DNA of 35,705 nt from Nitriliruptoraceae bacterium (GTDB lineage: Bacteria > Actinomycetota > Nitriliruptoria > Nitriliruptorales > Nitriliruptoraceae), in the NCBI GenBank assembly GCA_007121785.1, contig SKJX01000028.1, positions 1 to 35,705 on the forward strand, written 5' to 3'. The notes under the pieces are model-generated. The model was not told the origin of the DNA. It made no database searches and was given only the letters and a program-made list of their open reading frames with translations. Within the stretch, counting starts at the first letter, position 1. Every line of letters begins with the position of its first letter. Made by a program: the position numbers and the translations under genes. This document shows positions 1 through 35,705 of this stretch, piece by piece.

Positions 1-165
1 CAGCTCGGCCAGGGCAAGGAGAAGGCGCGGCTGTTCCTCAAGGAGAACCTCGACCTCGCCGCGGAGATCGAGAAGAAGATCAAGGAGAAGCTCGGCATCG
101 ACCCGGCCGCGGCGGACCCGGTGGAGGAACTCGACGACGTCGATGAGCCGGACGCCGACGCGTGA
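1..165 (+). CDS. recA: Recombinase RecA, C-terminal fragment
   Basis: Only the last 54 codons are present because the window begins inside the gene. The visible part reads [16 protein letters not shown], then [12 protein letters not shown], then an acidic tail rich in Asp and Glu ending at TGA 163-165. This is the characteristic C-terminal domain of RecA, the ATP-dependent strand-exchange protein that also activates LexA self-cleavage. The match to mycobacterial RecA tails is close, including the [12 protein letters not shown] block. The stop overlaps the GTG start of recX in a GTGA junction, the classical recA-recX arrangement. Promoter and ATPase core lie outside the window. Confidence 0.93.
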
Positions 166-959
166 GCCGCGACGTGCCGTTCCGCGACGCGGAAGCCTGG
201 CTCGCCGAACAGGGCGTGGAACGCGTCCCGCTGCGGGTCGACCCGGACACGCCACCGGACGCGGCGCCCGGGGAGGCCCCTTCGGAACAGCCGCCGGCAC
301 CGGACGCGGGAACGGACGAGGCCGAGGTCGACCCGTCGGCACCGACGACGGCCCGGGCCGACCAGGTCACCGCGACCGAAGCGACGCGGCTCGCGAGCCA
401 ATCGGACGCTGACCAAGCGCTCCGGCAGGCGGACGCGTCGGCGGTGCCGGACACGGACGCTCGCGGCCTCGGCGATGACGTCGCCGAGGCGCTCGCGTTC
501 GTGCGTCGCTCCACCGCCAACACCCCGCAGGCGGAGGCGCGCGTCGCAGAGAAGCTCGCGGACCGCGGTTGGGATCGGGCGATCATCGACCGGGCGATGG
601 AAGAGGCCCGGCGTGAGGGTCTGGTCGACGACGCCGCCATGGTCGTCGCGCTCGTGGCCGAGCGCCGGGCGAAAGGCCACGCGCCGTTCCGGATCCGGCG
701 GGACCTGCAACAGCGAGGCTTCCCCGACGCGCTGCTCGACGAGGCGCTCGCGCCGGCCGAATCCGAGGATCAGGAAGCGGCGGCCTTCGCGGTCGCCAAG
801 GAGAAGGCGGACCGCAGCACCGGGCTGAGCGCGGAGTCCGCGTTCCGACGGGTCGTCGGCCACGTCGCCCGACGCGGCTACCCGGAAGGGCTCGCCCGCA
901 AGGTCGCCCGTGAGGCGGTGTTCACCGCTCGCGAGCAGGAACGCACCGCCGGCCACTGA
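162..959 (+). CDS. recX: RecX, regulator of RecA
   Basis: 265 aa. RecX proteins bind RecA filaments and inhibit recombinase and coprotease activity. The GTG start at 162 overlaps the recA stop, so the pair is translationally coupled. The RecX three-helix repeats occupy about residues 105-262, with recognisable blocks such as [16 protein letters not shown], the signature [17 protein letters not shown] near residue 170, and [13 protein letters not shown] at the end. Residues 25-105 are an acidic, Pro/Ala/Asp-rich stretch that looks disordered. With it the protein is longer than a typical 150-220 aa RecX. Identity is clear from both context and motif. The role of the extension is unknown. Confidence 0.93.
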
Positions 960-1030
960 CCCACCACGACCGGTCACGGACCGGTGGGTGTCGGACCACC
1001 GGCCGGTCCGCGTCCGGTCACGGACGAGGC
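960..1030. terminator. Convergent intergenic stretch with nested inverted repeats
   Basis: This spacer separates the convergent recX and ctaG genes. It contains the dodecamer CCGGTCACGGAC twice as a direct repeat (970-981 and 1014-1025). It also has short inverted repeats: ACCGGT at 969-974 and 980-985, and GGACC...GGTCC around 994-1010. Transcripts from either side could fold here, so a bidirectional termination role is plausible. There is no T-tract, so this is not a textbook intrinsic terminator. Confidence 0.35.
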
Positions 1031-1879
1031 TCACCCGCCACGAGCCAACGCTCGTGCCTCCCGAGTCCGCTGCTCCGCATCCGCCTGGTGCATCCACGCG
1101 ATGAAGCGCCGGACGGCGATGCTGGCGTAGACGAACCCCGGTGGCACCCACATCAACGCACCGGCCAACTGCTGATCCTCGAGGGCGGTGAGCCCACCGC
1201 CACCGCCGTGCACCTCGTACAACGACCGGCCAGCGAACGTCAGCAGCGCCCCCAGCACCCCACCCTGGACGATCATCGCCCCCAGGCACAGCGTGGCCAA
1301 CGCCTGCTGGCGACGGTGCCGCCGGGCGGTAGCCCAGACCTCCGCCCAGAACCACACGGCCGCTGCCAGGAACGTCGCATGCTCCACCAGGTGCAGGGCC
1401 GGGGAGACTACCGCCGCGTCGTAGGCCGGCGGGAAGTGCCAGACCCACACCACCGCGATGTGCGCCGCGGTGGCGAGCACCAGCGGCGGGGGATCCCCGA
1501 TCGCTCGGCGTAGCCGGTGGCTGCGACGCGACAGCCGGGCCAGCGCCCGGCGGCCGCCCGGCGGCAGCGCAGCTCGGACCGTGACCGTCGGCGCCCCCGC
1601 AGCCAGCAGCGGGGCGGCGACGAGAAGCAGCAGCAGGTGCTGGACCATGTGCGGCCAGAACAGTTCCTCGGCGAACGCGGCCGGTGGACCCAGATGTGCC
1701 ACCAGCACCACCCCGGCCCCCGTGAGGAAGGCCCGACGTTGCCGCGGCCGGTCGACACCGCGTTCCTGCCGGCGTCGGACCCCACGCAGGTACAGCGCGA
1801 CCAGCCCGGCGACGATCGCGATCGTCGCCGGGTCGAGGACCCACGCCGTCCACCAGCCCGCGGTCAGCATCGGCAACAT
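1031..1879 (-). CDS. ctaG: Cytochrome c oxidase assembly factor CtaG (caa3_CtaG family)
   Basis: 282 aa integral membrane protein of the caa3_CtaG family, which is needed for assembly (probably copper insertion) of caa3-type oxidase. Seven hydrophobic segments are visible. Family landmarks include the segment EELFWPHMVQHLLLLLVAAPLL near residues 70-92 with conserved His, then HIAVVWVWHFPPAYDAA and LHLVEHATFLAAAVWFW with further membrane His residues. These His pairs are the likely metal ligands. The ATG at 1879 has no strong ribosome site. It lies 55 bases after the stop of the preceding small membrane gene and the gene is the last of the respiratory operon. The family call is strong. The copper role comes from the family, not from this sequence. 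Confidence 0.9.
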   Translation of the reverse strand: MLPMLTAGWWTAWVLDPATIAIVAGLVALYLRGVRRRQERGVDRPRQRRAFLTGAGVVLVAHLGPPAAFAEELFWPHMVQHLLLLLVAAPLLAAGAPTVTVRAALPPGGRRALARLSRRSHRLRRAIGDPPPLVLATAAHIAVVWVWHFPPAYDAAVVSPALHLVEHATFLAAAVWFWAEVWATARRHRRQQALATLCLGAMIVQGGVLGALLTFAGRSLYEVHGGGGGLTALEDQQLAGALMWVPPGFVYASIAVRRFIAWMHQADAEQRTREARALARGG

Positions 1880-1934
1880 CCCATCGGAGCGATCGCCACC
1901 CGACCACCGGCTCCCGTATCCCAGCGCATCACGT

Positions 1935-2297
1935 TCACCAGCACGGATCGATGAACAGGACCGGCGACCACTCGATCAGCGTCACGGTGCCGAAGAAGAT
2001 CGACAAGGCCAGACCCGTCCAACCGAGGAACCGGTCCCGGCCCGCACCTGCCGCCTCCAGGTCGGCCAACGCCGCCCGTCGCAACTGCACCGCCGACAAC
2101 CCCGCGCGGGCGATCAAGGCGAGCATCACGACGGTGAGCGCGTGCAACGGCCAGGTGGTCCCCCACGTGCAGGTTCGGGGGATCAGCCAGTAGGTCAGCC
2201 CCAGGTGCACCGCCCACCACACGATCGCGCCGAGCACCGCGTCCGCTCTGCGCAACGGGCCACGCATGCGCATCGGATCCACCTCGGTGGTGGTCAT
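1935..2297 (-). CDS. Small three-helix membrane protein of the oxidase operon
   Basis: 120 aa, start ATG 2297 overlapping the ctaE stop by four bases (ATGA), so it is translationally coupled to oxidase subunit III. Three hydrophobic segments are visible: about residues 21-43 (VWWAVHLGLTYWLIPRTC), 49-70, and 92-118. Cysteines occur after helix 1 (PRTC) and at the C-terminus (DPCW), and a His lies inside helix 1. Similar small proteins with a WA-H---Y-L----C pattern sit beside ctaG in other caa3 clusters, as far as I recall, and have no assigned function. It may be an extra oxidase subunit or an assembly partner of CtaG. No known domain is recognised with confidence. Confidence 0.8.
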   Translation of the reverse strand: MTTTEVDPMRMRGPLRRADAVLGAIVWWAVHLGLTYWLIPRTCTWGTTWPLHALTVVMLALIARAGLSAVQLRRAALADLEAAGAGRDRFLGWTGLALSIFFGTVTLIEWSPVLFIDPCW

Positions 2298-2905
2298 CCA
2301 CCACCTCCCGTGGCCGGCAGCAGGTGCACCAGCGCCAGCAGCACCAGCGCCGCTGCCGCCGCGAACCACGCGTGGATCGCCGCGTGGGTCAGCTCCAGGT
2401 GACGGTCCGGGTCGACGAAGCCGACCAGCGTCTGCACCAGCACCCCGACCAGCACCAGGACCGACACGCCCAGGAACCACGCGGCGAAGCCGGTCAGGAT
2501 CCAGTAGACGGACGCGTAGGCGTGCGCGTCGTGGGGGAAGGGCAGCTGCCAGAGGTGGGCGACCAAGGTCACCACCGCAGCGGTGTGCAACCCGACGGCA
2601 CCCGCCAGGGCGATCGCTGCCCCCCGTCGCCGCTCGGCCCCCATCGTGGACCGGGCACGGGTGGCCACGAGCCCGCCCAGCACCGACAGCACCGCCGCGA
2701 TCGACGCTGGCAGTCCACTGGGAGGCTCGATGAACGGCGGCGGCCACGCCTCCTGCCCGGTGTGCAGGTACAGGGCTGCGGCCGCGAGCCCGGCCACGAA
2801 CGTCGCGACCACCGTGAGGGTCAGCCACAGGCCCCAGGTGCCCATCGCCGAGGTGCGGGCACGCTCACCGATCGGTTCCGCGGTACGTGAATGCTGGACA
2901 GCCAT
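2294..2905 (-). CDS. ctaE: Cytochrome c oxidase subunit III
   Basis: 203 aa. The ATG at 2905 shares its A with the ctaD stop (TGATG), so translation is coupled. Five hydrophobic segments fit the short bacterial subunit III fold: GLWLTLTVVATFVAGLAAAALYL near 25-47, ASIAAVLSVLGGLVA, IALAGAVGLHTAAVVTLV, SVYWILTGFAAWFLGVSVLVLVG, and WFAAAAALVLLALVHLL. The pattern HAYASVYWILTGFAA...HA and the later H-AIHAWF helix correspond to the second half of subunit III. It stabilises the catalytic core and contains no redox centre. A longer upstream start is possible but would overlap ctaD by 126 bases. Position between ctaD and the small membrane gene supports the call. Confidence 0.87.
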   Translation of the reverse strand: MAVQHSRTAEPIGERARTSAMGTWGLWLTLTVVATFVAGLAAAALYLHTGQEAWPPPFIEPPSGLPASIAAVLSVLGGLVATRARSTMGAERRRGAAIALAGAVGLHTAAVVTLVAHLWQLPFPHDAHAYASVYWILTGFAAWFLGVSVLVLVGVLVQTLVGFVDPDRHLELTHAAIHAWFAAAAALVLLALVHLLPATGGGG

Positions 2906-4827
2906 CACTCGACCCCCGGCCAGAGCCACGCCGCAGCCGATGCGATCATGCCGACCAGCCCGAACACCCCGAGTGGGACCGAGTCGATCAGTACGCCCAC
3001 CAGCGCCACCGCCAAGGCGATCGACACCCACAGCGGATGCAGCGAGTGGCCCGGCAACGTCACGATGTGGTCGGGCTCAGCGTCCAGCCCGGTGGTCGCG
3101 ACCATCTGTCGGACACCGGTTTCGGGACGCTCCAACCGCCGTTGCCAGTCGGGTCGGTCAGGATCAGGGCCGTCCGGCCCGTGGTCGCCGAGCACCGAGC
3201 GGTCGTCCCACAGCGGTTCGGGGCTGTACACCTGCATCGTGGAGCGGAAGTTGTAGTTGGGGGCGGGGGAGCCGGTCGCCCACTCCAGGGTGTCGCCACC
3301 CCAGGGATCGGCTGGCGCGGTCGGTGCCCCGGGTCGATGCGCCAGGACCAGTGCGACCGTGAAGATCAGCATCCCCAGCCCCATGACGTAGGAGCCTGCC
3401 GTGGAGAGCAGGTTGAGGCCATCCCAGCCGAGCCCTTCCTCGTAGGTCCAGACCCGCCGCGGCATGCCGAACATCCCGAGCGCGTGCTGCGGGAAGAACG
3501 CCAGGTTGAACCCGAGGAAGTTGAGGGCGAAGGCCCACCCCCCGAGCTTCTCCGACATGATCCGGCCCGTGAGCTTCGGCATCCAGTGGTGCAGGGCTCC
3601 CAGGATCGGGAACAGCGACCCGCCGACCAGCACGTAGTGCAGGTGGGCGACGATGAAGTAGGTGTCGTGGACCTGCCAGTCGAACGGGACCATGGCGACC
3701 ATCACGCCGGTGATGCCACCGGCGACGAACACGAACACGAACCCGACCACGTACAGCACCGACGACGACCAGCGGATCCGGCCCCACCACAACGTGCCGA
3801 TGAACGACATGACGATCACCCCGGAGGGGATGGCGATCATGAAGCTCGCTGCCGTGAACAGCGACGTCGCCAGCAGCGGGATGCCGGTCGCGTACATGTG
3901 GTGGACCCACAGCCCGAACGACAGGATCCCGATCGCCACCAGCGAGGCGATCACCGCGGTCCGCCCCGACATCCGCCGGCCAGCCGCGGCGGTGACGATC
4001 GCGGCGGCCATCCCCAGCGCCGGGATCAGCTGGATGTAGACCTCCGGGTGTCCGAACCACCAGAACAGGTGCTGCCACAGCAGTGGATCCCCGCCGGCGG
4101 AGGCGTCGTAGAACACGGTGCCAACCTTGCGGTCGAGTTCCAGCAGCACCGTGCCGGCGACCAGCGGCGGGAACGCGAAGAGGATCATCACCGATGCGAC
4201 GAACCCGGACCAGACGAACACCGGCATCCGGAAGATCGACATGCCCGGCGCGCGGAAGCGGGCGACCAGGGTGACGATCTCGATCGCGGTGACGATGCCG
4301 GAGACCTCCAGCATCGTCACCCCGAGCAGCCAGAAGTCGAGGTTGAGCTCCGGGGCGTAGTCCGGCCCGGTCAGCGGGACGTAGGCGAACCAGCCGCTGT
4401 CGGGCACCGCGCCAGCGGCGAAGCTCGACAGCAGGAAGATCCCGCCGAGCAGGTAGACCCAGTAGCCGAGCGCGTTGAGCCGGGGCATCGGCATGTCGCG
4501 GGCACCGAGCGCCAGCGGCGCGACGTAGACCACGAACCCCTTGAGCATGGGCACCACGAACAGGAACATCATGATCGTCCCGTGCATGGTGAACAGCTCG
4601 TTGAACTGCTGGGCTCCCACCACGTCGTTGTCAGGGAAGGCCAGCTGGGTCCGCATGACCAGCGCCAACGCTCCACCGATGAGCAGGAACACGAACGAGG
4701 TGAAGACCAGCCGGCGGCCGATCGCCTTGTGGTTGCACTGCCCGAGCCAGCCGATGAAGCCCGGCCGCGCCCCCCAGATGTGGTCGAGGAGCTGGACGTC
4801 CGAGGGACGATCGGTTCCCGCGCTCAT
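2905..4827 (-). CDS. ctaD: Cytochrome c oxidase subunit I (A1-type haem-copper oxidase)
   Basis: 640 aa catalytic subunit that reduces O2 to water and pumps protons. Low-spin haem ligands are H82 (ELFTMHGT) and H397. The high-spin haem ligand is H395 (VAHLHY). CuB ligands are H260, H309 and H310, with the cross-linking Tyr in GHPEVY. The Glu of GHPEVY and D111 of GARDMPMPRLN are the D-channel residues, which places it in the A1 class. About 12 helices fill residues 35-520. After a soluble linker the last 60 residues hold a GHSLHPLW motif and two more helices, resembling a fused small subunit IV. The ATG at 4827 overlaps the ctaC stop (ATGA). Identification is certain. The subunit IV reading is inference. 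Confidence 0.97.
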   Translation of the reverse strand: MSAGTDRPSDVQLLDHIWGARPGFIGWLGQCNHKAIGRRLVFTSFVFLLIGGALALVMRTQLAFPDNDVVGAQQFNELFTMHGTIMMFLFVVPMLKGFVVYVAPLALGARDMPMPRLNALGYWVYLLGGIFLLSSFAAGAVPDSGWFAYVPLTGPDYAPELNLDFWLLGVTMLEVSGIVTAIEIVTLVARFRAPGMSIFRMPVFVWSGFVASVMILFAFPPLVAGTVLLELDRKVGTVFYDASAGGDPLLWQHLFWWFGHPEVYIQLIPALGMAAAIVTAAAGRRMSGRTAVIASLVAIGILSFGLWVHHMYATGIPLLATSLFTAASFMIAIPSGVIVMSFIGTLWWGRIRWSSSVLYVVGFVFVFVAGGITGVMVAMVPFDWQVHDTYFIVAHLHYVLVGGSLFPILGALHHWMPKLTGRIMSEKLGGWAFALNFLGFNLAFFPQHALGMFGMPRRVWTYEEGLGWDGLNLLSTAGSYVMGLGMLIFTVALVLAHRPGAPTAPADPWGGDTLEWATGSPAPNYNFRSTMQVYSPEPLWDDRSVLGDHGPDGPDPDRPDWQRRLERPETGVRQMVATTGLDAEPDHIVTLPGHSLHPLWVSIALAVALVGVLIDSVPLGVFGLVGMIASAAAWLWPGVE

Positions 4828-5978
4828 TCCAGCACCTCGAGGTAGTCGAGTAGCGCCTCGAGTTCGTCCGGCTCGAGTGTGGTCGGTGGCATCGGATTAC
4901 CGGGCTTGACCCCCCAGGGATCGACGATCAGCTCCTGGAGGTCGTCGCGCGTGTTGGGCCGGATCCCGGCCGCCAGCGACCCGCGGGAGGCCAGGTGCGT
5001 CAGGTCCGGGCCGACACCGGCGACCGCATCCGTGCCCTGCACGGCGTGGCAGGCTGCGCAGCCCGCTTCGATGAACACCCGCTGGCCTTCGACCTCCTGG
5101 TCGGTCTGCGGCTCGGCGGCGTCGGCCTGCTGCTGCTCGACCCAGGCGTCGAACTCGTCCGCTTCCTGCACCTCCAGGAACGCCACCATCTGTGCGTGGG
5201 CGATGCCGCAGTACTCCGCGCACTGCCCGCGGAACCGACCGGTCTCGGTCGGTTCGAACGTCAGCAGGTTCTCCCGGCCGGGGATCATGTCGATCTTGCC
5301 GTGGACCCGCGGGATCCAGAAGCTGTGGATCACGTCCTCGGTGGTGAGGTTCAGCCGGACCGGTCGATCCACGGGCACGTGGATCTCGTTGGCGGTGGTG
5401 ATGTCCAGTTCGGGGTAGTGGACCTCCCACCAGAACATGTGGCCGATCACGTCGATCTCGAGCTCCCCGTCGCGCTCCACGTGCGCTGTGGACGAGCCGA
5501 CCTGGCCCGAGGCGATCAACAGCAGCAGGAGGATCGCGGCCGGCACCACAATCCCACCGAGCCAGAGCAGGCGGCTGCGGGCGAGCGCATCCCGCTGGGC
5601 ATCGTCGTGTTCGTGCGGGTCCGCGACGGCGAGCGGTTCGTCCAGCTCGGCCGCGGGCGCCGTCGCGTCCGCCCGCGTCCGGGCCTCGTCGGCCGGCGGG
5701 GGGCACACCACCTCGACATCGAGGTGGTCGTCATCGGACGACGCCGGCCGACCGCGATCGGACGCGTCCCGCCGCTGACGCCACGACCGCAGCAGCGGCA
5801 CGGCCAGCAGGCCCATCACGATGATCCAGACGGCGACGCCCAACCACAGGCTCAGCGTCCACAGCCCGTCGATGTCGCTGGCCTGCGGGCTGGCCGGATC
5901 GGTGATGCGGTCGCGCGGTTCGAGGCCGCAACCGGTCAGGACGAGCAGCGCGGACAGGAGGGCGAGGCGGCGGGTCAC
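4824..5978 (-). CDS. ctaC: Cytochrome c oxidase subunit II with C-terminal cytochrome c domain (caa3 type)
   Basis: 384 aa. A lipoprotein signal with lipobox LTGC (C17) is followed by helix 40-63, an acidic linker, helix 137-157, then the cupredoxin domain. CuA ligands are visible: H218, C253, E255, C257, H261 and M264 within CAEYCGIAHAQM. A class I cytochrome c domain is fused at the C-terminus, with CAACH at 307-311 and probable Met ligand M363 in GNPMPP. Such caa3 subunits accept electrons through the attached haem c. The linker between the two helices (residues 65-136) is unusually long, about 70 residues and Asp/Ala-rich. Start is GTG 5978 in a GTGA overlap with the qcrB stop. The call is certain. 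Confidence 0.97.
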   Translation of the reverse strand: MTRRLALLSALLVLTGCGLEPRDRITDPASPQASDIDGLWTLSLWLGVAVWIIVMGLLAVPLLRSWRQRRDASDRGRPASSDDDHLDVEVVCPPPADEARTRADATAPAAELDEPLAVADPHEHDDAQRDALARSRLLWLGGIVVPAAILLLLLIASGQVGSSTAHVERDGELEIDVIGHMFWWEVHYPELDITTANEIHVPVDRPVRLNLTTEDVIHSFWIPRVHGKIDMIPGRENLLTFEPTETGRFRGQCAEYCGIAHAQMVAFLEVQEADEFDAWVEQQQADAAEPQTDQEVEGQRVFIEAGCAACHAVQGTDAVAGVGPDLTHLASRGSLAAGIRPNTRDDLQELIVDPWGVKPGNPMPPTTLEPDELEALLDYLEVLE

Positions 5979-7336
5979 GGTGCCTCCTCGGTCGGGTCAG
6001 CCGCTGTCGGCACCGTGGCGGTGGTGTCGACGGATGTGGTCGACGGTCGACGGGCACGTCGACGGGCGGCGGCGACCGCGGCAGCGGTGGCCAACACGGG
6101 CAGGGCGATGGCCAGGACCTGGAAGGTGGCGACGACCCGCTCGACCGCGACGCCCAGCCAGAACGACAGCACGTCGACGCCGGCGGCCAGGCTCAGCACC
6201 AAGGCCAGCGTGGTCACCCCGGTGACCGTCCCCGCACGCAACGGCACGTCGAGCGGATGGTCGAGGGCGTGGTGCTGTCGGTGGTCGCCCAGGCGCCACC
6301 GTTCGAGCAGCGGGTACAGCGCGACGCCGGCGACCAGCAGTCCCGGGATGACCACGCCGGCGATCAGCACGTTGGTGATGCGAACGGTGCCGATGATCAG
6401 ATCGATCGCCGGAACGATGCGCAAGCCCCCGGTCAGGAAGAACAGCGGCCACGGCGGATGGACGCTGTTGGTGGCCTCCGCGGTCAGGAACGGGCCTTCG
6501 AGTTCCGCGTCACTCCACGGCACGAGCACGGCAGAGATCAGCAGCAGCGCCGTCAGCGCGGTGGTGAGCAGCGCGAACCGGGTGACGGCGTCGGGCCACA
6601 GCGGACGTCCGACGGCGACCACCTCGACGTCCACGTCCGAGCGGCGGACCGCAGCCGGGCGGCGGCGGTGCACCAGCACCAGGTGGCCGACCAGCAGGCC
6701 GATGAAGGCCAGCGGAAGCAGGATCACGTGGCCGACCCAGGCGATCAGCAGGAACCGGTCGCTGGGGAGCTCGCCGGCGAACAGGACGGCGCCGAGCTCC
6801 TCGCCAGCGAACGGCAGCGCGTACATGACCGATTCGGCGATGCGCAGGCTGGAGCCGGCGACCAGGCCGAACGGGAGCAGTTCGCCGGTGTAGGCGAAAC
6901 CGAGAGCGACCAGCAGCAGCCCGATGCCGGTGGCGTGGGTCAGCAGCCGCGGCGAGCGGAACGCGCCGGTCGCCAGGGTACGCAGCAGGTGCGCGACCAG
7001 CGCGATCAGGAACAGGTGCGAGGCCGCGACGTGCAACCGGCGTAGCAGCAGGCCGCCGGGCATGTCCTCGCTGATCGTGACGATCGAGGCGAACGCCGCT
7101 GGCAGCGTGCGCCCGTCGAACAGTTCCGAGCTGCCCTGGTAGACCACCGGCGCGGTGGAGGGGCGGTAGGCCAGGGCCAGGAGCAGGCCGGTGACGGTGA
7201 GCACGAGGAACGCGACCACCGCGGCGTGGCTGACCAGGGGCCAGAACCCGGTCGGCCACACCGACGGCGGCGACGCACGCCGACCGATGCGCCGGTCCAG
7301 GCTTTCGGCGAGCGAGGCGAGCGGAGACGGCGGCAC
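5975..7336 (-). CDS. qcrB: Cytochrome b subunit of menaquinol-cytochrome c reductase
   Basis: 453 aa full-length (N- and C-halves fused) cytochrome b. Haem ligands are H102/H116 (13 residues between them) and H203/H218 (14 residues between them). The latter spacing is typical of cytochrome b6 and of menaquinol-using complexes. The Qo-site motif usually written PEWY is replaced by PPWP at 294-297 (SVHPPWPLFFL). Eight or nine hydrophobic helices are apparent, with a basic and Ala/Thr-rich tail. The GTG start at 7336 lies just after the qcrA stop at 7339-7341. Its stop overlaps ctaC. With QcrA and QcrC it forms the membrane complex that oxidises menaquinol and feeds the caa3 oxidase encoded directly downstream. 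Confidence 0.94.
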   Translation of the reverse strand: MPPSPLASLAESLDRRIGRRASPPSVWPTGFWPLVSHAAVVAFLVLTVTGLLLALAYRPSTAPVVYQGSSELFDGRTLPAAFASIVTISEDMPGGLLLRRLHVAASHLFLIALVAHLLRTLATGAFRSPRLLTHATGIGLLLVALGFAYTGELLPFGLVAGSSLRIAESVMYALPFAGEELGAVLFAGELPSDRFLLIAWVGHVILLPLAFIGLLVGHLVLVHRRRPAAVRRSDVDVEVVAVGRPLWPDAVTRFALLTTALTALLLISAVLVPWSDAELEGPFLTAEATNSVHPPWPLFFLTGGLRIVPAIDLIIGTVRITNVLIAGVVIPGLLVAGVALYPLLERWRLGDHRQHHALDHPLDVPLRAGTVTGVTTLALVLSLAAGVDVLSFWLGVAVERVVATFQVLAIALPVLATAAAVAAARRRARRPSTTSVDTTATVPTAADPTEEAP

Positions 7337-7338
7337 GC

Positions 7339-8157
7339 TCAGGCCCTCCCGCCGACGGGCCCAGGACGGGCGGTGAGGTCGTCGGCCGCGACGAGCGTGC
7401 CGTCGTCAGCCAGCGCCAACGGAAGTTGCGGGAGAGGTACGGACGCCGGTCCGGCGGTCGGGTGTGCTCCGCGCCGGGCGTCGAACGTGGCCTGGTGGCA
7501 GGGGCAGAACAGCGCCTGGTCGACGTCGCGGTACAGCGCGACCGCGCAGCCGGCGTGGGTGCACAGGCGGGAGTAGGCGACCAGGGTGCCGTCGATCACG
7601 CCGTCGAGCCGGGTCGGCGCTTCGGCGGCGTCCCGCAGGCGCAACAGCATCACGGCGGACCGTTCCGTGCCGGCGGCACCCTCCGGCCACACGGTGACGA
7701 CACCACCGAGGGGAACGTCCTCGGGCCGGACGCGGTCGCCGCCGATCGTGACCAGCGCGGCGCCGCGAGCCCAGCGGCCGGTCGGCGGGGGCGGGGCGGT
7801 GCGTCGCAGTCCCACCAGCGCGGCCAACCCGAGGACCACCGCGACCGCCCCGCCAGCCAGCAGGTGCCGTCGGCCGACCCGCTCGATCGGGTCGGTTGCG
7901 TCGGTTCCCTCCCGGGGCACGGGCTGTTCGCCTGCATCCTGGGTCACGACCAGATGGTGCAATGCCACGCTGGCAGCCAGCGCGGTCGCCGCCCCCAGGG
8001 TGCCCAGCACCTCGACGCCGGCACCGCCGAACCACGCGATCGTCAGCACCACGGCGAAGGCGGCGGCGGCCAACAACCAGCCGATCAGCCACGGTCGGCG
8101 GAGCCGATCGCCCTGCGGGCTCGGTCCGGACGGCTCACGCGTCTGTGAGCTGGTCAC
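7339..8157 (-). CDS. qcrA: Rieske iron-sulfur subunit, actinobacterial type
   Basis: 272 aa. Three N-terminal helices (about residues 23-43, 49-71, 98-117) match the actinobacterial QcrA architecture rather than the single-helix proteobacterial one. The Rieske domain has CTHAGC at 199-204 and CPCH at 218-221, giving the 2Fe-2S ligands C199, H201, C218 and H221 and the disulfide pair C204/C220. I chose GTG 8157 because GGAGG at 8166-8170 lies eight bases upstream. Starts further upstream would run into qcrC, whose stop is at 8163-8165. The protein transfers electrons from menaquinol at QcrB to the c-type haems of QcrC. Confidence 0.95.
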   Translation of the reverse strand: MTSSQTREPSGPSPQGDRLRRPWLIGWLLAAAAFAVVLTIAWFGGAGVEVLGTLGAATALAASVALHHLVVTQDAGEQPVPREGTDATDPIERVGRRHLLAGGAVAVVLGLAALVGLRRTAPPPPTGRWARGAALVTIGGDRVRPEDVPLGGVVTVWPEGAAGTERSAVMLLRLRDAAEAPTRLDGVIDGTLVAYSRLCTHAGCAVALYRDVDQALFCPCHQATFDARRGAHPTAGPASVPLPQLPLALADDGTLVAADDLTARPGPVGGRA

Positions 8158-8162
8158 TTGGG

Positions 8163-9011
8163 TCACCTCCTTGGCTCGAACGGCGGGTCGGCGTGGGCAC
8201 CCTCCGGTTCGTGCGGCGACCATCGACGGACCCGCGCGACGACCAGGACCACGACGCCGGCCAAGAGCGCCAGGCCGACGGCGAACAGCGCGCTCGAGAC
8301 CTGGTCCACCTCACGCACCCCGGCAGGTGAGCGCGGTGTGTCGTCAACCAGGTCGAGGTAGGCCACGAGATCGTCGATGTCGTCGTCGTCCAGGACGGCG
8401 GGATCGAACCCGGGCATCTCGAACGGGCCGATCCGGGTCGCCTGGTGGATCGCCACGTCGTCGAGCCCGACCAGCGGCGGGACCTGCGTCGCGGCCCCGG
8501 AGATCCCACCGTCCGCCGCCGCGCCGTGACAGGCGGCGCAGTTGCGGACGTAGGCGTCCTGGCCGCGGGAGGCGTCGCCCTCGCCGATCGTCGGGATCGC
8601 ACCGGGCAGGTCGAACCGTTCCGCGGCGTAGACGGCCAACGCCTCGCGCTCCTGTTCATCGAGCACGTCGGTGCGGATACCGACCTCCGGGGCGACGATC
8701 GGCATGCGCCCGGTCCGCACCGTCAGGTCCCAGTAGTTGATGTCGGTCTCGTCGATCGCCGGTGCACCCAGGTCACCGCTGCCGGTGCCACCCTCGGCCC
8801 GCGTGCCGTGGCAGGCGGCGCAGTTGTCCTGGAACACCTCGCCACCGCGGGTGTAGAGATCGTCCTGCGCAGACGCCTGCGTGCCGAACGTGGCGGCGAA
8901 GCCCGCGGCGGCCAGTAGCGTGACAACCCCCAACCAGCGCGAACCAGAGTGAGCCCGACGGCCTCGGCGGTGCTTGGATAGCCCCCCCTGTGGGGTGGCG
9001 TTGCGCTCCAT
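8163..9011 (-). CDS. qcrC: Dihaem cytochrome c subunit QcrC
   Basis: 282 aa. An N-terminal signal/anchor (about 25-48, ending TQASAQ) is followed by two cytochrome c domains, each with CAACH: residues 64-68 and 158-162. Probable axial Met residues are M103 and M199. A C-terminal helix at about 239-260 anchors it. This is the actinobacterial QcrC layout, in which the dihaem protein replaces a separate cytochrome c and passes electrons straight to oxidase subunit II. The ATG at 9011 was chosen because it gives a normal signal region. It has only a weak GGGA ribosome site. It is the first gene of the eight-gene respiratory operon, and a perfect hairpin lies just upstream in the leader. Confidence 0.93.
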   Translation of the reverse strand: MERNATPQGGLSKHRRGRRAHSGSRWLGVVTLLAAAGFAATFGTQASAQDDLYTRGGEVFQDNCAACHGTRAEGGTGSGDLGAPAIDETDINYWDLTVRTGRMPIVAPEVGIRTDVLDEQEREALAVYAAERFDLPGAIPTIGEGDASRGQDAYVRNCAACHGAAADGGISGAATQVPPLVGLDDVAIHQATRIGPFEMPGFDPAVLDDDDIDDLVAYLDLVDDTPRSPAGVREVDQVSSALFAVGLALLAGVVVLVVARVRRWSPHEPEGAHADPPFEPRR

Positions 9012-9028
9012 CGTGGTCCCATGATCAC

Positions 9029-9049
9029 GCCCGTCCGCTGAGGACGGGC
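9029..9049 (-). promoter_or_regulatory. Leader hairpin of the respiratory operon
   Basis: GCCCGTCC (9029-9036) and GGACGGGC (9042-9049) form a perfect eight-base stem with a five-base loop. It begins 17 bases upstream of the qcrC start codon, so it falls in the untranslated leader and could cover or frame the ribosome site. A role in translation control or mRNA stability is inference. Confidence 0.45.
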
Positions 9050-9274
9050 CTGCCTGCCGCGTCGTGCCGGACGAGGTGCGAAGCCAACCACGAGATCGGG
9101 GTCGCATGCCGGCACGGTGCCAACGTGTGACCAGGTGTCCGTTCGGCCGAGGTTAGACCGCGGGCTCGGAAGGTGCGGCGCAGATCGGCCGCCTGCACGG
9201 CTGGGATCACCGGCTCGGTGGGCCACCTCCTGGTGCGGCCACTACGCTGTCGTCGGCCGACGCAGGAGCCGCTC

Positions 9275-9556
9275 GTGGACGTGTTGCAGACCTGGATCAC
9301 CGTCGGGGTCCCCGGCCTGGTGATCGTGGGCGGGTTGTTCGTGGGCCGGTCCCGGTTGCGGGCCTGGATCGGGTACGCGGTCCTCCTGGCGTTGATCGTC
9401 ACCTTCGCCCTGATCCCGGGCGGTGGGTTCTCGGCCGCGTTGATCGGCCTGCTCGCCGTGGTGTTCGTCGCGACGGGGCGCGGGACGCACCTGGATGCGC
9501 GCTACAACGAGCATCACGAGGAGCGTGGCAGCTTCACCACCGCCGACCGCGGTTGA
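9275..9556 (+). CDS. Small membrane protein of unknown function
   Basis: 93 aa starting at GTG 9275. I chose this start because AGGAG at 9264-9268 precedes it by six bases. Two or three hydrophobic segments are visible: about residues 8-20 (VGVPGLVIVGGLFVG), 25-42 (WIGYAVLLALIVTFALIPG) and 46-58 (SAALIGLLAVVFVATG). A hydrophilic, charged tail (YNEHHEERGSFTTADRG) follows. I do not recognise a family. It is divergent from the respiratory operon with a 263-base shared upstream region and converges on the lipoprotein gene. The stop codon lies inside the first copy of a 22-base direct repeat. Confidence 0.7.
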   Translation: MDVLQTWITVGVPGLVIVGGLFVGRSRLRAWIGYAVLLALIVTFALIPGGGFSAALIGLLAVVFVATGRGTHLDARYNEHHEERGSFTTADRG

Positions 9557-9584
9557 TCGGCTCCACCGCCGACCGCGGTTGATC
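9537..9584. repeat. 22-base direct repeat spanning a stop codon
   Basis: A 22-base unit at 9537-9558 is repeated exactly at 9563-9584 with a period of 26 bases. The first copy encodes the last residues and the TGA stop of the small membrane protein gene. The second lies just beyond it. It looks like a recent local tandem duplication by slippage. Confidence 0.8.
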
Positions 9585-9602
9585 CGCACCACACCGGTCG
9601 GG

Positions 9603-10169
9603 TCAGTAGCCGGCGCCGTCGTCCTCGTCGTCCCTCTCCTCGACGTCGTCGCCTGCGTCACGGACCGGTGTGCCGTCGGTTTCGACGACCCACCAGGCGT
9701 CCTGGACACCCTGGCCGGTGGCATCGCCCGGTTCCTGGTCGCTGGCCCAGAGGTAGACCGGCCAGCCGTCGTAGGTGACCTGCAGGCTGCCGTCGTCGCG
9801 TTCGGTGGTGTTGAGCAGTGCGGCGTCCACGCCGTCACCAGCGACCGGGTCCTCGTCGATCAGCGGTGGCCACGCCGCGGCGCAGTCGTCGTAGCAGGTG
9901 CTCTCACCCTGGTCGTCCGGGTCGAACAGGTAGAGGGTCATGCCGTCGCCGTCGACGAGCACCTCGCCGAGGTCGGTCGACCCGATGGCGACGGTCGCGT
10001 CGTCCACCTGCACGACGTCGTCGCCCGCGTCCGCGTCCTCGCCCTCGTCGGATGCCATGTCGGGCACCTCCTCGCCGCACGCCGCGAGGGCCAGCGCCAG
10101 CACCGCAACGGCAGCCAGGCGACGGCGTGACGGCGTCGGTCGGTTCGCTCGTGATGGCGCCGTGCGCAT
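9603..10169 (-). CDS. Secreted lipoprotein with two Lipoprotein_15 (COG4315-type) repeats
   Basis: 188 aa. The ATG at 10169 is preceded by GAGGAG with suitable spacing. A signal peptide with lipobox LAAC places the lipidated Cys at residue 31. After a short acidic linker come two copies of the secreted repeat family. The first is LVDGDGMTLYLFDPDDQGES followed by CYDDCAAAWPPL, with two Cys flanking the conserved WPPL. The second is YDGWPVYLWASDQEPGDATG, ending in DAWWVV. The C-terminus is highly acidic. The family is surface-exposed and of unknown biochemical role. The gene follows the sigma/anti-sigma pair by 67 bases on the same strand and may be part of its regulon. Confidence 0.85.
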   Translation of the reverse strand: MRTAPSRANRPTPSRRRLAAVAVLALALAACGEEVPDMASDEGEDADAGDDVVQVDDATVAIGSTDLGEVLVDGDGMTLYLFDPDDQGESTCYDDCAAAWPPLIDEDPVAGDGVDAALLNTTERDDGSLQVTYDGWPVYLWASDQEPGDATGQGVQDAWWVVETDGTPVRDAGDDVEERDDEDDGAGY

Positions 10170-10236
10170 GATGCGCTCCTCTTCCACGTCGGTGCCGGTC
10201 TCGCCCTTCGGATACGACCGGTGGGGTGGGTTCGGT

Positions 10237-10905
10237 TCACCGCAGCGTCGGGATGTCCGCACGCAGGACCGTCTCCCCGGCGTGCGCGGGATCGCGGGCA
10301 TCGGGTTCGGCGGTGACCCAGAACGTCTGGAAGTCCTCCAGGGAGCCGTCCGCCGTGAGCTCGACCGTGAGGCGTTCGGCGTCGTGGCTGAGCTGGCCGA
10401 TGCTCATGATGCGGCGGTCGCCGGTGTACAGCCACGCCTCGTAGGTGCCCGGTTCCGGCAACGGTTCGAGGTCCTCGAGCTCCAACCGCACCAGCACGGA
10501 GCCGTTCCGCTGCGAGAACGAGACGGACCCCGAGGCGTCGTACGGCTCCTCGCCGTCGAGGGCGACGACGACCTCTGGGCTCCGGGTGGGAGTGAGCTGC
10601 CACCCCGCCAGCCCACCGATCACCGCGGCGACGACGGATGCGGCCACCGCGATCCGTGCCCAACGGCGTCGGACCTGCGCTCGTGCGGTGCCGGCGACGA
10701 TGGCGTCCCGGACCCGCTCGGGCACCTGCGCAGGCGCGGTTCGGGCCAGCTCCAGCAGCGCTGGCGTGCCGGCCAGTCCGGCGTGCTGTTCGCGGCAGTC
10801 GGGACAGCGTTCGAGATGCGCCTCGACCTCACGCGTCTCGGCCGGATCGAGCCCGTTCAGGACGTAGCCACCCAACTGGTGCTGGTCGCGCTCGCAGCCG
10901 CTCAC
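10237..10905 (-). CDS. Zinc-binding anti-sigma factor, RskA-like
   Basis: 222 aa. The GTG at 10905 overlaps the sigma factor stop (GTGA). The N-terminus has the zinc anti-sigma signature H30-x3-C34-x2-C37 (HLERCPDC), which binds and inhibits the partner sigma factor. One transmembrane helix lies at about 83-103. The C-terminal extracytoplasmic domain (about 110-220) matches the anti-sigma-K RskA domain, including LPEPGTYEAWLYTGDRRIMSIG. RskA-type proteins are released by regulated proteolysis. The overlap with the sigma gene makes it the cognate regulator. The signal sensed is unknown. Confidence 0.9.
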   Translation of the reverse strand: MSGCERDQHQLGGYVLNGLDPAETREVEAHLERCPDCREQHAGLAGTPALLELARTAPAQVPERVRDAIVAGTARAQVRRRWARIAVAASVVAAVIGGLAGWQLTPTRSPEVVVALDGEEPYDASGSVSFSQRNGSVLVRLELEDLEPLPEPGTYEAWLYTGDRRIMSIGQLSHDAERLTVELTADGSLEDFQTFWVTAEPDARDPAHAGETVLRADIPTLR

Positions 10906-11450
10906 GCATCCACCTCCAGTTCCTCGCAAGCCAACCGGAACGCCTTGAGGGCGTAGAAGGTCCGGGACTTCACGGTGCCCAGGGGCAGACCGAGCCGATC
11001 GGCGACCTCCGTCTGCACCAGGCCGCGGAAGTAGGCCAGTTCCAGGATCTGGCGGTGCTCGTTGCTGAGCCGGTCCAGCGCCGCTCGGACCGCTTCGGCC
11101 CGCAACAACGATGCGAGCTCGTCGATGATCTCGGCCTGCTCGGGGAGATCGTCCGACGGCTGCGCATGCGGTTGCGAGCGGTAGAGGTCGATGACGGCGC
11201 TGCGGGCGATGGTGAACACCCACGTGCGGACCGACCCGCGGGCCGGGTCGTAGCGGTCAGCCCGCCGCCACAGCGTCGTCATCACCAGTTGCACCAGTTC
11301 CTCGGCGAGCATCGGGTCGCCGAGCCGGCGCAGGGCGAAGCCGTACAACGGTCCGGCGTACACGTCGTAGAGGGCACGGACCGCGCCCTCGTCGCCGCGG
11401 GCGGCGTGCGATACCAGCGTCGCCTCCGAGCCGGCGGTGGAGTGGCTCAC
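10902..11450 (-). CDS. ECF-family sigma factor (SigK/SigL-like)
   Basis: 182 aa with the usual two ECF domains. Region 2 is near residues 20-90 (AEELVQLVMTTLWRRADRY, then VRTWVFTIARSAVIDLYR). Region 4 is near 115-175 (LSNEHRQILELAYFRGLVQ, then VADRLGLPLGTVKSRTFYAL, a helix-turn-helix). The GTG at 11450 gives a normal ECF length and has GAGG about eight bases upstream. Longer starts would overlap the divergent miaB gene. It directs RNA polymerase to a small regulon and is held inactive by the overlapping anti-sigma gene. The SigK-like label rests on the RskA partner and overall resemblance. Confidence 0.9.
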   Translation of the reverse strand: MSHSTAGSEATLVSHAARGDEGAVRALYDVYAGPLYGFALRRLGDPMLAEELVQLVMTTLWRRADRYDPARGSVRTWVFTIARSAVIDLYRSQPHAQPSDDLPEQAEIIDELASLLRAEAVRAALDRLSNEHRQILELAYFRGLVQTEVADRLGLPLGTVKSRTFYALKAFRLACEELEVDA

Positions 11451-11662
11451 GTGTGGAACCTCGAGGCTGGTGCCCCCGGTCGGGGCCCCTCCATTGACGC
11501 ATACGCGGCGAGGACGCGCACGGTTCACCTCGATCGAGGCGATCGACCCCATCGCCGTCCGCATCGGCCCACCCGAGCTCAGGACCGGCCCACCGGGTCG
11601 TGCCGGGGTAGCCGGATACGCTCGCCTATCGCAGCAACGACCGACCGTCGAGGTCCCCGTAC

Positions 11663-13156
11663 ATGCCACGCAACTACTTCATCCGCACCTTCGGGTGCCA
11701 GATGAACGAGCACGACTCCGGTCGTGCCGCCGGCCTGCTGGAGTCCCTGGGCTACCGGCGTGCGGCATCGGAGGACGACGCCGACCTGGTCCTGCTCAAC
11801 ACCTGCGCGGTCCGGGAGAACGCCGACAACAAGCTCTACGGCACCCTCGGCCACCTCAAGTCACGCAAGGACGCCAGGCAAGCCGCCGGTGAGGACCTCA
11901 CGATCGTCGTCGGTGGCTGCCTCGCCCAGAAGGACGGCGCCACGGTCGCGGACAAGGCCCCGTGGGTGGACGTGGTCTACGGCACGCACAACCTCGTCGA
12001 TCTGCCGCAGCTGCTCGCACAGGCCGACTCCGCCGAGGTGCCGGTCATCGAACTGGTCGAGCAGCTCGAGACCTTCCCGTCGGCGCTACCGGCCAAGCGC
12101 GACGTCCGCCACCATGCCTGGGTCTCGATCGCGGTCGGGTGCAACAACGCGTGCACCTTCTGCATCGTGCCGAGCCTGCGCGGCCCCGAGCGCTCCCGCC
12201 GGATCGGCGAGATCGTCCACGAGGTCGAGCAGTTGGTCGCCGACGACGTCGTCGAGGTGACGCTGCTCGGCCAGAACGTCAACTCGTACGGCCGCGATCT
12301 CGCCGGAGCCAGCCGTTTCGCGGAGCTGCTCCGGGAGCTGGGGGAGATTGACGGGCTGGAACGTGTCCGGTTCACCTCACCGCATCCGCGCGACTTCACC
12401 GAGGACGTCCTGCAGGCGATGGCCGACACCCCCAACGTGATGCCGCACCTGCACCTGCCGCTGCAGTCGGGCTCCGATCGGGTCCTCCGGGCGATGCGTC
12501 GCTCGTACCGTCGACGCCGGTTCCTGGCGCTGGTCGAGCGCACCCGCGAGTTGCTGCCGGATGCGTCGCTGACCACCGACATCATCGTCGGCTTCCCCGG
12601 CGAGACCGACGAGGACTTCCAGGCGACCCTCGAGGTGGTCGAGCAGGTCCGGTTCGACCAGGCGTTCACGTTCCAGTTCTCGCCGCGGCCGGGCACCCCG
12701 GCAGCGGCGATGACCGACGGATCCGTCGACCCGCACGTGGTGGGCGAGCGCTACCGGCGGCTGGAAGCCGCGACCCGCCAGCACTCGCAGGAAGCCCACG
12801 AGCGGCTGGTCGGCACCGTGCAGGAGCTGCTGATCGACTCGCCGTCCAAGACCGACGCCTCGCGCTGGTCGGGACGGACCCGCGGCAACCACCTGGTGCA
12901 TCTGCCAGCGCCGAGCTTCGCCGACGGTGTCGAGCCGCCGTTCGCCCCCGGGGACCTCGTGACCGCCGAGGTGGTGGAGGCAGCCGCCAACTACGCGATC
13001 GCCGACGAGGCACGTGACGTGCGGCGCACGGCCGCGGGTCGGACGACCTCCGCGGCGCTGGCACGCGGGGAGAGCTGGCGGACCGCGACCCAGACGGCGG
13101 CGCCGGTTGCGCCGGCCGGTGCACAGCTGCCGGTGGTCGGTGCTCCGGCCCGCTGA
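11663..13156 (+). CDS. miaB: tRNA-2-methylthio-N6-dimethylallyladenosine synthase MiaB
   Basis: 497 aa methylthiotransferase that adds a methylthio group to i6A37 in tRNAs reading codons that start with U. The N-terminal UPF0004 domain carries cluster ligands C12 ([11 protein letters not shown]), C48 (NTCAVREN) and C86 (GGCLAQ). The radical-SAM domain has C160, C164 and C167 in [17 protein letters not shown] domain follows (about 385-455). The QMNEHDS signature and the ASSOCIATION with miaA favour MiaB over RimO or MtaB. The ATG at 11663 directly precedes [14 protein letters not shown]. The last 60 residues are an Ala/Thr-rich extension beyond the TRAM domain. An orphan kinase gene separates it from miaA. 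Confidence 0.96.
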
Positions 13157-13226
13157 TCCACCGGCTGGACCCACGGCGATCGGCGGTGGGCGGATAGCAT
13201 CGGTGGACGTAGGGTGAAGGGACACC

Positions 13227-14729
13227 GTGACGCTGGATGCCGCGGGTACCGGCTCCCAGGGGCCGTCGCTTGCGGTGCTGCTCGATCGGCTCCCCGAGCG
13301 TGTGCTGTGCTACCGCCAGCGCGATCGGGTGATCCATTACGTCAACGCGGCGGAGGCGGCGGAGTATGGGCGACGGCCGCAGGAGCTGATCGGCTACCGG
13401 CTTGACGATGCGCTCGGCCCGACGGAGGCGTCACGGTTGGCCTCGCATGCCGGGGACCTCACGCAGCAGGAACCGGTCCGCTCGACGATCACCCGCGAGG
13501 GTGACCGGTGGATCGAGTGGGTCGATCAGTTGCTGGTCGGCCCCGAGCCGGCGGTGCTCGCGGTCGGTCGAGACGTCACCGAACGTGAGGACGCCGTTCG
13601 CGAGCTCGCCGCCTCGGAGCACCGTCTCCGCCTGGTGCTGGACGCTGCGCCCGTCGGGATGGCGCTCGTCGACCTCGACGGCACCCTGCGGCAGGTCAAC
13701 CGGGCGCTGTGTCGCTTCCTCGGCCGATCCGAGGACGAGCTGGTGGGGATGTCGAGCCTGGACTTGACCCACCCCGACGACGTGGAGGCGGACCTGGCCT
13801 ACCGCCGGAGCCTGCGGGACGGCGAGCCGGCTGACGACACCCTGGCGAAGCGGTACCTGCGGCCGGATGGCTCGGTCGTCTGGGGGATGCTGAAGGTGTC
13901 GCTCCTCACCGACGAGGCCGGCGAGCCGGTGCAGATGGTCGGCCAGGTCGTCGACATGACCGAGCAGATGCAACGCGAAGCGGAGCTTCAACGCGCGGCG
14001 GCGACCGAGCGCGCTGCGGCGGACCGACTCCGGGAACTGGACGAGACCAAGAACACCTTCCTCTCGGCGGTCTCCCACGAGCTGCGTACCCCGCTGACCT
14101 CCGTGCTGGGGTTCGCCAAGCTCGTGCGAGATCGCCACCACGAGCTGCCGCCGGATCGACTGGCGTCGTCGCTGGAGGCCCTGGCCCGCAACGCCGACCG
14201 GCTGGCCGAGCTGCTCGCCGATCTGTTGGATGTCGACCGGATCATGCGTGGTCGGTCGTTGCCGCTGCGATCCGGTTGGGTGGACGTTGCGGAGGTGGTC
14301 GCCGACGCGCTCACGAACGTCGACCTGCAGGACCGGGCGGTCACCCGTGACCTGACGCCCGTGGAGATCCTGGCCGATCGTGCCAAGCTCGAACGGGTCG
14401 TGATCAACCTGATCGCCAACGCCGTCCGGCACACCCCGGAGGGGAGCGCTATCGAGGTCACCGTGGCCTCGACCGACGGGGGAGCCCGGCTGACCGTCGC
14501 CGACCGGGGCCCCGGGGTGCCCGACGAGCTGAAGGCGGCCATCTTCGAAGCTTTCGATCTCGGGCCGAACGAGGCGCCGCACGTCGGGGGTACGGGCATC
14601 GGCCTGGCTCTGGTGCGCGGGTTCGTCGAACTCCATGGTGGCGGAGTCTGGGTCGAGGACCGTCCCGGTGGCGGGGCGGCCTTCCAGGTCGAGTTGCCGC
14701 GCCATCCTCCGGCCGGTGGAGGACGCTGA
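13227..14729 (+). CDS. Orphan PAS-PAS sensor histidine kinase
   Basis: 500 aa soluble kinase with no transmembrane segment. Two PAS domains cover about residues 15-120 and 130-250; the second has the PAC-like end YLRPDGSVVWG...VVDMTEQ. A short coiled coil (250-275) leads to a HisKA domain with phosphoacceptor H284 in SHELRTPLTS. The HATPase domain has an N-box NLIANAVRHTPEG, G1 DRGPGVPDE and G2 GGTGIGLALV. The GTG start at 13227 has GAAGGGA upstream. No response regulator is encoded in the window. The gene lies between miaB and miaA, and its end sets the miaA ribosome site, so it is probably co-transcribed with miaA. Ligand and partner are unknown. Confidence 0.92.
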   Translation: MTLDAAGTGSQGPSLAVLLDRLPERVLCYRQRDRVIHYVNAAEAAEYGRRPQELIGYRLDDALGPTEASRLASHAGDLTQQEPVRSTITREGDRWIEWVDQLLVGPEPAVLAVGRDVTEREDAVRELAASEHRLRLVLDAAPVGMALVDLDGTLRQVNRALCRFLGRSEDELVGMSSLDLTHPDDVEADLAYRRSLRDGEPADDTLAKRYLRPDGSVVWGMLKVSLLTDEAGEPVQMVGQVVDMTEQMQREAELQRAAATERAAADRLRELDETKNTFLSAVSHELRTPLTSVLGFAKLVRDRHHELPPDRLASSLEALARNADRLAELLADLLDVDRIMRGRSLPLRSGWVDVAEVVADALTNVDLQDRAVTRDLTPVEILADRAKLERVVINLIANAVRHTPEGSAIEVTVASTDGGARLTVADRGPGVPDELKAAIFEAFDLGPNEAPHVGGTGIGLALVRGFVELHGGGVWVEDRPGGGAAFQVELPRHPPAGGGR

Positions 14730-14730
14730 G

Positions 14731-15633
14731 GTGCCGGTCCTCGCGATCGTCGGACCGACGGCGTCAGGGAAGTCGGACGCGGCGTGGTCGCTCGCGCGCC
14801 GACGCATCGCAGACGGGTGCCCCACCGAGGTGGTCGCCGTCGATGCGTTCACCGTCTACCGCGGCATGGACGTCGGCACCGCGAAGCCGTCGCCGGCGGT
14901 CCGCGAGCAGGTGCCCCACCACCTCATCGACGTGCTCGATCCGGACGAGGAGCTCACGGTGGCCAGCTTCCGTCGGCTGGCGAGGTCGGTGATCGACGAC
15001 GTCCGCGCTCGCGGAGCCACCCCGTTGCTGGTCGGCGGTTCCGGGCTGTACTTCCGTGCCGTGGTCGATCCGCTGACCTTCCCGCCCACCGATCCGGGGG
15101 TGCGGGCTCGGCTCGAGCGATGCTGGCAGCAGGACCCGACAGGTGCGCACGCGGTCCTCGAACAGCAGGATCCGGTCGCGGCCGGGCGGATCGATCCACG
15201 CAACCTGCGGCGCACGGTCCGAGCGTTGGAGGTGATCGAGCTCACCGGTGACACCTTCTCCGGGTTCGACGACGGGTTCGACCGGCATACCTCGATCTAC
15301 CCTGACCTCGAGGTCGCCTACCTCGAACCGGACGGGGCGACGCTGCGGACCCGCATCCGTGACCGGGCGGAACGGATGGTCGACGCGGGCCTGCTGGAGG
15401 AGGCCCGTCGGCTCCGGGCCGCCGGGCCGTTGTCGCGCACCGCCGCGCAGGCGATCGGCTACGCGGAGGCGTTCGCGGTGCTCGATGGTCAGCTCGATGT
15501 AACCCAACTGGCCGACGCCGTCGCCCGTCGCACCTGGCGCTACGCGAAGCGACAGCGATCCTGGTTCCGCACCGATCCGCGCTGCGTCGCCGAGACGGCC
15601 GATGAGGTGGTCGCCCGCCTCGCGTCCGTGTGA
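14731..15633 (+). CDS. miaA: tRNA dimethylallyltransferase MiaA
   Basis: 300 aa. It transfers the dimethylallyl group to A37 of tRNAs, making the substrate of MiaB. The P-loop GPTASGKS is at residues 8-15. VVAVDAFTVYRGMDVGTAKP follows near residues 35-54, with VPHHLIDVLDPDEELTVASF next and LVGGSGLYFRAVVDPL near 99. The usual DSMQ-type motif reads DAFT here. I chose GTG 14731 because GGAGG at 14718-14722 lies eight bases upstream, only one base after the kinase stop. That overlap of signals suggests coupling to the kinase gene. Length is normal for the family. Confidence 0.95.
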   Translation: MPVLAIVGPTASGKSDAAWSLARRRIADGCPTEVVAVDAFTVYRGMDVGTAKPSPAVREQVPHHLIDVLDPDEELTVASFRRLARSVIDDVRARGATPLLVGGSGLYFRAVVDPLTFPPTDPGVRARLERCWQQDPTGAHAVLEQQDPVAAGRIDPRNLRRTVRALEVIELTGDTFSGFDDGFDRHTSIYPDLEVAYLEPDGATLRTRIRDRAERMVDAGLLEEARRLRAAGPLSRTAAQAIGYAEAFAVLDGQLDVTQLADAVARRTWRYAKRQRSWFRTDPRCVAETADEVVARLASV

Positions 15634-15669
15634 GGTCGTCAGGAGGCTGCGTGCGGCCGCGCCTGCGGT

Positions 15670-15786
15670 GACGTGTGGAGCGGACGAGGCGCCAGGGCTG
15701 CGCAGCGCTCCACGGATCCCGCTGCGGGCGGGGACGTGTGGAGTGTTCGAGATGCCCAGGCCCTGCAGCGCTCCACGGATCCCGCT
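15670..15786. repeat. Tandem imperfect 63-base repeat, each copy a stem-loop
   Basis: Two copies are offset by exactly 63 bases. Each begins GACGTGTGGAG (15670-15680 and 15733-15743) and ends with the identical 21-base block at 15703-15723 and 15766-15786. Within copy 1, GTGGAGCG (15675-15682) pairs with CGCTCCAC (15706-15713). In copy 2 the left arm reads GTGGAGTG, which still pairs with CGCTCCAC through one G-U. The loops (23 bases) differ at about half their positions. Conserved stems with divergent loops suggest a structured RNA or REP-like element between miaA and the rhodopsin gene. Confidence 0.75.
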
Positions 15787-15828
15787 CCGGCCGTGCTCCG
15801 GTGCCGGCGACAGCCACGGGCCGGGCTG

Positions 15829-15862
15829 GTCCACGGTGGCGGTCACCCCCGGGGGCGTGGAC
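15829..15862. repeat. Inverted repeat upstream of the rhodopsin
   Basis: GTCCACG (15829-15835) and CGTGGAC (15856-15862) are perfect inverted arms. The loop contains a second palindrome, CCCCCGGGGG (15846-15855). It could be a terminator for the miaA transcript or an operator. There is no T-tract. Confidence 0.45.
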
Positions 15863-16055
15863 GCGCGACACCAGCTGGCCATGCTCAGCGCAGCAACTGG
15901 CTGAACCGGGCATACGTCGACCGTCCGGCATCGAAGCTCGTTCGTGACACGCTGAGATGAACAGCCTCGTCCGGCACCGCGGGTGCCGGGTCCACAGCGC
16001 GGAGTCTGGGAGCGTGGCACCCCACCCCTTACCCCCGTCAGAAGGATCCCCGTCC

Positions 16056-16892
16056 GTGTTGTGGAACCTCGAGAACATCGTTGAGTTCACCCCGGCCCAG
16101 TTCGACCTGATGTCGACGGTGCTGACGATCGGGTACGCCGCCCACTTCGCGGGTCTGGCGTACTTCATCCTCACCCGCAAGAACGTCGCTCCGCGTTACC
16201 GCTCCATGACCACGATGTCGGTGGTCGTCATGCTCTCCGCCGCGCTGCTGTTGCTGCGGCTCGACATCTCCCTGAACCAGGCGTTCGACTACGACGCAGC
16301 CCAGGGCCTCTACGTCCTCGGTGACGCCACGTACAACCACGGCTTCCGGTACTTCAACTGGTTGATCGACGTCCCCCTGTTGCTCACCCAGAGCCTGTTC
16401 GTCCTCAACATCGCCAAGCCCGACATCCTGGGTTACCGCCTCAAGCTCGGTGCTGCCGGTGCCCTGATGGTCATCCTGGGCTACATCGGCCAGTTCTACG
16501 AGGTCGCGGACCCGTTCGGCGCGCTGATCTGGTGGGGTGTGGCGGCGACGATCCCCTACATCTACTTCTTCGGCATCTTCTGGCGGCTGACGGGTGACTC
16601 GCTCAACGAGCTTCCTGGCCAGGCGAAGTCGACGATGCGCAACATCCGCTACCTCTTCGCCTTCTCCTGGAACCTCTACATCGTCGCCTACATCGTGCCC
16701 ATGCTGGGCGACTTCGGGCAGAGCGCCGAGGCCGCGGTCACGCGCACCTACCTGTTCACGATCGCCGACGTGCTCTCGAAGATCGTCTACGGGATCCTGC
16801 TCGGCAAGGTGGCGACGGCACGATCCGTGGCCGAGGGCTTCGAGGTCGACGGCTACGAGCATCTCGCGGAGGAGCCGTCCGCGGCAGGCTGA
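16056..16892 (+). CDS. Microbial rhodopsin with NDQ motif, predicted light-driven sodium pump (NaR)
   Basis: 278 aa, seven helices. Helix C reads RYFNWLIDVPLLLTQ. The positions equivalent to bacteriorhodopsin D85, T89 and D96 are N101, D105 and Q112, the NDQ signature of KR2-type outward sodium pumps. R98, the retinal lysine K242 with counterion D238 (ADVLSKIVYGILLG), G250 and the motif GYIGQFYEV (142-150) also match KR2. L109 at the tuning site predicts green absorption. Compared with KR2, N61 becomes Thr (T53) and H30 becomes Thr (T21). I chose GTG 16056 because GAAGGA lies nine bases upstream and the N-terminus then aligns with KR2; the upstream ATG at 15957 would add 33 unrelated residues. 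No retinal-forming oxygenase gene is in the window. A proton role is possible when Na+ is absent, as in KR2. Confidence 0.95.
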   Translation: MLWNLENIVEFTPAQFDLMSTVLTIGYAAHFAGLAYFILTRKNVAPRYRSMTTMSVVVMLSAALLLLRLDISLNQAFDYDAAQGLYVLGDATYNHGFRYFNWLIDVPLLLTQSLFVLNIAKPDILGYRLKLGAAGALMVILGYIGQFYEVADPFGALIWWGVAATIPYIYFFGIFWRLTGDSLNELPGQAKSTMRNIRYLFAFSWNLYIVAYIVPMLGDFGQSAEAAVTRTYLFTIADVLSKIVYGILLGKVATARSVAEGFEVDGYEHLAEEPSAAG

Positions 16893-16903
16893 CCCGGATC
16901 GAC

Positions 16904-16923
16904 GCTGCTGCTGCAGCAGCAGC
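16904..16923. terminator. Perfect 20-base palindrome after the rhodopsin
   Basis: GCTGCTGCTGCAGCAGCAGC is a perfect palindrome beginning 11 bases after the rhodopsin stop. It is flanked by CGGA and TCCG arms that can extend the fold. Position suggests a transcript-end hairpin separating the rhodopsin from dapF. It lacks a T-tract, as is common in very GC-rich genomes. Confidence 0.5.
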
Positions 16924-17063
16924 CGGGGTCCGACGACCGAGCGGTCGCGGGCCCCGCTTCGTGGCCGGGGCGCTGCGGCGCCGAGCCCGTACCGCGGACC
17001 CGGCCGAGCGGTCCCGGCCGGGCACCCGAGACGTGGCGGGGTCGGCGGCGTACCCTGGCCTGG

Positions 17064-17990
17064 ATGCACTACACCCTCGCACACGGCACCGCCAACGACT
17101 TCGTGGTGCTTCCCGATCTCGACGATGCCGTCGAGTTGACGGCCGGCCTCGCTGAGGCCCTGGCCGAACGGCGGCGTGGTCTGGGTGCGGACGGTGTGAT
17201 CCGCATCGGTGCTCCGCCGCCGGAGCAGCGGGACGCGCAGGTGTTCATGGACCACCGCAACGCCGACGGGTCCCACGCGGAGATGTGCGGTAACGGCGTC
17301 CGGGTGGTCGCCAAGCACGTGGTCGACCACGGGCTGGTGTCACCCGATCCCGACGCCGTCGTGCGCGTCGCCACGCGCGCCGGCACCAAGGCGGTGCGCG
17401 TGGCCGAACGTGACGGCGCCGGGCGCGTCACCGCCGTGACGGTCGACATGGGCCCGCCCGAGCTCGACCCGGCTCGGGTCCCGTTCGTCGCCGACGACGC
17501 CTTGGCGGTCCGCCATCCGGTGGAACTCCACGGTGAGGCTGCGGCCACGGCCGGCAGCGACCACCTCGACGTCGCGGTGGTGTCGATGGGCAACCCGCAC
17601 GCGGTCGTGTCGATCGCCACCGTCGACACCGCACCGGTGGGTGTGCTCGGTCCGGCGATCGAAGCGCACCCTCGGTTCCCCAACGGCGTCAACGTCGGCT
17701 TCGTGGAGGTCGTCGACGACGGCCACGTCAACCTGCGAGTGTTCGAGCGCGGGGTCGGCGAGACGGCCGCCTGTGGCACCGGCGCGTGCGCGGCGGTGGT
17801 CGCCCTGCAACGCGACGGGCAGGTCGCCGACCGGGTCGCGGTGGCGCTGCCGGGTGGCACCCTGACGATCGAGCACCGGCCCGGTGGTTCGGTGATGATG
17901 ACCGGTCCGGCCATCGAGGTGGCACACGGCGAGCTCGATCCCGCGTGGCTGGCCTCGGCACTCCCGGCGCCGTCCCCCGCTGCGAACTGA
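17064..17990 (+). CDS. dapF: Diaminopimelate epimerase DapF
   Basis: 308 aa. It converts LL- to meso-diaminopimelate for peptidoglycan and lysine synthesis. Both catalytic cysteines are visible: C75 in EMCGNGVR and C237 in ETAACGTGACAA. Other family landmarks are GTANDFVVL, RRGLGADGVI, FMDHRNADGS, and VSMGNPHAV with its substrate-binding Asn. The start ATG 17064 has no strong ribosome site; TACCCT at 17051-17056 just upstream could be a -10 of a leaderless-like start, which is inference. It lies 171 bases after the rhodopsin and just ahead of hflX, as in other actinobacteria. Confidence 0.95.
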   Translation: MHYTLAHGTANDFVVLPDLDDAVELTAGLAEALAERRRGLGADGVIRIGAPPPEQRDAQVFMDHRNADGSHAEMCGNGVRVVAKHVVDHGLVSPDPDAVVRVATRAGTKAVRVAERDGAGRVTAVTVDMGPPELDPARVPFVADDALAVRHPVELHGEAAATAGSDHLDVAVVSMGNPHAVVSIATVDTAPVGVLGPAIEAHPRFPNGVNVGFVEVVDDGHVNLRVFERGVGETAACGTGACAAVVALQRDGQVADRVAVALPGGTLTIEHRPGGSVMMTGPAIEVAHGELDPAWLASALPAPSPAAN

Positions 17991-18038
17991 CGCCTCCCCG
18001 CCCCGGCCGCCCTGCCCGTCCATGACCCGGAGGACCTC

Positions 18039-19532
18039 CTGAGCACCAACCGCGATACCGACCCCACCCGCCACGCCGACGCGCCCCACGGTGACGCGGA
18101 CCTGCCGGAGACCGATGACGGCCCGCCGGAGTTGACCCGCGCCGAGCTGCGTCGACGTCGTCGCCAGGTCGTCGAGGACGACGCCCCGCAGGAGGGCGTC
18201 GACATCATCCGGCGCGTCGAGCGTGCGGTCGTGGTCGGCGTCCAGCTACCGGGCCGCAGCAGCGCGGACGTCGACGCGTCCCTCGACGAGTTGACCGCGT
18301 TGCTGGACACCGCCGGCGCGGAGGTCGTCGAGCGGGTCGTCCAGCGGCGGGACGCACCCGATGCGGCCACGTTCCTCGGCGGGGGCAAGGTCGCCGAACT
18401 CGCGGACCTGGTCGCCGCGGTCGGTGCGGACGCGGTCGTGTTCGATGACGACCTCTCCCCGGCGCAGCAGCGCACGCTGGAGGAGCGCATCCACCAGAAG
18501 GTGCTCGACCGCACGATCGTGATCCTGGACATCTTCGCTCAGCACGCCACCTCCAAGGAGGGCAAGGCTCAGGTCGAGCTGGCGCAGCTGACCTACCTGC
18601 TGCCGCGGCTGCGCGGGTGGGGGACGGCGCTGTCGCGCCAGGCCGGTGGGCGGGCCGCCGGTGGCGTCGGGATCGGTGGTCGTGGTCCCGGTGAGACCCA
18701 GCTGGAGGTCGACCGTCGGCGCATCATGCGGCGTATCTCCAAGCTGCGGCGCGATCTGGCCGGCTACGGCCGCATCCGTGACACCAAGGCCAGCGAACGC
18801 GAACGCAACCAGGTGCAGGTCGCCGCGCTCGTCGGCTACACCAACGCCGGCAAGTCATCGCTGCTCAACGCCCTCACCGGCGCGGACGTGGCGGTCGAGG
18901 ACAAGCTGTTCGCCACACTGGACCCCACCGTGCGGCGGCTGCCCCTCGACGACGGCCGCGAGATCGTCATCACGGACACGGTCGGGTTCATCGCCAAGCT
19001 CCCGCATGGGCTCGTGGAGGCGTTCACCTCCACCCTGGAGGAGTCCACCCGGGCCGACCTGCTGCTGCACGTCGTGGACGCATCGCACCCGGAGGCCGAG
19101 TCGCAGATCCTCGCGGTCAAGGACGTCCTGCAGGAGATCGGTGCGGACCAACGGCCCGAGCAGCTCGTGCTGAACAAGATCGACCAGGCCGACCGCGCCA
19201 CGGTCGATGCGTTGGCCCGGCGGCTGCGGACCGAGCTCGACACCGAACCGGTGCTGGTCTCCGCCGTCACCGGTGAAGGCCTGGACGAGCTGACCGAACG
19301 GCTCGAGCTGCGCCTGCCGAGCCTGCGCTACCGGGTGTCAGGGCACGTGCCGTACGCCCGCCAGGACCTGGTCGCGCTCGCCCACCGGTGCGGCACGGTC
19401 GTCAAGGAAGGCTACGACGAGACCGGCACCACCCTGGTCGCCGACGTCGATCACGACGCCGCTCTGGAGCTGCGCCACTACCTCGACGACGACCCGTTCG
19501 CCGAGGAGCCGGAACCCTGGGAAGCAAACTGA
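18039..19532 (+). CDS. hflX: Ribosome-associated GTPase HflX
   Basis: 497 aa from the proposed CTG start. HflX binds 50S ribosomal subunits and rescues or splits stalled ribosomes. The N-terminal HflX domain contains VVQRRDAPDAATFLGGGKV, followed by the glycine-rich GGRAAGGVGIGGRGPGETQLE and a coiled linker. The G domain has GYTNAGKS at 266-273, DTVGF (G3) and NKID (G4). The first ATG/GTG/TTG available is TTG 18132, which has only an abutting GGAG. The frame is open further up with strongly G/C-ended codons to CTG 18039, preceded by GGAGG at 18029-18033. I therefore prefer CTG, with the TTG as alternative. The extension is acidic and probably disordered. Confidence 0.88.
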   Translation: MSTNRDTDPTRHADAPHGDADLPETDDGPPELTRAELRRRRRQVVEDDAPQEGVDIIRRVERAVVVGVQLPGRSSADVDASLDELTALLDTAGAEVVERVVQRRDAPDAATFLGGGKVAELADLVAAVGADAVVFDDDLSPAQQRTLEERIHQKVLDRTIVILDIFAQHATSKEGKAQVELAQLTYLLPRLRGWGTALSRQAGGRAAGGVGIGGRGPGETQLEVDRRRIMRRISKLRRDLAGYGRIRDTKASERERNQVQVAALVGYTNAGKSSLLNALTGADVAVEDKLFATLDPTVRRLPLDDGREIVITDTVGFIAKLPHGLVEAFTSTLEESTRADLLLHVVDASHPEAESQILAVKDVLQEIGADQRPEQLVLNKIDQADRATVDALARRLRTELDTEPVLVSAVTGEGLDELTERLELRLPSLRYRVSGHVPYARQDLVALAHRCGTVVKEGYDETGTTLVADVDHDAALELRHYLDDDPFAEEPEPWEAN

Positions 19533-19634
19533 CCCGGCCTGGGACGGCGAGCCCGTCGGTGGGTGGTCGGGCCCGGCGGCGTCGCGCAACCGCCGGCGCT
19601 ATCGTGCGGTCCTGCGACGGAACCGGGGGGCGGG

Positions 19635-21230
19635 GTGGCGAACGAGGACGCCAGGCTGGTGGCGTTGGCGGAGGCCGGGCGACGGTTCTCCACGGTGGGG
19701 ACCCTCGACGAGTTGGCTCCGGTCGCCGCTGAGCTCGCGCTCGACGTGCTGGCGGCGAGCAGCGCGTCGATCGGGGTGCTCGAACGCGAGCACGGGATCC
19801 TGCGGGTGCTGTGCAACGTCGGTGAGCTGGCTGACTGGGAGGAGGAGCGGCCGACCGACGAGACCTACCGGGTGGCGGACTTCCCGCAGCTGGCCGCCTC
19901 CGCCGAGGACGCCAGCCCCTGGTTCGGCAACCTCGGTGACCCCGAGGTCGGGCCGGCGCACCATGAGCTGCTCGAACGGATGGGGATGCGGTCCTCCAGT
20001 TCCGTCCCGATCGTGGTGGGGACCACGGTCTGGGGCCAGATCGGTGGGGCGCGACGGGCCCACTTGCCGCCCTTCTCGCCGGCGGACGTTGCGGCGTGCG
20101 AGGCCTTCGCCGGCATCCTGGGCGCCGCGATCAGCCGGATCCTGGAGCGTGAGGATCTCCAGGCCATGGCCTACCGAGACCCGCTGACCGGGCTGGCGAA
20201 CCGCCGAGCCGTCGGTGATCGGCTGGAGGCGTTCTTCCACGATCCGGCGATCGAAGGCTCGATCGGGGCGGTCGTCTGTGACGTGAACGATCTCAAGGCC
20301 ATCAACGACCGGTTCGGGCACGATGCCGGGGACCGGCTGCTGCGTGAGGTGGCGTCCACCTTGTCGACCGCCGCCGGGACGGCCCCAGGCAGCCTCGCGG
20401 CCCGGCTCGGTGGCGACGAGTTCTGCCTGCTGCTGGCGGACGCATCGGAGGCCGACGTCCGGGAAGCCAGCGAGCGGATCGCGGTCGCGGCGGAGGGACT
20501 GCCGATGGGAGCCGAGCTGACCTGTGGCTGGGCGCGTGCTACCGAGCGGCCGGGTGACGCACCGAGCGCCACCGTCGCGGCACGGGCGCTGCTGCGGCTG
20601 GCCGATGCCGCGCAGCACCGGGCCAAGCGAACGAGCCGGCGTTCCTCCACGGTGCCGGCCGCGCCCGCCACGGACGATCCCACGCAGCAGCACCCTGCGC
20701 TGGTCGAGGCCGCGGTCGCGCAGCTGCGCTCAGCCGGTGGCGACGTCGCCGAACGGCTCCGGGCGGTCGCCACCGTGGTGGGGCATCACGTGCAGGCCGG
20801 CGGGTGGGCGGTCTCACGCCGGATCGGAACCGGGCTGTTGGAGTCCATCTCCCACGACGCCGAACGCGGTGTCGGCCTCGCGCCTGCCGCCGTGGCCGTG
20901 CAGGGCGTACAGGTCGATCCGGAGAACTACCCGGCGACGCTGCACGCGCTGGAGGGTGGCACGCTGCATGCGACGCTCGGTGACGGCGACCCGGCCGAGC
21001 AGGCGTTCCTGGCCTCGTTCGGCTACGAGGAGATCCTCGGAGCCGGCGTCCGCACCGACCCGGGGACCGCGTGGCTGGTGGAGATCTTCGGGGATGCGGT
21101 GTCGGCTCCGCTGGGCGGGCACGCGGCGCTGTTGCGCGCGCTGGTGGAGCTGGCGGTGGCCGGTGCTGATCAGCTGGTCAGTTCGCACCGCCCGATCGCC
21201 GAGGTGGTCGTCGCGACCTCCCCGGACTGA
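19635..21230 (+). CDS. Diguanylate cyclase, GAF-GGDEF-GAF
   Basis: 531 aa from GTG 19635, which has a G-rich ribosome site. A GAF domain (about residues 10-165) precedes a GGDEF domain (about 175-330). The active-site motif GGDEF is intact at 259-263, with DPLTGLANRR at the domain start and the metal-binding Asp in VVCDVNDLKAINDRFGHDAGD. I see no RxxD inhibitory site just before GGDEF (the sequence there is GSLAARL). After a Ser/Pro linker a second GAF-like domain fills about 360-520. It should make cyclic di-GMP in the cytoplasm in response to an unknown ligand. No transmembrane segment. It lies between hflX and lexA and converges with lexA. Confidence 0.9.
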   Translation: MANEDARLVALAEAGRRFSTVGTLDELAPVAAELALDVLAASSASIGVLEREHGILRVLCNVGELADWEEERPTDETYRVADFPQLAASAEDASPWFGNLGDPEVGPAHHELLERMGMRSSSSVPIVVGTTVWGQIGGARRAHLPPFSPADVAACEAFAGILGAAISRILEREDLQAMAYRDPLTGLANRRAVGDRLEAFFHDPAIEGSIGAVVCDVNDLKAINDRFGHDAGDRLLREVASTLSTAAGTAPGSLAARLGGDEFCLLLADASEADVREASERIAVAAEGLPMGAELTCGWARATERPGDAPSATVAARALLRLADAAQHRAKRTSRRSSTVPAAPATDDPTQQHPALVEAAVAQLRSAGGDVAERLRAVATVVGHHVQAGGWAVSRRIGTGLLESISHDAERGVGLAPAAVAVQGVQVDPENYPATLHALEGGTLHATLGDGDPAEQAFLASFGYEEILGAGVRTDPGTAWLVEIFGDAVSAPLGGHAALLRALVELAVAGADQLVSSHRPIAEVVVATSPD

Positions 21231-21313
21231 CGGCGGGCGTCCCCGGGTCATGCCGTGGCCGTCGCCGCGACACGGGTCAGCAGCGAGGGCCGCCCTGATC
21301 GTGTCGTGCGCCG

Positions 21314-22045
21314 CTACCGGACGCTGCGCATCACGGTGACGACCTTGCCCATGATCGTGGCGTCCTGCTCGGCGTCGACCGGGATCGGCTGGTACGACTC
21401 GTTGGCGGGGTCGAGGAACACCTCACCGGCGCGGGTGCGCCGGTAGAACTTCACGGTGGCTTCGCCATCGATCAACGCGGCACACATCTCGCCCTGCTCG
21501 ACCGTGGGCTGGGCACGGACGACGACCAGATCGCCGTCGAGCACGCCGGCCTCGAGCATCGACTCGCCGCGGACGCGCAGCATGAACAGCTGCCCGTCAC
21601 CGACCAGTTCCTTCGGTAGCTGGTAGATGGCGTCGACGCGCTCTTCAGCGAGGATCGGTCCACCAGCGGCGATGTCGCCCACCAGCGGGACGTTGCGGGC
21701 GGGGGTCGGCCGCTGTTCCAGGGAGGTCTCCGGGTCCCGGCCGAGCTCCAGGGCTCGTGGCTTGGTGGGGTCACGCTTGAGGTAGCCCTTGCGCGCGAGC
21801 GCCTCGAGTTGCCCGTGCACCGACGAGGGGGACTTGAGCCCGACCGCGTCGCCGATCTCGCGCACCGAAGGCGGGTAGCCGTGGGCCGCGACGTGGCTGT
21901 GCACCACCTCCAGGATCGACCGCTGGCGGTCGGTGAGGTCGTTGGCGTCGGCCAGCGTGGAGAGGGCGGTGGCCGGATCCTGCGTCGGCTCGGCGGTCGC
22001 GGGGTCGCTGCTGGCCGCCTCGGTGGTCATGGGGTCGGTGCTCAC
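21314..22045 (-). CDS. lexA: SOS repressor LexA
   Basis: 243 aa. The winged-helix DNA-binding domain covers about 36-100 (LTDRQRSILEVVHSHV, then GYPPSVREIGDAVGLKSPSS). The self-cleavage site is A127-G128 in DIAAGGP, and the catalytic pair is S162 (RGESMLEAG) and K199 (GEATVKFYRR). I chose GTG 22045 because GGAGG at 22051-22055 lies five bases upstream. The N-terminus before the DNA-binding domain is an acidic Ala/Thr/Asp-rich extension of about 35 residues. Four LexA boxes in the upstream region indicate autoregulation. RecA filaments, from the gene at the left edge, would trigger cleavage. Confidence 0.97.
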   Translation of the reverse strand: MSTDPMTTEAASSDPATAEPTQDPATALSTLADANDLTDRQRSILEVVHSHVAAHGYPPSVREIGDAVGLKSPSSVHGQLEALARKGYLKRDPTKPRALELGRDPETSLEQRPTPARNVPLVGDIAAGGPILAEERVDAIYQLPKELVGDGQLFMLRVRGESMLEAGVLDGDLVVVRAQPTVEQGEMCAALIDGEATVKFYRRTRAGEVFLDPANESYQPIPVDAEQDATIMGKVVTVMRSVR

Positions 22046-22105
22046 GTGGCCCTCCTGGCCGGTGCTGACGCCGTACGGATCGCTCCCGCAGGCGGCTGCG
22101 TGAGC

Positions 22106-22119
22106 CGAACCTGCGTTCG
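22106..22119. promoter_or_regulatory. LexA box 1
   Basis: CGAACCTGCGTTCG, a perfect 5-4-5 inverted repeat of the actinobacterial form GAAC-N4-GTTC. It lies nearest lexA, just beyond a putative lexA -10 element (TACGGT on the minus strand, 22127-22122). Confidence 0.85.
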
Positions 22120-22147
22120 CCACCGTAGCACGGCGGCCGCGCCAGGT

Positions 22148-22163
22148 GCGAACATCCGTTCGC
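22148..22163. promoter_or_regulatory. LexA box 2
   Basis: GCGAACATCCGTTCGC, a perfect 6-4-6 inverted repeat and the most symmetrical of the four boxes. It overlaps the likely -35 region of the lexA promoter. Confidence 0.88.
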
Positions 22164-22178
22164 TTCAGGGTTGACGCC

Positions 22179-22192
22179 GGAACAGGTGTTCG
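22179..22192. promoter_or_regulatory. LexA box 3
   Basis: GGAACAGGTGTTCG with a conserved GAAC-N4-GTTC core. It is flanked by TTGACG (22171-22176) and TTGACT (22194-22199), which resemble -35 hexamers on the plus strand. Confidence 0.8.
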
Positions 22193-22205
22193 GTTGACTG
22201 GGAGG

Positions 22206-22219
22206 CGAACGGGCGTTCG
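22206..22219. promoter_or_regulatory. LexA box 4
   Basis: CGAACGGGCGTTCG, a perfect 5-4-5 inverted repeat. It is the box nearest the divergent LysM gene. Its centre is 27 bases from box 3, so boxes 3 and 4 are nearly on different faces of the helix. Confidence 0.83.
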
Positions 22220-22352
22220 GGACGTCGCACCTCTGATGTCACACCCTCGACGTAGCGTCGTCAGGAGTCGAGGCCAACGCCGCAGACCGTGATCCACGGA
22301 CCGGATCCGTCGGCCGACCGCGTGTCGATCCCCGACCATGAAGGAGCCAGTC

Positions 22353-22685
22353 GTGAGCAACGTCCACGCCCCGACACCGACGCCAGCGGCCTCGCCGTCC
22401 CGGGCGACCTACCGACGTCGGCGGGTCCTGGTCGTCGCCGTCCTGGTCGTCGTGGTGTTCGCCGTCGGGGTGCTGCTCGGACGTGTTACCGCTCAGGCGG
22501 GACCGGAGGACGCGGTCGGCGGGCAGGTCGTGGTGGAACCAGGCCAGACCTTGTGGGACATCGCGGTGGACACCGCGCCCGACGGGATGGACCCGCGCCA
22601 GCAACTCGCGGATGTCCGCGAACTCAACGGGCTCGACTCGACCGGCCTCGAAGCCTGGTCGGTGGTGCTGCTCCCGGCCCGCTGA
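22353..22685 (+). CDS. LysM membrane protein, probable SOS-induced division inhibitor (YneA/Rv2719c-like)
   Basis: 110 aa. A basic cytoplasmic N-terminus (RATYRRRR) is followed by one helix (about 25-43) and a LysM-like peptidoglycan-binding domain at 58-109 (VVVEPGQTLWDIAVD). The GTG at 22353 was chosen because AAGGAG at 22341-22346 lies six bases upstream; that site would otherwise fall inside the coding region of the alternative ATG at 22338. It is divergent from lexA across four LexA boxes. In Bacillus (yneA) and Mycobacterium (Rv2719c) the lexA-divergent LysM gene is SOS-induced and delays cell division. The same role is inferred here from architecture and position. Confidence 0.85.
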   Translation: MSNVHAPTPTPAASPSRATYRRRRVLVVAVLVVVVFAVGVLLGRVTAQAGPEDAVGGQVVVEPGQTLWDIAVDTAPDGMDPRQQLADVRELNGLDSTGLEAWSVVLLPAR

Positions 22686-22719
22686 CCCCTGCGGCGTCCG
22701 TCTCGCGTGGTCGAGCGGC

Positions 22720-23187
22720 TCACGCGGTCTTGGGCGGGTCCTCCTTGCGGAGGCTCGAGAGCTCCTTCTCGAAGTCCTCAGGCCCCTGGAAGTCCTTGTA
22801 CACGCTGGCGTACAGCACGTAGGCGACCTGGTCGAGTTCCCGCAGCTGCGTGAGGACCTGGAGCCCGACCTGTTCGGAGGTGACCTCCCGCTGCCCGCTG
22901 TTGCGCAGCGTGGTCTCGACCTCCATCGCGGCATTCTCCAGCACCTCGGGAGCCAACCGTCCCTTGCCGGCGCGCGCCATCCCCGCGACGACCTTGGCTC
23001 GGTCGAACGGGGCCAGCACCCCCGAGCGCTTGCGGACCAGCAGCTCGGGTTGTTCCACCCGCTCGAAGGTGGTGAACCGCAGCCCGCACGCGCGGCACTC
23101 CCGGCGACGCCGGATGGCATCACCGCCGGTCGAAGGACGGCTGTCGACGACGCGATCGTCGTCCACGCCGCAGCCCGGGCAGCGCAT
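22720..23187 (-). CDS. nrdR: Transcriptional repressor NrdR
   Basis: 155 aa. The zinc ribbon has Cys pairs C3/C6 (CPGC) and C31/C34 (CRAC), with the conserved DSRP block near residue 15 and RRRRECRACGLRFTTFER. The ATP-cone domain follows from about 48 (VRKRSGVLAPFDRAKVVAGM) to 140. NrdR senses dATP/ATP and represses ribonucleotide reductase genes by binding paired NrdR boxes. The ATG at 23187 has GGAG about five bases upstream. Length is normal. A class II reductase gene with a candidate NrdR box lies 12 kb to the right, separated by accessory genes. Confidence 0.96.
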   Translation of the reverse strand: MRCPGCGVDDDRVVDSRPSTGGDAIRRRRECRACGLRFTTFERVEQPELLVRKRSGVLAPFDRAKVVAGMARAGKGRLAPEVLENAAMEVETTLRNSGQREVTSEQVGLQVLTQLRELDQVAYVLYASVYKDFQGPEDFEKELSSLRKEDPPKTA

Positions 23188-23347
23188 CGGCGCTCCTGTT
23201 CCTGCGGGGGATCGGACGGAGGGGCGCGCCCGATGCGGCAGAACCTACGGTCGACGCTCTGCTGAGGCGAGCACCCTCACCCGCTCCAGCGCACACGTAC
23301 CGCCATGTGAGCGTCCGGACCGCTCCCGGACCGACCCCGGCGCCGCA

Positions 23348-24313
23348 CTACCCGTAGCTCACCCCGACCTGCTCACGGATCCGGTCCATCGCGTCCAGGG
23401 CGGCCAGCGTGTCGGCATGGCACAGGGCGGGGCTCTCCGTCAGTCCTGCATCCAGGCACCGGTGGACCTCGCGGACCTCGTGGCGGTAACCCAGATCGGC
23501 GTCCACCACCTCGACGGTCTCCACGACGCGATCGCGCTGGCGCCGGGTGAGGTCGCTGCCGTGGTGGAACGGGCCGCCGAGCCGCAGGCTGCCGGTCTCG
23601 CCGGCGACGGTCGCCTCCACGCCGCTGTCGGCCACGAACGAGCAGGACCAGGAGCTCAGTCCATCCCGATGGGTCATCGCGACCGCCAACTGCGCGTCCA
23701 CCCCGGTGGAGGCGAGCTCGCCGAGCGCCCGGATGCGCGTCGGCGGACCGAGCACGCTGATGGCGAACGTCAGGGGGTAGATCCCGACGTCCAGCAGCGC
23801 GCCACCACCCTGCTCGCGGGCGAACCAGCGGCGGGACACGTCCGGTTCGGCGACGATGCCGAAGTCGGCCTGGACCAGCCGCGGCTTGCCGATCGCCCCC
23901 GCCGCCAGCTGCTCGTGCAGCGCGAGGAACCCGGGTTGGACCCGCATCCACATCGCCTCGGCGACGAACACGCCGCGTTGGCGGGCCACGTCCAGCACCG
24001 ACGCCGCGTGGTCGCGGTCGAGCGCGAACGGCTTCTCGTTGAGTACGGCCACACCGGCGGCGACGCACGCCTGGACGTCGAGGTGGTGGCGCTCGTTCGT
24101 GGTGGCGACGTACACCACCTCGACGTCGTCGTGGGAGAGCACCTCGTGGTGCGTACCGTGGGCGTGCTCGATCCCGAACCGCTCAGCGAACGCTCGCGCG
24201 CGCTCGGGCGAGCCGGAGCCGACCGCCGCGATCGTGCCACCCTCGGCCAGGATGGCCTCGGCGAACGCGGTGGCGATGGTGCCGGTACCCATGATGGCCC
24301 AGGTCCTGCTCAC
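23348..24313 (-). CDS. Gfo/Idh/MocA-family NAD(P)-dependent oxidoreductase
   Basis: 321 aa from GTG 24313. The N-terminal Rossmann fold has IMGTGTIATAFAEAI, and the family signature Glu-Lys-Pro with catalytic Lys is at 93-95 (LNEKPFAL). The C-terminal domain starts near 125 and includes GGGALLDVGIYPLTFAISVLG, typical of the dihydrodiol dehydrogenase-like branch. Members oxidise or reduce cyclic sugars, inositols or diols. The exact substrate cannot be told from the sequence. It sits alone between nrdR and the monooxygenase gene and shows no operon signal. Confidence 0.88.
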   Translation of the reverse strand: MSRTWAIMGTGTIATAFAEAILAEGGTIAAVGSGSPERARAFAERFGIEHAHGTHHEVLSHDDVEVVYVATTNERHHLDVQACVAAGVAVLNEKPFALDRDHAASVLDVARQRGVFVAEAMWMRVQPGFLALHEQLAAGAIGKPRLVQADFGIVAEPDVSRRWFAREQGGGALLDVGIYPLTFAISVLGPPTRIRALGELASTGVDAQLAVAMTHRDGLSSWSCSFVADSGVEATVAGETGSLRLGGPFHHGSDLTRRQRDRVVETVEVVDADLGYRHEVREVHRCLDAGLTESPALCHADTLAALDAMDRIREQVGVSYG

Positions 24314-24356
24314 GGTGCCGCTCCCAGCGTCGGTCGACGCACCATCATCGCAGACC

Positions 24357-25751
24357 TCAGGCCGGCACGGACCGCAGGCGGTGCGTCAGGACCCGACCGA
24401 GGGCCGAGGGGCGCAGCAGCGTCGAGGGTGGGTCCACCAACCCGGCGACACGCAGGAAACGATCGGTCAGGGCGGGGTCACGCGACGCTGCCGCGTGCAG
24501 CCGTGCGAGGTAGCCGTTGCGGACCCGCGTCATCAGGTCGCGGCGCCCCTCGATCGCATGCACCGCCAGGTCGCCGCTGCACGTCAGCTCCCACGCCAGA
24601 TCCAGCATCGGCTGGATCGCGGCGAACCAGGCCTCGGGCGTGGGGGCCATCCCGTCGGCCAGCAGCGACCGCAGCGCGACCGCCTGGTGCGCCGCGACCG
24701 ACATCCCCTGCCCGTAGATCGGGTTGAAGCTGCACACTGCATCGCCGGCCGCCAGGAACCCGTGCGGTAGACGGCACCGGTCGTAGCGTCGACGCTGGTT
24801 GGCGGGGAACCGGTAGCGGGCGGGCTCGTCGAGCGGTTCGCCGGCCACCAGCGCATCGTGGATGTCGGAGGCAGCCAGCTCGGCGGCGAACGCCTCGAAG
24901 CGGTCGGGATCCCGGGGTGGACGTCGGCCGCCCATGGCGAACAACGTCGTGATCCACCGGTCGCCCTCGATCTTGCTCAGCGCCCCACCGAGCGGCAGGT
25001 CCGGGGTCGGGCCGATCAGCAGGTTGCGGTCCCCGCCGAGCACCTCGTCGGGGATGCGGTACTGCCGGGTGAGGTAGCGCAGGTCGACGGGGAGCTCGTC
25101 GATCGGCGGCGGTGCGTAGCCCAGCGTCTCGAGCCACGCGGGGCTCGAGGAGCGCCGACCCGACGCGTCGACCACCAGATCGGCGGGCAGGTGCTGCTCG
25201 TCGGCGCTGGTGCCGCCGTCGCCCCCGGCGCTGCCGCCGGTCACGCCCCCGACGGACGTCGAGGTGGTGCGCACGCCGACGATCCGCCGGCCGTCGTCGC
25301 TGGTGGTCAACCCGCGGACCGTGCAGCCGTCCTCCACCGCGATGCCAGGGTCGGCACGGATCCGTCGACGGACGTGGTGCTCGATGAACGGCCGGCTCGC
25401 GAAGACCGCCGTGTCTCCGGCGGGCCCACGAGCGAGCCGGTGGCCGTTGAGGCACAGCCGGATCCGGCTGGGGTCACCGACCGCGGCACCGTCGGCGATG
25501 AGCTCCTCGAGCAGGCCCGGGAACAGCTGCTCGAACCAGATGGCGCCGCTGGCCAGGAGCAGATGGACGTGGCGGTCCTGCGGTACCCCGGGGCGGGGGA
25601 CCGCTTGGTCAGGGAGACGGTCGCGGTCGAGGACCGTCACCGCGGCGAACCGCGGCCGCAACGCCTGGGCGATCGTCAGCCCGGCCAGGCTGGCGCCGAT
25701 CACGACGGCGTGGTCGGCGCCGGTGGTCGCGTTCGCTCCCGATGGGTGCAT
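24357..25751 (-). CDS. FAD-dependent monooxygenase
   Basis: 464 aa from ATG 25751, with AGGAG six bases upstream. The FAD-binding fold begins AVVIGASLAGLTIAQAL (a GxSxAG variant of the dinucleotide motif) and has the second FAD motif GFLAAGDAVCSFNPIYGQGMS near residue 340. It belongs to the UbiH/geranylgeranyl reductase-like flavoprotein group, in the branch with RPGVPQDRHVHLLLASG. A glycine/Ser-rich insert near 165-185 (GGSAGGDGGTSADEQ) looks disordered. It probably hydroxylates or epoxidises a hydrophobic substrate. The preceding gene on the same strand is a methyltransferase 134 bases away, so the two may act in one pathway. Confidence 0.82.
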   Translation of the reverse strand: MHPSGANATTGADHAVVIGASLAGLTIAQALRPRFAAVTVLDRDRLPDQAVPRPGVPQDRHVHLLLASGAIWFEQLFPGLLEELIADGAAVGDPSRIRLCLNGHRLARGPAGDTAVFASRPFIEHHVRRRIRADPGIAVEDGCTVRGLTTSDDGRRIVGVRTTSTSVGGVTGGSAGGDGGTSADEQHLPADLVVDASGRRSSSPAWLETLGYAPPPIDELPVDLRYLTRQYRIPDEVLGGDRNLLIGPTPDLPLGGALSKIEGDRWITTLFAMGGRRPPRDPDRFEAFAAELAASDIHDALVAGEPLDEPARYRFPANQRRRYDRCRLPHGFLAAGDAVCSFNPIYGQGMSVAAHQAVALRSLLADGMAPTPEAWFAAIQPMLDLAWELTCSGDLAVHAIEGRRDLMTRVRNGYLARLHAAASRDPALTDRFLRVAGLVDPPSTLLRPSALGRVLTHRLRSVPA

Positions 25752-25885
25752 GGATCGCTCCTGCTGGCTCGGAACGGACGCGCGGCCGGCCAGGCCGTCA
25801 TGGCTGCGACGCCCGACGACGGCCCGGGCCGCTCGCACCGCCCGCACGCGGTCCCTGGTGCGGCGACCGCGGCCCCGAGGCTCGA

Positions 25886-26917
25886 CTATGCGGGTCGACG
25901 GCCCCAGGTCAAGGCGTGGACCGGGGTGAGCTGGTGGGCGCCGAGGTCGGTGAACCCGTGCCGGGTGAGCAGGTCGTCGTAGGCGCTGCGGGGCAGCAGT
26001 TGGTCGTCGATCTGCGCCTCGAAGAACTGGATCCCGCTCATGATCCGGCCGGGCACCGACCGCAGTCCCTCGTCGTCCTCCGGGAACGGGAAGTCGGAGA
26101 TGACGAACCAGCCGTCCGGTTCCAGCGCGGCGAGGACGTTCTCGGTCACCCGGTCGATGTCACGGCACTCGTGCATCGAGATGTTGTTGATGACCAACGT
26201 GGCCGGCGGCTCGATGGCCATCTCCTCCAGGGGGCTGGCCTGGAAGGTGACACGGTCGGAGATCCCCGCTTCGTTCACCCGTTTCTCGGCGAGGTCGATC
26301 GAGTGGCCGTCGCCGTCCACCCCGACGATCTCGCAGTCGGGGAAGTGCTCGGCCAGTCGCACCAGCCCGCTGCCCGCGCCGCACGCGGTGTCCACGATCC
26401 GGCTGCCTGCCTCCAGCCGGTCGAGCAGGCCCGGGACCTGTCGGAGCCCGCCGGGCACCAGGCGGGTGTAGAACGGTGCCCCGGTGCCGGCCACCCCCGC
26501 GATCCAGTCCGCGCTGCACTGGTCCCACCACAGTCGTTCGCCGGAGTCGAGCACCGACGCGAAGCGGTCGAACATCTCGTGCTGCTCGAAGACCGGGAAG
26601 ATGCCGCCGATGTAGGCCGGTGAGCCGGGATCGAGCAGCAGGGTGTCGATGTGGGGTGCGAGTCGGTAGCGATCGTCGGTGCGGGTGCACACCCCGGCAC
26701 CCAGGGCGGAACGACACCACACCGCGACGTAGAAGGGGTCGAGGTCGATGTCGTCGGCGAGCTCCTCGGGCGTCAACCCCTCCGCGGCGTCCGCCAGCGC
26801 CTCGAGGAGGCCGTGGCGCAGCCCGATCGAGATCGTGCGGTGGCTCGCGTAGCCGGCGGCGTGGCTGAGCAGCGCCGGCGCTTGCTCCTGCAACGTGGGG
26901 CCGTCCTGGTCGGTCAT
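25886..26917 (-). CDS. SAM-dependent methyltransferase with winged-helix N-domain
   Basis: 343 aa from ATG 26917, with GGAGG eight bases upstream. The N-terminal part (about 15-95) is a winged-helix-like dimerisation domain (LRHGLLEALADAAEGLTPEEL). The class I methyltransferase domain follows, with motif I VDTACGAGSGLVRLAE near residue 180, an acidic strand IVGVDGDG and the post-motif VISDFPFPEDDEG. The layout resembles Rv2258c-type and small-molecule O-methyltransferases. The substrate is unknown. It is divergent from an HxlR regulator across 192 bases containing an inverted repeat, so it is probably the regulated gene. Confidence 0.85.
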   Translation of the reverse strand: MTDQDGPTLQEQAPALLSHAAGYASHRTISIGLRHGLLEALADAAEGLTPEELADDIDLDPFYVAVWCRSALGAGVCTRTDDRYRLAPHIDTLLLDPGSPAYIGGIFPVFEQHEMFDRFASVLDSGERLWWDQCSADWIAGVAGTGAPFYTRLVPGGLRQVPGLLDRLEAGSRIVDTACGAGSGLVRLAEHFPDCEIVGVDGDGHSIDLAEKRVNEAGISDRVTFQASPLEEMAIEPPATLVINNISMHECRDIDRVTENVLAALEPDGWFVISDFPFPEDDEGLRSVPGRIMSGIQFFEAQIDDQLLPRSAYDDLLTRHGFTDLGAHQLTPVHALTWGRRPA

Positions 26918-27019
26918 CGCGAGGTCCTCCTCGGGTCGGTGATGGGGCGGAACCTCGGCCGTGGGCGGGGTGCACCTACGACCAGATCGAGGATGGACCG
27001 ACCGGGATCGCGATAGCCA

Positions 27020-27034
27020 GTACAAGCTCTGTAC
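27020..27034. promoter_or_regulatory. Candidate HxlR operator
   Basis: GTACA-AGCTC-TGTAC, five-base perfect inverted arms with a five-base spacer, lies midway between the divergent methyltransferase and HxlR genes. HxlR-family proteins bind GTAC/TACT-type dyads near their own and divergent promoters. Assignment is inference from symmetry and position. Confidence 0.5.
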
Positions 27035-27109
27035 CACCCCTGGCGCCCTCGTCCGGCCACGCGTAGGGTCGATGACGGCAAGTGCGACACTGCGGCCGGG
27101 AGGGGCGAG

Positions 27110-27817
27110 GTGGGCAACTACGGGCAGTTCTGTCCGGTGGCCAGGGCCATGGAGCTGCTGGACGAACGCTGGACGCTTCTGGTGATCCGCGAGTTGCTGT
27201 GCGGCAGCCGGCACTTCAACGAGTTGCGTCGCGGCGTGCCCCGCATGTCACCGGCCTTGCTCTCCAAGCGACTGCGCACGCTGGTCCAGGCCGGCGTCAT
27301 CGAACGCCACGAGGGCGACGACCGTGTCACCTATCAGCTCACGTCCGCCGGCGAGGAGTTGCGTGGCGTCGTGGAGTCGCTCGGTACGTGGGGTGTCCGC
27401 TGGATGCCGGAGCTCGGCGACGAGGACCTCGACCCGCACCTGCTGCTGTGGGACATCCACCGCAACCTCGACCTCGACGCGATGCCCGAGGGGCGGACGG
27501 TGCTGGCCTTCCACCTGTTCGACGCCCGGCAGGGTGCGCGCGACTGGTGGATCGTCGTCAGCGAGGATGGCGTCGACCTGTGCGACTTCGATCCGGGCCA
27601 CGAACCGACCGCCCGGATCGAGGCGTCCCTGCGGGAGCTGACGCGGGTCTGGGTCGGTGAGGTCGGCTGGGACGAGGCGCTGCGCGCCGGCGAGGTGCAG
27701 CTCCAGGCCCCGGCCGCGATCCGGCGGCAGCTGCCGGCCTGGCTGAAGCTGTCGGCGTTCGCGTCGGTCCCGCGGCCGTCCCCGCGCGAACCGGCGCCCG
27801 TCGGTGCCGGCGGTTAG
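27110..27817 (+). CDS. HxlR-family transcriptional regulator with C-terminal ligand-like domain
   Basis: 235 aa from GTG 27110, with GGGAGGGGCGAG immediately upstream. The winged-helix HxlR domain fills about residues 1-95: CPVARAMELLDERWTLLVI, then FNELRRGVPRMSPALLSKRL and VTYQLTSAGEEL. The conserved Cys near residue 8 is present. Residues 110-220 form an extra domain resembling an SCP2/sterol-carrier-like fold (TVLAFHLFDARQGARDWWIV), which could bind a small hydrophobic ligand. It likely controls the divergent methyltransferase/monooxygenase genes and itself. The ligand is unknown. Confidence 0.88.
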   Translation: MGNYGQFCPVARAMELLDERWTLLVIRELLCGSRHFNELRRGVPRMSPALLSKRLRTLVQAGVIERHEGDDRVTYQLTSAGEELRGVVESLGTWGVRWMPELGDEDLDPHLLLWDIHRNLDLDAMPEGRTVLAFHLFDARQGARDWWIVVSEDGVDLCDFDPGHEPTARIEASLRELTRVWVGEVGWDEALRAGEVQLQAPAAIRRQLPAWLKLSAFASVPRPSPREPAPVGAGG

Positions 27818-27880
27818 CGACGTGGCCGTGCCGATGACCGACCGCGCCCATCGGTGACCCGGCGACTATCGTCGGTGCGT

Positions 27881-28747
27881 ATGAGTCCACCGACGATGCT
27901 GTCCGCCGGCCCACCTGAGCTCGGGATCGAGCTCGGCGTCGATGCCACGATCACCGACGATGGGTGGCTCGAGCGCCACCTCCTCGCCCCGCCCGGCCTG
28001 GACGGGCCACCAGGCATCCTCCAGGGTGGGCTCGCAGCCGGTCTGGCAGCCCCGATCGCCCGGCTCGTGGAGCGCTACCGGGCACCGTTGACCTCGATCG
28101 ATGCTCGGCTGCACGCGCCGACCCCGCTGGGCGAACCGCTGCGCGCGCTGGTGCGAAGCACCGACGAGGCTGCGCGCTACGAGGTCGAGACCCGGCACGG
28201 TGACACCCGGCTGGTCAGCGCCGAGGTGGAGCTGGCCGGCTACGAACCGTCGCCCCGGGCGTTCGATCTGGCGGAGCTGGGTCGCTCGTCGCTCCCGGAC
28301 CCGGTCCCGCAGCACGTCTTCCCGGCCTGCTTCATCTGCGGGCCGGAGCCGACCCATCCGCACGGGCAGCGCATGCATCCGCGCTACCGCCGCGACGGTG
28401 CGATCGTGCAGCCGTGGGTCGTCGATCCCGAACTCGGCGACGAGCGCAGCGTGATCGATCCGCTGATGATCAGCGCGGTGCTGGACTGCCCGACGGTGTG
28501 GGCGTCGGTCGACCACGTGTACTCGCTCGGCCATGAGGGCGCGCTGCTCGCCGGCTACCACCTGCGGCTGTTCCGGGACGCGCCGGTGATGGAGCCGCTG
28601 CGGGTCGTGGGACGCATGGACGATGCGGACGGGGCGAAGATCCGTGCTCGTGCCGTGTTGGTCGACGAGGACGGCGTGATCTACGCGGTGGTCTCCGCGT
28701 TCCACATCTCGGTCGCGCACCTGCCGGGCCGCACCCCGGTCAGCTGA
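27881..28747 (+). CDS. Hotdog-fold thioesterase-like protein
   Basis: 288 aa if started at ATG 27881. A GTG nine codons upstream (27854) is possible, but neither has a good ribosome site, and a TATCGT -10-like hexamer lies ten bases ahead of the ATG. The segment GPPGILQGGLAAGLAAPIARL near residues 45-65 resembles the HGG region of hotdog thioesterases. A second half with AGYHLRLFRDAPVMEPLRVVG near 220 suggests a double-hotdog arrangement. A Cys pair (FPACFICGPEP) lies between the halves. Function is uncertain: acyl-CoA thioesterase or a non-catalytic relative. It follows the HxlR gene and overlaps the convergent GNAT gene by eight bases. Confidence 0.65.
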   Translation: MSPPTMLSAGPPELGIELGVDATITDDGWLERHLLAPPGLDGPPGILQGGLAAGLAAPIARLVERYRAPLTSIDARLHAPTPLGEPLRALVRSTDEAARYEVETRHGDTRLVSAEVELAGYEPSPRAFDLAELGRSSLPDPVPQHVFPACFICGPEPTHPHGQRMHPRYRRDGAIVQPWVVDPELGDERSVIDPLMISAVLDCPTVWASVDHVYSLGHEGALLAGYHLRLFRDAPVMEPLRVVGRMDDADGAKIRARAVLVDEDGVIYAVVSAFHISVAHLPGRTPVS

Positions 28748-29705
28748 CGGCGCCGGTCGCCGGTGCGGCCACCCCGTCCGCGCTGTCGGTGAACCGCTGG
28801 ATCAGCACGCGCCGTCCGTGGGCGCCGCGCTCGTCCGACCACTGGTCGACGATCTCGAGCCGGCCGTCCTCGCGCCGTTGGACCCGGGCCCGTCCGCGCC
28901 CCAGGGACTCGTCGGTGGCGCCGCCACGGTGCTCCTCGGTGTGGACGAAGCGGTAGCGGACCAGATCGCCGGTGAGGATCCCGGCGAACTCGCCGTCGAA
29001 CAGCCGGTCGGCGTCGTAGCGGGCGATCACGCGGCGTCCCTCCTGCAGGAAGCGAACGTGCAGCCCGTACGACGGCGGGCCCTCGTTGACCTCCTCGATC
29101 TGGAAGGTGAGGCCGTGCAGGTCGTAGCCCTGGTTGCCGGCCCGGTGACGGCCCGCCTCCCAGTCGCTGCGGGTGAGCGCGTAGCCCCACTCGGCAGCGA
29201 ACCGCCCGTCGGCGTGCTCGATCACGTCGCGGTAGCGCGCCTCCATCCGGAACCCGGCCGCGTTGAACACCCGCTGCATGGGCACGTTGTGCTCGTGGGC
29301 GCGCCCGGTCAGCCGGGTGAGCTCCGGATGCGCGGAGAAGTGGTGGTCGGCCAGCTGCCGCAGCACCTCGCGGCCGACGCCCCGGCCGCGCACCTTCGGG
29401 CTGATCCGCAGCGTCATCTCTGCGTCGTGGCCGGCGAGCCCGGTCACGAGCACGAACCCGCGGGGCTCGCCGTCGACGATCGTCGCCCAGCCCCAGCGCT
29501 CGTCGGACGCCCAGGTCCCCTCGTCGAGCTCGGCCGCGAGCTTGCCTTCCTCCCAGCCGTAGGCCGGCGCCAACGGCGTCGCGGCCTCCTGGTCGACGGC
29601 CGTGACCCAGCTCGCGTCATCGGCGACGAGCATCCGCAGGTGGACCTCCGGCCGGTCGCCGGGCGGGCTGTCGAGGTGGTCTCGCTGATCGGGCTGGTCG
29701 GACAC
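28740..29705 (-). CDS. GNAT acetyltransferase fused to a calycin-like domain
   Basis: 321 aa from GTG 29705, which has GGAG six bases upstream; an ATG four codons earlier has none. The GNAT domain covers about 20-155, with the acetyl-CoA loop VRGRGVGREVLRQLADH and the neighbouring HNVPMQRVFNAAGFRMEARY. A second domain (about 180-310) starts LHGLTFQIEEVNEGPPSYGL and contains RFLQEGRRVIARYDADRL and a terminal EIVDQWSDERG. It resembles the small beta-barrel proteins annotated as N-acetylglutamate synthase-like in Bacillus. The fusion is unusual to me. Substrate unknown. Its end overlaps the hotdog gene on the other strand. Confidence 0.82.
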   Translation of the reverse strand: MSDQPDQRDHLDSPPGDRPEVHLRMLVADDASWVTAVDQEAATPLAPAYGWEEGKLAAELDEGTWASDERWGWATIVDGEPRGFVLVTGLAGHDAEMTLRISPKVRGRGVGREVLRQLADHHFSAHPELTRLTGRAHEHNVPMQRVFNAAGFRMEARYRDVIEHADGRFAAEWGYALTRSDWEAGRHRAGNQGYDLHGLTFQIEEVNEGPPSYGLHVRFLQEGRRVIARYDADRLFDGEFAGILTGDLVRYRFVHTEEHRGGATDESLGRGRARVQRREDGRLEIVDQWSDERGAHGRRVLIQRFTDSADGVAAPATGAVS

Positions 29706-29913
29706 GGCGGTCTCCATCGTCGTTGGACACCAGCTGGCGCAGCGCGAACGTGGCCTGGTGCGAGCACGGCCCGGGAACGGACGGCCCGGTGAGGTCGCTC
29801 GCGACCCGCTCGGGTGGCACCCGGGCACGTCGCGGTGAGGCGGCCTCCGCTGACCGCTGCCCCATGGTGCCAGACGGTGTGCGCGTTGGCGGCCCGACCT
29901 ACTTCGCGGCGGC

Positions 29914-31299
29914 TCAGCGTCGCGTCGTGGTGCGGTCACGTTCCGGGGCGCCGCTGCGCAGCCGTCCGACGGCGGCCAGCAGGCCAGCCAGGACGATGGC
30001 GCCGCCGGTGACGGCGAACAGCCCGGCCAGATCGTCCAGCAGCTGCGGCGCGGCGATCATCGCGACCCCGAGCGCGAGCATGAGCGACCCGCCCACCAGC
30101 TTGAGGACGCGGCCGTGGCGTTCCTCGAAGTTCGCCATGCGCAGCGTCACCACGACCGCACCGAAGATCAGCAGCTCCAGGCCGACGTAGATCAGCAGGT
30201 ACAGCGCGAGCAGCGCCGCGAAGGTCGCGCCCCCATCGATGCCGAGGCTGCGGAGCGTGCCGGTCCAGATCACCGGGAACCCGGCGGTGCACGGCAGCTC
30301 GACCAGGGCGACCCCCGCCGCCATGACCACGGTGACGGCGAGGACCGACGGTAGTGACCGTCGCTGGTCCCGGACCGCGCGGCCACCGCGGTAGATGCGG
30401 GGCTTGAACCGGTCAGGGATGGTCAGCGAGATCCCCTGCTTGTAGGCGAAGAAGTCCTTGACGTTGATCAGCCCGACGACCAGCGCGACCACGGCGACGA
30501 TGCCGCGGATCGTCCCCAGCTGCTCGATGAACCCCAGCACGGTGAACAGCCCCACGATGAACGCGCCGTAGAGCAGCCCGGTGACCGTGAGGAACGTGAC
30601 GCCGACGGCGGCGACCCGTCGCCGGGTGACGCCGGCGTTGAGCACCATCGCCAGCAGCACCGTGAGCACCCACAGCGAGCACGGGTTGAACCCGTCGACG
30701 AACGCGATCAACGCGGTGACCCCGACCGCGGAGCGGGCCCCCAGGAACACCTCGCCGAGGATGGGCACCTCGATGGTGGCCTCGTCGATGCCGGGTGGCG
30801 CTTCGATCGGGTCGTCAGGGTCCGGTTCAGCGGCCTCACGGCGGTCGATCGCCGCGGTCACCTCGGCGGTGACATCGTCAGCGACCTCGTCGCTGAACCC
30901 GACCCACACACGGTCCTCGAGCACCGTGGTCGGAACCCCTTCGGCGGACCGGCCGCGGTCGCGCATCTCCGCTTCCCACCGTTGGCGGGCGGCCGGATCG
31001 GCGGAGACCTCGAACCGCTCGATCCGCAGCGCTGGACCGGCTTCGGCCTCCAACTCGTCGAGGAAGACCTCCATCTCGGCGCAGTAGGGGCAGCCGTCAG
31101 CGCCGAAGTACAGCAACTCCACCGGGTCCTGCTCAGCGGCGGTCGGCGCGGCGACGTCGGGGCTGGCCAGGGTGTGGTCGACGCCGAGCGCCCCGAGCAG
31201 CCAGGGAAGGGCCAGCAGCAGCAGCGCGGCCACCGCGAGCGGCCGTCGACCCACGCTGGCACGCCCCTCGACCGATCGGTCCCTCGTGGTTCGCGCCAT
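29914..31299 (-). CDS. Thioredoxin-like domain fused to a DsbD/CcdA-like thiol transporter
   Basis: 461 aa from ATG 31299. An N-terminal signal anchor (about 20-40) is followed by an extracytoplasmic thioredoxin-like domain with CPYC near residues 71-74 (YFGADGCPYCAEMEV). The C-terminal half has about seven helices. It has the two conserved membrane Cys typical of DsbD/CcdA, one in GFNPCSLWVL and one in ELPCTAGFPV. Such proteins move reducing equivalents across the membrane to exported thiols, for example during cytochrome c maturation. Three c-type haem attachment sites are encoded in the respiratory operon of this window, a plausible but unproven link. A GTG seven codons upstream (31320) lacks a ribosome site. 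Confidence 0.87.
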   Translation of the reverse strand: MARTTRDRSVEGRASVGRRPLAVAALLLLALPWLLGALGVDHTLASPDVAAPTAAEQDPVELLYFGADGCPYCAEMEVFLDELEAEAGPALRIERFEVSADPAARQRWEAEMRDRGRSAEGVPTTVLEDRVWVGFSDEVADDVTAEVTAAIDRREAAEPDPDDPIEAPPGIDEATIEVPILGEVFLGARSAVGVTALIAFVDGFNPCSLWVLTVLLAMVLNAGVTRRRVAAVGVTFLTVTGLLYGAFIVGLFTVLGFIEQLGTIRGIVAVVALVVGLINVKDFFAYKQGISLTIPDRFKPRIYRGGRAVRDQRRSLPSVLAVTVVMAAGVALVELPCTAGFPVIWTGTLRSLGIDGGATFAALLALYLLIYVGLELLIFGAVVVTLRMANFEERHGRVLKLVGGSLMLALGVAMIAAPQLLDDLAGLFAVTGGAIVLAGLLAAVGRLRSGAPERDRTTTRR

Positions 31300-31563
31300 G
31301 CACACCTCGTCGCCTTGCACGGTGGCTCACCGCCGGCGGGTCGGCCGCGGCCAGCCGTCCCGACCTGGACGGGCCGTGCGGCCCCATCGGTCCGCAGAAG
31401 GCCCGTGGCGACCGTTCGGCGGGACACCGCATGACCCGGTGGATCCGCGATCGGCCACGGCGGGCGGGTCGCCAGTAGGGTGGCGCGTGGCCCCGCGGGA
31501 GCTGCGGTGGCCGCGGCGAGCCTCCCGGCTGCGCCGACCGATGATCCGAGGCACGGAGATCAC

Positions 31564-32937
31564 GTGGAACTGGTGGGACGCACGGCGATCGACCTCGCGG
31601 CCGCGGTCCGCGCCGGTCACGCATCGGCCACCGAGGTGGTGCGCGCGCACTTCGACCACCTCGCCGCGGTCGAGCACCGGCTCGGGGCGTTCGTGACGAC
31701 CCGGCGGCGTGAAGCGCTCGCGGAGGCCGAAGCGGTCGACGCCGCCGATGACCGCGACCAGCTGCCGCTGGCCGGGGTGCCGGTGGCGGTCAAGGACGTC
31801 GTCGACGTCGCCGATGAGCCCACCCGGCACGGATCGACGGCGACCGCCGGTGATCCGGCAGCGCAAGACGACGAGATCGTCGCTCGCCTGAAGGCGGCCG
31901 GGGCGATCATCATCGGCAAGACGCGGTGCTCGGAGCTGTCGGTGTGGGGGACCAGCGACGACCACGACGGCATCGCGGTCAGCCCCTGGGATCCGACCCG
32001 TAGCGCCGGCGGATCGTCCGGTGGGTCGGGGGCAGCGGTGGCGGCGGGGATCGTCCCGTTGGCGCTCGCATCCGACGGGTTCGGTTCGATCCGGATCCCG
32101 GCCGCCGCCTGCGGGGCCATCGGGATGCGGCCCGGGGCTGGGTGGCTGCCGGTCCAGGGCGCGGACGGGGAGCCGCACTGGTTCGGTATGACCCGGTACG
32201 GGCCGATCGCGACCACCGTCGCCGACGCCGCGTTGCTGCTGGACGTCCTGGCCGAGGGGGACACCGTCCGCGAGGTGGCACCGCTGGACACACCCATCAA
32301 GGCGGCCGTGTCGTGGAAGGCCGGTGCTCCGGGGGTCGTGGTCACCGGCGCCTGGCGCGAAGCCGCCCTGGAGGCCGGTCGTCTGCTGCACCACGCCGGG
32401 CACACGGTCGTGCACGAGGATCCACCGTACGACCGCGCGACGATCCAGGCGGTGGTCGGACGCTGGACCCAGGGCGTCGGCACGGAGGTGGCGGCCCTCG
32501 ATCTCGACCCGGACCAGTTGCAGCCGCGGACCCGTGCCCACCTGGCCGCAGGGGAGCGGCTCGCCAAGGCACGGCCGGTCGACGATGCGGATGCGACCGC
32601 CTGGCGCGAACGGCTCGATCCGTTCTTCGCCGACCACGACGTGCTGATCACCCCGACGTTCGCGCGGAGCCAGCCGGCCGCGACCGCCTGGCACGAACGG
32701 CCGTGGGCAGCCAACATCGCCTCCGACTTCTCGACCTACCCGTTCTGCGCGCCATGGAACCTCGCCGACCTGCCGGCGATCGTGGTGCCGCTGTGGCAGG
32801 ACGGTGGACGGCCGCTCAGCGTGCAGATCGTCGCCGGTCCGGGACAGGAGCGGCGCGCGCTGTCGGTCGCCGCGAAGCTAGAGGCACTGGTGCCGCGGGC
32901 CCGGCACGCTCCCGGATGGGGCGTCCCCATCACCTAG
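31564..32937 (+). CDS. Amidase-signature-family hydrolase
   Basis: 457 aa from GTG 31564, with GGAG at 31555-31558. The amidase signature triad is visible: Lys K77 in PVAVKDVVD, the cis-Ser in SAGGSSGGSGAAVAAG (about 151), and nucleophile S175 in SDGFGSIRIPAA. The usual DTGGS before the nucleophile is DGFGS here. Length is normal for GatA-like amidases, but no gatB or gatC is adjacent, so a stand-alone amidase acting on small amides is more likely than glutamyl-tRNA amidotransferase. It is divergent from the thiol transporter gene and convergent with the AI-2E-family gene. Substrate unknown. Confidence 0.88.
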   Translation: MELVGRTAIDLAAAVRAGHASATEVVRAHFDHLAAVEHRLGAFVTTRRREALAEAEAVDAADDRDQLPLAGVPVAVKDVVDVADEPTRHGSTATAGDPAAQDDEIVARLKAAGAIIIGKTRCSELSVWGTSDDHDGIAVSPWDPTRSAGGSSGGSGAAVAAGIVPLALASDGFGSIRIPAAACGAIGMRPGAGWLPVQGADGEPHWFGMTRYGPIATTVADAALLLDVLAEGDTVREVAPLDTPIKAAVSWKAGAPGVVVTGAWREAALEAGRLLHHAGHTVVHEDPPYDRATIQAVVGRWTQGVGTEVAALDLDPDQLQPRTRAHLAAGERLAKARPVDDADATAWRERLDPFFADHDVLITPTFARSQPAATAWHERPWAANIASDFSTYPFCAPWNLADLPAIVVPLWQDGGRPLSVQIVAGPGQERRALSVAAKLEALVPRARHAPGWGVPIT

Positions 32938-32995
32938 CTCGCCGGTTCGGACCGCCAGCCGGCGACGCGGCCGGGCCTGGACGTCGCGCGGACGG

Positions 32996-34603
32996 TCAGC
33001 CGTCGGCGCGGCCGCTGGGCCGTTCGTCGACCGGGTCGGTGCTCCCGTCGCCGTCGGTCGCGGGCTCGTCGTCGGTGTCCGGGGTCGGTGCCACCTCGAC
33101 GTCCTGGGCTGGGGGCGCCTCGGTGCGTCGGCGAAGGTCCTTCAGCTCGCTGGTGTGCAGATCGCCGAGGTCGTCGAACTCGCCGGTGTCGAACCCGTCC
33201 GGGTCGGGGGTCGTGCGCTCGATGACCTCGACGGAGCCGTCGGCGTTGATCCGTTCGCGGGTGCGTTCGCGACGGGTCTTGCGGCTGCCTCGATGCCGTC
33301 GCGCCGACCGCAGCTGGGTGTCCTTCGGGAACTGGACGGACACGGTGGTCGGGTCGATGCCGGGACCACCGAGTGGCGATGGCCCCGGGACACCGCCGCG
33401 CTTGGCGACGTCGCTGCGTAGCCGCAGCTCGTTGCCGACCGCAGCCACGACGGCGGCGACGGGCACGGCCAGGAACGCCCCGACGATGCCGATCAGCACC
33501 GCACCGGCGGTCAGCACCCCCAGGATCACCGTCGGGTGGAGCGCGACGGCGCGTCGCATGATGGTCGGCTGCAGGACGTTGGATTCGAACTGCTGGACGG
33601 CCAGGACGATGCCGGTGACGATCAGGGCGTCGGTGATGCCGCCGCTGGCCAGCGCCACCAGCACCGCGAGCAGGCCGGTGAGCGTCGCTCCGATGACCGG
33701 GATGAACCCGCCCAGGAACACCAGCACGGCCAACGGCAGCACCAGCGGCACCCCGACGATCGCCAGGCCAACGCCGATGCCGATCGCGTCGACCAGCGCG
33801 ACCGCGGCGGTGCCGCGAACGAAGCCCGACAACGCCACCCACGCCCGGGCTCCGGCGGCGCGGATGTTGTCACGGTGGCTCTCTGGGGTCCGGTCGATGA
33901 ACCAGCCGACGATCTGCTCGCCGTCCTTGACGAAGAAGAACAGCAGGACCAGCGCGAGCAGCAGGGCGGCGAAGCCCTGGCCGAGCGCCACGGCGATCGT
34001 GCCGACCTGGGTGGCGATCTCCGCGGCCTGCCCCTCGAGCATCTCCATGCCCTGGTCGAACAGGTCCTCGAGTTGGCTGCGGTCGTAGCCGATCGGCCCT
34101 TCTTCGAGCCACTCCAGGGCGGTGTCGATCCCCTGTGCCACCGTGGGAACCAACTGCTGGACCTGCGTGACGAACGGTGGGGTCAGCAGCGCGATCAGGC
34201 CGATCATCGACCCCACCCCGCCGAGTACCACGACCACGGCCGCAGCCAGCCGTGGGAACCGCAGGCGCTCGAGCTTGCGGGCCGGCGGGACCGCCAACGT
34301 CGCCAGGATCAGCGCGATGATCACCGGCAGGGTCACCAGGTACAGCCGGGTCAGGACGAACACCGCCGCGGTCAGGCCGACGATCAGTACCAGGCCGCGC
34401 CAGGTGTACTGGACGGTCGTGTCCAGCCACTCCGGCACACGCTCGTCGTGGCCGCGCCGGACGATGGGGCCACGCCGGGGTCGCTCCCGCGCCGCTTCGA
34501 GGTCGGCGGTCTCGGGCTCGCTGCCCTCGGGTCCGCCGCCGTCCGGCTCGTGCCGCTCGTCGTCGGCCCCCGCTGGGGGGTCGTGGCGGTGGTTGTCTGC
34601 CAT
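32996..34603 (-). CDS. AI-2E family transporter (PerM-like) membrane protein
   Basis: 535 aa from ATG 34603, with GGAG five bases upstream. A charged N-terminus (about 1-60) is followed by the AI-2E_transport domain at about 65-395 with roughly eight helices. Family landmarks include the internal block LVPTVAQGIDTALEWLEEG, FFFVKDGEQIVGWF, and FLGGFIPVIGATLTGLLAVLVALASGG. The C-terminal 140 residues are hydrophilic: a basic patch (RSARRHRGSRKTRRERTRER), then an acidic Asp/Glu/Pro-rich tail. Some members export autoinducer-2; others act as Na+/H+ antiporters or have unknown roles. The substrate cannot be told here. Confidence 0.9.
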   Translation of the reverse strand: MADNHRHDPPAGADDERHEPDGGGPEGSEPETADLEAARERPRRGPIVRRGHDERVPEWLDTTVQYTWRGLVLIVGLTAAVFVLTRLYLVTLPVIIALILATLAVPPARKLERLRFPRLAAAVVVVLGGVGSMIGLIALLTPPFVTQVQQLVPTVAQGIDTALEWLEEGPIGYDRSQLEDLFDQGMEMLEGQAAEIATQVGTIAVALGQGFAALLLALVLLFFFVKDGEQIVGWFIDRTPESHRDNIRAAGARAWVALSGFVRGTAAVALVDAIGIGVGLAIVGVPLVLPLAVLVFLGGFIPVIGATLTGLLAVLVALASGGITDALIVTGIVLAVQQFESNVLQPTIMRRAVALHPTVILGVLTAGAVLIGIVGAFLAVPVAAVVAAVGNELRLRSDVAKRGGVPGPSPLGGPGIDPTTVSVQFPKDTQLRSARRHRGSRKTRRERTRERINADGSVEVIERTTPDPDGFDTGEFDDLGDLHTSELKDLRRRTEAPPAQDVEVAPTPDTDDEPATDGDGSTDPVDERPSGRADG

Positions 34604-34910
34604 GCGGGCTCCGCGGGTCGAGCGGTCGCGACGGTCCCCGTCGCCAGGTGGACGGACTGGATCCGCGGACCCGGCCGCGGCGGGTCGGGTGGACGGCCCA
34701 GGGTCGTCGAGGTGATGCGGGCGCCACGATACGCGACCACGGGCGCGCTCGGCAGGGTCTGCCCCCGCCGACGGACGGCCTCGGACGCCCCACGCCATCG
34801 CGCAGCGCACCACCTCGGCCACCGAGCGCGAGGTCGCGCGCTGTGGACGGCAGCATCCGCCATGTCGCGCGTTGTGCGCCCGGTCCGCGGATCGGCCACA
34901 CGCCACCACC

Positions 34911-34919
34911 TGTGGACAT
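34911..34919 (-). promoter_or_regulatory. DnaA box 1 (ATGTCCACA)
   Basis: TGTGGACAT on the plus strand, ATGTCCACA on the minus strand, one mismatch to the actinobacterial DnaA consensus TTGTCCACA. Weaker similar nonamers occur at 34842-34850 (TGTGGACGG) and 34980-34988 (TGTGGAACA). Confidence 0.6.
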
Positions 34920-34923
34920 CAGC

Positions 34924-34932
34924 TGTGGACAA
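34924..34932 (-). promoter_or_regulatory. DnaA box 2 (TTGTCCACA)
   Basis: TGTGGACAA on the plus strand is an exact TTGTCCACA box on the minus strand. It starts 13 bases after box 1 in the same orientation and its end overlaps the left arm of the inverted repeat at 34930-34957. Confidence 0.72.
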
Positions 34933-34957
34933 CTCATCGATGCCTGGGGATGAGTTG
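34930..34957. repeat. Perfect nine-base inverted repeat ahead of nrdJ
   Basis: CAACTCATC (34930-34938) and GATGAGTTG (34949-34957) are exact inverted copies separated by ten bases. The element could be an operator for an unknown regulator or a hairpin if transcribed. Confidence 0.6.
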
Positions 34958-34985
34958 GGGGCCGTGCCGGGGGCGTCGCTGTGGA

Positions 34986-35001
34986 ACACTAGATGTTGTA
35001 G
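34986..35001. promoter_or_regulatory. Candidate NrdR box upstream of nrdJ
   Basis: ACACTAGATGTTGTAG agrees with the NrdR box acaCwAtATaTwGtgt at 12 of 16 positions, including the core C, A, AT, T and G. It is the AT-richest patch in the region and lies about 190 bases before the nrdJ start. Functional boxes usually come in pairs. I found no convincing second copy at helical spacing, so the call is tentative. Confidence 0.5.
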
Positions 35002-35189
35002 CTCAGGCCTGGGAGGACCCCCCACCCCTGGTGGCGCCCAGGGCTCGACCGGTGTCGAGGTCCTTGCCAAGCTCAGCCGTGACCGGTTCAGTGCGGGCAC
35101 TTCATCACACGCGTGTAGTTCCACGCCGTGGACCCCGTGTTACCGGCCGGGCGGCTCGGTCGGGGCCGACACCAAGGAGACGAACCACG

Positions 35190-35705
<516 letters not shown>

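Follow-up and report, generated by a model that had tools for sequence, protein, structure and literature searches.

The 35,705-nt stretch of DNA analyzed here (the window), from a Nitriliruptoraceae bacterium, encodes a rhodopsin in a locus otherwise made up of genes such as miaA and dapF. This raises the questions of which ion, if any, such a protein would move in light, and of how long a gene of this kind has resided in this place. Judged from its sequence, the protein very likely uses light to pump Na+ outward, as a rhodopsin of the NDQ kind, named for Asn-Asp-Gln at the positions of bacteriorhodopsin (BR) residues 85, 89, and 96. Na+ pumps of this kind are already known, and what appears to be new is a distinct set of replacements.

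The rhodopsin gene, its neighbors, and its distribution

The gene (16056..16892, + strand) begins with GTG, 9 nt downstream of the Shine-Dalgarno sequence AGAAGGA (16040..16046, +). A GAAGGA-type sequence together with the GTG start is kept in most syntenic relatives, and a comparison of the upstream region across relatives revealed no clear conserved promoter motif. The 278-aa translation matches Pfam Bac_rhodopsin (2.6e-29), and the open reading frame is real, with N101, D105, Q112, D238, K242, and the string GYIGQFYEV all present as the earlier note on this DNA had read them. The best solved relatives are IaNaR (PDB 8jh0; E 2e-54) and KR2 (Krokinobacter eikastus rhodopsin 2; E ~1e-47), and identity is 43% to IaNaR, 41% to KR2, 36% to the NTQ chloride pump, and 33% to xanthorhodopsin. 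IaNaR and KR2 are also the top fold matches of an AlphaFold model of modest confidence (pLDDT 66.5; 11 sequences in the alignment). A single rhodopsin was found in the window genome (3.8 Mb, 251 contigs, 88% complete). Pairwise dN/dS between the window gene and its orthologues ranges from 0.07 to 0.39, indicating purifying selection on the NDQ orthologues, as would be expected of a used gene.

Annotation by homology confirms the flanks that had been proposed, miaA (14635..15633, +; domain from residue 36, true start probably near 14740) and dapF (17064..17990, +). Upstream of these lie miaB (11663..13156, +) and, between miaB and miaA, a PAS histidine kinase gene (13227-14729, +); hflX follows dapF (18132..19532, +). 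The order miaB - histidine kinase - miaA - rhodopsin - dapF - hflX recurs in a second genome of the same genus (G002), while in six further syntenic relatives whose loci are complete the order is miaB - rhodopsin - miaA - dapF - hflX, and in a seventh the rhodopsin is placed in the same block by miaB. The kinase occupies the gap in the window and G002 but is not seen there in the other syntenic relatives, in which the rhodopsin fills it. An unchanged block with the rhodopsin shifted by one gene points to a gene that has long been resident here and has moved locally, and speaks against a recent stray acquisition. On the stretches examined, more distant orthologues lack a miaB-miaA-dapF-hflX block. 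Elsewhere on the contig, an actinobacterial bc1-aa3 respiratory cluster (2905-9107, -) encodes cytochrome c oxidase subunits I and II, cytochrome b, a Rieske protein, and cytochrome c.

An NDQ rhodopsin had been considered unexpected in actinobacteria. At the level of the phylum this stands: in a sample of 397 evenly drawn genomes, NDQ copies occurred only in the class of the window bacterium, and the other matches whose motif could be read were DTE rhodopsins (Asp-Thr-Glu), except for one class-mate STQ protein; one partial match (L048) was left unclassed. It does not hold within the class, where an NDQ copy, often in synteny, is present in 18 of the 66 genomes and a 5' fragment in one more. 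The gene is therefore unusual for the phylum and ordinary for its lineage. The relatives that have names are 61-95% identical and belong to MAGs assigned to Nitriliruptoraceae, Egibacter, and Nitriliruptoria, with isolate names that are mostly T1Sed, T3Sed, B1Sed, and CSSed; going by these names, which match a published study (PMC6146748), most come from soda-lake sediment. A search of a viral collection found no rhodopsin relative, and plasmid sequences yielded only three records, either partial or matching at about 29-30%. No paper on rhodopsins in Nitriliruptoria was found in a literature search that left most subscription journals outside its reach. Nitriliruptoraceae also have another rhodopsin, which belongs to the DTE type of proton pumps (L020, L021, L044, and L050-L053) and accompanies the NDQ pump in genomes G006, G010, G021, and G024.

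Conserved residues, phylogeny, and the class of pump

The NDQ residues of the window protein are Asn101 (KR2 N112; 16356..16358, +), Asp105 (KR2 D116; 16368..16370, +), and Gln112 (KR2 Q123; 16389..16391, +), and the motif is intact in 17/17 orthologues. The segment Asp238-Val-Leu-Ser241-Lys242 (16767..16781, +) corresponds to KR2 D251/S254/K255, with Asp238 four residues before the retinal-binding Schiff-base lysine, as in KR2. By alignment, the residues of KR2 kept in all 17 orthologues are N112, D116, Q123, R109, S64, S70, L74, Q157, E160, R243, D251, S254, K255, and G263; in window numbering, K242, S61, S55, R98, Q146, E149, R230, S241, and D238 are among those invariant in all 17. The extracellular triad E11-E160-R243 of KR2 is kept as E6-E149-R230, where E149 and R230 were assigned by alignment and E6 by a common N-[FL]-E-N motif checked against the KR2 N-terminus. 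The DTE triad of proton pumps is absent, NDQ standing in its place, as is the middle Thr of the NTQ type, replaced by Asp105. One position counts against a Na+ pump: KR2 Y108, at which an Ala mutant is nearly dead, is Phe in the window protein, although 12 of the 17 orthologues keep Tyr.

A maximum-likelihood tree built from 40 rhodopsins places the window protein in a 17-sequence Nitriliruptoria clade (100/99) on the side that comprises NDQ, NTQ, and STQ proteins, and this side is split from 19 DTE proton pumps (100/100). The test rejects, by a narrow margin (p 0.039), a topology that joins the Nitriliruptoria clade to the proton pumps. The phylogeny that the earlier note had proposed as a check thus keeps the window protein away from proton pumps, and motif, tree, and closest structures agree on the NDQ class. 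The STQ rhodopsin noted above (Ser-Thr-Gln at the NDQ positions; L019 1501-2307, -, genome G047) takes a basal position on the NDQ/NTQ side; it is 39% identical to the window protein, its best solved matches are IaNaR and ClR, and its motif may be undescribed.

The alternative that survives best, though improbable, is that the protein is in practice a proton pump, with NDQ present, Na+ not the main ion, and an extracellular half resembling that of H+ pumps. It draws on helix B, where Arg68-Leu69-Asp70 (16257..16265, +) stands opposite KR2 A77-Q78-A79. Arg68 corresponds to xanthorhodopsin (XR) R65, is present in 19/19 H+ pumps, and is absent from KR2, IaNaR, and ClR; a reading of it as a novelty of the clade was dropped, since the residue is common to all H+ pumps in the set. 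Asp70 and His95 (KR2 N106; 16338..16340, +) are confined to the Nitriliruptoria clade among the sequences compared, and the R68/D70 charge pair, found in no characterized Na+ pump compared, also counts against Na+ transport. Additionally, pumps of the KR2 type transport H+ in media that contain neither Na+ nor Li+ (PMC9728251). Against a proton pump, however, stand the lack of an acceptor Asp and a donor Glu at BR 85 and 96 (N101 and Q112 instead), the position in the tree, and the lowering of H+ pumping that follows replacement of H30 in KR2. Xanthorhodopsin-type pumps themselves combine R65 with the DTE triad and with His at the position of KR2 L74, whereas the window protein has NDQ and Leu. 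The antenna-carotenoid glycine is also common to both (Gly161, XR G156; 16536-16538) and is kept in 17/17 orthologues, so that a carotenoid antenna on the window rhodopsin is possible.

Retinal supply and two further alternatives

A search of the genome for blh and crt genes, as had been recommended, recovered them: the window genome carries a Brp/Blh-family blh (3.4e-50), arranged head to tail with crtI, crtB, and a CarR-type lycopene cyclase domain (G000:C117; L078:6460-10417). Only background matches to the classical lycopene cyclase (PF05834) were obtained in this genome. Among 61 relatives, all 11 genomes with blh also have a rhodopsin (Fisher p 3e-6, a value that ignores kinship). A carotenoid cleavage oxygenase of the RPE65 family (E 3.6e-124; G000:C22 13551-14783, L082) is a possible second source of retinal or apocarotenoids in the window genome.

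Seven genomes (G006, G008, G020, G021, G024, G027, and G034) encode an NDQ rhodopsin and yielded no blh match. Retinal in these cells may be scavenged or made otherwise; G006, G021, and G024 are 91-96% complete, and G024 (1.7 Mb, 96% complete) has neither crtB nor any strong match to crtI, which suggests retinal scavenging or a non-photic role. It is accordingly conceivable, at odds lower still than those of a proton pump, that the window protein, with retinal or as a bare opsin, does not pump and serves instead as a sensor or scramblase; one paper makes the case for opsins as scramblases in settings in which the synthesis of retinal is incomplete (PMC12805836). Against this, blh and crt genes are present in the window genome, conservation extends to the entire pump triad and the retinal pocket, some of the genomes without blh are MAGs that are themselves incomplete, and no transducer gene is adjacent among the named genes. 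Least credible is a pump that moves anions (Cl-) inward, as the NTQ rhodopsins (ClR/NmHR) do: the protein lies near this omega-rhodopsin group in the tree (the AU p for a single NDQ clade apart from ClR is 0.153, with one NTQ and two other NDQ sequences as references), matches ClR in His30 (the KR2 M39 position) and in having a small residue where KR2 has F72, and KR2 F72G plus D116T yields a Cl- pump (PMC10608830), but D105 is Asp in 17/17 orthologues where the NTQ group has Thr, and the other Na+-pump residues are kept.

For a Na+ pump, the steps of the cycle can be taken from what was shown for KR2. Retinal from the cell's own blh-crtI-crtB-lycopene-cyclase genes would bind K242; light would isomerize it, and the Schiff-base proton would pass to D105. 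Na+ would enter from the cytoplasm past Q112 and be held near N101 and D105, and the returning proton would block its back-flow. In a Na+-rich alkaline soda lake, this protein would move Na+ out of the cell and charge the membrane.

Replacements in the cavities, on the release side, and in helix F

Two differences from KR2 had been singled out previously as possible causes of altered ion selectivity or oligomer packing, and both align as described: Thr21 at the protomer-interface position of KR2 H30 (16116..16118, +) and Thr52 at the uptake-cavity position of KR2 N61 (16209..16211, +). The argument from them to a changed selectivity is weak. The N61 position is Gly in two orthologues and Ser in IaNaR, and N61T was set aside as a leading argument for altered selectivity, given that Ser and the retention of G263. 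The H30 position is Thr or Asn in Nitriliruptoraceae and His in four Egibacter-side orthologues; as these still have His, the replacement looks like a later change that arose inside Nitriliruptoraceae. Thr21 need not harm Na+ pumping, because KR2 H30A is more Na+-selective (PMC7195465), although the loss of Na+ pumping in KR2 H30L (PMC10608830) counts against it. An identity of ~40% to known pumps nevertheless leaves room for changed selectivity. Oligomer packing could differ as suggested, but better evidence comes from the missing D102 site, the missing P219, and R68/D70/H95, none of which the earlier note had remarked on.

In KR2, the proposed release route leads past Q78 to the interprotomer site at D102 (PMC7195465). 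In the window protein, Q78 is replaced by Leu69, H30 by Thr21, and Y25 by Phe16, and D102 is gone, with Ala91 opposite it and a BC loop two residues shorter. Since the residues of this route (Q78, D102, and H30') are replaced, Na+ would probably be released via the E6-E149-R230 side. KR2 Q78L and ErNaR, with a natural Leu, still pump Na+ (PMC11006869, PMC7195465). Podoliak 2024 divided NDQ rhodopsins into Subgroup 1, with Leu or Ile at KR2 L74, and Subgroup 2, with Glu there and D102 absent or replaced (PMC11006869). Leu65 at the L74 position is the state of Subgroup 1, not the Glu of Subgroup 2; because Leu65 occurs without D102, the window protein, placed by key residues, appears to fit neither subgroup fully. 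Actinobacteria are not named in the main text of that study (PMC11006869), whose set of 351 sequences may well include the Nitriliruptoria clade.

In helix F, Ile209 (16680..16682, +) replaces the proline of KR2 P219, a predicted red-shifting site. The proline is present in KR2, IaNaR, ClR, the STQ protein, 19/19 proton pumps compared, and four Egibacter-side copies, whereas all 13 full copies from Nitriliruptoraceae have Ile, as does the fragment in G002 (LYIVAY). KR2 P219I absorbs at 541 nm versus 525 nm for KR2 (PMC8514524); a red-shifted pump is therefore predicted, and the window rhodopsin probably absorbs ~10-25 nm redder than KR2.

Taken further, and only tentatively, the Nitriliruptoria proteins may represent a third deep NDQ lineage outside both subgroups, red-shifted by a family-wide loss of the helix-F proline, bearing a proton-pump helix-B Arg plus a new Asp, and releasing Na+ by E6-E149-R230 instead of the KR2 interprotomer route. 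As a Na+ pump, the window protein would extend Na+-pumping rhodopsins to a whole lineage of soda-lake actinobacteria, in which light-driven Na+ export would be of obvious use. The ~17 natural sequences that have replaced both the interprotomer site and the release gate of KR2, and that mostly lack the helix-F proline as well, bear on the route of Na+ release and on proline loss as a repeated natural red-shift, and red-shifted Na+ pumps are wanted as optogenetic tools.

Among characterized systems, KR2 has in common with the window protein NDQ, E11-E160-R243, L74, S254, and G263, and differs by H30T, N61T, Q78L, A77R, A79D, N106H, F72A, P219I, and Y25F as well as by the D102 site and BC loop. 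The Na+ pump IaNaR has the same NDQ, K, D, R, and E residues, and its Ser at KR2 N61 indicates that this position varies among Na+ pumps; unlike the window protein, it retains H30, D102, and P219 and lacks Arg and Asp at KR2 77 and 79. ErNaR of Subgroup 2 resembles the window protein in lacking the D102 site, in Leu at Q78, and even in the numbering R98/N101/D105/Q112/E149, but has Glu (E64) at KR2 L74 in place of Leu65. The literature consulted names just two Na+ pumps that lack the helix-F proline, JsNaR, with Gly and a red-shifted maximum of 550 nm, and PoNaR, with Thr (Inoue 2019; PMC6491443). In these the natural loss of the proline, as in the window protein, is known from single species, whereas in Nitriliruptoraceae the replacement is Ile and is fixed across an actinobacterial family.
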